A stretch of DNA of 64,000 nt from Actinoallomurus soli (GTDB lineage Bacteria > Actinomycetota > Actinomycetes > Streptosporangiales > Streptosporangiaceae): assembly GCF_024055715.1 (NCBI RefSeq), contig NZ_JAMXMV010000017.1, positions 62,001 through 126,000 of the forward strand, read 5' to 3'. Positions 1-64,000 of the stretch are shown piece by piece. The translations under genes were made by a program, and so were the position numbers. Under the pieces are notes generated by a model that did not search any database, was not told the origin of the DNA, and worked only from the letters and a program-made list of their open reading frames with translations. Positions within the stretch are counted from its first letter, which is position 1, and each line of letters opens with the position of its first letter.

Positions 1-1391
1 AGGGCATCTTCGATCCGAATGACGTGCTCAACCCCGGGGTGCTGGTGCGGCCCCGCCCGGTCGACGCCGACCTGCGGGTCCCGGCCGCCCGGCCGGTGCG
101 CAAGAGCCTCGCGCTGGCGTACCGCCACGACGGCGGCGACTTCAACCAGTCCGTGCACCGCTGCACCGGCGTGGGCAAGTGCCGCGCCGACAACACCGGG
201 TCCGGCGGCGTGATGTGCCCCTCCTACCTGGCCACCCGCGAGGAGAAGGACTCCACCCGAGGACGGGCCCGGGTCCTGCAGGAGATGGTCAACGGCTCCC
301 TCGTCTCCGGCGGATGGCGCTCGCCCGAGGTCCACGAGGCCCTCGACCTGTGCCTCTCCTGCAAGGGCTGCGCCTCGGACTGCCCGACGGGGATCGACAT
401 GGCCGCGTACAAGGCCGAGGTGCTCCACCAGAGCTACCGGGGGCGGCTTCGCCCCGCCGCGCACTACTCGCTCGGCCGGCTGCCGCTGTGGGCGCGGCTG
501 GCCGGCCGCATGCCGCGCCTCGTCAACGCGACCCTGCGGGTGCCCGGGCTGCGGCGGGCGGCGCTGGCGGTCGCCGGAGTCGACCGGCGGCGGAACCTCC
601 CGGAGTTCGCGCCGCGGACGTTCCGCGAGTGGTTCGAGCGGACCCGCGACGAGCGCCCGGCGGAGGGCCGTCCGGTCATGTTGTTCGTCGACACCTTCAC
701 CGACCACTTCGCGCCCGAGGTCGGCCGGGCGACGGTGGCCGTGCTGGAGGCCGCGGGCTACCGGCCACAGATCAGCGAGCGCCGCCAGTGCTGCGCGCTG
801 ACGTGGATCTCCACCGGCCAGCTCGACGCGGCCAAGAAGATCCTCGGCCGTACGGTCGCCGAGCTGGCCGAGGCCGCCGAGGCGGGCGTGCCGATCGTGG
901 GCATGGAGCCGTCCTGCACGGCGGTCCTGCGTTCGGACGCGCTGGAGCTGCTGGACGAGGAGGTCGCGGCGCCGGTGGCGGCGCGGACCCGCACACTGGC
1001 CGAGCTGCTGGCCGAGACCCCGGACTGGCGGCCGCCCTCGTTCGAGGGCACGACGGTGGTGGCCCAGCCGCACTGCCACCACCACGCCGTCATGGGCTGG
1101 GGCAAGGACGCCGAGATGCTGAAGCAGGCGGGCGCGGACGTCCAGCGGCTGGGCGGCTGCTGCGGCCTGGCGGGCAACTTCGGCGTGGAGAAGGGGCACT
1201 ACGACGTGTCCGTCGCCATCGCCGAGCACCAGCTGCTGCCCGCGCTGCGCGGGGCGGACGCGGAGACCGTCGTCCTCGCCGACGGCTTCTCGTGCCGCAC
1301 GCAGATCGCCGATCTGTCGCCCCGCCAGGGCGTCCACCTGGCCCAGCTCCTCGCCGAGCGGCTCGACCCGGCCGAGCGGCTCGACCCGTAA
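1..1391 (+). CDS. FAD-linked oxidase / Fe-S oxidoreductase, C-terminal part (YdiJ-like 2-hydroxyacid dehydrogenase)
   Basis: The gene enters from the left edge; the frame is already open at base 3, where the residues GIFDPNDVLNPG match the end of the FAD-binding domain of GlcD/YdiJ-type oxidases. The visible part then has a ferredoxin-like domain with two cysteine clusters (CTGVGKCR...MCPSY and CLSCKGCASDC, two 4Fe-4S sites) and a C-terminal cysteine-rich half with CC motifs (QCCALTW, GGCCGLAGNFG). This FAD plus Fe-S fusion occurs in D-lactate and D-2-hydroxyglutarate dehydrogenases that pass electrons to the respiratory chain. The ALDH7-type dehydrogenase downstream makes D-2-hydroxyglutarate, the last intermediate of one bacterial lysine route, an attractive substrate; that is inference. 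The N-terminal half lies outside the window. Confidence 0.85.
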   Translation, partial: GIFDPNDVLNPGVLVRPRPVDADLRVPAARPVRKSLALAYRHDGGDFNQSVHRCTGVGKCRADNTGSGGVMCPSYLATREEKDSTRGRARVLQEMVNGSLVSGGWRSPEVHEALDLCLSCKGCASDCPTGIDMAAYKAEVLHQSYRGRLRPAAHYSLGRLPLWARLAGRMPRLVNATLRVPGLRRAALAVAGVDRRRNLPEFAPRTFREWFERTRDERPAEGRPVMLFVDTFTDHFAPEVGRATVAVLEAAGYRPQISERRQCCALTWISTGQLDAAKKILGRTVAELAEAAEAGVPIVGMEPSCTAVLRSDALELLDEEVAAPVAARTRTLAELLAETPDWRPPSFEGTTVVAQPHCHHHAVMGWGKDAEMLKQAGADVQRLGGCCGLAGNFGVEKGHYDVSVAIAEHQLLPALRGADAETVVLADGFSCRTQIADLSPRQGVHLAQLLAERLDPAERLDP

Positions 1392-1398
1392 GCCCGGA

Positions 1399-2328
1399 AT
1401 GCTCAACCCGGTCCACCTGAGGACACTGACCGCCGTCGTGAACGCCGGGTCGTTCGCCGACGCGGCGAGGCGGCTCGGCTACACCGCCTCGGCGGTCTCC
1501 CAGCAGGTCGCGGCGCTGGAGCGGGCGGTACGGATGCCGCTGTTCGAGCGCGGCGCCCACGCGATCAGGCCCACCCCGGCCGCGCTCTACCTCGTACGGC
1601 GGGCCGCCGACGCGCTCTCCGCGCTGGACGCCCTCGAAGAGGACGCCCGCGGCATGGCGGAGGGCCGGATCGGCCGGCTGCGGCTCGGCAGCTTCCCCAC
1701 GGCCAGCCAGCGGCTCCTGCCGATCGGCCTGGCCTCCTACGCGCGGGCGTACCCGTCGGTGGAGATCCTCCTCGACGAGGGTGAGCCGGACGAGCTCATC
1801 CCGCTCGTACGTGCCGGGGAGCTCGACCTCGCGCTCGTCTACCGGTACGACCTGGTGCCACGGGCCTGGCCGGGCGACCTGGGGGAGACCCCGTTGCTGG
1901 CGGAGGATCTGCTGCTCCTGCTGCCCGAACGCCACCCGCTCGCCATCGCCGGGGCGGTCGCGCCCGGCGACCTCGGCCACGAGACGTGGGTGGCCCCTCG
2001 GGAGGGCACCGCCGGGGCGTCCTGCCTGCGCCGGCTGTGCGCCGAGGCGGGCTTCGAACCGCAGCTGGACTACCGCAGCAACGACTACGGGGTCATCCAC
2101 GGCTTCGTGCGGTCCGGTCTCGGCGTCGCGCTCGTCCCGGCGCTCGCGCACCTGCCCGGCGAGGGCGTGGTCGCGACCCGGCTCGACGGGGTGACGGCCC
2201 GCAGGCACGTCCTCGCCGCGCACCGCCCGGCGGCCGTGAACCCGGCGGTGACCGGCGCGGTGCAGACCCTGCGCCAGGCCGCCGCCCGGCTCGCGGACGA
2301 CCTCCCCGGCGTCGTCGCCGCAGCGTAG
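1399..2328 (+). CDS. LysR-family transcriptional regulator
   Basis: 309 residues, the normal LysR length. An N-terminal winged helix-turn-helix (residues about 5-62, around AARRLGYTASAVSQQVAALE) is followed by a type 2 periplasmic-binding-protein-like effector domain (about 90-300). It starts 7 nt after the oxidase stop and shares its strand, so it is probably cotranscribed rather than divergent, which is less usual for LysR regulators. Its position inside a putative lysine/aminoadipate catabolic operon suggests it senses an intermediate of that pathway; the effector cannot be read from the sequence. Confidence 0.9.
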   Translation: MLNPVHLRTLTAVVNAGSFADAARRLGYTASAVSQQVAALERAVRMPLFERGAHAIRPTPAALYLVRRAADALSALDALEEDARGMAEGRIGRLRLGSFPTASQRLLPIGLASYARAYPSVEILLDEGEPDELIPLVRAGELDLALVYRYDLVPRAWPGDLGETPLLAEDLLLLLPERHPLAIAGAVAPGDLGHETWVAPREGTAGASCLRRLCAEAGFEPQLDYRSNDYGVIHGFVRSGLGVALVPALAHLPGEGVVATRLDGVTARRHVLAAHRPAAVNPAVTGAVQTLRQAAARLADDLPGVVAAA

Positions 2329-2447
2329 GCAGCATAAGAAGTTCTTCGGCCATGCCCAGAGATGGCGGGGCTCGGCCGCTTCCTCCGGTATCGCCCGGTC
2401 CCCGATGCTGGACCCACCGAGCGAACCGAGAGGTGGGCAGCGCTGTC

Positions 2448-3596
2448 GTGAGCGATGACGTCTTCGCACTCATGGACGAGTGGGGACCCGAGAAGGTCGT
2501 CTGCGTGTCCGACCGCAGGACCGGGATGCGGGGTGTCCTCGTGCTGGACAACACCGCGCGCGGGATGGGCAAGGGCGGCACCCGGATGGGCCCCGGCGTG
2601 ACCGTCGGGCAGATCGCGCGGCTCGCCCGCACGATGACCTGGAAGTGGGCCGCCGTCGATCTGTTCCACGGCGGCGCCAAGGCCGGCATCGTGGCCGACC
2701 CCGCGGCGCCGAACAAGGAGGAGATCCTGCGCGCGTTCGCCCGGGCGCTGGCCAACGAGGTGCCGAAGGAGTACGTGTTCGGCCTCGACATGGGCCTGAC
2801 CGAGAACGACGCCGCCGTCCTCCTCGACGAGCTCGGCGACCGCGGGGCGGCCGTCGGCCTGCCCGGCGCGCTCGGCGGCTTCCCGTACGACCAGCTCGGC
2901 GTCACCGGGTACGGCGTCGCGGAGGCGGCCGACGCGGCCGCCGCCGAACTCGGCCTGGAGCTGCGCGGCGCCCGCGTCGCCGTGCAGGGACTCGGCGCGG
3001 TGGGCCGGGCCGCCGTGCGCAGGCTGGCCGAGCTCGGCGCCGTCGTGGTCGCCGCGTCCACGGTGACGGGCTGCGCGCACGACCCCGACGGCCTCGACGT
3101 GGACCGGCTCCTCGCGCTCAGCGCGGAGTTCGGCGACGACTGCGTCCGCGAGTACGGCCCGGCGGCGCCGCCCGAGCGGGCCCTGTCGGTGGAGACCGAC
3201 ATCCTCGTGCCCGCCGCCCGCGAGGACGTCATCGACGTCGACGTGGCCGGGGCGACCACCGCGAAGCTGGTCGTCGAGGGCGCGAATCTCCCGGCGACCC
3301 CCGACGCCCGCGCGATCCTGCACAAGCGGGGCGTCGCGGTGGTGCCCGACTTCATCGCCAACGCCGGTGGCATCGTCGCCGCCGCGCACTCGATGGACGC
3401 CCGGTACTCGCCGTTCCAGGTGGAGCCCGGGGACGTTTTCTCCATGATCTCCACCAAGCTGCGCGCCAACGCGGCGGCCGTGCTGCGCGAGTCGCGCCGC
3501 GCGGAGATCACCCCCCACGAGGCGGCGTACGCGCTGGCCCAGAGCCGCGTCCGCGAGGCCATGGTCCTGCGCCGCCGCGTGCCCGAGCACGTCTGA
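2448..3596 (+). CDS. Glu/Leu/Phe/Val dehydrogenase
   Basis: 382 residues from a GTG at 2448; a purine-rich GAGAGG lies about 14 nt upstream. The in-frame reading continues further upstream but those residues do not resemble the family. Dimerisation/catalytic domain: the glycine-rich GKGGTRMGPG and the Lys-containing segment HGGAKAGI (GGGKGGI in most glutamate dehydrogenases; the third Gly is Ala here). Then a Rossmann NAD domain with GLGAVGRAAV, and a C-terminal VEGANLPATPDA plus IANAGGIV. It oxidatively deaminates an amino acid, most often glutamate. In this operon it could regenerate 2-oxoglutarate after a transaminase step. The altered motif leaves substrate specificity open. Confidence 0.85.
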   Translation: MSDDVFALMDEWGPEKVVCVSDRRTGMRGVLVLDNTARGMGKGGTRMGPGVTVGQIARLARTMTWKWAAVDLFHGGAKAGIVADPAAPNKEEILRAFARALANEVPKEYVFGLDMGLTENDAAVLLDELGDRGAAVGLPGALGGFPYDQLGVTGYGVAEAADAAAAELGLELRGARVAVQGLGAVGRAAVRRLAELGAVVVAASTVTGCAHDPDGLDVDRLLALSAEFGDDCVREYGPAAPPERALSVETDILVPAAREDVIDVDVAGATTAKLVVEGANLPATPDARAILHKRGVAVVPDFIANAGGIVAAAHSMDARYSPFQVEPGDVFSMISTKLRANAAAVLRESRRAEITPHEAAYALAQSRVREAMVLRRRVPEHV

Positions 3597-3611
3597 GAAG
3601 GAGCCTGTTCG

Positions 3612-4766
3612 ATGAGTCGTGAGCTGCCCGCCCGCGCGTCCGCGGTCATCATCGGTGGCGGTTGCATGGGCGTCGCCGCGGCGTACGAGCTGGCCGCGGC
3701 GGGCGTGACCGACGTGGTCCTGATCGACAAGGGGCCGCTGGGCTCCGGCTCGACCTCCAAGGCCGCCGGGGGAGTGCGCGCGCAGTTCTCCGACCGGGTC
3801 AACATCGAGCTCGCCATCCGCAGCCTGCAGACGTTCGAGACCTTCGCCGAGCGGTTCGGGCAGGAGATCGACCTGCACAAGCCCGGGTACCTCTTCCTGC
3901 TCGACACCCCCGAGGCCGTCGCGGAGTTCGAGCGGAACGTCGCGGTCCAGAACGACCTCGGCGTGCCCAGCCGGATCATCACGCCGCGCGAGGCCGCGGA
4001 GCTGTCCCCGCTGATCGACACCGACGGGCTGCTCGCCGCGGCGTACTCGCCCACCGACGGCCACTGCACGCCCGAGTCCGTGGTCCTCGGCTACGCGGGC
4101 GCGGCCCGCCGGCACGGCGCGACGCTGCTCCCGAACTGCGCGGCGACCGGCGTCGAGACGGCCGGCGGCCGGATCGTCGCGGTGCGGACCGAGGGCGGCC
4201 GCATCGAGACCGACACCGTGATCTGCGCGGCAGGCGCCTGGTCGCGAGAGGTCGGCGAATGGGTCGGCGTCGACCTGCCGGTGACCCCGCTGCGCCGGCA
4301 GATCCTGATCAGCGAGCCGATCCCCGACCTGCCGCCGACGGCGTTCACCATCGACTTCGCCACCTCCTTCTACTTCCACCGGGAAGGGCGCGGGCTGCTG
4401 ATCGGCATGTCCGACCCCGAGGAGACGCCCGGTTTCAAGCTGGACCGCTCCGACGCCTGGCTGCCCCGCCTGGGTGAGGCCATGGCCCACCGCGCGCCCG
4501 CCCTGCTGGACGTCGGCTTCGGCACCGGCTGGGCCGGCCTGTACGAGGTGACGCCCGACCACAACGCGCTGATCGGGACCGCGGAGGGCGTCGACCGGTT
4601 CATCTACGCCACCGGCTTCTCCGGCCACGGCTTCCTGATGAGCCCGGCCGTCGGGGAGGTCGTCCGCGATCTCTACCTCGGCCGCACGCCGTTCGTCGAC
4701 GTCAGCGGCCTCGACACCCGGCGTTTCGCCCTGGCCGGGGCACGCCCCGAGCTGAATATCGTCTGA
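3612..4766 (+). CDS. FAD-dependent oxidoreductase of the DAO / sarcosine oxidase beta type
   Basis: 384 residues, ATG start with AAGGAG 8 nt upstream, 15 nt after the dehydrogenase stop. The N-terminal dinucleotide-binding fold has the ADP motif VIIGGGCMGVAAAYELA (residues about 12-28), then GSGSTSKAAGG, and near the C-terminus the FAD-contacting YATGFSGHGFLMSP. Members oxidise secondary or primary amines such as sarcosine, glycine, proline or pipecolate. Next to an ALDH7-type dehydrogenase, a role like pipecolate oxidase (AmaA), which makes piperideine-6-carboxylate, is plausible. Sequence alone does not separate it from sarcosine-type oxidases, and no small partner subunit is encoded nearby. 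Confidence 0.8.
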   Translation: MSRELPARASAVIIGGGCMGVAAAYELAAAGVTDVVLIDKGPLGSGSTSKAAGGVRAQFSDRVNIELAIRSLQTFETFAERFGQEIDLHKPGYLFLLDTPEAVAEFERNVAVQNDLGVPSRIITPREAAELSPLIDTDGLLAAAYSPTDGHCTPESVVLGYAGAARRHGATLLPNCAATGVETAGGRIVAVRTEGGRIETDTVICAAGAWSREVGEWVGVDLPVTPLRRQILISEPIPDLPPTAFTIDFATSFYFHREGRGLLIGMSDPEETPGFKLDRSDAWLPRLGEAMAHRAPALLDVGFGTGWAGLYEVTPDHNALIGTAEGVDRFIYATGFSGHGFLMSPAVGEVVRDLYLGRTPFVDVSGLDTRRFALAGARPELNIV

Positions 4767-4795
4767 GACAACCGACTACCCGAGGGAGAACCCTG

Positions 4796-6328
4796 ATGGT
4801 GACCACGCTGCCCGGCACCGACGAGCTGGCCGCGCTGGCGCGAGAGACCGCGAAGCGCTGCGGTGTGGACGTGGACGCGCTCGGCGCCGGCGTCGACACC
4901 ACCTCGCCGATCAACGGCGAGCGCCTGGCCGCCTTCCGGTGGGTCGACGCCGGCGCCGTCGACGACGCCGTCGCGCGGGCCCGGGAGGCGTTCCTCGCCT
5001 GGCGCCGGGTCCCCGCGCCGGTCCGGGGCGCGCTGGTCAAGCGGTTCGGCCGGCTGCTCACCGAGCACAAGGAGGACCTCGCCACGCTGATCACCCTGGA
5101 GGTCGGGAAGATCACCTCCGAGGCGCTCGGTGAGGTCCAGGAGATGATCGACATCTGCGACTACGCCCTCGGCCTGTCCCGCCAGCTGTACGGGCGCACG
5201 ATCAGCTCCGAGCGGCCGGGCCACCGGCTCATGGAGACCTGGCACCCGCTGGGCGTCGTCGGAGTGATCAGCGCGTTCAACTTCCCCGCGGCCGTATGGT
5301 CGTGGAACACCGCGATCGCCCTCGTCTGCGGCGACCCGGTCGTCTGGAAGCCGTCCGAGCTCGCCCCGCTCACCGCCCTGGCGTGCGCGGCGATCCTGGA
5401 CCGCGCCGCGGCCGAGGAGGGCGCCCCCGAGAACCTGAGCCAGGTCCTCGTCGGCGGCCCCGAGGTCGGCGAGGCTCTGGTCGACCACCCGGGGATCGCC
5501 CTGGTCAGCGCGACGGGCTCGACCCGCATGGGCCGCGCGGTCGGCCCGCGCGTCGCGGAGCGCTTCGGGCGCTCTCTGCTCGAACTCGGCGGCAACAACG
5601 CCGCCATCGTCTGCCCCTCGGCCGACCTGGACCTCACCGTGCGCGGCATCGTGTTCTCCGCCGCCGGCACGGCCGGCCAGCGCTGCACGACCATGCGCCG
5701 CGTCATCGCCCACACCGACGTCGTCGGTGAGCTCGTCGGCCGCCTCGCCGACGCGTACGCCCGCCTCCCGATCGGCAACCCGCTCACAGCCGGCACGCTG
5801 GTCGGGCCGCTCATCGGCGAGCGCGCGTACGAGGCGATGCGCGGCGCGCTGGACGCGGCCGTCGCCCAGGGCGGCACGCTGGTGGCCGGCGGCGGGCGCA
5901 GGTTCGCGGACCAGGCCCCGGGCGCGTACTACGCCGAGCCCGCGTTGGTCCGGATGCCGGAGCAGACCGAGATCGTCACGCAGGAGACCTTCGCCCCGAT
6001 CCTGTACGTCATGCCGTACGAGAGCCTGGAGGAGGCGATCGCGCTCAACAACGCGGTGCCCCAGGGCCTGTCGTCCAGCATCTTCACCCGCGACCAGGCC
6101 GAGGCGGAGCTGTTCGTCTCGCCGGAGGGCTCCGACTGCGGCATCGTCAACGTCAACATCGGCACCTCCGGCGCCGAGATCGGCGGCGCGTTCGGCGGAG
6201 AGAAGGAGACCGGCGGCGGCCGCGAGTCCGGCTCCGACGCCTGGCGCGGCTACATGCGCCGCGCCACGAACACCATCAACTACTCCGGCGAACTCCCGTT
6301 GGCCCAGGGCGTCGAATTCACCGTCTGA
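4796..6328 (+). CDS. amaB: ALDH7-type aldehyde dehydrogenase (piperideine-6-carboxylate / 2-aminoadipate semialdehyde dehydrogenase)
   Basis: 510 residues, ATG with GAGGGAG at good spacing. The nucleophile lies in GTAGQRCTTMRR, the general-base Glu in LELGGNNA. The C-terminal signature SGAEIGGAFGGEKETGGGRE and the following SGSDAWRGYMRRATNTINYS closely match ALDH7A1/antiquitin and bacterial AmaB/Pcd enzymes rather than generic aldehyde dehydrogenases. These enzymes oxidise 2-aminoadipate-6-semialdehyde, in equilibrium with piperideine-6-carboxylate, to 2-aminoadipate with NAD(P). It is the most specific marker that this operon serves lysine or pipecolate breakdown. It is the last gene before a strong hairpin. 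Confidence 0.85.
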   Translation: MVTTLPGTDELAALARETAKRCGVDVDALGAGVDTTSPINGERLAAFRWVDAGAVDDAVARAREAFLAWRRVPAPVRGALVKRFGRLLTEHKEDLATLITLEVGKITSEALGEVQEMIDICDYALGLSRQLYGRTISSERPGHRLMETWHPLGVVGVISAFNFPAAVWSWNTAIALVCGDPVVWKPSELAPLTALACAAILDRAAAEEGAPENLSQVLVGGPEVGEALVDHPGIALVSATGSTRMGRAVGPRVAERFGRSLLELGGNNAAIVCPSADLDLTVRGIVFSAAGTAGQRCTTMRRVIAHTDVVGELVGRLADAYARLPIGNPLTAGTLVGPLIGERAYEAMRGALDAAVAQGGTLVAGGGRRFADQAPGAYYAEPALVRMPEQTEIVTQETFAPILYVMPYESLEEAIALNNAVPQGLSSSIFTRDQAEAELFVSPEGSDCGIVNVNIGTSGAEIGGAFGGEKETGGGRESGSDAWRGYMRRATNTINYSGELPLAQGVEFTV

Positions 6329-6338
6329 CCGAGCGTCT

Positions 6339-6361
6339 GGCCCGCCAAGGCCCGGCGGGCC
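6339..6361 (+). terminator. hairpin terminator after the lysine-type operon
   Basis: Perfect 8-bp inverted repeat GGCCCGCC / GGCGGGCC around a 7-nt loop, 10 nt after the aldehyde dehydrogenase stop. There is no T-tract, as is common for actinomycete terminators. Confidence 0.6.
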
Positions 6362-6643
6362 GGACGTCGGGCCGGTCCCGCGAGCCGTCGGACAGCGCAG
6401 CCCGGCCGGGCGCGTCGTACGAAGGGGGGTGCAAGGCCGCCCTGCGCGACGCGCGAAGTCCCTGAGCCGGGTCGGTGGGCCACTGTGACGCCGGTGTTGA
6501 CGTCACAGGCCCGGCGAACCGGTCATTGATTCGTCAGCGTCGACGGCAAGGAGACCACAACGGCGGCACCGCGACCACGGCGACGGCGACGCCCCCGCGC
6601 GCAGGAGGCGGCCGCCTTAGAGCACGGATAAGGATCGCACGCC
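6362..6643. other. non-coding spacer with an inverted repeat
   Basis: No convincing gene. It contains a perfect 7-bp inverted repeat TGTGACG ... CGTCACA with a 10-nt centre at 6484-6507, about 135 nt upstream of the small frameshifted gene. It could be a regulator site or a hairpin; the spacing is longer than in CRP/GlxR sites (TGTGA-N6-TCACA). Confidence 0.4.
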
Positions 6644-6945
6644 ATGGGTGTTCTCGCCGACTACTTCACGGTGAACTCCGAGGCGTCGGCCCGGCTGGCG
6701 GGCGTGACCTCAGCGAGTTCGGTGACAGCGGAGTCGTCACCGACGACGGCGAGGGGGCGGTCGTGGAGCGGATGGCACCGGATACCGTGGCCGCGCTCGC
6801 GGCCGTAGACGACGCGAGGCTGCACGGCTACGCAGAGGACGAACTGCTCGATGCGTTCGAACTCGAACGCATCACGGACCTGCGGAACCCGGCCCGCGAG
6901 GCGATGCGACTCAAACAGGGGATGTATCGCTGGATGTGCGTCTGA
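6644..6945 (+). pseudogene. small hypothetical gene interrupted by a -1 frameshift
   Basis: From ATG 6644 one frame reads MGVLADYFTVNSEASARLAG; near 6706 it turns into nonsense, while the frame one base back continues with DLSEFGDSGVVTDDGEG and on to a plausible end, ...KQGMYRWMCV, stopping at 6945. Joined at 6706 the product would be about 100 residues. The beginning and end resemble small actinomycete proteins of unknown function that start MxVLxDYF and end in an aromatic-rich tail. The shift may be a real mutation or a lost base in the assembly. The last 35 nt overlap the 3' end of the convergent pentapeptide-repeat gene. Confidence 0.55.
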
Positions 6946-7729
6946 GCGCCTCGAACAGCTCCCTGCGAAGCGGCGGCGGCAGCTTGCGGCCCATGTCGTT
7001 CGGGCTCACCAGCGCCTGATCGCCGGTCCGACCCCGCGCTGTGAGAACGAGCCACTTCAGGCTCGAGCGTGCCTCCTCCCGGTAGTGCGCGTCCGGCCAC
7101 CGCTCCACCAACGGCAGCACCGCCGCCACCCGCTCGCTGATCCGGTCGACGAGCGCGTAGTCGGGCGGGCCGGGCCAACGCTGAGCCCGCAGGTCGATGT
7201 CGTGGAAGGCGATGTGGTCGAGCTCGGCGCCGGTGAAGTCGTTACCGGCGAAGTCGTTGTGACTCCTGCCCAGCGCGGCCTGATGCTGGGCCGGACGGCC
7301 CCAGAAGTCGATGTTCTTCACCGGGCCGAGGAAGGCGCAGTCGACGAACTCGGCGCTGGAGGTGAACACCTGCTCCCTGAGACGGGAACGGTCGAACACG
7401 CAACCTTCGAACCGGACGTTGCCGAAGAAGACCTTCCTCGCGAAGCGTGTACGCCGGAACACGCAGGTCCGGAAGACCGACTGCGGCCAGTTCCTTCCGT
7501 CCCACGGTCCTCGCACGCAGGTGGCGCCCATCGACAATCGGTCGAAGGCGGTCCCGGAGAAGTCGCATCCCTCGAACTCACTGCCGTGGACCATGAAGTC
7601 GGTGAACTCCATGGCGGAGAAGCTCACGTCCACCATCCGTGCCCGGTCGAAGATCACGGCGGACACTCCGGCGGGCAGGTCGAATCGTCCGCCCCGGAGT
7701 TCTCCGCGGGCGGTCACGCGATCGTGCAT
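6911..7729 (-). CDS. pentapeptide-repeat protein
   Basis: 272 residues from ATG at 7729 (MHDRVTARGE); the frame is open further upstream but those residues are an Arg/Pro-rich non-family stretch. Residues about 20-150 show the A(D/N)LXX-like period of right-handed quadrilateral beta-helices, for example FEGCDFSGTAF, FRTCVFRRTRF, FEGCVFDRSRL, FVDCAF. A helical tail follows. Such proteins may mimic DNA or act as scaffolds; no catalytic motif is visible. It lies 41 nt downstream of the LacI regulator on the same strand, so it could be read through from that operon, but I see no functional link. Confidence 0.75.
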   Translation of the reverse strand: MHDRVTARGELRGGRFDLPAGVSAVIFDRARMVDVSFSAMEFTDFMVHGSEFEGCDFSGTAFDRLSMGATCVRGPWDGRNWPQSVFRTCVFRRTRFARKVFFGNVRFEGCVFDRSRLREQVFTSSAEFVDCAFLGPVKNIDFWGRPAQHQAALGRSHNDFAGNDFTGAELDHIAFHDIDLRAQRWPGPPDYALVDRISERVAAVLPLVERWPDAHYREEARSSLKWLVLTARGRTGDQALVSPNDMGRKLPPPLRRELFEALRRTSSDTSPV

Positions 7730-7770
7730 GTGCGGAGTCTCGCAGTCGGCACCGACAGGCGAAGCGGACG

Positions 7771-8889
7771 TCAGCGGGAGGGGGCGACGCTGTCGCGTTC
7801 CAGGAATCGGGCCGGGACGACGGTGCGGCGGCCGCGGGCGTCGGCCTCCGGGGCGCCGTTCCGGGCTATCTGGGCGAACAGCTGCTCGGCGGCGGCGCGG
7901 CCCATCTCGTACGACGGCTGCACGACGACGGAGATCCGGGGGCGGACCAGGGTGGTCCACTCCAGGTCGTCGAAGCCGAGCAGGGAGATGTCGCCGGGGA
8001 TGGCGATGCCACGCTCGGAGAGCAGTGAGAACGCGCTCTTGGTCATGTAGCTGTCGGCCGTGAACAGCGCGGTCGGCGGGTCCTCGAGCTCGAGCATCGT
8101 CTGTACCGCCTGCATGCGGCGCTTCGGCTCGTCGTGCGGGACGAGGGCGATGAGGTCGCGGTCGGGGTGGATGCCCGCCGCGGACAGGGCCCGCAGGTAG
8201 CCGCGCACCCGGTCGTGGGAGGGCCGGGACGGGCCGGCGACGCTCGCGCGTACCTTGCCGATGCGCAGCGCGGGCGGCTCCTCGGGCTGGACGGAGCAGA
8301 GGAGGGCGATGCGGCGGTGGCCGAGGCCGATGAGGTGGCCGATCGCGGCGGCGGTCGCGGCCTCGTTGTCGGCGACGACGCTGTCGATGCCGCTGTCGCT
8401 GAGCTGGCGGTCGAGGGAGACGACGGGGACGCCGGCGCGGGTGACGGCGTCGATGTGGCCGTGTTCGCGCACCGCGATCGGGGTGATGATGATGCCGTCG
8501 ACCTTGTGCGACAGCAGGACCTTGGTGGCCTGTCGTTCCTGGCTCGCCCGGTCGTCGGTGTTCATGACGATGACCTGGGAGCCCTCGCGCAGCGCCACGT
8601 CGCAGATGCCGCGCATGGCGGCGGAGAAGAACGCGTCGGAGATGTCGGCGCAGACGAAGCCGATGACGTCGGACTTTCCGCTGCGCATCGTACGGGCGAT
8701 GCGGTCCGGCTCGTAGCCGAGCTCGCGGACCGCCTGGTTCACCCGCTCGATGACCTCCTGGCTGGAGTAGCCGTATCCGCCGAGCACGCGGGAGGCGGTC
8801 GCCCGTGAGACGCCGGCGCGCTTCGCGACGTCGTTGATGTTGGGCCGCGACCGCTTGGGGCGTTCCCGGGAGCCGGGTTCAGTCGCCAC
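7771..8889 (-). CDS. LacI-family regulator of the fructosamine operon
   Basis: 372 residues from a GTG with AAGGA 7 nt upstream. An N-terminal LacI helix-turn-helix (residues about 17-40: INDVAKRAGVSRATASRVLG, hinge helix afterwards) precedes a sugar-binding periplasmic-protein-like domain (about 75-345, ending around ISLLGFDDLEWTTLVRPRIS). It is the last gene of the run that starts with the deglycase at 14433, 36 nt behind the ornithine-cyclodeaminase-like gene. This makes it the natural regulator of that operon, with the LacI-type site at 14448-14461 as its likely target. The inducer is probably a fructosamine or its phosphate (inference). Confidence 0.9.
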   Translation of the reverse strand: MATEPGSRERPKRSRPNINDVAKRAGVSRATASRVLGGYGYSSQEVIERVNQAVRELGYEPDRIARTMRSGKSDVIGFVCADISDAFFSAAMRGICDVALREGSQVIVMNTDDRASQERQATKVLLSHKVDGIIITPIAVREHGHIDAVTRAGVPVVSLDRQLSDSGIDSVVADNEAATAAAIGHLIGLGHRRIALLCSVQPEEPPALRIGKVRASVAGPSRPSHDRVRGYLRALSAAGIHPDRDLIALVPHDEPKRRMQAVQTMLELEDPPTALFTADSYMTKSAFSLLSERGIAIPGDISLLGFDDLEWTTLVRPRISVVVQPSYEMGRAAAEQLFAQIARNGAPEADARGRRTVVPARFLERDSVAPSR

Positions 8890-8925
8890 GTTGAGTTCCT
8901 TCTGTGTCGTGCGGAGGCGGCGTGT

Positions 8926-9906
8926 TCACAGGTCGACCCGGGTGCCGATGCCGTTCGCGCGGGCGGCGGTGTACGCCCGCCACGCCAGCACGGCGTCCTG
9001 AACCCCCAGGCCGTTGCTGTGGAACACTACAGTTTCCGCTTCGCCGGCGCGTCCGGGATGATCACCGCGCAGCACCTCGGCGAGCGGACGCACCGCCTCC
9101 TCCTTCAGCACGCCCGCCCGTACGGCCTCCAGCACCGGCCCGGTCGACCGCAGCGCCTGTTCGGGCAGGTCGGTGAAGGTCAGGGCGGCCGTCGCGGAGC
9201 AGGCGACGTCGATCTCGCACCGGTCGGGGGCGTACGAGCCCATCGTCAGTACGGTCGTACCCGCACTGAGCCAGGCTCCCTCGATCACCGGCGTACGGCT
9301 GAGGGTGCAGGCGGCGATCGTACGGCTGCGCTCGCACAGGTCCCGTGGTGACGCGGCCACCTCGACCGGCAGGTCCGCCAGGCGCTGGTCGAGGTGCGCC
9401 CGGCCGAGGGTCTGCAGGCGGGGGCTCCACATCAGGAACCGGTCGACCGGGAGCAGCGCGTGCGCCAGGAGGGCGAACTCGGTGGCCTGCGCGCCGGCGC
9501 CCAGCACGCCGACGGTGTGAGGCCGGCCGGGGGACAGGGCCCGCGCCGCCGCGACCAGACCGCCCGCGGTGCGCAGCGCGGTGATCGTCGCGCCGTTCAG
9601 CACGCCGACGGTCCGGCCGGAGTCCGGGTCGTGCACGGTCACGGTCGCGTGCACGGTCGGCAGGCCGTGGTCCGCGTTGCGGGGATGCTGGGTGCCGGTC
9701 TTGAAGACGACGCCGGTCTCCCCGTCGGCGGCGGCGCCGTGCACGAACGCCATGCCGTCCGGCGCGAACGTCGTGTAGTGCGCCTGCGCCGACCGTACAC
9801 GCCCGCGCTCGGCGGCCAGGAGGAAGGCGCGATCCTGGGAGTCCACCACGTCGGCGGCGCCGACGGCGGCCCGGATCTGCGCGTCCGACAGGATCAGGGT
9901 CTCCAC
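8926..9906 (-). CDS. ornithine cyclodeaminase / mu-crystallin family protein
   Basis: 326 residues, GTG start one base after the ABC ATPase stop, so translationally coupled. It has the family pattern: substrate-side FKTGTQHP (Lys in place of ornithine-site Lys), GVLNGATITALRTAGG, Rossmann motif GVLGAGAQATEFALLAHAL, TMGSYAPDRCEID. Members are ornithine cyclodeaminases, alanine or arginine dehydrogenases and ketimine reductases, all NAD(P)-dependent. Inside a fructosamine operon it may process the amino acid or amine freed by the deglycase. The exact reaction cannot be assigned from sequence. Confidence 0.8.
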   Translation of the reverse strand: METLILSDAQIRAAVGAADVVDSQDRAFLLAAERGRVRSAQAHYTTFAPDGMAFVHGAAADGETGVVFKTGTQHPRNADHGLPTVHATVTVHDPDSGRTVGVLNGATITALRTAGGLVAAARALSPGRPHTVGVLGAGAQATEFALLAHALLPVDRFLMWSPRLQTLGRAHLDQRLADLPVEVAASPRDLCERSRTIAACTLSRTPVIEGAWLSAGTTVLTMGSYAPDRCEIDVACSATAALTFTDLPEQALRSTGPVLEAVRAGVLKEEAVRPLAEVLRGDHPGRAGEAETVVFHSNGLGVQDAVLAWRAYTAARANGIGTRVDL

Positions 9907-9907
9907 C

Positions 9908-10669
<762 letters not shown>

Positions 10670-10676
10670 GACGGGC

Positions 10677-11618
10677 TCACGCCTTTCCGAACGAGGGGAG
10701 GAACCGCAGCCGCTTGACGTTCTTCATCGCGCCGGACCGGTGGTGCGTCGTCTTCAGCCGCTTCTCGACCTGCTGCTGGGCCACGGTGAGCAGCGTGGTC
10801 AGCACGAGGTACCAGATGGTGGCCACGAGCAGGAGCGGGATGGTCTTGTAGTTGCGGGAGTAGATCATCTGTGCGCTGTAGAGCAGGTCCGGCGTGGCGA
10901 GGACGCTCACCAGCGAGGTGAACTTCAGCATCGAGATGAGGTCGTTGCCGATCGGCGGCACGACGATGCGCAGCGCCTGCGGCAGCACGACCCGCCGCAT
11001 CACCTGGAACCGCGACATCCCGATCGACAGCGCCGCCTCGGTCTGCCCCTTCGACACCGCCTGGATGCCGGCGCGGATCATCTCCGCGGCGTACGCGCTC
11101 TCGGTGAGGGACAGGCCGAGGATGGCCGCCGTGAACGCCGAGATCACGGTGTTGGTGTCCCACGACGCCAGCACGGGCCCGTACGGGATGCCGAGCTTGA
11201 GCTTCGGGAGCAGCGTCGCCAGGTTGAACCAGAACACCATCTGCACCAGGGGCGGCACGCCGCGGAAGAACCACAGCCACAGCCAGCTCACGGCCCGGAA
11301 CAGGGGGTTGGCCGACAGCCGCATCACCGCCAGCAGGATGCCGAGGGCCAGCCCGATCACCATGGCGAGGACGGTCAGCTCCAGGGTCCTGAGCAGCCCC
11401 TTGAGGATCTCGCCGTCGAACAGGAACCTCAGGACCGTCGACCAGTCCATGTTCTTGTTGGTGACGAGGAGCTGCACGAACATCCCGATGACCAGGATGA
11501 GCAGGGCCCCTCCGACCCACCACCACGGATGCCGGAGCGGAACCTTGCGCGCGCCCTCGGCACTGCGGAACCCGCCGCCCTGCGCGGCCTGGTCGGCGGG
11601 GCTGCCCGCGATCGTCAT
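10677..11618 (-). CDS. polar amino-acid ABC transporter permease (GlnP/HisM type)
   Basis: Membrane protein with about five transmembrane segments and the EAA loop ([20 protein letters not shown]) that contacts the ATPase. Two adjacent ATGs exist; AAGGAG is 6 nt before the second (11618) and only 3 nt before the first (11621), so I chose the second. Only one permease gene is present, so the transporter is probably a homodimer. A cytoplasmic N-terminal extension of about 25 residues precedes the first membrane helix. Confidence 0.92.
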
Positions 11619-11654
11619 CATCGACTCCTTCAGGTCAGAGGGGTCCCGGGCGGC

Positions 11655-12557
11655 TCAGCCCTCGGGGTGGGCCTTGGTGATGAGGACGGCGGTCTTGAGG
11701 TCGCCCTGGCTGCTGACGCCCCACTTGGCGCGGATCCTGGCGTAGGTGCCGTCGGCGATGACCGACTGGAGGGCCGCCTTGAGCGCCGGCCCGAGGGGGC
11801 TGCCCTGCTTCACGCCCAGGCCGTTGTAGACGGCGTTGACGAGCAGGCTGGAGGTGTCGAGCCGGCCGCTCTGCTTGGCGCTGTACTTCAGCTTGCCGGA
11901 TCCGGCGGCGACCAGCTGGACGCGACCGGACGTGACGGCCAGCTCGGCGGAGGGCTGGTCCTTGAACTGCTCGATCCTCATCGGATTCGAGCCGCAGATC
12001 TTGGCGTTGTTGTCGGTGAGGTACTTGTACTCCCACGCCCCGGTCAGCACCGCGACGGACTTGCCGCACACGTCCTGGAGCCTGGTGATGTCGAGGCCCG
12101 CGCCCTTCTTCCAGCCGAAGGCCGTGCCCTCCTTCTGCAGGGGGACGAAGTCCAGGCTCTGCAGCCGGTCGGGGGTCACGCCGAGCGAGGCCACCGCCAG
12201 GTCGTACCGGCCGTTGTTCAGCCCGGGGATGATGACGTCGAAGCCGGTGGCCTGGTAGGTGAAGGTCATCCCCATCCTGGCCGCCATCGCCTTGGCCACG
12301 TCGACGCTCCAGCCCTTGATCTGGCCGTTCTCGACGTACTCCTCCGGAGCCCAGTCCCCGAAGACGGCGACCTTGGCGCTCTTGAGGTTCGCGGGCACGA
12401 GCTTGGCGACCGCGGGGTCCGCCGCCTGCGCGGCCGGCGAGGTCCCGGAGGCGGAGGACTTGGAGTCGTTGCCGCCGCAGGCGGACAGGAAGAGCGCCGC
12501 GCACGCCGTGAGCGCGGCCAGGGCCACGCTCGCGCGGCCACCACGGGTACCGGTCAT
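11655..12557 (-). CDS. amino-acid ABC transporter substrate-binding lipoprotein
   Basis: About 300 residues. The N-terminus is a lipoprotein signal with lipobox LFLSACGG around residue 28, so the mature protein is anchored outside the membrane. The body is a type II solute-binding domain of the HisJ/GlnH kind (GWSVDVAKAMAARMGM, GRYDLAVASLGVTPDR). ATG codons at 12560 and 12557 both fit; the first overlaps the kinase stop (ATGATGA), the second has better spacing from AAGGA. In this operon it should bind fructosyl amino acids, as the soc-type binding protein does in Agrobacterium; ligand identity is inferred from context only. Confidence 0.9.
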   Translation of the reverse strand: MTGTRGGRASVALAALTACAALFLSACGGNDSKSSASGTSPAAQAADPAVAKLVPANLKSAKVAVFGDWAPEEYVENGQIKGWSVDVAKAMAARMGMTFTYQATGFDVIIPGLNNGRYDLAVASLGVTPDRLQSLDFVPLQKEGTAFGWKKGAGLDITRLQDVCGKSVAVLTGAWEYKYLTDNNAKICGSNPMRIEQFKDQPSAELAVTSGRVQLVAAGSGKLKYSAKQSGRLDTSSLLVNAVYNGLGVKQGSPLGPALKAALQSVIADGTYARIRAKWGVSSQGDLKTAVLITKAHPEG

Positions 12558-13402
12558 CATGATTCCTTTGCTGCTGTGGCGGACAGGTGCCGTGTCAGGT
12601 CGGAGGTGATCGGTCTGGCGTGCCCGAAGGCACCGAGGGATGTACAGACCCGTGCGGCGTGCGCGCAGGCGCGCCGCAGGGTCTCCTGCTTCCCGAAACC
12701 CGAGGTCAGGCCGGTCAGCATATGGGCGATGAACGTGTCTCCGGCCCCGAGGGTGTCGACCACGTCGACCTGTGCGGCCGGTTCCGCGAGGAGCTCGCGG
12801 CCGTCGAAGAGCTGCGCGCCCGCCGATCCCCGGGTCGCGAGGGCGACGCGGGCGCCCTGGCCGCACGCCCAGCGCAGCAGATCGCCGGTCTCGGCCTCGC
12901 TGAGATGGGAGGCGGAGAAGAAGGCGTACGTGACGTGCGGGATCAGCCGGGCGGCGTACTCGTCGCCGGTGTGCTCGTCGAAGTCGAACGACAGGGGCAC
13001 GCGTTCGGCGACGGCCGGCAGCTGGTCCTCCAGCTGCGCCGAGTAGCTGGAGTGGGCCAGGTCGTGGGCCGCGATGAACTTGAAGTCCTCCTCGTCGAGC
13101 CGGAACCGCGCCACGCCCCGGTCGTACGGCCCGAAGGTGCGCTCGCCGCCGACGTTGACCACCGTGGCGTAGCCGGTCGGCCCGGCCGGCCGCCGCAGGC
13201 GTGAGACGTCGACGCCCTCGGCCAGGAGGGCGGCGGCGAGCTGGTCGCCGCGCTCGTCCCGCCCGGCCGATCCGACGTAGGAGGACCGGGCGCCGGCGCG
13301 TGCCGCGTGGACGGCGACGTTCACGCAGTTGCCACCGGGGTACATGTGCCCGGTCTCCGGATAGCAGTCGATGATGTTGTCACCGACGGCGGCGAGCCGC
13401 AT
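12557..13402 (-). CDS. frlD: PfkB-family fructosamine kinase (fructoselysine 6-kinase-like)
   Basis: 281 residues from the ATG at 13402, which overlaps the deglycase stop by 4 nt (ATGA). A PfkB ribokinase fold is shown by GGNCVNVAVHAARAG near the N-terminus and the C-terminal anion-hole motif VDTLGAGDTF with the catalytic Asp. The short lid and the opening LAAVGDNIIDCY resemble FrlD. It would phosphorylate the sugar carbon 6 of an imported fructosyl amino acid, making the substrate of the adjacent deglycase. Coupling with a SIS deglycase separates it from general sugar kinases. Confidence 0.85.
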   Translation of the reverse strand: MRLAAVGDNIIDCYPETGHMYPGGNCVNVAVHAARAGARSSYVGSAGRDERGDQLAAALLAEGVDVSRLRRPAGPTGYATVVNVGGERTFGPYDRGVARFRLDEEDFKFIAAHDLAHSSYSAQLEDQLPAVAERVPLSFDFDEHTGDEYAARLIPHVTYAFFSASHLSEAETGDLLRWACGQGARVALATRGSAGAQLFDGRELLAEPAAQVDVVDTLGAGDTFIAHMLTGLTSGFGKQETLRRACAHAARVCTSLGAFGHARPITSDLTRHLSATAAKES

Positions 13403-14433
13403 CAGTACTCGACCTTCCACATGTAGCGGCGGTCGGTCAGCGGGCGGCCCGAGAACGCCTCGAAGTGCTGCGCCAGCCGGGCCGTGACCGCGCTGGCCAT
13501 GATGAACGCCCCGACGGTGGCCCTCAGCTCCGCCGGCACGCCCGGCAGCGACAGGGACGCGCCGTCGATGACGTGGTTGCGGTGGTTGTAGCGCTCCAGG
13601 AAGTTCAGCGTCCGCTGTCCCATCGGGCGCGTGGAGTCCTCACCGAGGAGCAGGATCACCGGCACCTCGCCGTCGACGACCTCGAACGCGCCGTGCAGGA
13701 ACTCGCCCGAGCCGGTGGCGACCGCGTGCTTGATCTGCATCTCCTGCAGGTAGCAGGCCGCGAACGTCTGGGCCGCACCCTCCAGGGGGCCGGAGCCGAG
13801 GACGTACACGCACGGCTCGTCCACGCACGCCGCCGCGATGTCGCGCAGGCGGTCGTCCAGTTCCAGCACGGACTTCTCGAACGCCGCCGAGCAGGAGCGG
13901 AAGGCGGCCACGGCGTCGTCGTAGTCGTCGGCGACGCCCTGCGCCTTGAGCAGGGCGTACGCGATGAGCCCCTGGAGGACCTGCTTGGCCTCGACGCTGC
14001 GGTGCAGGACGATGTCCGCCGCCTCCTTGGCGACGAGGCTCTCCGGGTCCTTCGTGACGAGCAGCACCGGCGCGCCCGCCTCACGGGCGAACCGGACGGC
14101 CCGCGCCGTCTCGGCGGTGCCGCCGTTCGTGCTGCTGGCGATCACGATCGAGTCCGGGCCGAGGGCGGACGGCCTGCGCAGCATGAACTCATCGGCGTTC
14201 AGCGCCACCGCGGGGATGGGGGAGCGCTCCAGGATGAAGCGCATCGCCCCGAACATGAACAGCGAGCCGCCGCAGCCCACGAGGTAGATGACCCGGGTCG
14301 TCGGCTTCAGGGCCTTCTCGACGAAGGCGGTCACCTCGGCCTCGATCTCGGGCGTCACGGCAACGTCGACATCGCCACGGAGGGTATCGGGAATCGGCGC
14401 CAGGGGACGGACGGGCTGGCGTACCAGGCTCAA
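13402..14433 (-). CDS. frlB: SIS-domain fructosamine-6-phosphate deglycase (FrlB/FraB-like)
   Basis: 343 residues from a TTG at 14433 that has GGAG 6 nt upstream. The frame stays open to 14502, but that longer version would read through the operator and promoter at 14448-14502. Two SIS halves: YLVGCGGSLFMFGAM and ASSTNGGTAETARAVR in the first; VYVLGSGPLEGAAQTFA in the second, followed by GSGEFLHGAFEVVD, whose Glu sits where FraB/FrlB place a catalytic Glu. The enzyme cleaves fructosyl-amino-acid 6-phosphate into glucose 6-phosphate and the amino acid or amine. First gene of the operon. Confidence 0.85.
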   Translation of the reverse strand: MSLVRQPVRPLAPIPDTLRGDVDVAVTPEIEAEVTAFVEKALKPTTRVIYLVGCGGSLFMFGAMRFILERSPIPAVALNADEFMLRRPSALGPDSIVIASSTNGGTAETARAVRFAREAGAPVLLVTKDPESLVAKEAADIVLHRSVEAKQVLQGLIAYALLKAQGVADDYDDAVAAFRSCSAAFEKSVLELDDRLRDIAAACVDEPCVYVLGSGPLEGAAQTFAACYLQEMQIKHAVATGSGEFLHGAFEVVDGEVPVILLLGEDSTRPMGQRTLNFLERYNHRNHVIDGASLSLPGVPAELRATVGAFIMASAVTARLAQHFEAFSGRPLTDRRYMWKVEY

Positions 14434-14447
14434 TGCAAGCTCCAATG

Positions 14448-14461
14448 TGAGAACGATCTCA
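14448..14461. promoter_or_regulatory. candidate LacI-family operator for the fructosamine operon
   Basis: TGAGAACGATCTCA: TGAGA/TCTCA arms with central CG, matching the general LacI pattern TGNNANCGNTNNCA. It lies between the candidate -10 (14473-14478) and the start codon (14433), a classical roadblock position at the predicted transcription start. Confidence 0.6.
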
Positions 14462-14472
14462 GATTGGGGGTG

Positions 14473-14502
14473 ATGATGCTCCTGCTCTCGCGGGCCCGTC
14501 AA
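14473..14502 (-). promoter_or_regulatory. candidate promoter of the fructosamine operon
   Basis: On the minus strand TTGACG (14497-14502) is followed after 18 nt by CATCAT (14473-14478), a weak -10 that keeps the conserved A2 and T6. The start point would fall just before the LacI-type site. Confidence 0.45.
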
Positions 14503-14888
14503 GACCTCATCGCGAGCCGGTCCGCGCGGTCCACGGCCCCCGGCCCCGGCGTCACCGGGCCGGCACCCGCCCCGGCCGGTGCCGTCGCCATTCGGCGCGA
14601 GGCATCGCGGGTACGCGGCGAAATGCCGCTCGCGGCTTTACGAAAAGGTTCACGCCGATCCGGTGAATGGGCGTTGAAGACACCGCACGCGCCGGCCGTC
14701 GTCCGGGAGAACCCGCAGCCGGTGAGCGTGATGACCGTCCTCGCGCGGATAAGGGCGATCAGAACACGACTCGTGACAACCGGCCTTCACCGTCCGCTCG
14801 CCGGCCGCGCGGGCAGGGCGACGAGATCGCGCCGTGATGGGGGCCGTCGCCGGTTCCGAAACGACGGTCCCAGGTCTTCGCGATCGCG
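14503..14888. other. intergenic stretch between bkdR-like gene and fructosamine operon
   Basis: No gene recognised. One further CG-centred near-palindrome, CTTTACGAAAAG, occurs at 14636-14647. It could be a second LacI-type site, but differs in sequence from the one at 14448 and is weakly supported. Confidence 0.35.
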
Positions 14889-15392
14889 TCAGTGGAGGCG
14901 ACGGCTGCCGGCCGCCTCGTCGAAGATGAGCCAGGTGCGCGTCGACCGGATGCCGGGGAGCGCGTGGATGCGGGCGAGGACGACGTCGCGCAGTGTGACG
15001 TTGTCGGGCGTGCGCACCAGCATCACCAGGTCGACGTCGCCGCCGACGAACGCCAGATGCTCGATGTAGGGCACCTCGCGCAGCCGCGCGGTGACCTCCC
15101 GCCAGGAGTGCTGCTCGATCGTGAGCAGCACGTACGCCGCGGTGCCCAGCCCCGTCCGTACGGGATCGATCCGGGCGGTGAAGCCGGTGATGACGCCCTC
15201 GGCGACGAGCCGTTCCACCCGCGCGTAGACGTTCGAGCGCGAGACGCTCACCCGCTCGGCGAGGGTGCGCATGGACATCCGGCCGTCGTTCTCCAGCTCG
15301 CGGAGGATCGCGCGATCCACGTCGTCGAGCGGGGCCGCCGTTCGTCCGGCGGAACCGGGGTCGCCCGTCGCCTCGAAGGACAGATGATCCAT
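14889..15392 (-). CDS. bkdR: Lrp/AsnC-family regulator, BkdR-like
   Basis: 167 residues. N-terminal helix-turn-helix (about 25-70; LDDVDRAILRELENDGRMSM, then VSRSNVYARVERL) and a C-terminal RAM/AsnC ligand-binding domain (about 90-160). ATG start with GGGGGC upstream. It is divergent from an E1alpha-E1beta-E2 operon with 109 nt between the two start codons, the arrangement known for bkdR and bkd operons in streptomycetes and pseudomonads. It probably senses a branched-chain amino acid or oxoacid and controls that operon and itself. Confidence 0.88.
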   Translation of the reverse strand: MDHLSFEATGDPGSAGRTAAPLDDVDRAILRELENDGRMSMRTLAERVSVSRSNVYARVERLVAEGVITGFTARIDPVRTGLGTAAYVLLTIEQHSWREVTARLREVPYIEHLAFVGGDVDLVMLVRTPDNVTLRDVVLARIHALPGIRSTRTWLIFDEAAGSRRLH

Positions 15393-15501
15393 GAGTGCCC
15401 CCTGGTCGAGCAGTTCGTCCGTGTTTCCGGCTGCCTACTGGTCTTTTGGCCTATTTCAATCGATATTCCTAGCACTGGCCGAGCAAGGAAGGCGGGGCCG
15501 G

Positions 15502-16614
15502 ATGACGGATCGACAGCACGACGGCGGCCCGGAGGCGCTGCTCCCCTCGGAGCGGCCGGTCCGCTTCCTCACCGACACCGGAGCGGCGGTACGGGGCCGG
15601 CCCCGTTATCCGCTGCCGAGCCCGGAGACCCTCCGCCGGGCGTACCGCGCGATGGTCGTGGGGCGACGGTTCGACGCCCAGGCGACGGCGCTGACCAAGC
15701 AGGGACGCCTCGCCGTGTACCCGTCGAGCCACGGCCAGGAGGCCTGCCAGGTCGGGGCCGTCCTCGCCCTCCAGGACGGCGACTGGTTCTTCCCCACATA
15801 CCGGGAGTCCATGGCGCTGGTGACCCGCGGCATCGAGCCGACGGAGGTCCTCGCCCTGCTGCGCGGCGACGCCCACTGCGGCTACGACCCGCACCGCCAT
15901 CACGTGGCGCCGCAGTGCACCCCGCTGGCGACGCAGACCGTCCACGCCGCCGGCCTCGCCTACGCCGAGCAGCGCAAGGGCAGCGGCCGCATCGCGCTCG
16001 CCTGCGTCGGCGACGGCGCGACCAGCGAGGGCGACTTCCATGAGGCGCTCAACTTCGCCGCCGTGTTCAAGGCGCCGGTCGTATTCCTCGTGCAGAACAA
16101 CCAGTACGCCATTTCGGTCCCGCTGGACCGGCAGACCGCCGCGCCGTCCCTGGCCCACAAGGGCATCGGGTACGGCATCCGCTCCGAGCGCATCGACGGC
16201 AACGACCCGGTCGCGGTGCTCGCGGTGCTGTCCGCCGCCGCCGAGCACGCGCGCTCCGGCCACGGGCCGTTCCTGGTCGAAGCGCACACCTACCGCCTCG
16301 AATCGCACACCAACGCCGACGACGCGACCCGCTACCGCACCGACGCGGAGGCCGAGGAGTGGCGCCGGCGCGACCCGATCGCCCGGCTGGAGGCGTACCT
16401 GCGCCGCCGCGGCCACCTCTCCGACGAGGACGTCGCGGAGGCGGCGACGGCCGCCGAGGAGTTCGCCGCCCGGCTGCGCACCGCGATGAACGCCGCCCCC
16501 GAGCTCACCCCGCTCGGGATGTTCGACCACGTCTACGACGTCCCGACCCCGCAACTGGACGAACAGCGGGCGTCGCTCCGCTCCGAACTCGAGGCCGAGG
16601 AGGCGCTGACGTGA
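15502..16614 (+). CDS. bkdA: 2-oxoacid dehydrogenase E1 component, alpha subunit (branched-chain type)
   Basis: 370 residues from ATG 15502 (GGAAGG upstream). The thiamine diphosphate motif runs from GDGATSEGDFHEALNFAAVF to VQNNQYAIS; the substrate-side HGQEACQVGA is present. It decarboxylates 2-oxoacids together with the beta subunit and passes the acyl group to E2 lipoyl arms. The divergent BkdR-type regulator favours branched-chain oxoacids over pyruvate. This pathway supplies isobutyryl-, isovaleryl- and methylbutyryl-CoA, starters of iso/anteiso fatty acids in actinomycetes. The stop overlaps the next start (GTGA). Confidence 0.9.
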   Translation: MTDRQHDGGPEALLPSERPVRFLTDTGAAVRGRPRYPLPSPETLRRAYRAMVVGRRFDAQATALTKQGRLAVYPSSHGQEACQVGAVLALQDGDWFFPTYRESMALVTRGIEPTEVLALLRGDAHCGYDPHRHHVAPQCTPLATQTVHAAGLAYAEQRKGSGRIALACVGDGATSEGDFHEALNFAAVFKAPVVFLVQNNQYAISVPLDRQTAAPSLAHKGIGYGIRSERIDGNDPVAVLAVLSAAAEHARSGHGPFLVEAHTYRLESHTNADDATRYRTDAEAEEWRRRDPIARLEAYLRRRGHLSDEDVAEAATAAEEFAARLRTAMNAAPELTPLGMFDHVYDVPTPQLDEQRASLRSELEAEEALT

Positions 16615-17633
16615 CCACTCCGTCCACCACCATGGCGCAGGCCCTGAACTCCGCGCTCCGCGACGCCCTCACTGAAGACGAACGGGTCGTGGTCTTCGGC
16701 GAGGACGTCGGACGGCTCGGCGGCGTCTTCCGCATCACCGACGGCCTCACCGCGGAGTTCGGCGAGGACCGCTGCTTCGACACGCCGCTCGCCGAGGCCG
16801 GGATCGTCGGGTTCGCCGTCGGCATGGCCATGGGCGGCTTCCGACCCGTCGTCGAGCTGCAGTTCGACGCCTTCGCCTACCCCGCGTTCGAGCAGATCGC
16901 CTCGCACGTGGCCAAGATGCGCAACCGCACCCGCGGCCGGGTCGCCCTCCCGATGGTGATCAGGATTCCGTACGCCGGCGGCATCGGGGGAGTCGAGCAC
17001 CACTGCGACTCCAGCGAGGCCTACTACGCGCACACGCCGGGCCTGAAGGTCGTCACCCCCGCTACGGCCGACGACGCGTACTCGCTGCTGCGGGAGGCGA
17101 TCGAGGACCCGGACCCGGTGATCTTCCTGGAGCCCAAGAAGCTGTACTGGTCGAAGTCGCAGGTCGCCCTGCCGGTGCGCACCGAGCCGTTCGGCCGCGC
17201 CGCGATCCGCCGCCAGGGCGCCGACGCGACCCTCGTCGCCTACGGCCCGACCGTGCCCGTCGCCCTGGAGGCCGCCGAGGCCGCCGTCGAGGAGGGCTGG
17301 GACCTGGAGGTCGTCGACCTGCGGACGATCGTGCCGTTCGACGACGAGACCGTCGCCGCGTCGGTGCGCCGGACGGGCCGGTGCGTGATCGTCAGCGAGG
17401 CCGCCGGGTTCGCCGGGGTCGGCGCGGAGATCGCGGCCCGCGTGCAGGAACGCTGCTTCCACAGCCTGCACGCACCCGTGCTCCGGGTGACCGGCTACGA
17501 CATCCCGTACCCGCCGCCGATGCTCGAACAGCATCACCTCCCGAACGTCGACCGGATCCTCGACAGTCTCGACCGGCTCCAGCGCGACGACCGCCCCGAC
17601 CCGCGCTTCCTGCCGCTGGGTGGTGCCGCGTGA
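16611..17633 (+). CDS. bkdB: 2-oxoacid dehydrogenase E1 component, beta subunit
   Basis: 340 residues, GTG start overlapping the alpha-subunit stop by 4 nt. Features of transketolase-like beta subunits: VVVFGEDVGRLGGVFRIT, DTPLAEAGIVGFAVGMAMGG, the pyrimidine-binding half, and C-terminal transketolase domain with DLRTIVPFDDETV and YPPPMLE. It forms the alpha2beta2 E1 enzyme with the preceding gene. It overlaps E2 by 4 nt as well, so all three subunits are translationally coupled. Confidence 0.92.
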   Translation: MTTPSTTMAQALNSALRDALTEDERVVVFGEDVGRLGGVFRITDGLTAEFGEDRCFDTPLAEAGIVGFAVGMAMGGFRPVVELQFDAFAYPAFEQIASHVAKMRNRTRGRVALPMVIRIPYAGGIGGVEHHCDSSEAYYAHTPGLKVVTPATADDAYSLLREAIEDPDPVIFLEPKKLYWSKSQVALPVRTEPFGRAAIRRQGADATLVAYGPTVPVALEAAEAAVEEGWDLEVVDLRTIVPFDDETVAASVRRTGRCVIVSEAAGFAGVGAEIAARVQERCFHSLHAPVLRVTGYDIPYPPPMLEQHHLPNVDRILDSLDRLQRDDRPDPRFLPLGGAA

Positions 17634-19102
17634 TCGCCACCGGCACTGAGGTGATCTTCCGGCTCCCCGACCTCGGCGAGGGCCTGACCGAGGCCGAGAT
17701 CACCGAGTGGCGCGTCTCACCGGGGGACACCGTCACCGTCGACCAGAACGTCGTCGAGGTCGAGACCGCCAAGGCCGCCGTCGACGTCCCCATCCCGATC
17801 GCGGGCACGGTCGCGAGGCTGTACGGCGAGGCGGGATCCGTCATCGCGGTCGGCGAGCCCCTCATCGCGGTGACCGTCGCGGCCGGACCGGACGACACGG
17901 CGGGGGAGGGCTCACCGGCCGCCGACGAACGCCGCCCCGCAGCCCGCGACGAGCGGTACCGCGAGGAGGAACGCGCCGGATCCGGCAACGTCCTCGTCGG
18001 CTACGGCACGAGCGCGGCCCGCCGCTCACGCCGCCGCCGCGCCGGGCGCACGATCTCCCTCCCGCAGCGCCGTGAACCCAGCCCGGCTCAGGTCGCCACG
18101 GCCCCCCGGGCCGCCGCGGTGGTCACTCCGACCGCCCGGACGGCCGTACGGCCCGAGGCGCCGCGCGTCATCTCACCCGTGGTCCGCCAACTCGCCCGGA
18201 CGCACGCCATCGACCTCGCCGCCCTCACCCCGAGCGGCCCCGGCGGTGTCGTGCTCCGCCGGGACGTCGACGCCGCCATCGCCGCGGCCACCAGGCCCGG
18301 AAGAGCCACGACCGCCACGGCCCAGGCGCCGGAGGCCGCCGTCCCGGCTCCGGCGGCGGCCCCCGGTCTGACCGTGGCCCCCGAGCCGGTGGATTCGGCG
18401 GAGGGCCAGGCCCCCGTCCGGGTCCCGATCCGGGGCGTACGGCGGACGATCGCCGAGAAGCTCTCCCGCAGCAGGCGGGAGATCCCGGACGCGAGCACGT
18501 GGGTCGACGTCGACGCGACGCCCCTCGTCGAGCTCAAGGAGGGACTCGCCCGTACGCTCCCCGACGCCCGCATCGGGATGCTGGCGCTGTTCGCCCGGAT
18601 CTGCGTCGCCGGGCTGCGGAGGTTCCCCGAGCTCAACGCCTACGTCGACACCGAACGCGACGAGATCGTCCAGGTTCCGCAGGTCCACCTCGGCTTCGCC
18701 GCCCAGACCGACCGGGGCCTCGTCGTCCCGGTCGTCCGCGACGCGCACCGCCTGACGCTGGCCGAGCTGGCAGCCCGGCTCCGCGAGCGCACCGAGGCCG
18801 CCCGGGCCGGCCGGCTCGACCCCCGTGACCTCACCGGCGGAACGTTCACCCTGAACAACTACGGAGTGTTCGGCGTGGACGGCTCCAACCCGATCATCAA
18901 TCACCCGGAGGCCGCCATGCTCGGCGTCGGGCGGATCGCCGACCGGCCGTGGGCGTTCGAGGGGGAGATCCGGCTGCGCAAGGTGGCGCAGCTGTCCTTC
19001 ACCTTCGACCACCGCGTCTGCGACGGCGGAGTGGCCGGCGGTTTCCTCCGCTTCGTCGCCGACTGCGTGGAACGCCCAGAACTCCTGGTGGCCCACCTGT
19101 AG
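17630..19102 (+). CDS. bkdC: dihydrolipoamide acyltransferase E2 component
   Basis: 490 residues, GTG start. One lipoyl domain (residues about 5-82) with the lipoyl Lys in VETAKAAVDVP, a long Ala/Pro/Arg linker, a peripheral subunit-binding domain (about 180-220; VRQLARTHAIDLAALTPSGP), another Pro/Ala linker, and the C-terminal acyltransferase domain with the catalytic motif FDHRVCDGG. It transfers the acyl group from E1 to CoA. No E3 gene follows; an unlinked dihydrolipoamide dehydrogenase must complete the complex. Between the two folded domains lies a basic patch (ARRSRRRRAGR, about 124-135) that is unusual for these linkers. Confidence 0.92.
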   Translation: MIATGTEVIFRLPDLGEGLTEAEITEWRVSPGDTVTVDQNVVEVETAKAAVDVPIPIAGTVARLYGEAGSVIAVGEPLIAVTVAAGPDDTAGEGSPAADERRPAARDERYREEERAGSGNVLVGYGTSAARRSRRRRAGRTISLPQRREPSPAQVATAPRAAAVVTPTARTAVRPEAPRVISPVVRQLARTHAIDLAALTPSGPGGVVLRRDVDAAIAAATRPGRATTATAQAPEAAVPAPAAAPGLTVAPEPVDSAEGQAPVRVPIRGVRRTIAEKLSRSRREIPDASTWVDVDATPLVELKEGLARTLPDARIGMLALFARICVAGLRRFPELNAYVDTERDEIVQVPQVHLGFAAQTDRGLVVPVVRDAHRLTLAELAARLRERTEAARAGRLDPRDLTGGTFTLNNYGVFGVDGSNPIINHPEAAMLGVGRIADRPWAFEGEIRLRKVAQLSFTFDHRVCDGGVAGGFLRFVADCVERPELLVAHL

Positions 19103-19278
19103 GGCCGACGCCGGCCGCGCCGCCATCGGGCAGGTGAGGGGAGGCCCGGTCCAGAACGGCACGCCCGGGTGTACACGACGGCGGCAAGGCCACCAGTCGC
19201 GACAGGACCGGCGCTGGACTCCATCACTGACAGGCACAGGGCCATACGATCCTGATCGTCCCTACGCCAGGAGTGCCA

Positions 19279-19758
19279 GTGAATGCCGTCGATCGGTCAC
19301 GGATCACCGATGCGCGCGCCTATGACCCGGTGTCCGCTCGGGCCGCCGTGGACGCGCTACGCGATCCTCGGTCGGCCGAGCACGCCGCCAGGGCGGTGGC
19401 GAATCTGCGGTACGCGGTCAGCAACGACCACGCGGGAACGCTATACCCGGCCGCGGTGCCTGCGACCGCCCTGTTGCTGGAAGTGATCGCCGATCAGCCG
19501 GGCCCGGCGCGCATGGAGGCTCTTTACGCGCTGTTGGACTGGTGGGGTTGCTTCGTGGCCGATCCCGAGTGCGGGATCCATGACGACCCGGAGCGGGGCC
19601 TCGTGGACGTGCGCGAGGGCGTCGTAGAGAGGGTACGGGCGGCGGCGGACATGCTGCGAAGGGTCGCGAAGGATCCATCCGCCGGCGGCCATCACCGTCC
19701 TGTCGTCAGGGAACTCCTGCAGAACCTCGACGCCGGCTGGGATCGCGGCGACATCTGA
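19279..19758 (+). CDS. hypothetical alpha-helical protein
   Basis: 159 residues from a GTG with AGGAG 5 nt upstream. Not assigned to a named family. It is rich in Ala/Arg/Leu helices with a repetitive HEAT-like feel (ARAAVDALRDPRSAEHAARAV), then MEALYALLDWWGCF. It lies alone between the bkd operon and the SUKH-like gene. Small helical-repeat proteins next to SUKH-type proteins are common among toxin-immunity remnants, but no toxin is visible here. Confidence 0.6.
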   Translation: MNAVDRSRITDARAYDPVSARAAVDALRDPRSAEHAARAVANLRYAVSNDHAGTLYPAAVPATALLLEVIADQPGPARMEALYALLDWWGCFVADPECGIHDDPERGLVDVREGVVERVRAAADMLRRVAKDPSAGGHHRPVVRELLQNLDAGWDRGDI

Positions 19759-19904
19759 TCCCCGCCCAGGCCCGCGAAGCGAACGAACCTCGACCTGTTC
19801 ATTCCGGAGCATCAGAGCCGATCGCCTCCGGCGCGGTCCGGCGGGAATCCGCCGGCGGTGCTGCTGTCTAATGGCGGCGATCGCGACAGAGGGGAGCGAC
19901 GGGT

Positions 19905-20474
19905 ATGCGAGTGACGGTCGAGTGGCAGCGGGTGATCGACACCGAGCCGCAGGGTGCGCTGGTCAGGTTCCGGCGGGAGTTCGCCCAGGAGGTGTGGAGC
20001 GATCCCGTGGATCTGCGGTTCGCGACCGAGGTGGGGGTCTGCCACTCCGATGGTCTGTTCCGGGCGTTCACCTCGCTGATCGAGCGTGATCCGCAGATCC
20101 CCGAGGGCTGCGTCACCGAACGCGACGACGTGCCGGAGCCGGTCGACACCCCGAAAGGCCGGCTGCAGCAACTCGGCTGGATGATGACCGGGCGTACCTT
20201 CGTGAACCTGAACGACGGCACTGTCTGGCACAGCGATCCCGACCAGGCCGTCGACTATGAGCTCATCAACAGCGATCTGTCCTCGCTGGCCTATGTGCTG
20301 TACAAGGTGATGGCGGAGGCACCGACGCGGCGTGAGGAACTGCCGTCGCCGGACGACTGGGAGGAGGCCGAGAACATCGTGCGCGCGGACACGCAGCGCT
20401 GGGACCCGGTGCCCTTCTCGGATCCGGACGGCTTCTGGTCGCGCTACCTGGACGAGTACCAGCTCTACTACTGA
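19905..20474 (+). CDS. hypothetical protein, possibly SUKH-type immunity protein
   Basis: 189 residues, ATG with GGGGAG upstream, followed by a clear hairpin. Middle region GWMMTGRTFVNLNDGTVWHS and then YELINSDLSSLAYVLYKVM has the SUKH pattern: an aromatic-rich strand, an acidic turn, 'xINSSLxxF' before a helix. The C-terminus has DPDGFWSRYLDEYQLYY. SUKH-4 proteins often protect against nuclease or deaminase toxins and are frequently found as orphans. The match is by eye and moderate; a plain hypothetical protein is the alternative. Confidence 0.6.
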   Translation: MRVTVEWQRVIDTEPQGALVRFRREFAQEVWSDPVDLRFATEVGVCHSDGLFRAFTSLIERDPQIPEGCVTERDDVPEPVDTPKGRLQQLGWMMTGRTFVNLNDGTVWHSDPDQAVDYELINSDLSSLAYVLYKVMAEAPTRREELPSPDDWEEAENIVRADTQRWDPVPFSDPDGFWSRYLDEYQLYY

Positions 20475-20488
20475 GCCAACGGGCGGTC

Positions 20489-20510
20489 TCAGCCGACCGG
20501 CGCCGGCTGA
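20489..20510 (+). terminator. hairpin terminator
   Basis: Perfect 7-bp arms TCAGCCG / CGGCTGA with an 8-nt loop, 14 nt after the SUKH-like stop; the 20511-20684 remainder up to the convergent gene shows nothing else. Confidence 0.6.
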
Positions 20511-20684
20511 AGTCCAGCCCGGCGGTTCCTTGCGTGTCGTCGCCCACGGCGTGGAACGCCCGATCGCTCCCGGCGGGCTCTGCCGCGGATCGCCGGCGAT
20601 CGCTGCGTTCTAACGGCAGCAATCGCCAGGGACCTTCGTCTCGTAGGGGGACGCAGCGCGGCGATCCGATGCCCGAGGCGGCTG

Positions 20685-21077
20685 TCAGGGCGACCGCCGG
20701 TCTCGTGGCGGTTGGGGAGGGGCGTCGGAGACGTCGCGGAGGGACAGGGACTGGGCGTCGGTGAGACCTTCGCGGGCGCCTGCTCGGCGGCGGGCACGGA
20801 CCTCCGGGCCTGTGCGGGGCCGGTACTTCGGGTCCTGGCCGCAGCCGCAGGGCTCGAATCCCTCGTAGCGCAGGCCGGCGGCGAGGACGGCGGCCACGGC
20901 GGCCCACCTACGGTCGTCGCCCCTGCGCGGTGCGGCGAAGTCGTGGCCCGCGTATGTCATCGGCGTGCGGCAGCGCGGGCACAGGTGCTCGCGGTCGTCC
21001 CACGGATACTTGTGGCTCTGGCGACAGGGCACGCAGACGTAGTGGACCTTGTAGACGACCATCCCGTACCGGCACAC
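20685..21077 (-). CDS. zinc-ribbon protein of unknown function
   Basis: 130 residues. An N-terminal zinc ribbon is evident: CVPCRQ...LCPRCRT (CxxC - about 17 residues - CxxC), with a later CGCG pair; the C-terminal third is Arg/Pro-rich and probably disordered. Start is uncertain: the GTG at 21077 follows a -10-like TACCCT by 6 nt and may be leaderless; an ATG five codons downstream (21062) is the alternative. No known family could be named. Confidence 0.6.
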   Translation of the reverse strand: MCRYGMVVYKVHYVCVPCRQSHKYPWDDREHLCPRCRTPMTYAGHDFAAPRRGDDRRWAAVAAVLAAGLRYEGFEPCGCGQDPKYRPRTGPEVRARRRAGAREGLTDAQSLSLRDVSDAPPQPPRDRRSP

Positions 21078-21177
21078 GGATTCAGGGTAACCGGGCTTGA
21101 TCGTCCCGCAACGGGATTCTCGCCGGGGCGGGAGGCCCGTCGGTGACCGGCGGTGGGCCGGTCACCGGATGCGGGCG

Positions 21178-21585
21178 CTATCCGCCGGACCGCTCGCTGC
21201 GGTGGCGTACCTTCTCGGTCAGGCGGTCCAGGCTCTCGGTCAGTTCCTGCTCGATCCGGGAGCCGGGCGGCGCGTGCTCCTCGTCGAAGAAGGACAGGTG
21301 GACGACAGCCTCGCTGCGGTCCGGCTCGATGCCGGTGACCTGCAGCCAGCCGGCGTACTCGCCCGTGTCGCGGGTGCCCCACTCGACCCGGAGCTGATCG
21401 CGTTCGGCGCGCATCAGGGCGCGTTCTCGCTCGGAGCCGTGTTCGACCGTGACCTCGGGCAGGTCGGCCGACTCCAGGTGTACCTCTCCGGGCAGCCACT
21501 GGTCCATCGTGTCAGGGTCGGACGCCTCGTCGAACACCAGCTCGGGAGGCGCGTCGAAGGCACGGGACCGCTCGTACTCGGCCAT
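21178..21585 (-). CDS. SRPBCC (START/Bet v1-like) family protein
   Basis: 135 residues, ATG. The opening YERSRAFDAPPELVFDEASDPDTMDQWLP is the classical polyketide-cyclase/AHSA1 beginning (strand, helix pair, W), followed by the strands EVTVEHGSERE, LRVEWG, GWLQVTGI and a long C-terminal helix. The fold binds hydrophobic ligands; no catalytic function can be derived. It stands between the zinc-ribbon gene and the class II aldolase gene on the same strand but with gaps of about 100 nt. Confidence 0.75.
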   Translation of the reverse strand: MAEYERSRAFDAPPELVFDEASDPDTMDQWLPGEVHLESADLPEVTVEHGSERERALMRAERDQLRVEWGTRDTGEYAGWLQVTGIEPDRSEAVVHLSFFDEEHAPPGSRIEQELTESLDRLTEKVRHRSERSGG

Positions 21586-21709
21586 GGCGTACTCCTTCCG
21601 TCAGGGCGGCGGCGGTGCGTCCGCCTCTGATCGGTCGGCTACCCGTCCCGGCGATGCCGACACCACCGGCCGGGTCCTGCGGCGATCGTCACATCCGACG
21701 ACGAAGCGG

Positions 21710-22351
21710 TCAGCGCGGTGGGGTCTGGCCGTAGCCGGAGAGCTTTCCGGCCACGCGGGCGATCTCCTCCGCGTCCAGCAGGCGGGGCTTGCCGGCGCTC
21801 ACCGCGCGCAGGTACAGCTCGCTGAGCCATTCGAGGTACTCGGCGCCGGTGCGGGCCGCGCCCAGATCGGCGCCGACCGCGACCGTGCCGTGGTTGCCCA
21901 GGATGCAGCCCGTGGACTCGCGCAGCGCGCGGACGGTGGCGTCGGCCAGCTCCCGGGTGCCGTACGTCGCGTAGGGCGTCACGCGGACCGGGCCTCCGAA
22001 GAGCGCGATCATGTAGTGGATCGGCGGCAGTTCGTCGACGAGTGTCGACAGCACCGTGGCGGCCGTCGAGTGCGTGTGGACGATCGCCGACGTCTCCTTC
22101 GCCGCGTACACCGCCAGGTGCAACGGCAACTCGGACGTGGGCTTCAGCGGCGCGTCGACCGGAGTGCCGTCCAGCGCGTGCACGCCGACGAGCTCAGGGG
22201 TCAGCTCGGAGTAGTCCACCCCGCTGGGGGTCACCGCGACGTGGTCGCCGACCCGGACGCTGACGTTGCCGGACGTCCCGGGCAGAAGACCGGCCGCGGA
22301 CAGGCGCCGGCAGGTGTCGACGATCTCCTCCCGGACTTCACCGAGCAGCAT
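21710..22351 (-). CDS. class II aldolase/adducin family protein (fuculose-phosphate aldolase-like)
   Basis: 213 residues from ATG 22351, with GGGGAGGAG 6 nt upstream. Zinc-site residues are visible: SELPLHLAVY with the catalytic Glu region, HTHSTAAT (HxH pair) and GNHGTVAVG (third His). GLLPGTSGNVSVR is the phosphate-binding loop. Enzymes of this type cleave L-fuculose-, L-rhamnulose- or ribulose-phosphates, or epimerise ribulose 5-phosphate. The amidohydrolase upstream and the GH43 glycosidases across the divergent promoter suggest a role in breaking down a plant-polysaccharide sugar. Confidence 0.85.
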   Translation of the reverse strand: MLLGEVREEIVDTCRRLSAAGLLPGTSGNVSVRVGDHVAVTPSGVDYSELTPELVGVHALDGTPVDAPLKPTSELPLHLAVYAAKETSAIVHTHSTAATVLSTLVDELPPIHYMIALFGGPVRVTPYATYGTRELADATVRALRESTGCILGNHGTVAVGADLGAARTGAEYLEWLSELYLRAVSAGKPRLLDAEEIARVAGKLSGYGQTPPR

Positions 22352-22419
22352 GGCGGACTCCTCCCCGCGCGGCGCGGAACCCGGCCGCCTGTTCGATCTC
22401 CTCGCCGGCCGCCGGCGCG

Positions 22420-23193
22420 TCACACCCGGTAGAAGGCGGCGGCGTTGTCATGAAGGACCCCGGCCACGTGCTCCGGCCCGGCCAGGTCGGCGAGCAGCCG
22501 CAGGTCGTCGTCCTGGAACGGCCGCCGGGCCCGCGTGGACGGCAGGTCGGTGCCGAAGAACAGCGCGCGCGGGTTGACGTCGAGCACCGCGCGGACGGCC
22601 TTCGCCACGTCGAGGTCGACGCGTCCGAACCCGGTGGCCTTGACCCGGGCGCCGCGCTCGACGAGGGACAGCAGGGCCGGCAGCCCCTCCTCGGACAGGC
22701 CGAGGTGGTCGACGCTCACCGCGGGCAGGGACCGCAGGACCGGCGCCAGCTCCGGCAGTTCCCGCGCGTCGATGTAGAGCTCGACGTGCCAGCGGGCGAC
22801 CGCGTGCACGCGCCGGGCCAGCGTCCGCAGGTGGTCGAGGGTCTCCGAGCCGCCACGCCGTACGTTGAACCGCACGGCCCGGACGCCGCACGAGTCCAGG
22901 CGGGTGATCTCCTCGTCGGTCACCGACACGGGCAGCTGCGTCACGCCGACGAAGCCCGGGCCGAGCCGCCGGAGGGCGTCCAGCAGGTACGTCTGGTCGA
23001 AGCCCTGGAAGGAGCCGGAGACGACCGCGCCGCCCACGACGCCCAGCGGCGCCGTCCGCGCGCGGTAGTCCGGGACGGTGAAGGCCGGAGGCAGGTAGCC
23101 GTTGTTCTCGATGAGCGGGTAGCTCGGATCGATGATGTGCAGGTGGGCGTCGAACACCTGCGGGGGACCCGGGATCCGCTCGTCGCTGGTCAC
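22420..23193 (-). CDS. TIM-barrel amidohydrolase (COG3618-like sugar-lactone / dicarboxylate lactonase type)
   Basis: 257 residues from GTG 23193 (GAGAAG about 9 nt upstream). The metal motif HLH is in VFDAHLHIIDP; a conserved SVDHLGL, FFGTDLPSTRA (terminal Asp) and a C-terminal VLHDNAAAFYRV are typical of the L-fuconolactonase/2-pyrone-4,6-dicarboxylate lactonase group. Such enzymes hydrolyse sugar acid lactones. It is cotranscribed with the downstream aldolase (68 nt gap) and divergent from the LacI regulator at 23406. Confidence 0.8.
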   Translation of the reverse strand: MTSDERIPGPPQVFDAHLHIIDPSYPLIENNGYLPPAFTVPDYRARTAPLGVVGGAVVSGSFQGFDQTYLLDALRRLGPGFVGVTQLPVSVTDEEITRLDSCGVRAVRFNVRRGGSETLDHLRTLARRVHAVARWHVELYIDARELPELAPVLRSLPAVSVDHLGLSEEGLPALLSLVERGARVKATGFGRVDLDVAKAVRAVLDVNPRALFFGTDLPSTRARRPFQDDDLRLLADLAGPEHVAGVLHDNAAAFYRV

Positions 23194-23243
23194 GTCGGCT
23201 ATCTTCTCAGAGGACGGGGCGCGGGGCACAGGGGCGGTCGATA

Positions 23244-23255
23244 GTTTTCGAAAAC
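23244..23255. promoter_or_regulatory. candidate LacI-type operator in a divergent promoter
   Basis: GTTTTCGAAAAC is a perfect 12-bp palindrome with central CG, in the 212 nt between the amidohydrolase and LacI-regulator start codons. It is the expected target shape for the regulator encoded at 23406-24455. Confidence 0.6.
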
Positions 23256-23355
23256 CATTGAGCTCGCCTTCGGGCGCGCTCCGCCGGGGCTCTCCTCGCA
23301 CCGCGTCGGCACCGCCCGTCGTTGACCCGGCGACCTGCTCCTAGGAGGATGTCGA

Positions 23356-23372
23356 AAGATTGCGCTAATCTT
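23356..23372. promoter_or_regulatory. inverted repeat upstream of the LacI regulator
   Basis: AAGATT-gcgct-AATCTT, perfect 6-bp arms, 34 nt before the GTG start at 23406; flanked by TCGAAA on the left and TTCGAAA on the right, which echo the core of the palindrome at 23244. It may be a second, autoregulatory site. Confidence 0.4.
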
Positions 23373-23405
23373 CGAAACACACGGGTCGACGATGTGGAGG
23401 GGTGC

Positions 23406-24455
23406 GTGGCACGTCCAGCCGAAACGGGATCGGAACAGACGACCGGTCGGCGCTCCCGGCCCACCTTGGCCGACATCGCCGTGGAGGCCGGCGTCTCCAC
23501 GGCGACGGTGTCCAAGGTGCTCAACGGCCGGACCGACGTCGCCGCGGCCACCCGGGAGCGGGTCACCCGGCTGCTCAAGGCCCACAGCTACCTCCCGCCG
23601 GGCGTGCGACGGGCGCGCCGGTCCGGCCTGGTGGACGTGGTGATCAGCGGGCTCGACAGTCCCTGGGCGGTGGAGATCCTGCGCGGGGTCGAGGCGGAGT
23701 GCGCCGAGCGCGGCACGGGCACCGTCGTGTCGCTCGTGCGCGGGGACGACGCCCGGCCGCCGAGTTGGGCCTCGCTCAGCGTGCAGCACCACAGTGACGG
23801 CGTGATCCTGGTCACCTCGCGGATCACCGCGGCGCAGCGCGCGCAGATCGAGCGGGCGGGGGTCGGGCTCGTCGTCATCGACCCGGTGGACCTGCCCGAC
23901 ACCGACCTGGTCAGCGTCGGCGCCACCAACTGGTCGGGCGGCCTCTCGGCGACCGAGCACCTCATCTCCCTCGGGCACCGGCGCATCGCCGCGATCGGCG
24001 GTCCGCAGGAGATGCTCTGCACCCAGGCCCGCATCGACGGCTACCGGGCCGCTCTGGAGCGCGCGGGCATCGAGCTGGACCGCGGCCTCATCCGGTACGG
24101 CGACTTCCAGTACGAAGGCGGGTTCCAGGCGGCGCGCGACCTGCTCGAGTCGCCCGACCGCCCCACCGCGATCTTCGCGGGCAGCGACCAGCAGGCGATG
24201 GGCGTCTACGAGGCGGCGCGCCAGGCGGGTCTCAGCGTTCCGGCGGACCTCAGCGTCGTCGGCTTCGACGATCTGCCGCTCTGCCAGTGGCTGTCGCCGC
24301 CGTTGACCACCGTGCGCCAGCCGCTCGAGGAGATGGGGCGGGTCGCCGCCCGGACGCTGTTCCAGCTCCTGGACGGCGAGACGCTCGTGACCCCGCGCGT
24401 CGAGCTCGCCACCGAGCTGCGCGTCCGGCTGTCCACCGCCCCGCCCGCCGCCTGA
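23406..24455 (+). CDS. LacI-family regulator of a GH43 / sugar-catabolic locus
   Basis: 349 residues from a GTG at 23406 preceded by GGAGGGG; the frame stays open further upstream without family resemblance. HTH TLADIAVEAGVSTATVSKVLNG (residues about 19-40) then a periplasmic-binding-like domain ending LSVVGFDDLPLCQWLSPPLT. It is followed after 7 nt by the GH43 gene, so both are one operon, and it is divergent from the amidohydrolase-aldolase pair. The CG-centred palindromes upstream are its likely sites. The inducer is presumably a pentose or oligosaccharide released by GH43. Confidence 0.92.
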   Translation: MARPAETGSEQTTGRRSRPTLADIAVEAGVSTATVSKVLNGRTDVAAATRERVTRLLKAHSYLPPGVRRARRSGLVDVVISGLDSPWAVEILRGVEAECAERGTGTVVSLVRGDDARPPSWASLSVQHHSDGVILVTSRITAAQRAQIERAGVGLVVIDPVDLPDTDLVSVGATNWSGGLSATEHLISLGHRRIAAIGGPQEMLCTQARIDGYRAALERAGIELDRGLIRYGDFQYEGGFQAARDLLESPDRPTAIFAGSDQQAMGVYEAARQAGLSVPADLSVVGFDDLPLCQWLSPPLTTVRQPLEEMGRVAARTLFQLLDGETLVTPRVELATELRVRLSTAPPAA

Positions 24456-24462
24456 TCGGGGC

Positions 24463-26046
24463 ATGGTGAGCACCGCAGGACGGCCGGCGCCGTCGGCACG
24501 TGCCTTCCGCAACCCGATTCTGCCGGGCTGCCACCCCGACCCGTCGATCTGCCGGGTCGGCGCGGACTACTACCTGGTGACCTCCTCGTTCGAGTGGTTC
24601 CCCGGTCTCCCGATCCACCACAGCCGGGACCTGGTGCACTGGCGGCCGCTCGGCCACGTCCTGGACCGGCCGGAGCAGCTGCCGCTGGACGGTGTCCGGC
24701 CGTCGGGCGGCCTGTACGCGCCGACGATCCGCCATGCCGGCGGCACCTTCTACGTGGTCTGCACGCTGGTCGACGGCACCGGCCCGTCCGGCAACTTCGT
24801 GGTGACGGCGACCGATCCGGCCGGGCCGTGGTCCGAGCCGCACTGGCTGGGCGAGCCCGAGAGTTTCGACCCGTCGCTGCTGTTCGACGAGGACGGACGG
24901 GTCTGGTTCCACGCGACCCGGCCCGTGGACGCGGACGGGCACACCGAGGTCTGGCTGCGGGAGTTCGACCCGGCGACGCCGAGCCTGACCGGCCCGGAGC
25001 ACGTGCTGTGGCACGGCGCGCTGAACGACGCCGTCTGGGCGGAGGCCCCGCACCTCTACCGGGTCGGAGACTTCTACCACCTGGTGGTGGCCGAAGGCGG
25101 CACCGCGCGGGAGCACGCCGTCACCGTGGCACGGTCGCGCCGGGTCACCGGCCCGTACGAGGGGAACCCGCGCAACCCGGTCCTGACCCACCGCCATCTC
25201 GGGACCGGCCACCCCATCGTCGCGACCGGGCACGCCGACCTGGTGGAGACCGGCACGGGGGAGTGGTGGGCGGTGTTGCTCGGGATCCGGCCGTCCGGCG
25301 GGGTCATGGGCAACCTGGGCCGGGAGACCTTCCTGGCGAGGGTGGAGTGGGAGGACGACTGGCCGGTCCTCGCCCCCGGTGCCGGCCGGGTCGAGGCCGT
25401 CGAGGCCGCCCCCGACCTGCCCGAGCACCGCTGGCCCGCCGAGCCCGCCTGCGACAACTTCGAGGATCCCGAGCTCGGCCCGCACTGGAACGTGCTCCGT
25501 ACGCCGCGCGAGCGGTTCTGGGACCTGGCCGAACGCCCGGGCCACCTGCGCCTGCGGCTGCGGCCGGAGACCGTGACCGAGCACGCCTGCCCGAGCCTGA
25601 TCGCCCGTCCGCAGAGCCACGCGCGCTTCGCCGCGCACACCGCGCTGGACTTCGCGCCGCAGGGCGCGAACGAATGCGCCGGTCTCGTCCTCCTGCAGAA
25701 CGACGAGTTCCAGATCCGCCTCCTGGTCACCCTCCGCGACGGCCGGCGGGTGCTCCACCTGATCCGCAGGGCCGCCGGGGCCGACGAGACGCTCGCGGAG
25801 GGGGCCCTGCCCGAGGGCCGGGTCCGGCTGGCGGTGGAGGCCCACGACCAGGCCTACGCCTTCCGGTACGCCGTGCCCGGCTCGCCGTGGCGGCCGATCG
25901 GCGGCACGGTGGACGGAACCGTGCTGAGCACCGAGGTCGCCGGCGGCTTCATCGGCGCCTATCTCGGCATGTACGCCAGTGCCACGGGGCGGCCGAGCAC
26001 GAACGTCGCCGACTTCGACTGGTTCGAGTACCGCGGCCTGGAGTGA
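24463..26046 (+). CDS. GH43 beta-xylosidase / alpha-L-arabinofuranosidase, cytoplasmic
   Basis: 527 residues, no signal peptide. A five-bladed propeller (about 15-315) with catalytic residues visible: base Asp in HPDPSICRVG, transition-state Asp in SFDPSLLFDEDG, acid Glu in WAEAPHLYRVG. A C-terminal concanavalin-like domain (about 335-525) of the GH43 XynB type, ending FDWFEYRG. Two-domain GH43 enzymes of this length remove xylose or arabinose from short oligosaccharides after import. Cotranscribed with the LacI gene (7 nt). Confidence 0.92.
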   Translation: MVSTAGRPAPSARAFRNPILPGCHPDPSICRVGADYYLVTSSFEWFPGLPIHHSRDLVHWRPLGHVLDRPEQLPLDGVRPSGGLYAPTIRHAGGTFYVVCTLVDGTGPSGNFVVTATDPAGPWSEPHWLGEPESFDPSLLFDEDGRVWFHATRPVDADGHTEVWLREFDPATPSLTGPEHVLWHGALNDAVWAEAPHLYRVGDFYHLVVAEGGTAREHAVTVARSRRVTGPYEGNPRNPVLTHRHLGTGHPIVATGHADLVETGTGEWWAVLLGIRPSGGVMGNLGRETFLARVEWEDDWPVLAPGAGRVEAVEAAPDLPEHRWPAEPACDNFEDPELGPHWNVLRTPRERFWDLAERPGHLRLRLRPETVTEHACPSLIARPQSHARFAAHTALDFAPQGANECAGLVLLQNDEFQIRLLVTLRDGRRVLHLIRRAAGADETLAEGALPEGRVRLAVEAHDQAYAFRYAVPGSPWRPIGGTVDGTVLSTEVAGGFIGAYLGMYASATGRPSTNVADFDWFEYRGLE

Positions 26047-26185
26047 GCCCCGCACCCGAGACGGCCGGTCCGGCGTCCCGGGGGAATCCTGCGTCCTTGT
26101 CCGTTACGTGACTCGTTGAGAGACTCGCGAGCGGAAAACCTTTTCCCATGTGGAAGAGGCGGGACGTCGGTGAAGGAGGACGCGG

Positions 26186-27879
26186 ATGGGTGAGCGGAGT
26201 CGCAGGCGGGTGCTCCAGACGGGCCTCGGCGTCGCCGCGGGATCGACGATCCTCGGCGGTCTTGGCGGAGCGGCCCGCGCCGCGACGGCCCGCGCCGCGA
26301 CGACCGGCGTCCCGGCCGGGGCCGGGCGGTCGGCCGGCCTTCCGTGGGTCGCCGACCTCGGGGACGGCCGCTATCGGAACCCGGTGCTCAACGCCGACTG
26401 GTCCGATCCGGACGCCGTACGCGTCGGGCCGTACTTCTATCTCACCGCCTCGACGTTCAACCGGGTCCCGGGCCTGCCGATCCTCCGGTCCCGCGACCTG
26501 GTGAACTGGACGATCATCGGGCACGCGCTGACCGAACTGAGGCCCCGGGACGTGTACGACACGCCGCAGCTCGGGAACGGCGTGTGGGCGCCCTCCATCC
26601 GCCACCACGCCGGCCGGTTCTGGATCGTCTACCCGGACCCGGACTACGGCATCTTCGTCACCACCGCCGTCGACCCGTCCGGCCCCTGGACCGAGCCGCA
26701 CGTCCTCAAGGCGGGCCGCGGCCTGATCGACCCCTGCCCGCTGTGGGACGACGACGGCCGGGCGTACCTGATCCACGCCTTCGCCAAGAGCCGCGCCGGG
26801 ATCAACAACCGGCTCATGCTTCACGAGATCAGCCCGGACGGCCGGCGGCTCCTCGACGAGGGCCGGATCGTCGTCGACGGCGACGAGATCCCCGGCTACA
26901 GCACCCTCGAAGGCCCGAAGCTGTACAAGCGCGACGGCTGGTACTGGATCTTCGCTCCGGCCGGCGGCGTGACCGGCGGCTGGCAGTCGGTGTTCCGGTC
27001 GCGCAGCGTCTTCGGCCCGTACGAGAACCGCATCGTCCTGGCGCAGGGCGACACCCCGATCAACGGCCCGCACCAGGGCGCCTGGGTCACCACCGAGCGC
27101 GGCGAGGACTGGTTCCTGCACTTCCAGGACCGCGGGGTGTACGGGCGCGTGGTCCACCTGGAGCCGATGCGGTGGCGGGACGACGGCTGGCCGGTGATGG
27201 GGCAGGACGACGGCAGCGGACGCGGCGAACCGGTGCTGGTCTACCGCAAGCCCGCCGTGGGACGGCCCTCGAAGATCTGCGCTCCCGCGAGCGGCGACGA
27301 GTTCACCGGCCACCGGCTCGGCGAACAGTGGACCTGGCAGGCCGACTCCGACCCGTCATGGGCGTCGCTGCGCGGCGGCCGGCTCCGGCTGGCCTGCCCG
27401 CCCAGCGCCGACACCGCCGACCTGCGGCTCCTGCCGAACGTCCTGGGCCAGCGCTTCCCCGCCGAGTCGTTCGTCGCGACGACCTCCCTCACGCTGGACG
27501 CGCGAACGCCGGGAGCGCGGGCCGGGCTGGTCGTGCTCGGCTACGGCTACGCGTGGATCGGGCTGCGGCGGACCGGGTCCGGGCTCGCGCTCTGCCACCG
27601 GCCGCCCAGGGCAAGGCCGAGGTGGACGCGGTGGCGCCGATCCCGATGTCGCACGGCCGGTCCTCGGTACGGCTGCGGATCGAGGTCGGCCCGGGCGGCG
27701 TCTGCCGGTTCGCGGCCGACGCGGACGGGCACGGCCTCCAGCCGCTCGGCGGGCCGTTCACCGCCTCCCCGGGCAAGTGGATCGGGGCGACGCTCGGCCT
27801 GTTCGGCACCGCCCCGGCCGGCGCGTCGGGCGACGGCGCGGCGTTCGACTGGTTCCGCGTGGGCCCCGCCGAGGGGTAG
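26186..27879 (+). pseudogene. Tat-exported GH43 glycosidase with a -1 frameshift
   Basis: ATG with AAGGAGG upstream. The twin-arginine signal RSRRRVLQTGLGVAAGS is followed by an Ala-rich cleavage region near residue 35. Propeller residues: WSDPDAVRVG, LIDPCPLWDDDG, STLEGPKLYKRDG. The C-terminal beta-sandwich continues well up to GLALCHR at about 27598; beyond that the same frame turns into Arg-rich nonsense to 28105, while the frame one base back continues QGKAEVDAVAPIPMSHG and ends FDWFRVGPAEG at 27879. Joined, the product is about 564 residues. One lost base near 27596-27601 explains it; mutation and sequencing error are both possible. GGAAAACCTTTTCC at 26133-26146, 40 nt upstream, is a possible regulator site. 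Confidence 0.8.
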
Positions 27880-27886
27880 CCGCCTC

Positions 27887-28666
27887 TCAGCCCAGGAAGC
27901 GCCGCACCCGTTCGACCGTGCCGTCGGGGTCCTCCCAGAAGAAGAGGTGTCCCTGGTCGGGCAGCCACTCCAGCCGCGCGCCGGGGATCCGCTCGGCCAG
28001 CAGGGGGGCGTTGCGGGGATCGACGACACGGTCGGCGGTGCCGTGCAGGACCAGGGTCGGCGCGGTGACGCCGGCCAGCCGCCCGTACGCGTCGTGGCCG
28101 AGTGAGGCGGCCGACTGCGCCTGCCACGCCGCGGGGTCCTGCGGGTCGGCGAGCCTGCGGGCGAGCAGGTCCTCCAGGGGACGGGGCGACGCCAGCGCGT
28201 TCGCGGTCAGGCGCCGCGTCGCCTCCTCCGGCGGCAGGCCGGCCGCCTCGCGGATGAGGGTGAGCGTCGCCTCCGGCAGCGGGTACGCCTCCGCGCCACC
28301 CGGCGTCGTACAGGCCAGGATCAGCCGGTCGACCCGGTGGGCGTGGTCCAGGGCGACCATCTGGGCGATCATTCCGCCCAGGCTCGCGCCCATCACGTGC
28401 GCCCGGCGCACGCCGACCGCGTCCAGCACCGCGACCGCGTCCGCGGCCATGGTCGCGGTGTCGTACGGCCCCGGAGGCGCGTCACTGCCGCCGATGCCGC
28501 GGTTGTCGAACGTGATGACCCGGTACGTCTTCGCGAGCGGCGGGGCGACGGGCTCCCAGCCCCAGCGGGGGTAGCCGAGGCCGTGGATCAGCAGCAGCGG
28601 CGGGCCGTCGCCCGCCTCCTCGTACGCGATCCGTACGCCCGCCGCCGTCACCGTGCCCGTCGTCAT
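27887..28666 (-). CDS. alpha/beta hydrolase
   Basis: 259 residues from ATG 28666 (AGAGGA upstream). Oxyanion HGLGYPRWGW, nucleophile elbow GASLGGM, catalytic Asp around HGTADRVVD, and His in PDQGHLFFW. The order and length fit the 3-oxoadipate enol-lactonase/epoxide hydrolase-like group (YP..GW..RG.G.SD). Substrate unknown. It is tail-to-tail with the GH43 gene (7 nt) and 23 nt downstream of the secreted esterase gene on the same strand, so the two hydrolases probably form an operon. Confidence 0.88.
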   Translation of the reverse strand: MTTGTVTAAGVRIAYEEAGDGPPLLLIHGLGYPRWGWEPVAPPLAKTYRVITFDNRGIGGSDAPPGPYDTATMAADAVAVLDAVGVRRAHVMGASLGGMIAQMVALDHAHRVDRLILACTTPGGAEAYPLPEATLTLIREAAGLPPEEATRRLTANALASPRPLEDLLARRLADPQDPAAWQAQSAASLGHDAYGRLAGVTAPTLVLHGTADRVVDPRNAPLLAERIPGARLEWLPDQGHLFFWEDPDGTVERVRRFLG

Positions 28667-28689
28667 CGCCGTCCTCTCGTCTGTTTCGA

Positions 28690-29916
28690 TCAGCCCAGCC
28701 AGGAGGCCACCTGGGCCTCCGCGCCGGAGTCCCAGCCGAGCTGCAGGTGGTTGAGGGCCAGGGTGGCCGAGGCCGCGCGGTTCGCGATCCCGGCGGTGTT
28801 GGTGCAACTGGCGACGAACACCGCGCCGTCGGACGGGCCGGTGTGCTCATTGTGCATCAGCGGCATGGTCGGGGAGTTCCCGCACAGCTCGTAGACCGGG
28901 ACGCTCGCCGGGACGCCGGCGTCGATCAGCGGCTGCACCAGCGAGCCCTGGTCGATGCTGTACTGGATGCCGCGGCCGCTCGTGTAGTAGCCCTGCCCGC
29001 CGTAGTAGGTGGTGTACCAGTCCTGCTCGGTCGTCGGCAGCGGGTAGACGTCGTCCCAGCGGTACAGCATCTGCCGCGCGCCGGGGAACGCCGTGCCCTC
29101 GTAGCTGAGCTGCGTCTCGTCGTACCAGAGGCCGTAGCAGACCATCGCGGTGTGCGGCGCGGGCGCGTCGAGGGAGCCGCCGCACTGCGGGAAGATCGCG
29201 AAGTCGTGGCTCCAGCCGTGCCGGAAGCCCCAGTCGAAGCCCTTGTTCGGCCCGCCGAGCAGGATGAGCTGCCGCACGTCGCCGGCGTAGGCGGTGCCCC
29301 ACGACTTACGCAGCGACGAGACGTACATGCGGGCGTTGAACGCGCCCTTGGACCAGCCGACGACGTCGACCTGGGACGCGCCGGTCTTGGCCTTGATGAG
29401 CTTGACCGCGTCGCCGATCTGCTCGCTCCAGTAGTACCCGTCGCCGGTCTTGTGCGGGAAGCCGATCGCGAAGACCTTGTAGCCGCGCCCGTCGAGGTAC
29501 TGCATGAGACCGGTGGAGGGACAGCTCGCGCTGCCGCAGCCGTTCGGGCCGAGGACGTTGGGGTTGGCCCACGCCTGGTCGGCGGTCTGGTTCGCGCCGT
29601 GCACGAGCAGCACCGGCACGGGCTTCGAACCGGTCAGCGCGTTCGGCGCCTGGTACAGCAGGAACCGCGACGAGTGCGGCTCGGCCACCCCGCCGAACAG
29701 CCGTTGCGTCTGCCCGGTCTGGTCGCCGACGCCGCCCGGCGGATAGTCCTCGGCGGCGAACCCGGAGGAGGTGTCGCGGTACCGCTCGACCTTGCCCCAG
29801 CCGTTCTCCAGGCCGCTGGTGTAGGTCGCCTCGAGCGTGACCGAGGACGTCGCGTACGCCGGAAGGGGCGACGCGAACATCAACAGGAGGATCAGACCGA
29901 CCAGGATTCTGCGCAT
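28690..29916 (-). CDS. secreted alpha/beta-hydrolase (lipase/esterase)
   Basis: 408 residues with a Sec signal peptide (MRRILVGLILLLMFASPLPAYA, cleavage near 22). The nucleophile elbow is GWSKGAF; preceding strand VPVLLVHGANQ forms the oxyanion region; catalytic His is probably in ALNHLQLG near the end. Cysteine pairs (CGSASCPS, CGGS, CGNS, CTN) suggest disulfides, as expected for an exported enzyme. It may hydrolyse lipids or polyesters; the neighbouring operon with an acyl-CoA ligase and KAS III-like enzyme fits uptake of released acids, by inference. Confidence 0.85.
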   Translation of the reverse strand: MRRILVGLILLLMFASPLPAYATSSVTLEATYTSGLENGWGKVERYRDTSSGFAAEDYPPGGVGDQTGQTQRLFGGVAEPHSSRFLLYQAPNALTGSKPVPVLLVHGANQTADQAWANPNVLGPNGCGSASCPSTGLMQYLDGRGYKVFAIGFPHKTGDGYYWSEQIGDAVKLIKAKTGASQVDVVGWSKGAFNARMYVSSLRKSWGTAYAGDVRQLILLGGPNKGFDWGFRHGWSHDFAIFPQCGGSLDAPAPHTAMVCYGLWYDETQLSYEGTAFPGARQMLYRWDDVYPLPTTEQDWYTTYYGGQGYYTSGRGIQYSIDQGSLVQPLIDAGVPASVPVYELCGNSPTMPLMHNEHTGPSDGAVFVASCTNTAGIANRAASATLALNHLQLGWDSGAEAQVASWLG

Positions 29917-29935
29917 CCGCCGCCCCTTTTATGAG

Positions 29936-29948
29936 AGGTGATTCACCT
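29936..29948. promoter_or_regulatory. candidate TetR-type operator in a divergent promoter
   Basis: AGGTGA-T-TCACCT is a perfect odd palindrome 19 nt from the secreted esterase start and 53 nt from the first possible ATG of the divergent operon, which encodes a TetR regulator. Position and symmetry suit a shared operator. Confidence 0.5.
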
Positions 29949-30001
29949 GTTAATTTGGCGGTGCCGCCGCACCCCGTCAAGAGCCGGTCGGGAGGGGAAT
30001 C

Positions 30002-30139
30002 ATGACCGAGCGGAGCGAGGGAACCGAGAGCGCAGCTCCCACGGGTCGCCTCTCCGACGAAGGGGGACCCATGACCGAGCGGAGCGAGGGAGTCGAAGGC
30101 GCGGTCCCCACGGGTCGCCCCTCCGACGGAGGAGGACCC
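30002..30139 (+). repeat. two tandem 69-bp repeats, each carrying ATG and a Shine-Dalgarno-like end
   Basis: Units 30002-30070 and 30071-30139 each begin ATGACCGAGCGGAGCGAGGG and end in a purine-rich GGGGGACCC or GGAGGACCC directly before the next ATG. All are in frame with the hydrolase gene, so translation from the first ATG would add two copies of MTERSEG...PTGR-SD-GGP. In the second unit CCTCCG-A-CGGAGG (30120-30132) inside GGGTC/GACCC (30112-30139) forms a hairpin covering the ribosome site of the third ATG. Confidence 0.85.
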
Positions 30140-31117
30140 ATGACCCTGTACACGCGAGAGGCCGGCGAGGGCGAGCCGGTGCTGTTCGTGCACGGCAACC
30201 TGTCCGACGGCTCCGCCTGGGAGGAGCAGCTGCACCTGCTGCCGCCCGGTTACCGGGGCATCGCCCCGGACCTGCGCGGATTCGGCCGCAGCGACCCGGC
30301 GCCGATCGACGCGACGCGCGGCGTCGGCGACTTCCGCGACGACCTCCTCGCCCTGCTCGACGAGCTCGGCCTGGAGTCGGTCCACCTCGTCGGGCACTCC
30401 ATGGGCGGCGGCGTCGTCATGGACCTGGCCACCCGGCACCCCGAGCGCGCGCGGACGATCACGCTGGTCGCGCCCGTCAGCCCGTACGGCTTCGGCGGCA
30501 CCCGCCTCGACGGCACGCCCTGCACGCCGGACTTCGCCGGATCGGGCGGCGGCACGGCCAACCCGGACCTGGTCAAGCTCATGCGGGAGGGCGACCGGAC
30601 CGACGGGCACCCGGTGTCGCCGCGCAACGTCGTCCGGACGCTCTACTTCCCGGGCGCCGAGGCCGTGCGGAGCGAGGAGGAGCTGCTCGACGGCATCCTG
30701 CGCACCCGGGTCGGCGACGACCACTACCCCGGCGACGCGACGACGTCCCCGCACTGGCCCGGCACCGCGCCCGGCGCCCGCGGGGTGCTGAACACGATGT
30801 CGCCGAAGTACTTCGACTGGAGCGCCTTCCCGGACTCGGGCTGCCGGGCCCCGGTGCTGTGGGTGCACGGCGATCGGGACGCGGTCGTCTCCGACACCTC
30901 GATGTGCGACCTCGGCCACCTGGGCGCGCTCGGGTACGTCCCCGGCTGGCCGGGCGAGGACGCCTTCCCCGCCCAGCCCATGGAGGCCCAGACCCGGCGG
31001 GTCCTCGACCGCTACGGCGCCTACCGGGAAGAGGTGATGGCCGGCACCGGGCACTTCCCGTACGCCCAGCGGCCGGAGGAGTTCGCCGCGCTGTTCCACG
31101 CGCACCTGGCGGGCTGA
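30140..31117 (+). CDS. alpha/beta hydrolase
   Basis: 325 residues if translated from the third in-frame ATG (30140, GGAGGAGG 4 nt upstream), which gives the normal family N-terminus MTLYTREAGEGEPVLFVHGN; the first ATG at 30002 would give 371 residues with a duplicated leader. Nucleophile GHSMGGGVV, Asp near WVHGDRDAVVS, His in GTGHFPYAQRPEEF. Enzymes of this shape hydrolyse esters or C-C bonds. The TetR gene follows after 4 nt; the operon continues into an acyl-CoA ligase and KAS III-like gene. Confidence 0.88.
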   Translation: MTLYTREAGEGEPVLFVHGNLSDGSAWEEQLHLLPPGYRGIAPDLRGFGRSDPAPIDATRGVGDFRDDLLALLDELGLESVHLVGHSMGGGVVMDLATRHPERARTITLVAPVSPYGFGGTRLDGTPCTPDFAGSGGGTANPDLVKLMREGDRTDGHPVSPRNVVRTLYFPGAEAVRSEEELLDGILRTRVGDDHYPGDATTSPHWPGTAPGARGVLNTMSPKYFDWSAFPDSGCRAPVLWVHGDRDAVVSDTSMCDLGHLGALGYVPGWPGEDAFPAQPMEAQTRRVLDRYGAYREEVMAGTGHFPYAQRPEEFAALFHAHLAG

Positions 31118-31121
31118 GCCG

Positions 31122-31760
31122 ATGGCCTGGCGCATCGAGGAGGAGCCGCCGCCCACCAGCACGCGCGGGCGGCCGCTGTCGGCGAAGGGGGAGCGCACCA
31201 GGCGCAGCCTGCTGGACGCCGCCGAGCAGGTGTTCGGCGCCCTCGGCTACCACGACGCGTCGATCGTGAAGATCACCGAGGCGGCCGAGGTCGCGCAGGG
31301 CACCTTCTACATCTACTTCCCGGGCAAGCGGCAGATCTTCGACGAGCTCGTCGCCGACCTGAACCGCCGGGTGCGCCGCGCGATGTCCGAGGGCGCCCGG
31401 CAGGGCCGCACCCGCGCGGAGGCCGAACGGCTCGGGTTCCGGGGGTTCTTCCGGTTCACCGCGGAGCACCCGGCGCTGTACCGCATCATCCGGCAGGCGG
31501 AGTTCGCCGCGCCGGACGCGCTCCGCCGGCACTACCAGGCGATCGCGGACGGATACGTCGCCGGGCTGCGCGGCGCGATGGACGCCGGGGAGATCACTCC
31601 CGCCGACCCGGAGGTCGTCGCCTGGGCGCTGATGGGCGTCGGCGAGATGATCGGCATGCGCTGGATCCTGTGGCGGGACGACGCCGAGGCCGGCGAGGTG
31701 CCGGAGCACGTCTTCGAGGAGATGTACGCCTTCGTCCGGCGCGGGCTGGGTGCCTCGTGA
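31122..31760 (+). CDS. TetR-family regulator
   Basis: 212 residues. Standard N-terminal HTH (residues about 22-68: TRRSLLDAAEQVFGALGYHD, then GTFYIYFPGKRQIFDEL). The C-terminal helical ligand domain contains many hydrophobic and aromatic residues, suitable for an acyl-CoA or fatty acid. ATG 4 nt after the hydrolase stop; its own stop overlaps the next start. The palindrome at 29936-29948 is its most likely operator. Confidence 0.92.
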   Translation: MAWRIEEEPPPTSTRGRPLSAKGERTRRSLLDAAEQVFGALGYHDASIVKITEAAEVAQGTFYIYFPGKRQIFDELVADLNRRVRRAMSEGARQGRTRAEAERLGFRGFFRFTAEHPALYRIIRQAEFAAPDALRRHYQAIADGYVAGLRGAMDAGEITPADPEVVAWALMGVGEMIGMRWILWRDDAEAGEVPEHVFEEMYAFVRRGLGAS

Positions 31761-33280
31761 GCCTCGGGCGCTGGATCCGCGACCGGGCACGCACGACGCC
31801 GCGCCGGACCGCGATCGTGTTCGGGACCGAGGAGATCACCTACGCCGAGCTGGACGACCGGTCGGAGCGACTGGCGTCCGGGCTGGTCGCACGCGGCCTG
31901 CGGCCGGGGGACCGGGTCGCGACGCTGACGGACAACCGGCCGGAGCACGCCGAGCTGTTCTTCGCCTGCGCCAAGGCCGGCCTGATCCTCGTCCCGATGA
32001 ACGTCCGGCTGACCGTGCCGGAGCTCGCCTACCAGATCGCCGACGCCGAACCGGCGATGCTGTTCACCGCGCCCGGCCTCGCCGCCCCGCCTTTCGGCGG
32101 CCCCGTCCTGGACCTGACCCGCGCGGGCCTCGACGCCGTCGCGGCGGACCTCCCGACGGCGGACCTCCCGACGGCGGACCTCCCGACGGCGGACCTTGCG
32201 ACGGCCCGTTCCGGGACGAACGGCCTTCCCGGCGACGGGGGTCCCGGCCCGGACGCCGGGCTGCTGATCGTCTACACCTCCGGCACCACCGGCCGGCCCA
32301 AAGGAGCGCTGCTCAGCCACGCGAACTGCTTCTGGACGAACCTGTCGCTCGACCGGGGCTGCGAGCTGCGGGAGGACGACGTCGTCCTGCAGGTGCTCCC
32401 GCAGTTCCACGTCGGCGGCTGGAACGTCCAGCCGCTGCTCGCCTGGTGGAAGGGCGCCACCGTCGTGCTCGAGCCGTCCTTCGACCCCGGTCGCGCGCTG
32501 CGGCTCATCGCGGAGCGCCGGGTGACCACGATGATGGGCGTCCCGGCGACCTACCAGTTCATGGCGGCACAGCCGGAGTTCGCGACCGCCGACCTGTCCT
32601 CGCTGCGGTGCGTGGTCGTCGGCGGAGCGCCGATGCCGGAGCCGCTGCTGCGCACCTGGCTGGACCGGGGAGTGCGGATCACCCAGGGGTACGGGCTCAC
32701 CGAGGCCGCCCCGAACGTCCTGTGCCTGCCGCCGGAGGAGGTCGCGGGCCGGGTCGGCTGGGCGGGCAAGCCGTACCCGCACGTCGACGTGGCGCTCCTC
32801 GGCCCGGATGGGCCCCTGGACGGGCCGGGCCGCGGCGAGCTGGTCGTGCGCGGGCCGAACGTCTTCACCGGCTACTGGCGCAACCCCGCCGCGACCCGTG
32901 AGGCCGTCCCGGACGGCTGGCTGCGCACCGGCGACGTCGCCGAGCGCGACGCGGAGGGCTTCTACCGGATCTGCGACCGGGTGAAGGACATGTACGTCTC
33001 CGGCGGCGAGAACGTCTACCCGGCTGAGGTCGAGTCGGTGCTCGCCGCGTTCCCCGGCGTCGCCGAGGTCGCGGTCGTCGGGGTGCCCGACGAGCGCTGG
33101 GGCGAGGTCGGCTGCGCGTTCGTCGCCGGGGACGTCCCGGTCGACGCGCTGCTCGCGCACTGCCGGGAGCACCTCGCGGCGTTCAAGGTGCCCAGGCACG
33201 TACGGCTGGTGCCCGCGCTGCCGCGGTCGGCCGTCGGCAAGACGCTCAAGAACGAGCTCCGCTCGGGGTTCGCCGGATGA
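31757..33280 (+). CDS. acyl-CoA synthetase (AMP-binding family)
   Basis: 507 residues, GTG start overlapping the TetR stop (GTGA). AMP-binding motifs are complete: P-loop VYTSGTTGRPKGALLSH, GYGLTEAAPNV, GELVVRGPNVFTGYW, RTGDVAERDAEGFY, hinge DRVKDMYVSGGENVYPAEVE, and the C-terminal catalytic Lys in GKTLKNELR. It activates a carboxylic acid, probably a medium or long acyl chain, to acyl-CoA. A 15-bp tandem repeat inserts (ADLPT)3-ADLAT at residues about 130-149, between the first subdomains. The next gene starts in the overlapping ATGA. Confidence 0.92.
   Translation: MSLGRWIRDRARTTPRRTAIVFGTEEITYAELDDRSERLASGLVARGLRPGDRVATLTDNRPEHAELFFACAKAGLILVPMNVRLTVPELAYQIADAEPAMLFTAPGLAAPPFGGPVLDLTRAGLDAVAADLPTADLPTADLPTADLATARSGTNGLPGDGGPGPDAGLLIVYTSGTTGRPKGALLSHANCFWTNLSLDRGCELREDDVVLQVLPQFHVGGWNVQPLLAWWKGATVVLEPSFDPGRALRLIAERRVTTMMGVPATYQFMAAQPEFATADLSSLRCVVVGGAPMPEPLLRTWLDRGVRITQGYGLTEAAPNVLCLPPEEVAGRVGWAGKPYPHVDVALLGPDGPLDGPGRGELVVRGPNVFTGYWRNPAATREAVPDGWLRTGDVAERDAEGFYRICDRVKDMYVSGGENVYPAEVESVLAAFPGVAEVAVVGVPDERWGEVGCAFVAGDVPVDALLAHCREHLAAFKVPRHVRLVPALPRSAVGKTLKNELRSGFAG
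32144..32203 (+). repeat. 15-bp in-frame tandem repeat, four copies
   Basis: GCGGACCTCCCGACG three times, and a fourth copy with changes (GCGGACCTTGCGACG). It codes for ADLPT-type pentapeptides in a surface linker of the acyl-CoA synthetase; copy number probably varies between strains. Confidence 0.85.
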
Positions 33281-34272
33281 TCGGCCTGGCCGCCACGGCG
33301 GCGTACCTGCCGTCCCGCTGGACGCCGGCCGCGGAGATCGCGCGGCGCAGCGGCATTCCCGAGGACGTGCTGGTCGAGCGGTTCGGCCTGCGCGGCAAGC
33401 ACGTCGCCGCGCCGGACGAGCACGTCAGCGACATGGCGGCGACGGCCGCCCGCCGCCTCATGGACGAGCGCGGCCTCGCCGCCGGCGACGTCGACGCCCT
33501 GGTCTACTTCGGCTCGACGTGGAAGGACTATGCCGTCTGGCACGCCGCCCCGCGCGTCGCCCACCTGCTGGGCCTGCGGCGGGCGGCGGTGTTCGAGATG
33601 GCGTACGTGTCGTGCGGGGCACCGGTCGCCGTGCGCTTCTGCCGGAACCTTCTTCGCGCCGAGGAGGAGCTCACCACCGTGCTCGCGGTCGGCGCCTCCC
33701 GCGAGTCGTACCTGATCGACTACAGCAACCCGCGCGCCCGCTTCGCCTACGACTTCGGCGACGGCGCGGTGGCCGCGCTGTTCACCCGGGATCAGGGCGC
33801 GGAGGTCCTCGGCTGTCACATGCTCACCGACGGGTCGTTCTCCGGCGACGTCATGGTCCCGGCGGGCGGCAGCGTCGCCCCCGCCGACGCCGGGACGGTA
33901 CGCGGGCGGCGGCACTTCCTCGACGTGCCCGACCCCCGCTCGCTGAAGGAGCGCCTCGACCCGGTCAGCCTGCCGAACTTCGTCGCGGCGGCGGCCGGCG
34001 CGCTGGCCCGCTCGGGCGTGGACCGCGCCGACTTCCTGTGCGCCCTGCACGTCAAGCGCTCCCTGCACGACGCCCTGCTCAAGGAGCTCGGCCTGCCGCC
34101 GGACCGCGCCGAGTACCTGGACGACACGGGGCACATGAGCGGCGTGGACCCGCTCCTCGCCCTCGACCGCGCGGCACGGACGGGCCGTCTCACACCCGGC
34201 GACCACGTCCTCCTCCTGGCCGCCGGCACCGGTTACACGTGGGCCGCCGCCGTGATCCGCTGGACCGGGTAG
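33277..34272 (+). CDS. KAS III / thiolase-superfamily condensing enzyme with atypical triad
   Basis: 331 residues, ATG overlapping the ligase stop. N-terminal thiolase half with the active-site Cys in AYVSCGAPVAVRFC; C-terminal half with His in CALHVKRSLHDALLKELGLP. Where KAS III has Asn (GNTS), this protein has GHMS (in YLDDTGHMSGVDPLL), giving Cys-His-His in place of Cys-His-Asn. Such changed triads are seen in acyltransferases and other non-elongating relatives. It probably joins or transfers an acyl group activated by the adjacent ligase. Fatty-acid FabH is unlikely since no fab genes are here. Confidence 0.8.
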   Translation: MIGLAATAAYLPSRWTPAAEIARRSGIPEDVLVERFGLRGKHVAAPDEHVSDMAATAARRLMDERGLAAGDVDALVYFGSTWKDYAVWHAAPRVAHLLGLRRAAVFEMAYVSCGAPVAVRFCRNLLRAEEELTTVLAVGASRESYLIDYSNPRARFAYDFGDGAVAALFTRDQGAEVLGCHMLTDGSFSGDVMVPAGGSVAPADAGTVRGRRHFLDVPDPRSLKERLDPVSLPNFVAAAAGALARSGVDRADFLCALHVKRSLHDALLKELGLPPDRAEYLDDTGHMSGVDPLLALDRAARTGRLTPGDHVLLLAAGTGYTWAAAVIRWTG

Positions 34273-34339
34273 CGGCCTGCCGAACCTCGTGTCGGATTCC
34301 CGCCAGTCCGGTGGGGCGTTTCCGCGACAGAGTGGAGGC

Positions 34340-35068
34340 ATGAGCTCACAGAACACCGCGTCGCAGGTGAGGCGGCAGGTGGACGCCGCGGACTGGGCGG
34401 CGATCGCCGAGGAGTTGGACGAGTACGGCTGCGCGCTGACGCCCCGGCTGCTGACCTCGGAGGAGTGCCACGCCATCGCCGGCCTGTACGAGCGGGCGGA
34501 GCTGTTCCGCACGACGGTCGACATGGCCCGTCACCGGTTCGGCTCGGGGGAGTACCGCTACTTCACGCACGACCTGCCCGAGCCGGTCGCCGAGCTGCGC
34601 CGCGCCTTCTACCCGCGCCTGCTGCCGATCGCCCGCGACTGGGCGGCCCGGCTCGGCCGGCCCGCCCCGTGGCCCGACGACCTGGACGAGTGGCTCGCGA
34701 TGTGCCACGCCGCCGGACAGGGCCGGTCCGCCCAGATCCTGCTGCGCTACCGGGAGGGCGACTGGAACGCGCTGCACCGCGACGTGTTCGGCGACATGCT
34801 GTTCCCGCTCCAGGTCGTCATCGGTCTGGACGAGCACGGCACCGACTACACGGGTGGCGAGTTCCTGCTCGTCGAGCAGCGGCCGCGCGCCCAGTCACGG
34901 GGTACCACCACCGTGCTCCGGCAGGGCCACGGCCTCGTCTTCACCACCCGCGACCGGCCGGTCCGGACCAAGCGGGGCTGGTCGGCGGGCGCCGTGCGAC
35001 ACGGCGTCAGCACCGTACGGTCGGGCCACCGCCGCGCCCTCGGCCTGGTCTTCCACGACGCCGCCTGA
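34340..35068 (+). CDS. 2-oxoglutarate-Fe(II) dioxygenase family protein
   Basis: 242 residues from ATG 34340, which follows GGAGG almost directly (short spacing); an upstream in-frame GTG at 34289 lacks a ribosome site. The double-stranded beta-helix has the iron motif HxD in WNALHRDVFGD, distal His in AVRHGVSTV and the 2OG-binding Arg in SGHRRALGLVF. Upstream is a helical N-terminal region. Homologues are annotated as 2OG-Fe(II) oxygenases of unknown substrate, some proposed to act on proteins or nucleic acids. Convergent with the methyltransferase gene (9 nt). Confidence 0.8.
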   Translation: MSSQNTASQVRRQVDAADWAAIAEELDEYGCALTPRLLTSEECHAIAGLYERAELFRTTVDMARHRFGSGEYRYFTHDLPEPVAELRRAFYPRLLPIARDWAARLGRPAPWPDDLDEWLAMCHAAGQGRSAQILLRYREGDWNALHRDVFGDMLFPLQVVIGLDEHGTDYTGGEFLLVEQRPRAQSRGTTTVLRQGHGLVFTTRDRPVRTKRGWSAGAVRHGVSTVRSGHRRALGLVFHDAA

Positions 35069-35077
35069 GCCCGCAGC

Positions 35078-35725
35078 TCAACGGGGGATCGCGAACACCG
35101 CCGCCGCGGTGACCGCACGCTCCTCCAGGTTGGCGGTGCCCGCCACCTCGTACCGGGCAACGGCCGTGAGGCCGTCCGGCAGGTAGGGCCGCAGCGGATC
35201 CCCCAGCAGGACCTCCACGCCGCGTCGTCGCTGCGCGCGCAGGAACGTCATCATGGCCCCGGCGAGGTCAGCGTCGTAGCAGACGTCGCCGGCGAGGATC
35301 ACGTCCACTCCGTCGAGGTCGCGGTCGAGGACGTCGTCGGCGAGGACGTCGACGTGTACGCCGTTGAGCGCGGCGTTCAGGCCGATGGCGGTCGCGGCGA
35401 GGGGGTCGATGTCGCAGGCCGTGACGGACCGGGCGCCCGCCAGGGCCGCGCCGATCGCCACGAGGCCGGACCCGCTCGCCAGGTCCAGGACACGCCGCCC
35501 GGCCACCGACTCCGGATGGTCGAGGACGTGGCGAGCGAGGGCCTGGCCGCCCGCCCACGCGAACGCCCAGAACGGCGGCGGTACGTCCGAGTCGGCTCCG
35601 CCGCGCTGCGTCGCCTCCCAGGCCGCGAACGGCTCATCGGCGAGGTGCAGGGAGATCTCCGGGACCAGGGGAGGGGCGCAGACCCGGGTCAGTGCCCGGA
35701 CCGTCGCGGCGTCGCCGTCCGTCAC
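35078..35725 (-). CDS. class I SAM-dependent methyltransferase (ETFB-lysine methyltransferase-like)
   Basis: 215 residues. SAM motif I VLDLASGSGLVAIGAALAGA, motif II acidic CDIDPLAATAIGLNAALNG, and VILAGDVCYDADLAG, the post-motif seen in the METTL20/METTL21-like protein lysine methyltransferases. FWAFAWAGGQALARHVLDHP precedes motif I and is characteristic of that group. It may methylate a protein lysine. It stands alone on the minus strand. Confidence 0.85.
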   Translation of the reverse strand: MTDGDAATVRALTRVCAPPLVPEISLHLADEPFAAWEATQRGGADSDVPPPFWAFAWAGGQALARHVLDHPESVAGRRVLDLASGSGLVAIGAALAGARSVTACDIDPLAATAIGLNAALNGVHVDVLADDVLDRDLDGVDVILAGDVCYDADLAGAMMTFLRAQRRRGVEVLLGDPLRPYLPDGLTAVARYEVAGTANLEERAVTAAAVFAIPR

Positions 35726-35783
35726 GGCCGGCTCCGCGAACAGGGGATCACGTGGGTCACCCTATCCAGGCACCACCGGCGAC

Positions 35784-35888
35784 GCGGTACGGGTTCGCTG
35801 GCAGGCGGTGCGGGTTCGTCGGCAGGCTGCCCGGGTTGGCCGGCAGGCGGTGCGGGTTCGTGGCGATGCCGTGCGGGCCCGCCCAAGG
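35784..35888. repeat. 21-bp minisatellite, about five copies
   Basis: Units at 35784, 35805, 35826, 35847 and 35868 share GCGGTGCGGGTTCGTCGGCAG with increasing divergence. It lies in the spacer upstream of the methyltransferase start and ends about 90 nt before the Tn3 transposase remnant. It is multiple-of-three, so the minus strand reads as an NPHRLPA-type repeat, but no start or ribosome site supports a gene. Confidence 0.8.
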
Positions 35889-35977
35889 CGTCGGCGATTC
35901 CGCTCGCCACGCGGCCGTCCTGAGGTGGAGTCCCCGTAGCAATCGCCAAAATCCAACGACCCTATAGCTGACCTGCG

Positions 35978-36713
35978 CTTATGTGCGGCTGTTCGACGTG
36001 GTCGGCAAGGCCCTCACCCCCAGGATCCGGGACCTGGGCAAGATCACGCTGCTGCGCGACGACACCCCGGCGGCCACCACCGCCCGCTACCCCCACGCCG
36101 GGAAGCTGCTGGCCGACCGGTGGAACGAGGACCTGATCCGCGCGATGTATCCGGACCTGCTGCGGGTCGACGGGTCGCTGAATTTCGGGGAGGCCACCGC
36201 CTCGCTGATCGTCGGGAAGTGGTCGGCGGCCTCGGGACAGAACACCCTGGCGGCGCGCTGAAGGAGTGGGGGCGGATGCGCCGCACCATCCACGCCGCCC
36301 GCTACCTGCCCGACCCGATCTACCGGCGGAAGATCTCCCGGCAGCGCAACAAGGGCGAGAGCCTGCACGTGCTGCGGCGCGACCTGCACTACGTCCAACA
36401 GGGCACCATCGTTCGCCCACACCTGCAGGACCAGACCGAGCAGGCGTGGTGCCTGACTCTGCTGACCAACGCGGTGATCACTTGGACGACCGAGTACTAC
36501 GGCAAGGCGATCGGGACCTTGCGGGACCAGGGCCGCGACATCGGCGACGAGCTGTTGTCGTTCATCGCCCCCGGCCGCCGGGAGAACATCAACTCCTTCG
36601 GCTTCATCAGCGTGGACATCGAGGATGAGCTCGCCAAGCTTGTGGAGGGATGGCGGCCGCTGCGGCCCACCACCGTCAACGAGGCCGGCACCACCTTCAT
36701 GCTCGCCCCCTGA
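35978..36713 (+). mobile_element. tnpA: Tn3-family transposase, 3' remnant with frameshift
   Basis: Only the C-terminal third of a Tn3 transposase (normally about 1000 residues) remains. Homology starts abruptly near 35978 with VRLFDVVGKALTPRIRDLGK and reads to 36261 in one frame. It then continues in another frame with ALKEWGRMRRTIHAARYLPD, RRKISRQRNKGESLHVLRRD, QAWCLTLLTNAVITWTTEYY and ENINSFGFISVDIEDE, stopping at 36713. RNKGESLHVLRR and the following acidic positions are the family's catalytic core end. The loss of the first two thirds plus the shift near 36250 make it non-functional. It marks the left border of the TetR/amidohydrolase/MFS module. No terminal inverted repeat was found. 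Confidence 0.88.
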
Positions 36714-36826
36714 GAGCGCCCACCTCAACCGGCCTGGGTGGAAGAGCGCTGGGGCCCGGTGACCGTGGTGGTCGTGCCGGGGCTGGTCAGGGTGTCGGGT
36801 CGGGCCCTTTAGGTTGAAGGCGGAGC

Positions 36827-37525
36827 TTAGGGGGTTCGTGTGCTCGGGGCGGGGGCTGTGAGGATGCCGTTGAGCAGGACGAGGAATTGCCATCGGCTGC
36901 GGGCCTCGGGGGTGCCTGAGACCAGTTCGGCGGTGGCGGCCGTAATGTGCGGATGCCGGTCGGGCCGGATGGTGCGCAGTGCGGTGAGGAAGGCTTGCCA
37001 TTCCTGCGCGGCGTTGGGGTCCTGGTTGCGGGTGCCGTGTTCGACGGCGGTCGCGGTGGCGAGCTGGAGCAGCAGGTCCACTCCCCAGGCTGCGCGTTCA
37101 GTGTCCATGCCGCCTTCGTACAGGACACTCATCAATGCCTCGATGAGGTCGAAGTAGTTGCGGCCGCGTGGCCGTGACACCAGCGCGGAGCGGGCGAGGT
37201 TCGGCCGCGTGTAGAGGATGTGGATGTAGGAGGCAAGGATCTTCATCAGGCGCTCGCGCCAGTCCCCGGGGGCCGTCACAGGGGCGAGGTCCACTTCTCC
37301 GAGCATCTCGTCCAGCATCGCGGCGTGCAGTTCGTCGGCGTTGCGGAAGTAGACGTACAGCGAGGCCGGCCCGGTGTCGAGTTCCCGGGCCAGGAGCCGC
37401 AGCGTCACCTGGTCGTGCCCCTGGTTCATCAGCTTGACGGCCGCAGCGACGATCCCGTCCGCGGTGAGGGCCGGCTTGGCGGGCCTGTCGCGGCGGCTGC
37501 GGGGGGATGCGTCAGGGGCAGGCAT
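36827..37525 (-). CDS. TetR-family regulator of the amidohydrolase/MFS module
   Basis: 232 residues from ATG 37525. HTH about residues 20-65 (LTADGIVAAAVKLMNQGHDQ, then TGPASLYVYFRNADELHAAM), with the TetR C-terminal domain of the type found in VarR/TetR tetracycline regulators. The start is probably leaderless: TACTGT (minus strand, 37532-37537) lies about 7 nt before it. A 14-bp palindrome directly upstream of that -10, and the same core in front of the divergent amidohydrolase-MFS operon, show that it autoregulates and controls the export operon. Downstream, 36714-36826 holds nothing recognisable. Confidence 0.92.
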   Translation of the reverse strand: MPAPDASPRSRRDRPAKPALTADGIVAAAVKLMNQGHDQVTLRLLARELDTGPASLYVYFRNADELHAAMLDEMLGEVDLAPVTAPGDWRERLMKILASYIHILYTRPNLARSALVSRPRGRNYFDLIEALMSVLYEGGMDTERAAWGVDLLLQLATATAVEHGTRNQDPNAAQEWQAFLTALRTIRPDRHPHITAATAELVSGTPEARSRWQFLVLLNGILTAPAPSTRTP

Positions 37526-37537
37526 GACACCACAGTA

Positions 37538-37551
37538 CCGAACATGTTCGG
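37538..37551. promoter_or_regulatory. TetR operator (autoregulatory)
   Basis: CCGAACATGTTCGG, a perfect 14-bp palindrome next to the -10 (TACTGT on the minus strand) of the TetR gene. Its core CGAACATGTTCG recurs exactly at 37767-37778. Confidence 0.8.
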
Positions 37552-37751
37552 CGCTGTACAAATCGTAGAGCCGCGCCCGACTTACCGAGTCATTGCTCAG
37601 TGTGATTATCTACGCACTCGCTGCGTAAATCCAGGTTCGGTGAGGAGCGTAGCTCGTTACATTCGCCCGGGCGCATCCGGCATCGCTGGTGTCGGCGGGC
37701 GTTTCGCCGGTCGTCGAGCCCGCCCGTCGAATGGGTGGGAACCATAGCGAA

Positions 37752-37785
37752 CGAACTTGTTCTTAGCGAACATGTTCGTTAGCTT
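37752..37785 (+). promoter_or_regulatory. promoter and double TetR operator of the amidohydrolase-MFS operon
   Basis: -35 TTGTTC (37757-37762), 17-nt spacer, -10 TAGCTT (37780-37785). The spacer contains CGAACATGTTCG (37767-37778); a second, degenerate copy CGAACTTGTTCT (37752-37763) covers the -35, 15 bp away centre to centre. Bound repressor would block both elements. The rest of 37552-37751 shows no gene. Confidence 0.75.
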
Positions 37786-37823
37786 GTGGGGACAGCGACT
37801 CTTCGACCGCTTTTGGAGGAATC

Positions 37824-39032
37824 ATGTCGACCTACATCACCAACGTCCGCGTTTTCGACGGTGAGCACGTCTTGGACGCCCGCACTGTGGGCATCGACGG
37901 AACCGAGATCGTCTCTGTCGGCCAGCAGCCGCCGCAGGACGCCGAGCTCGTCGACGGCCAGGGCGGCACGCTGCTGCCGGGCCTGATCGACGGTCACGTC
38001 CACACCTCGCTGGAAGGGCTGCGGCTCGCATTGGCGTTCGGGGTCACCACCGAGCTGGAGATGCAGGGGTACTGGACGCCTGAGCAGCGAGCACAGATCG
38101 GCGCCGACGACGAGATCGCCGACGTCCGGTCCGCCCTGCTCGCTCTGATGGCGCCCGGAGGACACCCCAGCGAGCTGATGGGCGACCTCGGCGATCACGC
38201 CCCCGACAGCGGCGGCTGGACCATGCCCTCGGTATCGACCCCCCAGGAGGCCGTGGCCTACGTCAACGCGCGAGTAGCCGAAGGCGCCGACTACATCAAG
38301 GTCATGATCGAGGACGGTGCGGTCATGGGGCACCCCGGCCTACCGATGATCAGCACCGAGACCCTGAAGGCAGGAGTGGCCGAGGCACACCGGCTCGGCA
38401 AGCAGGTCATCGCCCATGCCCTGACCGTGGCGGCCACGCAGCAGGCCCTGGACGTCGGCGTGGACGGCTTCGCGCACCTGTTCATCGACCAGGCGCACAC
38501 ACCGCAGATCATCGCCGCCATCGCCGACGCCGGCGTCTTCGTCACCCCGTGCCTGGCCGTCAGCGCCTCGGTCATGGGCGGTACCGGCGTTGTGCTCGCC
38601 GAGGACCCCCGGGTGGAACGGCGACTGCCCGAGCCCTGGCTCGAAACGCTGCGCGGGACCTTCAACACCTTCCCGGACGGGCGCTTCGAGGACGTCCTCG
38701 GTTCCGTCGCGGCACTGCGCGACGCGGGCGTCGACATCATCGCCGGCACCGACTCCTCGGTTCCGGTGCCCTCCCACGGCGGCGTCGTGCACGGCGCGAG
38801 CCTGCACCACGAACTCCAGCTATTGGTCCGAGCGGGCCTCAGCCCTCAGGAGGCGCTTCGCGCGGCGACCGGCACACCGGCCCGCAGGTTCGGCCTCACC
38901 GACCGAGGCCGTATCGCCTCCGGAGCACGAGCCGACCTGCTCCTGGTCGACGGCGATCCCACGACCCGCATCGGCGACTCCCTGTCCATCCGAACGATCT
39001 GGCGCCGCGGTACCGCCACGGCAGCGCACTGA
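37824..39032 (+). CDS. metal-dependent amidohydrolase (imidazolonepropionase/prolidase-like)
   Basis: 402 residues, ATG with TGGAGG upstream. TIM-barrel metal ligands: HVHTS (HxH) near residue 60, Lys in DYIKVMIEDG that may be carbamylated, IAHALT, GFAHLF, and Asp in IIAGTDSSV; a small beta domain at both termini (TNVRVFDGEHVLD, GARADLLLVDGDP). This is the arrangement of the Xaa-Pro/Xaa-Arg dipeptidase and organophosphate/ochratoxin-type amidohydrolases. It is induced together with an efflux pump, so it may hydrolyse a toxic amide or lactone compound that the TetR protein senses. Confidence 0.88.
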   Translation: MSTYITNVRVFDGEHVLDARTVGIDGTEIVSVGQQPPQDAELVDGQGGTLLPGLIDGHVHTSLEGLRLALAFGVTTELEMQGYWTPEQRAQIGADDEIADVRSALLALMAPGGHPSELMGDLGDHAPDSGGWTMPSVSTPQEAVAYVNARVAEGADYIKVMIEDGAVMGHPGLPMISTETLKAGVAEAHRLGKQVIAHALTVAATQQALDVGVDGFAHLFIDQAHTPQIIAAIADAGVFVTPCLAVSASVMGGTGVVLAEDPRVERRLPEPWLETLRGTFNTFPDGRFEDVLGSVAALRDAGVDIIAGTDSSVPVPSHGGVVHGASLHHELQLLVRAGLSPQEALRAATGTPARRFGLTDRGRIASGARADLLLVDGDPTTRIGDSLSIRTIWRRGTATAAH

Positions 39033-39085
39033 ACGGCCAACGCACCGGGGGCCTCGACCAGTGCCCCACCTAGGAGTGATCCATC

Positions 39086-40636
39086 ATGTCGGCACCAACA
39101 CCCGCCCCCACGGGCGCCGCTCAGCCGGCCGAGCCCGCCGTGCCCAAGAACGTCCGCTGGGTGCTGCTGGGGATCCTGCTCGCCATGCTGCTGGCGCAGC
39201 TGGACGGGCTGATCGTCGGCACCGCCATGCCCACCATCGTCAGTGAGATCGGAGGGCTGGACCACATCTCCTGGGTGGTCACCGCCTACACCCTCACCAT
39301 GGCCTGCTCGACCCCGATCTGGGGCAAGCTCGGCGACCTTTTCAACCGCAAGCTGATGTTCCTTTCCTCGATCGTGCTCTTCCTGATCGCCTCGGCCCTG
39401 TCCGGGGCGTCGACGACCATGACCGAGTTGATCATCTTCCGTGCGGTCCAGGGCGTCGGCGCAGGCGGGCTCGCCGCAGGAGCGTTCGCGCTGATCGGCG
39501 CACTGCTGCCGCCCCGCGAACGCGGCCGGTACCAGGGCATGGTCGCCATCGTCATGGCGCTCGGCAGCATCGGCGGCCCGCTGGTGGGCGGTCTCATCAC
39601 CGGCCACCTCGGCTGGCGGTGGGCGTTCTACATCAACCTCCCCATCGGGATCATCTGCATCGTGTGGTGCCAGCTGCTGCTGCACGTCCCGTCGGTCCGC
39701 AAGGAGAAGGCCGTCATCGACTGGCTGGGCATCACGCTGTTGACCAGCACGATCGCCGCGACTGTGCTGGCCTTCACCTGGGCGGGCAGCACCTACGCCT
39801 GGGAATCCTGGCAGATCCTCGCCCTCGCCGCCGGGGCCGCCTCCGGGTTGGCTCTGTTCATCGCCTCCCAGAAGCGGGCCGCTAACCCGCTCATGCCGCT
39901 GCGGATCTTCACCGAGATCCGCAACTTCCCGCTCGCCTCCCTGTTGCTGATCGTCGCGGGCGTGGCCATGTTCGGCGCCACGCTCTACTTGCCACTCTTC
40001 CAGCAGACCGTGCAGGGCGCCTCGGCCACCAACTCGGGTCTGCTGCTGGTCCCGATGATGGCCGGCACCGTCATTGCCTCCAACATCGCCGGGAAGGTGA
40101 TGACCAAGACCGGCAAGTACAAGATCTTCCCCGTGCTCGGCACCGCGTCACTGGTGGTCGGCATGTACCTGCTGTCGACCATGGACACCGGCACCGCCCG
40201 GTTCACCACCAGCCTGTTCATGGTCCTGGTCGGCATCGGCACCGGCTTCACCCTTCAGATGGCCAACACCATCGCCCAAAACAGCGTGGAACTGCGCGAC
40301 ATCGGAGCCGCCTCCGCCGCCGCGACCCTGTTCCGCACCGTCGGCGGCTCCCTCGGCGTCGCGGTCTTCGGCTCCCTGTTCACCGGCTCCGTCCAAGACC
40401 ACGCCGCACCAGGCGAAGGAAGCACCAACCACCTCGCGCACATGACCGCCGCAGCAAAGGACGCCTACCTCCACGCCGTCGCCCACGCCACCCACCAGAT
40501 CTTCCTCGTCGGCGCAGCCATCGCCGCCGTCGGCCTCATCGCCGCCACCGCCATCGAAGAAGTACCGCTACGTGCCAAGCCCGGCAGCGGTCCCGCTCCC
40601 GCCAAACCCGCCACCCCACAACCAGCCAGCAAATAG
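39086..40636 (+). CDS. MFS drug exporter of the DHA2 (EmrB/QacA) family, 14 TM
   Basis: 516 residues with 14 predicted membrane segments. Motif C-like GSIGGPLVGGLI, motif A GKLGDLFNRKLMF and the typical first helix WVLLGILLAMLLAQLDGLIVGTA (Asp in TM1) place it in DHA2 drug:H+ antiporters. ATG after GGAGTG, 53 nt behind the amidohydrolase. It probably exports the compound that derepresses the divergent TetR protein. The C-terminus is a Pro/Ala-rich tail. The spacer 40637-40874 to the convergent VWA gene shows no gene or clear hairpin. Confidence 0.92.
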   Translation: MSAPTPAPTGAAQPAEPAVPKNVRWVLLGILLAMLLAQLDGLIVGTAMPTIVSEIGGLDHISWVVTAYTLTMACSTPIWGKLGDLFNRKLMFLSSIVLFLIASALSGASTTMTELIIFRAVQGVGAGGLAAGAFALIGALLPPRERGRYQGMVAIVMALGSIGGPLVGGLITGHLGWRWAFYINLPIGIICIVWCQLLLHVPSVRKEKAVIDWLGITLLTSTIAATVLAFTWAGSTYAWESWQILALAAGAASGLALFIASQKRAANPLMPLRIFTEIRNFPLASLLLIVAGVAMFGATLYLPLFQQTVQGASATNSGLLLVPMMAGTVIASNIAGKVMTKTGKYKIFPVLGTASLVVGMYLLSTMDTGTARFTTSLFMVLVGIGTGFTLQMANTIAQNSVELRDIGAASAAATLFRTVGGSLGVAVFGSLFTGSVQDHAAPGEGSTNHLAHMTAAAKDAYLHAVAHATHQIFLVGAAIAAVGLIAATAIEEVPLRAKPGSGPAPAKPATPQPASK

Positions 40637-40874
40637 CTTCCGGACAGGGCCACCGCTCCCCGACCTCCCTCAGCCGCTACTCCCGGCCCTCCATCCAGGC
40701 CCTGGACCAGGGTCACCCAGCGGATCGGTCGAGATCGTACGATCACCCGACATCCCCTTTCGTCGTTGTTTCGGGCCCCGTCTTCCTACGAATCGTTCTC
40801 GACGATCCCGCCGGCGGCGTGAGTAGGGGAATACTCAAATCGCGCGTTCCCGGCGCCGTCGGCCGGGGAGCGCG

Positions 40875-42053
40875 TCAACGGCCGGAAGCGGACCGTCCGG
40901 ACCATTCCGTCAGGTCGCGGCCCTCGATCGCGGCGGCCATCAGGTCGGGGAACGCGTCCGGCGTGCAGGCGAAGGCGGGAACGCCCAGGGAGGCCAGCGC
41001 GACGGCGTTCGCGTGGTCGAACGCGGGGGCGCCGTCGTCCGAGAGCGCCGTCAGCGCCACCATCCGCGTGCCCGCGGCGGTCAGGGCCGCCACCCGCTTC
41101 AGCATCTCGGCGCGCGACCCGCCCTCGTACAGGTCGCTGATCAGGACGAGGACGGTCTCGCGCGGGCGGGTGATCAGGCGCTCGCAGTAGGCCAGGGCCC
41201 GGTTGATGTCGGTGCCCCCGCCGAGCTGCGTGCCGAACAGCAGTTCGACCGGATCCCGCAGCCGGTCGGTGAGGTCCACCACCGCCGTGTCGAACGCGAC
41301 CAGTGACGTGCGCAGCGTCGGCATCGAGGCCAGCACCGCGCCGAGCACACCCGCGTGGACGACTGACGCCGCCATCGAGCCGCTCTGGTCGACGCACAGG
41401 ACGATGTCGCGTTCGACGGTCCGGCGCCGCCGTGCGTACCCGATCAGGTGGTCGGGGACGACGGTCCGGCGCGCCGGGACGTAGTGGCGGAGGTTGGCGC
41501 GGACGGTGCGGTGCCAGTCGACCTCGGAGGCGCGCCGGGGACGGCGCCGCCGCGCGGACCGGTCGAGGGCGCCGTCGACCGCCGACCTCAGGCGCCGCGC
41601 GAGGCGGTCCTCCAGCCGACGGACCACCGCGCGGACGACGGCCCGCGCGGACTCCCTGGCCCGCTCGGGCAGTACCCGGTTCAGCGACAGCAGAGTGCCG
41701 GCCAGGTGGACGTCGGGCTCCACCGCGTCCAGCATCTCGGGCTCGAGGAGCAGGCGGGTCAGGTCGAGGCGTTCGACGGCGTCCCGCTGCATGATCTGCA
41801 CGACGGTCGACGGGAAGAACGCCCGGATGTCGCCCAGCCAGCGGGCGACCTGCGGCGCGGACGCGCCGAGCCCGGCACCGCGGCCCCGCCGCCCGGCACC
41901 CCGCCCGCCCGTGCCGTACACCGCGTCCAGCGAGGCGTCCATCCTCGCTTCCTCACCGGTCAGCGCCGCGCCGGTGGCCTCGGCCGCCTCACCGCCGAGC
42001 ACCAGCCGCCAGCGTCGCAGCCGCTCCTCGTTCGCCTCCGCGTCGGCGGTCAC
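40875..42053 (-). CDS. VWA domain protein of the MoxR cluster
   Basis: 392 residues, GTG overlapping the DUF5682 stop by 4 nt. N-terminal helical part (1-195) with an Arg-rich linker, then a von Willebrand A domain (about 215-380) with full MIDAS: DQSGSMAAS, Thr in GGGTDINRA, and Asp in LVLISDLYEGG. Last gene of a five-gene minus-strand cluster. VWA proteins pair with MoxR AAA+ ATPases to remodel or insert metal into target proteins; here the pair is tied to DUF5682 and DUF5691. Confidence 0.92.
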   Translation of the reverse strand: MTADAEANEERLRRWRLVLGGEAAEATGAALTGEEARMDASLDAVYGTGGRGAGRRGRGAGLGASAPQVARWLGDIRAFFPSTVVQIMQRDAVERLDLTRLLLEPEMLDAVEPDVHLAGTLLSLNRVLPERARESARAVVRAVVRRLEDRLARRLRSAVDGALDRSARRRRPRRASEVDWHRTVRANLRHYVPARRTVVPDHLIGYARRRRTVERDIVLCVDQSGSMAASVVHAGVLGAVLASMPTLRTSLVAFDTAVVDLTDRLRDPVELLFGTQLGGGTDINRALAYCERLITRPRETVLVLISDLYEGGSRAEMLKRVAALTAAGTRMVALTALSDDGAPAFDHANAVALASLGVPAFACTPDAFPDLMAAAIEGRDLTEWSGRSASGR

Positions 42054-44863
42054 GGCCGCCCCCTTCCGTCGTCCGGCCGCGACTCCACCCGTCCGGCCGC
42101 CCCCGGCCGATCTCCCGGACCGGGTTTAGCCTGCGATCGCTCGAGGTCAGCCTGCAGGCTGCCGTGATCCGTCCGGGGATCGACGGGATCCCCCGGTGGG
42201 TTGGCGGGATCCGCCGGTGGATCAGCGGGATCCGCCCGTGGGTTGCCGGGATCTGTCGACGGGCTGTGGGGATCCGCCTGGGGGTTGCCGGAATCGGCCT
42301 GTGCGCCGCCGAGGATGCCGATGACCGTGCGTACGGCCGGGGCGGCGCGTTCGAGATCGAGCGCCTCGTCTTCGGGGAGGCCGGGAGCCGAGGCGGTCCC
42401 GATCCGGGCCACCCGCTCCCCGATGGACCGGCGCTCCGGCCCCTCGAAGGTTGCGAACGTCCGGCGCAGCAGCGGTAGCACGGCGGTGAAGGACTCCGGC
42501 GGCAGACCGGCGATCCAGGCGTCCACCAGACCGAGCAGCCGGTCGTCGTGAACGAGGATCAGCCCGCCACCGGACAGGAACCCCTCGATCCAGGCGGCCG
42601 CGCGAGCCGGTGACGCGCCGACCGACACGGCGCGCGCCATCCGGTCGCCGATCCCGCCCACGGTCCGGTCCGCGCCGTCGCTCCCGTGTGCGGAGCCGTC
42701 CGTGTCGTCGACCGGCCCGCCACCCGGCAGCCGGCCGTCGGCCGGCCTCTCGTCGACCAGCCCGCCGTCCAGCAGCAGCCGGGTGAGTCGTCCCTCGATG
42801 AGGCCGTGCAGGCCCGGGCGGTCGATCAGGGTGGCGAGCATCCCGTACCAGCGTGCGCTGTGCTCGCCGTCGCCGAGGAGCGACAGCGCGTCGTGGACGT
42901 CGTCCACGTGGCCGAGCAGCGCGCGGGCCGCGTCGTCGTCGAGGCCGGTCACCTCCGCGGGCAGCCCGACGCAGATGCGAACGACCAGGCCGTCGACCAC
43001 GGTGCGGAGCGGTTCGGCCGACGTTCCCCGGACGTCGCCGTAGCGCAGTGTGCGGACCAGCGAGGGCAGTGCCGCCATCAGGTGGGCGACGTCGGTGTCG
43101 GCCGCCGCCCGGTCCGCGAGCGCGGCCATGACGGCCGGCAGCGCGTCGCCGAGGTCGGCGGGCAGGCACCGCTCGGCCAGCGCGGTGAGCTCGGCGAGAC
43201 CGCCGGCCTCGGCGGCCAGCGCCCGTGCCCGCGCGGACGCCGCGCTTCGCACCGTCAGGCCCCACGCCCCGGCATCGACGAGCCGGACGTCGAACTCGGG
43301 CCGCCACGCCAGCGTCCAGGTCTCCCGGAAGGTCCCCTTGCCGCGCCGGGACTCGCCGGGCTCCCCCCAGGGGACCTCCAGCAGCCGGAGCCGGTGCAGC
43401 AGCCGGCTGCGGTCGAGATCGACGGGCCTTCGCAGGTCCAGGTCGAGTTCCTTGGCGGACGCCGACGGCTGGAACCGCAACCGCCGCTGTTCGTCCCGCA
43501 GGTCCCGCTGCAGCGGCACCATCGGCGCACCATCGGGTACGGCGCCGAGGCGCTCGCCGACGACCATGCGGCGCTGGATCAGGTCCAAGGGGAGTTCGGC
43601 GCCCTCGCAGAGCACGGCGAGCGCCGCCTCGGTGACCTCCGCCAGCCCGGCGAGCGGCCGGTCGCGCAGGGCGGCGAGCGCGTTCGCGAGGCGCACCGCC
43701 TCGATGACGTGGGCGGACGACACGGGCAGGTCCTCCGCCCGGAGCACCGCCGCCACCGCGGTGAACCAGCGCTCGATCGGGCGGTCGGGCGCGGTGAACA
43801 GGTGGTGATACCACCCGGGGGACGTGACGCCGGCGCCGTACCCGGAGCGGCTCGCCAGCCGGCCGTACGACCACGGCACCCAGGTCATCGCCACTCTCGT
43901 CGCCGGCAGCCCGCGCAGCGCGCGGTCGTCACCCGCGGCGGTGGGCGTGCCGGCCGAGCGGGCGGGGCCGAGCGCGGCGGCGATCGCGGGCACGTGCCAG
44001 GCGCCGCAGACGACCGCGATCCGCTCGTACCCGTCCTTGAGGGCGCGGTGTACCGTCCGGCGCATGTACGCCTCGCGCCGCTCCTCCCATCGCAGGTCGT
44101 CCTCTGGCAGGGCCGGCGCGTGCTCCCGGAGCGCGGCCATCGCCTCGGCGACGGCCTCGAAGGGCGCGGGGCCGCCGCCGCGGTGCTCGACGACGTCCTC
44201 CCACCAGCGTTCGGCGTCGTCGTGACCGGCCGCCTCGGCCAGCCGGGCCAGCGGATCGAGCCGTACGGCCACCGCCACGCCGGAGTCCTCGCCCGGCACG
44301 GTGCCGCGACCGGATCCGTCCCCCGGCACCGTGGCCCCGCCGGGTCCGTCGTCCGGAGCCGTGTCGCCACCGGGTCCGTCACCTGGAGCCGTGGTGACGC
44401 CGGGTCCGTCACCCGGCGCTGTGGCGTCGCCGGACCCATCGCCCGGCTTCAGGGCGACGCCGGATCCGTCGTCCGGTCCGGGAGCGTCACCGGTATCGGC
44501 GGGGACGTCCTCCGGCGGCCGGTCCGCGAGCAGGTGCGCGGCGGGCAGGTCGCAGAAGCGCACGGGCACCTTCGCCCGGAGAGCGTGGCGGATCGCCTGC
44601 CATTCGGGGCTGAACTCCGCGAACGGCCAGAACGCCGCCCGCCGCCCATCCCCGCCGTCCACGGCGTGAGCGAGCAGCGCGACCGGGGGCACCATGCCGG
44701 GGTCGGCGGCGAGATCGACGATGGCGTCGGCCTCGGGTGGTCCTTCGATCAGGACGACGTCGGGCCGCATCTCCTCCAGGGCGCGGCCGAGCGCCCGCGC
44801 CGAACCCGGGCCGTGATGCCGGATCCCGAAGATCCGGACGCGCTCGTGGGCGGGGGCGGCCAC
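42050..44863 (-). CDS. DUF5682 family protein with TraB/ChaN/EreA-like motifs
   Basis: About 937 residues from GTG 44863, two bases after the MoxR stop; an upstream ATG at 44905 inside the MoxR gene would add 14 residues. N-terminal domain (1-330): GIRHHGPGS at 13-21, VVLIEGPPEAD at 36-46, RREAYMRRT at 262-270 and VVCGAWHVPA at 284-293. This order (GxxHxxPxS, Glu, Arg-helix, GxxH) mirrors TraB/ChaN/erythromycin-esterase-like hydrolases. The rest is mostly helical with no familiar motif. Low-complexity repeats sit at about 126-195 and in the C-terminal 70 residues (NPQADP-type). Encoded between MoxR and VWA genes. Family function is unknown. Confidence 0.85.
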   Translation of the reverse strand: MAAPAHERVRIFGIRHHGPGSARALGRALEEMRPDVVLIEGPPEADAIVDLAADPGMVPPVALLAHAVDGGDGRRAAFWPFAEFSPEWQAIRHALRAKVPVRFCDLPAAHLLADRPPEDVPADTGDAPGPDDGSGVALKPGDGSGDATAPGDGPGVTTAPGDGPGGDTAPDDGPGGATVPGDGSGRGTVPGEDSGVAVAVRLDPLARLAEAAGHDDAERWWEDVVEHRGGGPAPFEAVAEAMAALREHAPALPEDDLRWEERREAYMRRTVHRALKDGYERIAVVCGAWHVPAIAAALGPARSAGTPTAAGDDRALRGLPATRVAMTWVPWSYGRLASRSGYGAGVTSPGWYHHLFTAPDRPIERWFTAVAAVLRAEDLPVSSAHVIEAVRLANALAALRDRPLAGLAEVTEAALAVLCEGAELPLDLIQRRMVVGERLGAVPDGAPMVPLQRDLRDEQRRLRFQPSASAKELDLDLRRPVDLDRSRLLHRLRLLEVPWGEPGESRRGKGTFRETWTLAWRPEFDVRLVDAGAWGLTVRSAASARARALAAEAGGLAELTALAERCLPADLGDALPAVMAALADRAAADTDVAHLMAALPSLVRTLRYGDVRGTSAEPLRTVVDGLVVRICVGLPAEVTGLDDDAARALLGHVDDVHDALSLLGDGEHSARWYGMLATLIDRPGLHGLIEGRLTRLLLDGGLVDERPADGRLPGGGPVDDTDGSAHGSDGADRTVGGIGDRMARAVSVGASPARAAAWIEGFLSGGGLILVHDDRLLGLVDAWIAGLPPESFTAVLPLLRRTFATFEGPERRSIGERVARIGTASAPGLPEDEALDLERAAPAVRTVIGILGGAQADSGNPQADPHSPSTDPGNPRADPADPPADPANPPGDPVDPRTDHGSLQADLERSQAKPGPGDRPGAAGRVESRPDDGRGRP
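44279..44446 (-). repeat. 30-bp tandem repeat inside the DUF5682 gene
   Basis: Five to six copies coding for a decapeptide PGDG(S/P)G-x-x-T-A (residues about 140-195) between the two halves of the N-terminal domain. The copies differ by several bases, so this is an old expansion. It makes a flexible acidic linker. Confidence 0.75.
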
Positions 44864-44865
44864 GG

Positions 44866-45948
44866 TCAGGAGACCTCGCGGCAGGCGCGGTAGAAGTCGC
44901 TCCACTCGGGGCGTTCGCGCACGACGGTCTCGAGGTACTCCTGCCAGACCACGCGGTCCGACACCGGGTCCTGCACGACCGTGCCGACGATGCCGCCGGC
45001 CACGTCGGCCGGGCGCAGCACCCTGTCGCCGAAGTGGGTCGCGAGGACGCGGCCGCTCGTGATCACCGAGATCGCCTCCGCGGTGCTCAGCGTGCCGCTG
45101 GGCGACTTCAGGCGCGTACGCCCGTCGGCGGTGCGGCCGGAGCGCAGCTCACGGAAGACGGTCACGACCCGCCGGATCTCCTCCAGCCCGGCGACGGTCT
45201 CCGGCAGCTCCAGCGACGTGCCGATCTGGGCGACCCGGCGGGCGACGATGTCGACCTCTTCCTCGGTCGTCGCGGGCAGCGGCAGCACGACGGTGTTGAA
45301 CCGGCGGCGCAGCGCGCTGGACAGGTCGTTCACGCCGCGGTCCCGGTCGTTGGCGGTCGCGATGACCGTGAAGCCCTTACGCGCCTGCACCTCGGTGCCC
45401 AGCTCCGGAACGGGCAGGGCCTTCTCCGAGAGGATCGTGATGAGGGAGTCCTGAACGTCGGACGGCATCCGGGTGAGCTCCTCGATCCGGGCGACGGCCC
45501 CCGACCGCATCGCCCGCATCACCGGGCTCGGCACCAGGGCCTGCTCCGACGGACCCTCGGCGAGCAGCCGCGCGTAGTTCCAGCCGTACCGGATCGCCTC
45601 CTCCGCGGTGCCCGCCGTGCCCTGGACGAGGAGCGTCGAGTCGCCGCTGACCGCGGCCGCCAGGTGCTCCGACACCCAGGTCTTGGCGGTGCCGGGCACG
45701 CCGAGCAGCAGCAGCGCCCGGTCCGTGGCGAGCGTGGCGACGGCCACCTCGATCAGGCGGCGCGGGCCGACGTACTTCGGCGTGACGACCGTGCCGTCGG
45801 GCAGCGTCCCGCCCAGGAGGTAGACCGTGACGGCCCGCGGCGACAGCCGCCAGCCTGGCGGGCGCGGCCGGTCGTCCCGTTCGGCGAGGAGGGCGAGCTC
45901 GTCGGCGAACTGGTGCTCGGCGTGCGGGCGCAGCACGGCCTCGGTCAT
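44866..45948 (-). CDS. MoxR-family AAA+ ATPase
   Basis: 360 residues from ATG 45948 with GAAGGAG 8 nt upstream. Walker A GVPGTAKTWVSEHL, Walker B-type VARIEELTRMPSDVQ (with IEE in place of the usual DEI), sensor 1 VIATANDRDRG, arginine finger SALRRRFN, plus C-terminal lid domain. MoxR ATPases act with VWA partners as chaperones; the three downstream genes are coupled to it by overlaps or 2-nt spacing, so it is the motor of this cluster. DUF5691 lies 81 nt upstream. Confidence 0.92.
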   Translation of the reverse strand: MTEAVLRPHAEHQFADELALLAERDDRPRPPGWRLSPRAVTVYLLGGTLPDGTVVTPKYVGPRRLIEVAVATLATDRALLLLGVPGTAKTWVSEHLAAAVSGDSTLLVQGTAGTAEEAIRYGWNYARLLAEGPSEQALVPSPVMRAMRSGAVARIEELTRMPSDVQDSLITILSEKALPVPELGTEVQARKGFTVIATANDRDRGVNDLSSALRRRFNTVVLPLPATTEEEVDIVARRVAQIGTSLELPETVAGLEEIRRVVTVFRELRSGRTADGRTRLKSPSGTLSTAEAISVITSGRVLATHFGDRVLRPADVAGGIVGTVVQDPVSDRVVWQEYLETVVRERPEWSDFYRACREVS

Positions 45949-46029
45949 CGGAGGGGCTCCTTCGTCGGGGGTCATTCGGTCGGTCTCACTCGCCGTTCGC
46001 CTGGGGCCGCGCTCGCCGCGCGGGCGGGG

Positions 46030-47511
46030 TCATCGCAGCTCCCCGAGCATGTCGTGCCGGAATCGGAGGACGTCGGCGAGCTCGCCGAGCGGCCGGTGGC
46101 CGGGGTGCCGCCGGGCGAGCTCGTCCAGGCGCGGCGCGACGGCCGGGGCGAGGCGCTCGCCGGCGAGGCGGCACAGGTCGGCGGGGAACCGCCCGAGGGC
46201 GGGATCCGCCAGGGCGGCGATCGTCACGTCGGACAGCGCGCCGGCCCAGGGCCCGGGGACGCGTTCGAGCACGGTGAGACGGGCGGCGTGGTCCTCGATC
46301 CGGCGTACCGCGTCGGCCGCGCGATCCTCACGCTCGGCGACGGGCAGGACGTCCAGCAGGTCGGCGAGCACGGGGACGTCGCCGACCACGACGTCGCCCG
46401 CCAGCAGCGTCTGGGCCCAGGCGGCGTCCCGCTGCCGCGCCGCCGCGCGGGCCCATCCGAGGTGGACGTCCCGCCTGACGTGCTCGTCCGGCGTGGACCG
46501 TGCGCCGGTGGTGACCGGCAGGGCGGCGACGCGCTCCGGAGGCAGGCCGAACAGCGCGGTCCAGGTGGACGGCGGCGTACGGGCGAGGATCTCCCGCAGC
46601 CAGCCCGCGCGGTTCCCGACGCGCTCGATCGCGTGGTACGGGATGCCGTCGCGCCGCATGCCCTCGTCGTGGTGCTCCGGTGGTTCGACGGCGATCCGCT
46701 CCAGGCCGCCCGCCGGCCCGGCCACCGGGTGCAGGCAGGCGAGCGCCCGTTCGGTCATGCGCCGTGCGTACGCCGAGCCGGGCAGCCGGGCGAGCAGGTC
46801 GGCCGCGATGCGCCGCACCTCCAGGCCACGATCGTCCAGGGCCGCCTCCAGGAACTCCTCGTCCGCGAGGGAGAGCCCGCGCTCGAACGCCGTGAGGAAC
46901 CGCGCCCGCTCCGGCGCCGGCTCACGCCCCCACGTCGAGGACAGCGTCGTACGGGCCGCGGCCGGGTCGGTGGCCCGCGACCGCAGCAGGTGGGCCATGC
47001 GCTGAGCCCGGGTGCCGGTCGACCACACCCCGGGATCCTCGACCTCCTCACCACCGCCGGCCACGACGAGGTACGCCCAGTCGAGGTTCTGCATGGCCAG
47101 CCAGACGCCCCGCCGCCCGGCGGCCCGCGCGATCGAGGGACGTAGCGCCCGGTCCGCGCGCCCCTTGTGCAGCAGGTCCGGGAGCAGCCGCGGCGGGACC
47201 CGGCGGCCGCTCCGGGCCGCCGCCTCGAGCCACTCGGGCAGGACACGGGCATGCTCGCCCGACAGGATGCGGCGCAACCGGTCGGCCGCCGTGTCCGGCA
47301 CGACGGGTGCGGTCTCCGCCGGCGCGGGGGCGGTCGGCTCCGCGCTCACCGGCCGCCGGCCGGCGCGCCTGCGCACCGTCAGCAGCGCCGCCTGGTCCAG
47401 CAGGCGGGCCGCCGGATCGGCCGAGCCGCCGGGGACCTCGTCGAGCGGCGGCACCGGCCGCTGCCGCGTCCCCAGCAGCGCGGCGGTCACGTGCTCACCC
47501 CACGCGCTCAC
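46030..47511 (-). CDS. DUF5691 family protein
   Basis: 493 residues. It opens MSAWGEHVTAALLGTRQRPV, the usual beginning of these proteins, followed by a long series of helices with HEAT-like spacing; RFLTAFERGLSLADEEFLEAALDD and RRIAADLLARLPGS are clear repeat-like helices. No enzymatic motif visible, so probably a scaffold or adaptor. It always seems to travel with MoxR, DUF5682, VWA and SWIM-domain genes in actinomycetes (from memory of such clusters). It starts 15 nt after the SWIM-type gene. Confidence 0.8.
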   Translation of the reverse strand: MSAWGEHVTAALLGTRQRPVPPLDEVPGGSADPAARLLDQAALLTVRRRAGRRPVSAEPTAPAPAETAPVVPDTAADRLRRILSGEHARVLPEWLEAAARSGRRVPPRLLPDLLHKGRADRALRPSIARAAGRRGVWLAMQNLDWAYLVVAGGGEEVEDPGVWSTGTRAQRMAHLLRSRATDPAAARTTLSSTWGREPAPERARFLTAFERGLSLADEEFLEAALDDRGLEVRRIAADLLARLPGSAYARRMTERALACLHPVAGPAGGLERIAVEPPEHHDEGMRRDGIPYHAIERVGNRAGWLREILARTPPSTWTALFGLPPERVAALPVTTGARSTPDEHVRRDVHLGWARAAARQRDAAWAQTLLAGDVVVGDVPVLADLLDVLPVAEREDRAADAVRRIEDHAARLTVLERVPGPWAGALSDVTIAALADPALGRFPADLCRLAGERLAPAVAPRLDELARRHPGHRPLGELADVLRFRHDMLGELR

Positions 47512-47526
47512 GGTTCACCTCATCGG

Positions 47527-48699
47527 TCACAGCGGCACGGCTCCTTCCTCGGCCTGCCAGGCGGACAGCGGCAGCAGCCCGCGCGGCGACCACTCGCCGG
47601 CGACGGTGAGCGGCCGGCCACCGGAGACGGCCCACAGCCGCCAGACGTCGGACGCGCGCAGCGGCAGCGCGGCGCCGTCCGCGTCGACCAGGCAGGGACC
47701 GCCCGCCTCGTCCCGCGCGGGCCGGACGCCGGCCAGCACGGCGGGCCACCGCTCCAGCCAGGGATCGCGGGCCAGTGCGTCGGCGTACTCCCGGAGCAGC
47801 CCCGGCACGGTCGTGCCGCGCGGCGGCCGGCGCACGGGCGCGGCCTGCCGGGCGGCCACGAGCGCGCGCAGCGCCAGGGCCCCCGGGTAGAAGGCCAGCT
47901 CGGCGTCGACCGTGTCGCCGACGACGAGCGACGAGTCCAGCGCCCGCCCCGCCCGGTCCGGCGCCCGTCCCGCGGGAACCGGCGCGTCCGGCACCCTCCC
48001 GTGCGCGTCCGGCGTCCGTGCCTGCGCGTCCGGCGCTCGTCCGTGCACACCGGGTGTCCGTGCCTGCGCGCCCGGCGTGCGCGCCGACGCGCCCGCCGTC
48101 CGTCCCGGCGCGGCGAAGGACAGGACGAGCGCGGGCCGCCCGGTCTCCTGGCCGCGCAGCCAGACGCGGCGGGTGAGGAGGCGGTCCTGCTCCACGTCAC
48201 GGCACCCCGCGACGTACCAGTGATCCCGCACCGTGTCACCCGCCAGGACCTCCTCCTGGCTCACCGGGAATCCGACATGGGACCGGACGGTGGCCCGCAG
48301 CGGTGCGGGCAGCTCGCCGCGACGACGGAACGCAGTGACCAGCAGCCGCAGCAGGGCGTACTCCTCCAGCAGCCGCTCGGGCCGGCCGTCGGCGGGCAGC
48401 GAACCGAGCTCCCGCACCCGGGACGCCAGCGCGCCGGCCTGGGCGTCGACGAGCCGCCGGGCGACGCCGTCCCACATCGAGGACGGGGCGCGATCGGCGT
48501 GCGCGAGGCCCTGGGCGACCTGGTCGCACAGCCATCGGTCGAGCTCCTCGACCCCGGCGGCGACCCGCTGCTCACGCCGCTCCACCGTCGCCGTCACCGG
48601 CGCGTCGTCTCCGGTGGCGCGGCGGCCGGGTGTGTCGTGCACACGATCCCGCCCCACGCGTTCGATCACATGCTCGAACCTATCGGCGCCCGCCGACAT
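47527..48699 (-). CDS. SWIM-family protein C-terminal domain, lacking the SWIM zinc finger
   Basis: 390 residues from ATG 48699; no ribosome site, so the start is uncertain (several internal GTGs are possible, for example near 48637 or 48603). From ERREQRVAAGVEELDRWLCD on, the sequence matches the region that in related proteins follows a CxC-CxH SWIM finger, but no such cysteines occur, and the upstream imine-reductase gene ends only 36 nt away. So the N-terminal half is lost. A run of RTPGxxAR-type imperfect repeats (residues about 208-245) is inserted. A palindrome-like GTTCGA ... TCGAAC at 48660-48679 may be a promoter element if translation starts further in. First gene of the cluster. 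Confidence 0.7.
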   Translation of the reverse strand: MSAGADRFEHVIERVGRDRVHDTPGRRATGDDAPVTATVERREQRVAAGVEELDRWLCDQVAQGLAHADRAPSSMWDGVARRLVDAQAGALASRVRELGSLPADGRPERLLEEYALLRLLVTAFRRRGELPAPLRATVRSHVGFPVSQEEVLAGDTVRDHWYVAGCRDVEQDRLLTRRVWLRGQETGRPALVLSFAAPGRTAGASARTPGAQARTPGVHGRAPDAQARTPDAHGRVPDAPVPAGRAPDRAGRALDSSLVVGDTVDAELAFYPGALALRALVAARQAAPVRRPPRGTTVPGLLREYADALARDPWLERWPAVLAGVRPARDEAGGPCLVDADGAALPLRASDVWRLWAVSGGRPLTVAGEWSPRGLLPLSAWQAEEGAVPL

Positions 48700-48735
48700 T
48701 CGGCGGCGGACTCTCGGCGGGGCCGGTGGCGGAGG

Positions 48736-49626
48736 TCAACCGGCGGACACGGGTCGGCGGGCGAGCAGGTCGACGACGCCCGTGGTGTCCTCGTCGCCGT
48801 GCCCGTCGGCCAGGCGGCGCCTCATCAGGCCGACGTACGGGAGGAGCAGCTCGGGACTGACCCCCTGCTCTTCGGCCGTGCGCAGCAGCGTCGCCGTGCC
48901 CGCGACCTGCATGGCGAGGTCGGAGACGACGCCCTGGGTGTAGTCCCCGCTCACCAGGCGCTCGGCCGTCCCGTGCACCGAGGCGGTCATCGCGGTCAGC
49001 CAGCCCTTCAGCAGCCGCGCGAACTCGCCCGGCGCGACGTCCTCCCCGCGGATCAGCGCGAACGCGTGCGCGACTCCCGCGAACATCCCGTACATCGCGC
49101 TCAGCAGCGCCACGTCGTGCAGGGCCGCGAGGCCGGGGTCGGCTCCGACGTACTCGGTGTCGGCGGGCACGGCCAGCGTGTCGCGGTGTGCGTCGAAGAG
49201 CGCGCGGGAGCCGCTGTAGAGAACGTAGGCCCCGGCACCGGGCGCTCCGATCATGGGCGGTACCGCCATGATCCCGCCGTCCAGGAACCGGGCGCCGCGC
49301 GCCCGCGCCCACGCGGCCCGCGTCCGTGCCTGATCCGGCGTTCCGGTGGTGAGATCGACCAGGTCCCTGCCCGCCAGGTCCGTACCGGCGAGGACCTCGT
49401 CGACCGACGCGTCATCGAGCAGGCAGACCACGACGAGGTCGTTCGCCGCGACGGCCTCGGCGGCGCTCGCCGCGACCGTCACGCCGTCGGCGGCGAGGGG
49501 CTCGGCACGGGCCGCGGTGCGGTTCCAGACGGTCAGCGGGTGCCCGGCGGCGAGCCAGGCGCGGGCGAGCGCGGTGCCCATCGTGCCCAGGCCGAGAAGC
49601 GTGAGAGAGGTTCTGTTCGAGTTCAT
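48736..49626 (-). CDS. imine-reductase / 6-phosphogluconate-dehydrogenase-like NADPH oxidoreductase
   Basis: 296 residues. N-terminal Rossmann motif LLGLGTMGTALARAWLAAGH with NADP-type VWNRTAARAEPL; C-terminal all-helical dimerisation domain (KGWLTAMTASVHGTAERLVS, ...GDYTQG). The segment MAVPPMIGAPGAGAYVLYSG matches imine reductases/reductive aminases, which lack the Lys of 3-hydroxyisobutyrate dehydrogenase. It probably reduces a cyclic imine or joins a ketone and amine. It is divergent from an HxlR regulator with 96 nt between starts, the usual set-up for redox- or compound-sensing control. ATG start without obvious ribosome site. Confidence 0.85.
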   Translation of the reverse strand: MNSNRTSLTLLGLGTMGTALARAWLAAGHPLTVWNRTAARAEPLAADGVTVAASAAEAVAANDLVVVCLLDDASVDEVLAGTDLAGRDLVDLTTGTPDQARTRAAWARARGARFLDGGIMAVPPMIGAPGAGAYVLYSGSRALFDAHRDTLAVPADTEYVGADPGLAALHDVALLSAMYGMFAGVAHAFALIRGEDVAPGEFARLLKGWLTAMTASVHGTAERLVSGDYTQGVVSDLAMQVAGTATLLRTAEEQGVSPELLLPYVGLMRRRLADGHGDEDTTGVVDLLARRPVSAG

Positions 49627-49722
49627 GCTGGTTAGGCTGGGGCCGGCACTGAAAGGTGATCAAGTACGCACTTCAAGGTGGGTGGTCACCCCGTGGTAAG
49701 CGAGCAGGCAGGAGGGCTGCGT

Positions 49723-50100
49723 GTGGCGACCGCGCGACGGCCCGGGGCGTACATCTGCGGCATCGACGCCGCGATGGACGTCATCGGCGGGAAGTGGAAG
49801 GTGCTGATCCTGTGGGCGCTCAACGAGCGCCCCTGCCGGTTCGGCGAGCTGCGCCGGCATCTGCCGGGCGTCACCGAGAAGGTCCTCGCCTCGCACCTGC
49901 GCGAGCTGGAGGAGGACGGCATCGTGCACCGCGAGGCGTACGACGAGGTGCCGCCCCGGGTGGAGTACTCGCTGACCGACCGCGGCGTCTCGCTCAACGC
50001 CGCGCTGGCCCCTCTCGGCGCGTGGGGCCGGGAGAACATCCTCGGCGGCGCGTACGCCCGTACACCCGCGACGGATCACCCCGCCCCCGGCGAGCGGTGA
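49723..50100 (+). CDS. HxlR-family transcriptional regulator
   Basis: 125 residues from GTG 49723, preceded by GGAGGG at 6-nt spacing; earlier in-frame GTGs at 49678 and 49693 have poorer sites. Winged helix of HxlR type: C in AYICGIDAAMDVIGGKWKVLIL, then RFGELRRHLPGVTEKVLASHLRELEEDGIV and YSLTDRGVSL. The N-terminal Cys at the family position could act in redox sensing. It probably controls the divergent imine-reductase-like gene. Confidence 0.9.
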   Translation: MATARRPGAYICGIDAAMDVIGGKWKVLILWALNERPCRFGELRRHLPGVTEKVLASHLRELEEDGIVHREAYDEVPPRVEYSLTDRGVSLNAALAPLGAWGRENILGGAYARTPATDHPAPGER

Positions 50101-50117
50101 CCGAGAGCGGGCACACC

Positions 50118-50348
50118 TTAGGAGTCGAAGAAGTCCCCGAGGAGCCCGCGCCCGTCGTCGTCCGGGCGGCCCGCCGCCCCGCCCTCCGCGAGGTGCCGCT
50201 CCACCTGGTGGCGGTCGTAGCCGCGCAACACCACGTCGAAGGCGGGAGGGAACGGCGTGCCGGCGGGGTCCTGCGCGAGTCGCCGGAGGTAATCGTCGAC
50301 CTGGCGGCGGTCGTAACCGCGCCACACGATGTCGAACGTCTGGTTCAT
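50118..50348 (-). CDS. small protein with two DivIVA-like GYDRxQV motifs
   Basis: 76 residues from ATG 50348, with GGGAGGG 4 nt upstream. Two near-identical segments, FDIVWRGYDRRQVDDYL (5-21) and FDVVLRGYDRHQVERHL (37-53), repeat the N-terminal membrane-binding motif of DivIVA/Wag31 proteins (F-x-V-x-x-x-GYD-x-x-x-V-D-x-x-L), without any following coiled coil. The C-terminus is Gly/Asp-rich and ends in LLGDFFDS. It may bind a partner that recognises this motif. Convergent with the HxlR gene (17 nt). Confidence 0.7.
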   Translation of the reverse strand: MNQTFDIVWRGYDRRQVDDYLRRLAQDPAGTPFPPAFDVVLRGYDRHQVERHLAEGGAAGRPDDDGRGLLGDFFDS

Positions 50349-50655
50349 CCGGCCCTCCCGGAACCTCGGTCCTCCTGAGTACGACGCCGCCCGGCCGGCC
50401 AGGGTTCCGGCACGATCTTGATTTTTCTCGAATTCAGCAACCATTGGTCTTTACAGATCGCGTACGGCGTCGGCTTGCGGTGGCGAGTTGGATGTCTCTG
50501 ACCAGGTCCGGACAGGGGCCTGAAATCCGCCTTGACATGACTTCTGAAGATTATTTAGTTGAAGCAATCCGCGATCGCAGGGGCGCATGAATGTGAATGA
50601 CGTTTCCTCTGCGAGGCCGCCGGTTCTGCGCCAACCGTTATTCCAGGAGGACTCC
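50349..50655. other. AT-richer intergenic region with a candidate promoter
   Basis: The 307 nt between the small protein and the membrane protein are clearly poorer in GC than the surroundings. A consensus -35 TTGACA lies at 50532-50537; 18 nt later TAGTTG (50556-50561) may be a weak -10, about 95 nt before the membrane-protein start. No gene seen. Confidence 0.45.
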
Positions 50656-51606
50656 ATGGCCCAGGTGACATCCGACGCCGACGTCCGCGCCCCGGTGCCC
50701 GGCGACACCCTTTCGGCGCCCCGCCGCGCCGTCGTCATCGGCGCGAGCGTCCTGGCGGCCTTCCTCCTCACCGTCGTCTGGTCGGCCGAGTTCGTCGACA
50801 AGACGATCGGCCAGAACGTCGCCGGGTCCCTGCTCGGCCACGATCCCGTGCGGACCCCGATCGCCGGCTCGGCGGCGGGCATCGTCTACGCGTTCGTGTC
50901 CGGTCTGGCCGGTACGTTCACCGCCTGCAACATCGCCGTCTTCGGCGCAGTCGCCCCGATGGTGGGCGAGCCGACCTCCCTGCGGCGACGGCTCTGGAAC
51001 TCGCTGCGGCCGCTCGCCTGGCTCGGCCTGGGCATGGTCGTCGTGTCGGCGACCTACGGCGCGATCACCGGCGTGGCGGGCACCCGGATGCCGCAGTTCT
51101 CGACGGCTTCGGGCCGGCCCACCCTCACGCCGCGCCTCGTCCAGTCGATGATCGCCTTCGGCGTCATCGGCACCGTGTTCGTCCTGCTCGGACTGGTCGC
51201 GCTCGGTGTCGTCCCCGACCCGCTCGCCCGCCTGTCCAGGAGGTTCCCGCAGGCGCGGTCCGTGCTGGTCGGCATGATGATCGGCGGGTTCCTCATCGGC
51301 CGTCCCTACCCGCTCTACCGGGTGCTGTTCCGTGATGCCGCGCAGAGCCACGACCCCTTCTTCGGAGCGGCCGCCTTCGCCCTCCAGTCGCTGGGGAACG
51401 TCCTGCTCATGGCGCTCATCACCGTCGTCCTCGTACGGCTCACCGGCGGGCGCGTGCGCCGGTGGGTCGCCGCACGTCCGGGACGGGCGGCGCTCGTGAC
51501 CGGTGCGGCGTTCCTGGTCGCGGGTGTCTTCACCGTCCTCTACTGGGACGTCCGGCTCCTGTCGAACGTCGGATACCTGTGGTATCCGACCGCGCCGTGG
51601 ACGTGA
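50656..51606 (+). CDS. multi-pass membrane protein of unknown function
   Basis: 316 residues from ATG 50656 (AGGAGG, 5-nt spacing). About seven hydrophobic segments: VVIGASVLAAFLLTVVWSA, AAGIVYAFVSGLAGTFTACN, LAWLGLGMVVVSATYGAI, MIAFGVIGTVFVLLGLVAL, a mid-region LVGMMIGGFLIGRPYPLYRV, LQSLGNVLLMALITVVLVR and AALVTGAAFLVAGVFTVLYW. The segment TFTACNIAVFGAVAPM recalls the cysteine/proline helices of CcdA/DsbD electron carriers, but only one Cys is present in it. It is followed 50 nt later by an AhpD-like protein; the pair may act together against oxidants. Confidence 0.75.
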   Translation: MAQVTSDADVRAPVPGDTLSAPRRAVVIGASVLAAFLLTVVWSAEFVDKTIGQNVAGSLLGHDPVRTPIAGSAAGIVYAFVSGLAGTFTACNIAVFGAVAPMVGEPTSLRRRLWNSLRPLAWLGLGMVVVSATYGAITGVAGTRMPQFSTASGRPTLTPRLVQSMIAFGVIGTVFVLLGLVALGVVPDPLARLSRRFPQARSVLVGMMIGGFLIGRPYPLYRVLFRDAAQSHDPFFGAAAFALQSLGNVLLMALITVVLVRLTGGRVRRWVAARPGRAALVTGAAFLVAGVFTVLYWDVRLLSNVGYLWYPTAPWT

Positions 51607-51656
51607 TGGCCCCGGCCGGAGACGAACCCCACCCCATCACGTCGGAGAGGCAGACC

Positions 51657-52205
51657 ATGCCGTACATCGAACTGGGCAACGACGCGCCGGGCATCGTCGG
51701 CCTCCTCCGGTACCGCCCGGAGATCGGCCGGCTGATCGGCGAGATGGCCGAGGTCCTCCTGCGGGGTCCGAGCCCGCTGACGCGGGGCGAGCGCGAGCTG
51801 ATCGCGGCGTACGTGTCCTCGCTCAACGAGTGCCGTTTCTGCGCGTCATCGCACCGGGCCTTCGCGGCGGCCCAGCTGCCCGAGGGCAGGACCCTGGTCG
51901 ACCAGGTCTGCGCCGACGTCGACACCGCCCCCGTGACGGACAAGCTCAGGGCGCTGCTGCGGATCGCGCGCGCGGTGCAGACGGGCGGGCGCTCCGTGCG
52001 GCCCGACCACATCACGGCCGCCCGCGCCGCCGGGGCCATCGACGTGGAGATCCACGACACCGTGCTGATCGCCGCCATGTTCTGCCTGGCCAACCGATAC
52101 GTGGACGGCCTGGCGGCGGTGACGCCAACGGACCCGGCGTCGTACGAGGAGGCCGCCGCCCGGATCGTCGCCCACGGGTACGGCGAACTCCTGCCGGATC
52201 AGTGA
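51657..52205 (+). CDS. AhpD-like carboxymuconolactone decarboxylase-family protein
   Basis: 182 residues from ATG 51657 (GGAGAGG, 7-nt spacing). All-helical AhpD fold with the redox motif NECRFCASSHRAF (E-x7-C-x2-C-x3-H type), the active dithiol of alkylhydroperoxidases. A C-terminal Tyr/Asn segment (FCLANRYVDGLAA) matches the peroxidase-related group (AhpD_like). It likely reduces hydroperoxides. Downstream a terminator closes the pair. Confidence 0.9.
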   Translation: MPYIELGNDAPGIVGLLRYRPEIGRLIGEMAEVLLRGPSPLTRGERELIAAYVSSLNECRFCASSHRAFAAAQLPEGRTLVDQVCADVDTAPVTDKLRALLRIARAVQTGGRSVRPDHITAARAAGAIDVEIHDTVLIAAMFCLANRYVDGLAAVTPTDPASYEEAAARIVAHGYGELLPDQ

Positions 52206-52272
52206 GCCGGGAGGAGCGGATCGGCGGTGACCGTCACGGGCGCGCGGTGGACGGCCGCACGCGCTTCCCCTC

Positions 52273-52305
52273 GTGAGCGAGGCGCCCCCTGCGGGGCGTC
52301 CTCAC
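52273..52305. terminator. bidirectional hairpin terminator
   Basis: GTGAG ... CGCCCC-ctgc-GGGGCG ... CTCAC between the AhpD-like gene and the convergent sirtuin gene; the right arm overlaps the sirtuin stop codon. Confidence 0.7.
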
Positions 52306-53210
52306 GGCCGGGGACCGAGCTCGGCGAGGACCGCGGTGAGGGTCGCGCCCAGGGGGGCGTCCAGGGTCAGCAGCGCCTCGCCGTCGCCGCGGGTGCGGCC
52401 GTGGTTGACGATCGCGACCGGTATCGAACGCTCCGCCGCGCGGCGGACGAACCGATACCCCGACATCACCGTCAGCGAGGATCCGAGGACGAGGAGCGTC
52501 CCGGCGCCCTCGGTCAGGGCGTAGCAGTCGTCCACGCGCGGGCGCGGGACGTTCTCACCGAAGAAGATGACGTCCGGCTTCAGCACCCCGCCGCAGTTCA
52601 GGCAGGCGACGGTGGTGAAGGAGTCGATCCGGTCGTCGTCGAGGACCGCGTCGCCGTCCGGATTGATCACGGTGGCCTCGGCGTCCCAGCCGGGGTTGGC
52701 CGCGCTCAGCCGCTCGTCGAGCTCCTCGCGGGGCGTACGACGGCCGCACCCGAGACAGAGCACACGGTCGAGGCTGCCGTGCAGTTCGATGACGTCGCGC
52801 GCGCCGGCGGCCTGGTGCAGACCGTCGACGTTCTGGGTGATGATCCCGGCGACCAGGCCACGACGCTGCAGCTCGGCCACGGACCGGTGCCCGGCGTTGG
52901 GCGCTGCTCGCGCGACGTGCCGCCACCCGAGATGACTGCGCGCCCAGTAGCGGCGGCGGGCCGCCTCGCTGCCGACGAAGGTCTGGTACGTCATCGGGTC
53001 GGCGCGCCGGCGGCGCCCGGTCTCTCCCCGGTAGTCCGGGATGCCGGACTCGGTGGACAGGCCGGCCCCGCTCAGGACGACGACGTCGCCGTCGGCGACC
53101 AGGTCGACCAGCATCGCGAAGGCGGTCTCGAACGTCGGATCGGCTCCGAGTAGTCCCGTGCCACTGCGTCCGCCGGCGGACGCACCGCCATCATTCCCCG
53201 CCCCAGTCAC
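52302..53210 (-). CDS. Sir2-family NAD-dependent protein deacylase
   Basis: 302 residues. NAD-binding GAGLSTESGIPDYRG, ITQNVDGLHQAAG, catalytic His in ELHGSLDRV, zinc ribbon CLGCG ... CLNCG, VIFFGENVPRP and LGSSLTVMSGYRF. The zinc module is long (about 45 residues between CxxC pairs). It removes acyl groups from protein lysines. An N-terminal Gly/Ala-rich 20 residues is unstructured; the exact start is uncertain. It stands alone on the minus strand. Confidence 0.93.
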   Translation of the reverse strand: MTGAGNDGGASAGGRSGTGLLGADPTFETAFAMLVDLVADGDVVVLSGAGLSTESGIPDYRGETGRRRRADPMTYQTFVGSEAARRRYWARSHLGWRHVARAAPNAGHRSVAELQRRGLVAGIITQNVDGLHQAAGARDVIELHGSLDRVLCLGCGRRTPREELDERLSAANPGWDAEATVINPDGDAVLDDDRIDSFTTVACLNCGGVLKPDVIFFGENVPRPRVDDCYALTEGAGTLLVLGSSLTVMSGYRFVRRAAERSIPVAIVNHGRTRGDGEALLTLDAPLGATLTAVLAELGPRP

Positions 53211-53326
53211 CCTTCCATCATGCTCGATGCCGGTCCCTGCCCGAGCCGCCGGGGGAGACGGAAGATCGTCAGAGGAAGCCTCTACGATGCGGTGCGTTCA
53301 CGACCACCCGGTGCCGAGGATGACTG

Positions 53327-53665
53327 ATGGCGAACCAGCGCGTTGCACGGGCCCTGGACTCGATGCGCAGCCCGGATCCGGGAATCCGGGCCCAGGGCTT
53401 CGACTTCCTGCGCGAGCACGCGGACGCGTACGTCGGCGACCTCGCCGACGCGTTCGGCGAGGAGCAGGACGACGAGCTGCGCTGCCTGCTCCTCGAGCTC
53501 GTCGCCGAGGCCCGGTCGCCGGGCGCGCTCGAGCTTCTGTCCGCCCAGCTCGACAGCGAGGACGAGTCGCTGCGGTTCTGGGCGGTCAGGGGCCTGGAGA
53601 TGCTCGACAGCGCGGCGGCCCGGCAGGCCCTGCACCGCGCGCGCGTCAACGGCTGGATCGCCTGA
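53327..53665 (+). CDS. small HEAT-repeat protein
   Basis: 112 residues, ATG. Three or so HEAT-like helical pairs (SPDPGIRAQGFDFLREH, DDELRCLLLELVAEAR, DSEDESLRFWAVRGLEMLDS) with acidic turns, ending RARVNGWIA. Such short HEAT proteins act as binding partners, often of neighbours. No enzymatic function. It is divergent from the sirtuin gene. Confidence 0.75.
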   Translation: MANQRVARALDSMRSPDPGIRAQGFDFLREHADAYVGDLADAFGEEQDDELRCLLLELVAEARSPGALELLSAQLDSEDESLRFWAVRGLEMLDSAAARQALHRARVNGWIA

Positions 53666-53812
53666 CGGCGCACGCGTCCCGCCGCCGCCCGCGATTCCGG
53701 GACCGGACCGCGGCCGGAGGCCCTGGCGCCTCAACGGGTTCACGACCCGTCGGCCGTGGCTCCGCCTGGCGCGGGACCACGGTGGACGGGCGTCAGCGGG
53801 TGCGGCGGCCGG

Positions 53813-53890
53813 TCAGCCGTTGCAGCCGCAGGAGCATCCCTTGGAGCAGGAGCAGCTGGACCCGTGACCACATGAACATCCGCGTCTCAT
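53813..53890 (-). CDS. possible 25-residue Cys-rich peptide
   Basis: On the minus strand an ATG at 53890 opens a frame whose product is MRRGCSCGHG followed by SSCSCSKGCSCGCNG, with seven Cys in repeated C-x-C units, stopping at 53813. It lies in a 471-nt stretch without other genes (53666-54136). It resembles metallothionein-like or other cysteine-rich metal-binding peptides; Ser/Cys content would also suit a modified peptide, though no leader or modification genes are near. Only a weak GGGG precedes the ATG, so expression is unproven. Confidence 0.4.
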   Translation of the reverse strand: MRRGCSCGHGSSCSCSKGCSCGCNG

Positions 53891-54136
53891 GCCCCGAGCG
53901 TGTGCCCACCGCCCGCCCCAGATCAAGGGCAGATTCCTGTTACCCGCGTCACCGGCTCCGGGTCCACCGCTGGTAGGGAGCGAAGGACCTTGCCCGTCGG
54001 GGCACGACGCCGAAGATTTTTACCATTTCGTCCCATCTATGACCTCGATTGCCAGATGTCCACTCCTGTACGATTCCCGGCACTTGGGCGCTGACCTGCG
54101 GTTTCTCCGCCCGAGCCCCCCGAGACAGGAGTAGTC

Positions 54137-55405
54137 GTGACGATGCGGTGGACGGCGAGGATCGCGGTGCTCGCCGTGTGCGGACTGGCGGCCGGGGCGC
54201 TGCCGCCCGCGACGGCGGCGCTCGCGGCCGCCGGCCTGCCTCCGGCCGCCGGCCTGCCTCCGGCGGCCGACCCGGGTCCTGTCGCCGGGCGGCCCGGCGG
54301 GGACGGGACGGGGAGCCCGGCCGTCCGGTCGATCTTCAACGCGCCGCAGGCCGGCTCCGCCAGGCGGGACGCGATCGCCGACCAGGTCGCCCGGCTGATC
54401 GCCGGGACGCCGGCCGGGGAGACGATCGCCGTCGCGATGTACCACTTCTCGAGCCTGGACACCGCCCGGCAGCTGATCGCCGCGAACCGGCGCAAGGTCC
54501 ACGTCCAGGTCGTGCTCGATCACGAGTCGACGGCCTACCCCGCGTACAAGAAGCTGCGAGCCGGCCTCGGGACGGACACGAAGAAGCCCTCGTGGGTCGT
54601 GACCTGCGGCCGCGACCGCGGCTGCATCGGGCCCAGTTTCAACCACAACAAGTTCTTCCTCTTCTCCTCGGCGCTGGGCGCCAAGGACGTCGTGCTGCAG
54701 ACGTCCGCCAACGCCACGGACGGCGCCCGCGACACCCAGTGGAACGACGCGCTCACCATCCAGGACGCCGGAGTGCACGCCGCCTACCTGCGCTACTTCC
54801 AGGACCTGGCCGCCCAGCACCGGACCGGTGACTACCACCGCAGCGTGCGGTCCGGGCCGTACCGGGTCGACTTCTTCCCGTGGGCGAAGGGCGACCCGAT
54901 CAGCGACGCCCTCGACAAGGTGTCGTGCGCGGGCGGCACGCGCCTGCGCCTGAGCGTGGGCCACTTCACGTGGGCGCCGATCGCCAAGCGGCTCTGGAAG
55001 CTCGACGACGAGGGATGCCGCGTGCAGGTGGTCTTCGACCAGATCGGCCAGAGGGTCGCCCGCCGCCTGACGAAACCGGGCGGCCGCCACGGCAACCCCG
55101 AGATCCGCTACCTGTCGGAGAACGGCCGCGTCTACGCGCACTCGAAGTACCTGCTGATCGACGGCGGCTACCAGGGGACCCGGCAGAAGGTCGTCTCGAC
55201 CGGCAGCCCCAACTACACCGAGGTCGGCTTCCACTCGCACGACGAGGCGATGATCACCATGGCGGACGCCGCGCTGGAGGACGGGTACGCCGCCAACTTC
55301 GACGCGGTGTTCGCCCACGCCCACGCGGTCAAGGCCACCGACGTGAACTCCGTGCCGGCGGCGGTCTACGATCTGGGCGGCGACAGCGGATCCGGGTCGG
55401 AGTGA
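54137..55405 (+). CDS. secreted phospholipase D-like protein
   Basis: 422 residues, GTG with AGGAG 5 nt upstream. Signal peptide (about 1-33), then a short AGLPPA repeat linker. Two PLD half-sites: NHNKFFLF (H-x-K, but the Asp four residues on is replaced) and HSKYLLIDGG (complete H-x-K-x4-D), with TGSPNYTEVGF after the second. The fold cleaves phosphodiester bonds through a His nucleophile; the imperfect first motif casts doubt on phospholipase activity, and a nuclease- or transphosphatidylase-like role is possible. Cysteines suggest disulfides. Confidence 0.85.
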   Translation: MTMRWTARIAVLAVCGLAAGALPPATAALAAAGLPPAAGLPPAADPGPVAGRPGGDGTGSPAVRSIFNAPQAGSARRDAIADQVARLIAGTPAGETIAVAMYHFSSLDTARQLIAANRRKVHVQVVLDHESTAYPAYKKLRAGLGTDTKKPSWVVTCGRDRGCIGPSFNHNKFFLFSSALGAKDVVLQTSANATDGARDTQWNDALTIQDAGVHAAYLRYFQDLAAQHRTGDYHRSVRSGPYRVDFFPWAKGDPISDALDKVSCAGGTRLRLSVGHFTWAPIAKRLWKLDDEGCRVQVVFDQIGQRVARRLTKPGGRHGNPEIRYLSENGRVYAHSKYLLIDGGYQGTRQKVVSTGSPNYTEVGFHSHDEAMITMADAALEDGYAANFDAVFAHAHAVKATDVNSVPAAVYDLGGDSGSGSE

Positions 55406-55409
55406 CCCG

Positions 55410-55423
55410 GACCGCGCGCGGTC
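55410..55423. terminator. palindrome between convergent genes
   Basis: GACCGCGCGCGGTC, perfect 14-bp GC palindrome overlapping the stop of the MFS gene; possibly a bidirectional terminator. Confidence 0.4.
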
Positions 55424-56987
55424 AGGCGGACGGTGGCTCGGCGCGGACGGGAACGGACGGACCCTCCGCGGGCTCCTCGCCGACGGCGGCCGGGGTGGAG
55501 CCGCCGACCGCCAGGCCGAGGACGGCGGCGAGGACGCAGACCCCGGCGGTCGCCCAGAAGACGTCGGCGTACTCGGTGTGCAGGGCCGCCTTCACCGCGG
55601 CAAGGTAGGTGGCCATCCGGCGGGTGAACTCCGCCTGGGACACGCCGATCGGCAGCGGCGTGACGAGGTGCGCGGTCAGTGCGTGGAAGCGGAAGAAGCC
55701 CCAGGCGCTCAGGCCCGCCACGCCGAGCAGCATGCCCATCATCCGGGCGACCACGACGGCGGCCGAGGCGACGCCGTGCCGTACGGCCGGCACGGACCGC
55801 AGCGCGACCGACGACAGCGGCGCGATCACCAGCCCCAGCCCCAGCCCGGCGACGGCGAGGTCCACGCCGACCCGGGAGACGGCGAACACCCCCAGGTCGT
55901 AGTGGAGACCCTCGGACCGTACGGGCCAGGCGGCGATCCGGGCGTACCCGCAGGCGGCGACCAGCATGCCGCCGGCGACGATCCAGCGTTCGGCGCACCG
56001 CCGGGCGACCAGCCCCCCGGCCAGCGCGGCCACCGCCAGCGGGATGAGGAAGCGGGCGAGCAGGAACGCCCCGCCGGTCGAGGTCCGTCCCAGCAGGGTC
56101 TGCGCGATCAGCTGCACGTCGACCAGCGTGATCATCAGCGCCGCGCCCGAGAGGAGGCTGACGCCGAGGACGGCGAACAGCCCGCCGCGCCGGGCGCCGC
56201 GCAGGTCGAGCAGCCGGGTCCGCGCCCGCGCCTCCCAGCCGGCGAACGCGACGATCACCACCGCGCCGGCGGCGACGCACGGCACACCCCACGAGGGCAG
56301 CGCCGACCGCTGCGGGTCCGGGTTGTACAGGCCCGCGACGAGCAGGCCCAGCCCGGCGGCCAGCAGCAGCCCCCCGATCACGTCGACGCGCGTGGGGGCG
56401 GCCGGGCGTCCCCGCGGCACCGCCCACCAGACCGCAGCCATGGCCAGCAGCGTGACCGGGATGTTGATCCAGAAGATGCCGCGCCAGCCGACCAGCGCGG
56501 CCACTCCGGCCCCGTACAGCGGGCCGAGCACGCTGCCGAGCTCCTGCAGCGCGCCGACCGCGCCGAGGACCGCGGGCCTGCGCCGCTCCTCCCACAGGTC
56601 GCCCGCCAGCGCCATCGTGATCGGCAGCAGCGCCCCGCCGGCCAGGCCCTGGATCCCGCGCCCGGCGATCAGCACCGGCAGTGAGCCGGCCAGCGCGGTC
56701 ACGGCCGAGCCCGCGGCGAATCCGGCCAGGCACGCCTGCACCATCACCTGGCGGCCGAACCGGTCGGACAGCATGCCGAGCAGCGGCATGCCCGCCACGT
56801 AGCCGAGCAGGAACGCCGTGACGACCAGACTCGCGTGCTCGATGTGGTTCACCGGGACGCCGAGGTCGCCGACCATCGTCACCAGGACGGTCACGACGAC
56901 GTACGCGTCGATGGCGGCGAGCAGGACGACCACGCCGCCCACGCCGAGGGCGATCCGCCGGGAGCCGCCCGGCCGTCGAGGGCTCAC
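55422..56987 (-). CDS. MFS transporter of the DHA2 family, P55-like
   Basis: 521 residues, 14 membrane helices, GTG start overlapping the lipoprotein stop by 4 nt. Motif A GMLSDRFGRQVM, motif C-like VLGPLYGAG, TM1 Asp in VVLLAAIDAYVVVTVL. The tight pairing with an LprG/LppX-family lipoprotein is that of Mycobacterium tuberculosis lprG-rv1410c (P55), where the pair moves triacylglycerol-like lipids or lipoglycans and affects drug tolerance. The same work is likely here; a general drug pump is the alternative. Confidence 0.88.
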   Translation of the reverse strand: MSPRRPGGSRRIALGVGGVVVLLAAIDAYVVVTVLVTMVGDLGVPVNHIEHASLVVTAFLLGYVAGMPLLGMLSDRFGRQVMVQACLAGFAAGSAVTALAGSLPVLIAGRGIQGLAGGALLPITMALAGDLWEERRRPAVLGAVGALQELGSVLGPLYGAGVAALVGWRGIFWINIPVTLLAMAAVWWAVPRGRPAAPTRVDVIGGLLLAAGLGLLVAGLYNPDPQRSALPSWGVPCVAAGAVVIVAFAGWEARARTRLLDLRGARRGGLFAVLGVSLLSGAALMITLVDVQLIAQTLLGRTSTGGAFLLARFLIPLAVAALAGGLVARRCAERWIVAGGMLVAACGYARIAAWPVRSEGLHYDLGVFAVSRVGVDLAVAGLGLGLVIAPLSSVALRSVPAVRHGVASAAVVVARMMGMLLGVAGLSAWGFFRFHALTAHLVTPLPIGVSQAEFTRRMATYLAAVKAALHTEYADVFWATAGVCVLAAVLGLAVGGSTPAAVGEEPAEGPSVPVRAEPPSA

Positions 56988-57676
56988 CGGGCCGGGGCGG
57001 TGATCGAGAACGGCTTGTTGAAGTCGGTGAAGGTGACCGTCGCCGTGCCGGGCTTGCCGCCGTTCTTACCGGGCACCTTCACGTCGGCCTTCAGCACCCG
57101 GTGGTCCGCCTTGGAGATGGACAGCTCCGCGGGCGTGTCGGCCGAGATGCCGGGGACGAGCCGCGACAGCGGTTCCTTGGCGAGCGTCGCGTCGACCTCG
57201 TAGCAGTCCTGCCCGGCGACCTTCTGCCGGCCCTTCGTGTCGGCGTTCTTGGCGGTGGACAGCAGCTGCACGAGCCCGCGGTTCGGATCGAGCACGGCGG
57301 ACGGGTCGTAGATCCCCGCCACCTTGGACAACGGCTGCTGCTGCCACCCTCCGGTGAAGCCGCGCAGATAGGCGGTCTTGCCGAGGACCACGAAGTCCAG
57401 CTGGATCGACAGGCCCAGCTGGGTCGTCTTGGCCGACCCCTGGGCGTTCCCGTTGCGCAGCAGCTTCGCGTCCGCGCTGTCGACCTTGAGATCGGGATGG
57501 CCCGAGGTGCGCAGCGAGAAGCCGAGGCTGGTCACCGCCCGCGTCGCGGTGGCCGCCTGCTGGAGCAGCGTGGCGCCGGGCGGGTTCTTCCCGGAGCCTC
57601 CTCCGCCGCCGCATCCGGTGGCCAGGGCGGACGTGAGCGCGACGAGGCAGGCGAGCTTCGCCCGGAGTGATGACAT
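56984..57676 (-). CDS. LprG/LppX-family lipid-binding lipoprotein
   Basis: 230 residues from ATG 57676. Signal with lipobox ALATGCGGGG (Cys about 22). The mature part is a beta-sheet half-barrel fold with typical segments: TSLGFSLRTSGHPDLKV, IQLDFVVLGKTAYLRGF, YDPSAVLDPNRGLVQLLS, VDATLAKEPLSRLVPGI. LprG-type proteins hold acylated lipids in a hydrophobic pocket and hand them to partner pumps. It is upstream of and coupled to the P55-like MFS gene. Divergent from the response regulator. Confidence 0.85.
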   Translation of the reverse strand: MSSLRAKLACLVALTSALATGCGGGGGSGKNPPGATLLQQAATATRAVTSLGFSLRTSGHPDLKVDSADAKLLRNGNAQGSAKTTQLGLSIQLDFVVLGKTAYLRGFTGGWQQQPLSKVAGIYDPSAVLDPNRGLVQLLSTAKNADTKGRQKVAGQDCYEVDATLAKEPLSRLVPGISADTPAELSISKADHRVLKADVKVPGKNGGKPGTATVTFTDFNKPFSITAPAR

Positions 57677-57774
57677 ACGGGAAACATATCGACCCCGATG
57701 GCACCGGCGGGGACACACGCCGAGCGTCCGCCGACGAATCGGGTGAATCGCCCGCCATTCCGCTGGTTCGTCCT

Positions 57775-57780
57775 TACACT
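57775..57780 (+). promoter_or_regulatory. -10 element of a leaderless response-regulator transcript
   Basis: TACACT, 7 nt before GTG 57788. There is no ribosome site, so transcription probably starts at or next to the GTG. Confidence 0.55.
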
Positions 57781-57787
57781 CCCGACC

Positions 57788-58534
57788 GTGGACACCCCCG
57801 CCGAGGTGCTGGTCGTCGACGACGATCCGATGGTGGCCGAAGTGGTCACGGCGTACCTCACCCGCGCCGGCCTGCGGGTACGCCGCGCGGCCGACGGCCC
57901 CTCGGCGGTCGCGTCGGCCGAGGCCCACCTCCCGGACCTGGTCGTTCTGGACCTCATGCTGCCCGGCCTGGACGGCTTCGAGGTCTACCGCCGGATCCGC
58001 GAACTCGGCCCGGTCCCGGTCATCATGCTGACCGCGCGCGGAACCGAGGGCGACCGGGTACGCGGGCTCGAACTCGGGGCGGACGACTACGTGACCAAGC
58101 CCTTCAGCCCCCGGGAACTCGTGTTGCGCGCCCGGTCGGTGCTGCGCCGCGCGCACCCGGCCCCGGTGGAGCCGGCCGACGCGCCGCCCGTCCCCCCGAC
58201 CCGGACGATCGGCGACCTCACGCTCGACGCCGCGGGCCGCCGCGCCGTCAAGGCGGGCGAGCCGCTGACGCTGACGGGCCGGGAGTTCGACCTGCTCGCC
58301 TTCTTCGCCGGGCATCCCGGGCAGGTCTTCACGAGGACGGAACTGCTCCAGCACGTCTGGGGCTGGGAGTTCGGCGACGAGTCCACCGTCACCGTGCACG
58401 TCCGGCGGCTCCGCGAGAAGGTCGAGGACGACCCGCACCGCCCCCGGCTCATCGTCACGGTCTGGGGCGTCGGCTACCGCTTCGACCCGGGACCGGACGC
58501 CGCCGCCCCGGCGGAGGACGGCGACGCTCCGTGA
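57788..58534 (+). CDS. OmpR-family response regulator
   Basis: 248 residues from GTG 57788, the start that gives a normal receiver N-terminus. Receiver domain (1-118) with acidic pocket VVDDDP, phosphoacceptor Asp in VVLDLMLPG, Thr in MLTARG and Lys in YVTKPFSP; linker; winged-helix DNA-binding domain (about 140-235) with FTRTELLQHVWGWEFGDEST and VTVWGVGYRF. It pairs with the histidine kinase 52 nt downstream. Upstream reading-frame residues are not conserved. Confidence 0.92.
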   Translation: MDTPAEVLVVDDDPMVAEVVTAYLTRAGLRVRRAADGPSAVASAEAHLPDLVVLDLMLPGLDGFEVYRRIRELGPVPVIMLTARGTEGDRVRGLELGADDYVTKPFSPRELVLRARSVLRRAHPAPVEPADAPPVPPTRTIGDLTLDAAGRRAVKAGEPLTLTGREFDLLAFFAGHPGQVFTRTELLQHVWGWEFGDESTVTVHVRRLREKVEDDPHRPRLIVTVWGVGYRFDPGPDAAAPAEDGDAP

Positions 58535-58586
58535 GCGGGCCATCGAGCACGGCGCTTTCGGTCGCCCCTCCGGCGCAGGAGGACTC

Positions 58587-59717
58587 ATGAGCGACGACGT
58601 CTGCGTCATCGTGATCGGCGGCGGCTCGGCTGCGGGGGTCGGGCTCATCGGCCTAGGGGTCATGCGGGCGCTGCGCGGCCGGTCCCTGCGGCTCGCGCTG
58701 TTCGTGCTGGCGGTGGCCAGCGTGCTCGCGATGATCACCGGCACGGTCGTCGCGGCGCAGGAGATGTTCATCTCCCCGGAGGACTTCGGCGTCGTCCTGA
58801 CCGTCTGCGTCGCCTCCGGGATCGTCACCTCGGCGATGGCGCTGCTGCTGGCGCGCGCGATGGTCGCCGACAGCCGTACGCTCCGCCGCGCCGTGCGCGC
58901 CCTGGGGCACGGGGCCGCGCCGGGGGCGGACGGGAGCCTCTCGACGGCGGAGATGGGCGAGCTGAGCCGGGAGCTGAGCCTCACCAGCGCGCGGCTCGCC
59001 CAGGCGCGGGAGCGGGAGCGCAGCCTCGAGCGTTCCCGGCGCGAGCTCGTCGCCTGGGTCTCCCACGACCTGCGGACGCCGCTCGCGGGGCTACGGGCCA
59101 TGGTCGAGGCGCTGGAGGACGGCATGGCCCCCGAGCCGTCCCGCTACCACACGCAGATGCGGCTCGCCGTCGACCGGCTGTCCGGGATGGTCGACGACCT
59201 GTTCATGCTGTCCCGCATCCACGCCGGGGCCCTCGCCCTCTCCCCGGAATGGGTCACCCTGGCCGACCTGGTCGACCAGGCGGTCGCCGGGACCAACCCG
59301 CTCGCCCGCGCGCAGGGCGTCCTGCTCGGCGCCGAGGTCGGCGACCCGGTCGTCGTACGCGCCGACGTGCGGGAACTCTCGCGGGCGCTGACCAATCTGG
59401 TGGTCAACGCGATCCGGCACACGCCGTCCGCGGGCTCCGTGCTGGTCGAGGCCGGCCGCCGGCACCAGCACGCCGTGCTGGCGGTGTCCGACGCGTGCGG
59501 CGGAATCCCGCCCGGCGACCTGGACCGCGTCTTCGACGTCGCCTGGCGCGGGACCGCCGCCCGTACCCCCGAACCCGACTCGGGGGCGGGCCTGGGCCTG
59601 GCGATCGTACGCGGCATCGTGGAGGCGCACGCGGGAGCGGTCGAGGTGCGCAACACCGACCACGGCTGCCGCTTCGAGGTGCGCCTCCCGCTGTCCACGC
59701 CCCCGTACGGCGCGTGA
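58587..59717 (+). CDS. sensor histidine kinase
   Basis: 376 residues, ATG after GGAGGA. Three or so N-terminal membrane segments with only a short extracellular loop (about 58-66), so sensing may be within the membrane, then a signalling helix. Phospho-acceptor His in WVSHDLRTPLAG, N box TNLVVNAIRHTPSAG, G1 VSDACGGIPP, G2 DSGAGLGLAIVRGIVEAHAG. G1 has Ala-Cys where DNG or DTG is usual. Works with the preceding response regulator; targets may include the divergent lipid-transport pair. Confidence 0.92.
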   Translation: MSDDVCVIVIGGGSAAGVGLIGLGVMRALRGRSLRLALFVLAVASVLAMITGTVVAAQEMFISPEDFGVVLTVCVASGIVTSAMALLLARAMVADSRTLRRAVRALGHGAAPGADGSLSTAEMGELSRELSLTSARLAQARERERSLERSRRELVAWVSHDLRTPLAGLRAMVEALEDGMAPEPSRYHTQMRLAVDRLSGMVDDLFMLSRIHAGALALSPEWVTLADLVDQAVAGTNPLARAQGVLLGAEVGDPVVVRADVRELSRALTNLVVNAIRHTPSAGSVLVEAGRRHQHAVLAVSDACGGIPPGDLDRVFDVAWRGTAARTPEPDSGAGLGLAIVRGIVEAHAGAVEVRNTDHGCRFEVRLPLSTPPYGA

Positions 59718-59810
59718 CACGTACGGGAGGACGTCCCAGGTCACGGCGGGGATGACGCCGCCGGCGCCCACGGCCGCGAAATATTACGAGATTCGAACAC
59801 GGCCGCCGAT

Positions 59811-59825
59811 GGGCCCTGCGGGCCC
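59811..59825 (+). terminator. possible hairpin after the two-component operon
   Basis: GGGCCC-TGC-GGGCCC, 93 nt behind the kinase stop; stem of 6 GC pairs, 3-nt loop, no T-tract. The remaining spacer to 59956 holds a possible -10 (TACATT near 59837) for the next gene. Confidence 0.4.
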
Positions 59826-59956
59826 TGGCCGCTCCCTACATTCCTCAGCGGCACTACCGGTGCGCGCTCGCGGTTCAGGCGGGGAGCGACGTCGCACGGC
59901 AGTCCCGCCAGGCGGTCCCGTACGGGACCGCGGACGACGGACGAAGGAGCGACCCC

Positions 59957-60598
59957 GTGAAGACATCGACGAAGGTCACCGGCGTGACTCTCGCCGGGCT
60001 GACCGCGGCCGGCGTGGCGATCGCCGCGATCGGGACCGGCCCGTCCACCACGGTGACCCGGAATGTCGGCGAGAACCGCGCCTACACCGCCTCCCACGAC
60101 ACCGGGCGCACCGCCGCGCACTCCTCGAACCCGCCCCGGCCCTCCGCCTCCGCCCGGCAGCGGACCAGACCCGTGACCGTCGCGCTCACGACCCGCTACA
60201 CCGTCCGGAACGTACGGGCGGGGCACTCCGTCGCGGTCCTGCGCCAGGCCGGGCACCGCTGGCGCGTCGTCGGCCGCCTGCGCGCCACCGACCGGCGGGT
60301 GCCCGGCGCGACCGTCTCCGTGCGTCGCCCGACCACCGTCGTCGCCGCGGTGGGGCGGCACGCGGTCCGCCTCGTCGTCCCGCCGCACGCGGTCGTGGTC
60401 GTCGCCGACAACGGCCGTGTCGGCGTGGTGGCGTGGCGCTTCGTCCGCAAGGTCGTCCCGATGCCGCCGGCCGCGACCCCCTCCGCGCCGGACACGCCCC
60501 CCATGACGCCGCCCACCGTCACCCCCACACCGACTCCGACCGGCTCGCAGGCTCAGGTCGTCGGCGGCCTGAACGGCCGGGTCTCCACCAAATGGTGA
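59957..60598 (+). CDS. exported protein of unknown function
   Basis: 213 residues, GTG with AAGGAG upstream. N-terminal signal or membrane anchor (VTGVTLAGLTAAGVAIAAIG, 7-26); a Ser/Arg-rich segment; a predicted beta domain (about 72-165: TVALTTRYTVRNVRAGHSVA ... VVVVADNGRVGVVAWRFV); a Pro/Thr-rich tail and GGLNGRVSTKW. It could be a cell-wall-associated protein. Nothing similar could be named. The next exported protein follows after 89 nt. Confidence 0.6.
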   Translation: MKTSTKVTGVTLAGLTAAGVAIAAIGTGPSTTVTRNVGENRAYTASHDTGRTAAHSSNPPRPSASARQRTRPVTVALTTRYTVRNVRAGHSVAVLRQAGHRWRVVGRLRATDRRVPGATVSVRRPTTVVAAVGRHAVRLVVPPHAVVVVADNGRVGVVAWRFVRKVVPMPPAATPSAPDTPPMTPPTVTPTPTPTGSQAQVVGGLNGRVSTKW

Positions 60599-60687
60599 CG
60601 CGCCGCCCCGCGTGACCTGAGCGAGGTCACGAGCCGCCCCCCGCGGAACGCGCCGCGCGCCCCACCGGTCTCTCGAGAGGACACCGA

Positions 60688-62646
60688 ATGTCGTACCTGG
60701 AAAGGTCGAACTGGAAGGACCCGAACCGCTCGCGGCGGTTCCGCCTGTTCATCCCGCTGGCGGTCGCGCTCGTCCTCGCCGCCGGTTCGGCCGTGGCCCT
60801 CACCACGAAGATGGGGCTCACGGCGTTCGGCGGCGCGCCCGGCTGTCCGAGCGCGAGCGCCGCGCCGACCCATCGAACACCCAGGACCGGCCCCGGCCGC
60901 CGTCGGCTCCCGCAGAAGGGAGCCGAGGAGGTCAAGGTCGGGGCCACGCCCGCCGCCTCGCCGACCGCTTCCCCGCCCGGCGGCGCGGCGGCGGGCCCCT
61001 CCGCCGGGGCAGGGACGGCGGACCCCGGCGGCGCACCCTTCACCGGTGCGCCGAGCGCGGATCCGGGGACCGCCGCTCCCTCTCCGGCGGTGCGGGCCGC
61101 GACACGGTTCGCGGCCGGCGCCGCCGCATCCGGCGGGGCGCCGGCGGTGGCACCGTCGCCCGGCACCGCGATGCCCGACGCGGGCGCACAGCCGTCCGCC
61201 GGGACCGCCATGCCCGACGCCACCGCGCAGCCGTCGGCGGGTACCGCCCTGCCGAGCGCGCGCGGCTCGGCGGGCACGGCGATGCCCGCCCCGAGCGGGA
61301 GCGCGGCCTCCGGGAGCGCCGCTCCGGCGATGCGGAAGCGGCCGAGCGCGACCCCGAGTTCCTGCCCGAGCGCGACCCCGACGACGGGAGGCGGCGCGCC
61401 GGCGGCCGACCCGAACGCGAACTGCACACTGATCGTGCCCGCCGACCCGTTGAGCGCCCGCGGCCTGGCCACCCCGTACCGGCTGACCGCGACGAACCCG
61501 GCGATGGGCCCGTGCAACGAGGCGAACGTCAACCAGTCGGCGTTCGTCCAGGCGACGGTCATCGACCCGGCGACCGGGAGACTGTCGGTGTACAGCCCGC
61601 TGGTCGTGGACCAGGGCGCACAGCCCGCCGCCGCGCCCGTGACACCCGCCCTTCCGGCCGGCGCCGTGGTCGGCATCTGGTTCGGCTACAACGGCGACAA
61701 CCTGACCCTGCGCGGTACGGGCGGGGCCCTGCGGCAGGGCAGGTGCGTGGGCGGCCTGGGCGGCTCGGTCTTCGGCCAGTTCGCCTACTGCAACGCCCCG
61801 GCCTTCTTCCGGGCCGCGAACGCCGCGATCCGGGCGGGCACGCTGACGGTGCCCGCGCTGGGCACGGCGAAGGACGGCATGCCCTGCATGTCGACACGCG
61901 ACTTCGCGCTCGTCGACCAGGACCAGAGCGACAACGTCCAGACGACGTACCTGGCGACGGCGGACGGACGGATCGCGCAGAACACGGCGGCGAACAAGGG
62001 CAGGCTCGCCGGCGCCCGGACGCTCGCCAACCCGAGTGACAACGCGCTCCTGGACGCCTTCGTCGACCCGGCCCTCGGCTGCACACCGTGGACCGCCCCC
62101 GACCTCGCCAATCCCGGCACCGTGGTGACGTCACTGGCGATGGACGAGCTCCAGGCCGCCGCCCACCAGACGGCGCCGAGCGCGCTCGTCCCGCTGAACA
62201 ACCCGATGACGCTGGTGAACGGCCGGACGAGCACGGCGAAGACCGACCTGTACCGGGCCGGGGTGGACCAGGCTCCGCTGCCCGCCGGGCAGACGCCGGC
62301 GGCGTACTGCCGCGGCATGGACACCGCCCAGGCCGCGCGGCTGCGGAAGGACATGCGGCTGCTGGCGGGCCAGGCCAGCCCGATGCCGGGCGCGGCCGAC
62401 AGCCTGTTCACCTTCCTGGGCATGCGGTTGCAGCAGTCGTTCGGGAACCTGAAGTGCCAGAACTTCGGCCTGGCCAACCCGGTCGCGAAGCTCACGATGA
62501 ACGGCAACGTCGTGACCGGCGTCACCTTCGCCGGGAACGCCGGCCAGGGCGGGAACGGCGGAAATGGCGGCAGGCCGGGCGGAAACGGTGGAACCGGCGG
62601 CAAGGGCGGCCGCCCGCGCCACCACGGGCCGGGACCGCGGAACTGA
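60688..62646 (+). CDS. large secreted or membrane-anchored protein of unknown function with low-complexity regions
   Basis: 652 residues, ATG with GAGAGG upstream. One N-terminal membrane segment (FIPLAVALVLAAGSAVAL, about 21-38), then 200 residues of Ala/Ser/Pro-rich low complexity with repeated AGTAMPDA-type units, then a folded domain of about 370 residues that starts NCTLIVPADPLSARGLATPY and has conserved Cys and aromatic motifs (GRCVGGLGGSVFGQFAYCNA, MPCMSTRDFALVDQDQSDN), and a Gly/Asn-rich tail (GGNGGNGGRPGG). Streptomyces have proteins with the same folded domain; their function is unknown. It ends at a strong terminator. Confidence 0.8.
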   Translation: MSYLERSNWKDPNRSRRFRLFIPLAVALVLAAGSAVALTTKMGLTAFGGAPGCPSASAAPTHRTPRTGPGRRRLPQKGAEEVKVGATPAASPTASPPGGAAAGPSAGAGTADPGGAPFTGAPSADPGTAAPSPAVRAATRFAAGAAASGGAPAVAPSPGTAMPDAGAQPSAGTAMPDATAQPSAGTALPSARGSAGTAMPAPSGSAASGSAAPAMRKRPSATPSSCPSATPTTGGGAPAADPNANCTLIVPADPLSARGLATPYRLTATNPAMGPCNEANVNQSAFVQATVIDPATGRLSVYSPLVVDQGAQPAAAPVTPALPAGAVVGIWFGYNGDNLTLRGTGGALRQGRCVGGLGGSVFGQFAYCNAPAFFRAANAAIRAGTLTVPALGTAKDGMPCMSTRDFALVDQDQSDNVQTTYLATADGRIAQNTAANKGRLAGARTLANPSDNALLDAFVDPALGCTPWTAPDLANPGTVVTSLAMDELQAAAHQTAPSALVPLNNPMTLVNGRTSTAKTDLYRAGVDQAPLPAGQTPAAYCRGMDTAQAARLRKDMRLLAGQASPMPGAADSLFTFLGMRLQQSFGNLKCQNFGLANPVAKLTMNGNVVTGVTFAGNAGQGGNGGNGGRPGGNGGTGGKGGRPRHHGPGPRN

Positions 62647-62652
62647 CCGTGC

Positions 62653-62688
62653 GCCCGGGCGCGCACCTCGGCGAGGACGCGCCCGGGC
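62653..62688. terminator. bidirectional hairpin terminator
   Basis: Perfect 11-bp inverted repeat GCCCGGGCGCG / CGCGCCCGGGC with a 14-nt loop, between the convergent exported-protein and SpoIIE genes. Confidence 0.75.
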
Positions 62689-62703
62689 ACTCCCGGCTCC
62701 TGC

Positions 62704-63903
62704 TCAGCGGCCCTTCCAGTCGAGGCAGACCACGACGGCGTCGTCGGCGAGCTGGGTGCCCTGGTGACGGTCGACGAACCGGTGCAGCAGGGTGCGGACC
62801 AGATCCGCCGGGGGCTGGAGGCGGGACTCGGACAGGTCGCGCATCAGGAACTCCTCGTACGCGGCGCTCGCCCCCGGCAGGTGCGCGGCGTGCACGCCGT
62901 CGCTGACGATGACGAGCCGGTCGCCGGGCCGTACGGTGAACCGCTCCTCGGTGTACGGGGTGTCGCCGAACATCCCGAGCGGCAGCTGCCGGTCGAGCGG
63001 CACCCGCTCGACGGCGCCGCCCCGGAGCCGGTAGATCACGGGTGAGCCCGCGTCCACGGCGGTGACCTCGCCGGTCGCCAGCTCGATGCAGAGCAGGAGG
63101 GTCGCGACGTGCTGCCGGCCGCCGTAATGCCGGAAGATCGTCTCGTCGGCGAGCCCGCACTGCTCGAGCAGGTCGCCGCCCGAGCGGCGGGCGTTGCGCA
63201 TCGCGCCGACGGCGAGCTGGGTCAGGAGCGCCGCCGTGGTCCCCTCGCCCATCCCGTTGGTCACCGAGATGACCAGGGTGTCCCGGCCGGCGCTCCAGTC
63301 GAAGTTGTCGCCGGCCACCGAGTAGGCGGGCTCCAGCTGACCGGCGAACTCGTACTCCGGCGCCGAGCCGACGCGGCCGGGCAGCAGCTCCCACTGCATC
63401 TCCGCGGCGAGGGTCAGGCGTTCGCGGCGGCGGGCCTGCCGGTAGCGGTCGGTGGCACGGTCGGCGATCTCCAGCGCGCGGCTCAGCGTCGCGGCCACGT
63501 CGAGGAGTTCGGCCCGCTGCTCGGCGGACGGGAGATCGGGCAGAGTGATGCGCAGCACACCGAGCCGGTTGCCCAGGACGGTCAGCGGGAGGTGCAGGAG
63601 CCGCCGGGTGCCGGGGGACACGGTGGTGGGCGGTTCGAGCACAGGTTCCCCGGTGGCCAGCGCCCGCCCGCTGGGGCTGCCGGCCAGCGCGATCGGCGCC
63701 TCCCCGGAGGCGACCGGCTGCAGGTAGGCCATCCGGTAGTCGGTCAGATAGATCTCCGCGGCGTCGGTGCCGCAGAGCTTGCGTATCGTCTCCTCGGCGA
63801 CGTCGGCCAGTTCGTGCGGAGCCGCCAGCCAGATCCGGCGTTCGGCCTCGCGCAGGGCGTCACCGTCCCCGAGGCTCCCACGGCCGGGCTCTTCATACGA
63901 CAT
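62704..63903 (-). CDS. GAF domain / SpoIIE-type PP2C serine phosphatase
   Basis: 399 residues from ATG 63903 (AAAGGCGG upstream). N-terminal helix and GAF domain (about 15-150), linker helix (ALEIADRATDRYRQARRRER), then SpoIIE-like PP2C domain (about 185-395): AEMQWELLPGR, AGDNFDWSAGRDTLVISVTNGMG with the first metal Asp, CIELATGEVTAVDAGSPVIY, VSDGVHAAHL and the final Asp in LADDAVVVCLDW. 'VTNGMGEG' replaces the usual 'D-GHG' metal motif, so the second metal ligand is missing and activity may be weaker. Such phosphatases control anti-sigma antagonists. Confidence 0.88.
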   Translation of the reverse strand: MSYEEPGRGSLGDGDALREAERRIWLAAPHELADVAEETIRKLCGTDAAEIYLTDYRMAYLQPVASGEAPIALAGSPSGRALATGEPVLEPPTTVSPGTRRLLHLPLTVLGNRLGVLRITLPDLPSAEQRAELLDVAATLSRALEIADRATDRYRQARRRERLTLAAEMQWELLPGRVGSAPEYEFAGQLEPAYSVAGDNFDWSAGRDTLVISVTNGMGEGTTAALLTQLAVGAMRNARRSGGDLLEQCGLADETIFRHYGGRQHVATLLLCIELATGEVTAVDAGSPVIYRLRGGAVERVPLDRQLPLGMFGDTPYTEERFTVRPGDRLVIVSDGVHAAHLPGASAAYEEFLMRDLSESRLQPPADLVRTLLHRFVDRHQGTQLADDAVVVCLDWKGR

Positions 63904-63945
63904 GGCGATCCGCCTTTCCGTCACCGAATATGCGAAAGTGTGACC

Positions 63946-64000
63946 ATGGCCAGTGCGCACCAGCCCATCGACCGGCAGGCCGCCATCGTCGAAGCGTATG
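63946..64000 (+). CDS. start of a gene running off the window
   Basis: ATG 63946 opens MASAHQPIDRQAAIVEAY, in frame to the last base. Divergent from the SpoIIE phosphatase with 42 nt between starts. Too short to name. Confidence 0.35.
   Translation, partial: MASAHQPIDRQAAIVEAY

Follow-up and report, generated by a model that had tools for sequence, protein, structure and literature searches.

The gene cluster on the minus strand at 40,875–48,699 of the window (the whole 64,000-nt stretch of Actinoallomurus soli DNA analysed here) is, by homology, a YehL-type MoxR/VWA system with a counterpart, yehLMPQ, in Escherichia coli K-12, a point missing from the earlier note on this DNA. What might such a system do? 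We give about an even chance to the view that it is a MoxR/VWA remodelling machine whose dedicated partner, the DUF5682 protein (YehM), harbours a TraB/TIKI-like hydrolase or metal site. The evidence comprises the gene set and its conservation, the homology to YehL, YehM and YehP, the fold of a predicted model of the DUF5682 N-terminal domain, the invariant HH-E-R-E-H residues of this domain, and gene fusions.

Gene set, architectures and distribution

In the order of transcription, the five confirmed genes encode the C-terminal part of a SWIM protein (47,527–48,699), a DUF5691 protein (46,030–47,511), a MoxR AAA+ ATPase of the YehL type (44,866–45,975), the DUF5682 protein (42,050–44,863 from a GTG start, or to 44,905 as the longest open reading frame) and a VWA protein of 392 aa (40,875–42,053). 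Four of them score above the Pfam cut-offs (DUF5682, PF18934, 924.8 bits; DUF5691, PF18944, 457.7; VWA_CoxE, PF05762, 188; AAA_5, PF07728, 135.2), confirming the MoxR-VWA-DUF5682-DUF5691 cluster, with its AAA+ motor and VWA partner, that the earlier note had described. The fifth, unmatched in Pfam at E up to 1, is recognised by its homology to the C-terminal region of SWIM proteins in related loci. For comparison we used the 80 best of 586 confirmed loci, drawn from one genome per species across 84,980 species. All five genes recur in 63 of the 80 and MoxR plus DUF5682 in 76, several of the remaining loci stopping at a contig edge; the five are thus real genes and not chance reading frames.

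The earlier note had the genes coupled by overlaps. This applies clearly to one junction, where the VWA start and the DUF5682 stop share 4 nt (GTGA), but MoxR (start at 45,975) and DUF5691 are separated by 54 nt, and DUF5691 and the SWIM gene by 15 nt. A GTG at 44,863, 2 nt past the MoxR stop, is the likely start of DUF5682 and accounts for the His16/His17/His290 numbering used previously; the alternative frame from 44,905 would overlap MoxR by 40 nt. Residue numbers below refer to this longest frame (P0001), in which the three histidines are H30, H31 and H304. Promoter and terminator scans found nothing. A Pfam scan of eight neighbouring frames returned a TetR regulator, an amidohydrolase, an MFS transporter, a reductive aminase-like enzyme, an HxlR regulator, a carboxymuconolactone decarboxylase-family protein, a Sir2 protein and one frame without a match, with no transposase or phage gene among them. 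Near the cluster, a frame at 50,587–51,606 encodes 339 aa that look hydrophobic and match no Pfam family.

Four architectures can be told apart. Type A is the layout of the window, SWIM-DUF5691-MoxR-DUF5682-VWA, an order kept in 34 of the best 80 of 586 loci if fusions are counted; in 28 others DUF5691-SWIM and MoxR-DUF5682-VWA are divergent, and the last 18 fall into smaller classes, many of them ended by contigs. Streptomyces-type loci such as L085 and L089 show these two divergent units. Type B, DUF4132-MoxR-DUF5682-VWA-SWIM, is the arrangement of E. coli (L043, L044, L045, L202 and L203, with L207 similar). In type C, MoxR lies beside a single frame that holds both DUF5682 and VWA (L046, L047, L198–L201); as this fusion itself defines the class, its six members do not test it. 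Type D, VWA-MoxR-DUF5682-like (L028, L204, L205, L206, L209), is a far relative, with profile scores of 85–123 bits. The genome of the window contains a second, divergent set of this type (G000:C57:228000-244000, L028), whose DUF5682 relative retains the HH, E, RE..M and GxxH motifs.

Fusions also link SWIM and DUF5691, which share one reading frame in six of the 80 loci (L082, L088, L132, L145, L122 and L124, from Actinoplanes, Symbioplanes and Nocardia) and in L208. Of all the evidence, these fusions speak most strongly for joint action of DUF5682 with the VWA protein, and of SWIM with DUF5691. Type A DUF5682 and DUF5691 are found in one and the same set of 17 among 41 genomes (that of the window included); 15 of the 17 are classed as type A by gene order and two (G010, G011) by profile score only. 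The three genomes with type B in place of type A lack DUF5691.

The SWIM zinc finger is absent from the protein encoded at 47,527–48,699 and from the near relatives L078 (the same contig as L029) and L041; elsewhere in the genome of the window the only match has an E-value of 0.74. Among the best 80 of 586 loci, the C-terminal part is found in 66 and the finger in 60 of these, the six without a match to the finger pattern being L078, L108 (which starts at a contig edge), L110, L124, L135 and L148. Judging from these sequences, the lineage of the window retains the C-terminal part alone.

In E. coli K-12, yehL (MoxR), yehM, yehP (VWA) and yehQ (SWIM) stand in a row. The window proteins find YehL, YehM and YehP by phmmer with E-values of 2.8e-79, 1.1e-39 and 1.7e-71, respectively; YehM itself scores 330.8 bits on the Pfam DUF5682 profile, and RefSeq records already label yehM as DUF5682. 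The YehL-type MoxR subfamily has been named, with YehL reported as one of two MoxR proteins of E. coli K-12 (PMC3893208). We assign the window to it because its MoxR and VWA proteins are homologous to YehL and YehP and lie beside a YehM-like gene, an assignment by homology rather than by a tree of all subfamilies. A SWIM-finger companion is a common trait of the YehL type that the window does not keep; we take it as non-defining, since the type C and D loci examined gave no match to the SWIM model. The systems of E. coli and the window share homologous MoxR, DUF5682 and VWA proteins and a SWIM protein in the set; they differ in that E. coli has an upstream DUF4132 gene, yehI, and the SWIM protein YehQ, whereas the window encodes DUF5691 and a SWIM part that lacks the finger. 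YehQ was considered as a counterpart of DUF5691 and discarded, no similarity being seen. With type A SWIM proteins YehQ has only the finger region in common (26 columns), and a second finger-like motif can be made out in it by eye.

Relatives were recovered from no fewer than five phyla. Represented among the best 80 of 586 loci are Actinomycetota, Cyanobacteria, Chloroflexota, Bacteroidota (Niastella, Terrimonas), the proteobacterium Thiofilum and one unplaced uncultured bacterium; the closest of these loci is that of Actinoallomurus purpureus (L078). Among 14 control genomes, DUF5682 was present in E. coli and Deinobacterium chartae, and DUF5691 had no match in that of E. coli. The system is carried by 25 of 296 genomes of the phylum of the window; within its genus, eight genomes divide into three with type A, three with type B and two that gave no match. 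In open PubMed Central papers we found no mention of DUF5682 and no study of YehM or DUF5691 (one query was swamped by unrelated words); two or more of yehL/M/P/Q are named together in two papers, and YehL with MoxR in four. The system is real, conserved and mostly chromosomal, and belongs to a MoxR subfamily that is named but, as far as we found, uncharacterised.

A predicted TraB-like domain in DUF5682

The case for an enzyme or metal site rests on the N-terminal domain of DUF5682 (approximately residues 20–354; 43,844–44,848), for which the earlier note had guessed a TraB/ChaN/EreA fold by eye. An AlphaFold model of residues 20–858 reached a mean pLDDT of 81.2. Full-length fold searches gave no member of the superfamily among the 50 matches listed in either output; there, the mostly helical, HEAT-like C-terminal part (42,332–43,843) had filled the matches, and the compact N-domain was therefore folded separately. 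The N-domain model of the homologue L152 then matched ChaN, HopBA1, EreC, BcR135, PMT and RRSP. Only one chain, from Tetrahymena complex IV and of unchecked family, ranked above them, making haem-binding ChaN the top match of known family; in Foldseek alone, ChaN was at rank 2 (E 3.8e-2). The Tetrahymena chain is not called a TraB protein, and a TraB profile failed to find it. The predicted domain has the parallel beta-sheet core of ChaN, EreC and HopBA1. A low-complexity insert of PGDGPG-like repeats (approximately 44,264–44,509, residues 133–214) has low model confidence; apart from L037, the other sequences in alignment A1 have a shorter insert or none.

All motifs that had been read by eye (GxxHxxPxS, EG, R-x4-M-R, VxGxxH) are present in the translation, as GIRHHGPGS, EG, RREAYMRR and VVCGAWH. 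Motif 1, G27-x-R-H30-H31 (44,813–44,827), falls at the end of strand 1; E54 (44,744–44,746) directly follows strand 2; R277-E278-x-x-M281 (44,063–44,077) lies in a helix that precedes the strand running into motif 2, G301-x-x-H304 (43,994–44,005). In the L152 model the conserved residues sit at or just after strands 2–7, 29–32 (E33) and 186–191, and helix 162–180 carries the residues that match R277-E278-x-x-M281. H30, H31, E54, R277, E278, M281, G301 and H304 are invariant in 99 of 99 aligned proteins spanning the four architectures (81 type A, 7 B, 6 C and 5 D) and make up 8 of the 27 columns without variation, in an alignment whose counts lean towards the motifs since 80 of the 99 were fetched with patterns containing GxRHH or VVxGxxH. 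No motif filter applied to the 18 proteins of types B, C and D or to the 18 of alignment A1, which were taken from the E. coli record, the window or the hits of the PF18934 profile; they keep the same residues. Ahead of the histidines, positions 27–29 read G/P, V/I and R/C, G27 being kept in 93 of 99 (Pro in the five type D proteins and one of type B) and C replacing R29 in type D.

How close is this to the known families? The GxxH-E-R-GxxH series of DUF5682 runs in the order of TraB, at similar spacing: in TraB the Glu comes 26 residues after GxxH and the second GxxH starts 22 after the Arg, against 24 and 24 in the window protein, as counted by hand on the five aligned of eight TraB proteins gathered. 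The first Glu of the 2His/2Glu site of the Ere and RRSP type is absent from DUF5682 and equally from the five TraB proteins, for which it is not defining, so DUF5682 resembles TraB rather than Ere. Profile comparison points in that direction too, with weak scores (TraB 27.7, Ere 26.7, ChaN 18.1); the best score outside the superfamily was 19.75, for a SWIM profile, so that of ChaN does not stand out. With smaller alignments DUF5682 scored 21.7 against TraB and 17.0 against ChaN, compared with 28.5 for TraB against ChaN. A PDB sequence search with DUF5682 found no match, and Pfam gave none to TraB (PF01963), ChaN or Ere at E up to 1. DUF5682 further differs from these families in having HH for a single H, and in that its domain is joined to a large helical part and linked to a MoxR-VWA motor. 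Neither of the two outcomes that the earlier note had named as refuting its guess, an unrelated predicted fold and unconserved motif histidines, came about. Together, the predicted model and the motif order make the EreA/ChaN/TraB (TIKI) fold of the N-domain well supported; we claim kinship at the level of the superfamily and not of those Pfam families, and we regard the HH-E-R-H set as a putative active site.

Proposed mechanism and alternative readings

The motor and its partner appear intact. By our assignment, MoxR has a Walker A motif from G92, Walker B at E165-E166, sensor 1 at N209 and an arginine-finger region at R224/R225; Walker A, the two Walker B Glu, the sensor 1 Asn and the paired Arg do not vary across 16 aligned MoxR sequences, that of YehL among them. 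The MIDAS of the VWA protein (D222-x-S-x-S, T281, D307) is kept in YehP and in those relatives whose frame reaches that far, save for Asn in place of the Thr in two Chloroflexota rows; the frame of L142 is split. Walker A, sensor 1 and MIDAS are likewise traits of NorQD. As in NorQ-NorD, CbbQ-CbbO and RavA-ViaA, MoxR and VWA are encoded together, but the partners reported for those pairs are respiratory complexes or Rubisco, whereas here the constant partner is a protein with a TIKI-like domain. Studies of NorQD describe how the VWA domain inserts a finger into the pore of MoxR, and how the motor, by twisting NorD, allows metal to be inserted (PMC13036017, PMC9976466). If this mechanism carries over by homology, the MoxR ring would hydrolyse ATP and exert a pull on the VWA protein, in the way of NorQ and NorD; the VWA protein, holding DUF5682 via its MIDAS, would open, remodel or metallate the HH-E-R-H site; and SWIM-DUF5691 would present a client that this site might then hydrolyse or bind a cofactor for.

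A bolder version, which we offer tentatively, makes the system a separate class of AAA+-controlled hydrolase: MoxR would twist the VWA lever and thereby switch on or metallate the TraB/TIKI-type site, a SWIM-DUF5691 arm would select the client, and in type C lever and enzyme would be one chain. A comparable layout, an enzyme domain N-terminal to VWA beside MoxR, has been reported for a jumbo-phage MoxR-vWA pair, whose fused domain is described simply as a metallopeptidase (PMC7824862). It is possible, though we would not call it probable, that DUF5682 is no hydrolase at all but a client or carrier of metal or haem, its HH-E-H binding site being loaded by MoxR-VWA. Such a maturation role would suit the top rank of haem-binding ChaN among known families, the reported insertion of iron by NorQ-NorD (PMC13036017) and the need of the CuSMoO2 cluster for CoxD (PMC3893208); against it, a simple ligand set would not require all of H-E-R-H in TraB order and with spacing close to that of TraB. 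Type B operons also carry a DUF4132 (YehI-like) gene. We take 47.3 min on the E. coli map, where molR lies, to be the yeh region. This reported position of molR counts in favour of maturation (PMC4245954); the same paper describes a synthetic defect of lepA with molR1. In Deinococcus, a DUF4132 gene rises strongly upon depletion of the DNA-damage repressor DdrO, together with a WGR gene, but moeA and moeB are reported unchanged, which lends a molybdate role no support (PMC8533742). By analogy, this response is a possible hint at a DNA-damage role for type B operons. Both families, DUF4132 and WGR, adjoin yehLMPQ in E. coli. We find it rather improbable that DUF5682 serves purely as an adaptor or scaffold, in the manner of the NorD N-terminal part, with its conserved residues structural: the type C domain is N-terminal to VWA in one chain, which is the NorD layout, and the C-terminal part is long and helical, but core strands 1 and 2 and a late strand are each followed directly by invariant polar residues, whose His, Glu, His order equals that of the functional residues reported for RRSP.

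Could the cluster instead serve defence? The earlier note had proposed a defence-like conflict device, likening it to ternary MoxR-VWA systems of multicellular bacteria. The MoxR-VWA logic is indeed the same, the system is present in 11 genomes of one genus, probably Streptomyces, 36 of 72,556 PLSDB records match (some of them whole chromosomes by length), and a Sir2 gene lies 3.6 kb from the cluster; its patchiness in the genus of the window leaves some room for this reading. The ternary systems as described by Kaur et al. 2020 (PMC7159879) share with the window a MoxR-VWA pair and a third large protein; in the window, however, Pfam finds no VMAP, iSTAND, FtsH or beta-propeller component in the five proteins, where only DUF5682 and DUF5691 exceed the cut-off besides MoxR and VWA, and VWA_CoxE, spanning residues 151–368 of 392, leaves no room for a variable effector behind it. 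For the cluster itself, PADLOC returned weak matches only (best IetA, 14.2 bits, E 0.0048). A non-exhaustive IMG/VR scan with two short peptide patterns gave nine matches, none confirmed as a relative, and 50,697 phage records held a single partial match. This is MT835988.1 (H21), a 14-kb unannotated 'Bacteriophage sp.' record from human stool with a DUF5682 of 34.7% identity, which may be a phage gene or host DNA. In E. coli, yehLMPQ is found at ≥80% cover in 5162 of 5426 genomes (5301 with any match) and is therefore near-core like RavA-ViaA (5364) and not patchy like McrBC (576), which, in a control that contrasts it with these two loci only, counts against defence. We therefore reject defence as the main reading and hold kinship with the ternary conflict systems to be highly doubtful; a chromosomal role in stress or maturation is more likely.

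Implications for the yeh operon

MoxR ATPases are widespread, and for YehL no function was found. What is new is that the constant DUF5682 partner of the YehL-type MoxR has a predicted TraB/TIKI-like domain whose putative active site does not vary in the proteins aligned, and the predicted fold and invariant candidate residues in YehM make the function of the yeh operon testable. Were the system indeed an AAA+-controlled hydrolase, almost all E. coli would contain an ATP-gated protease or esterase that has been overlooked. Gating of a TIKI-type site by the motor, if real, would join two well-studied and hitherto separate protein classes.
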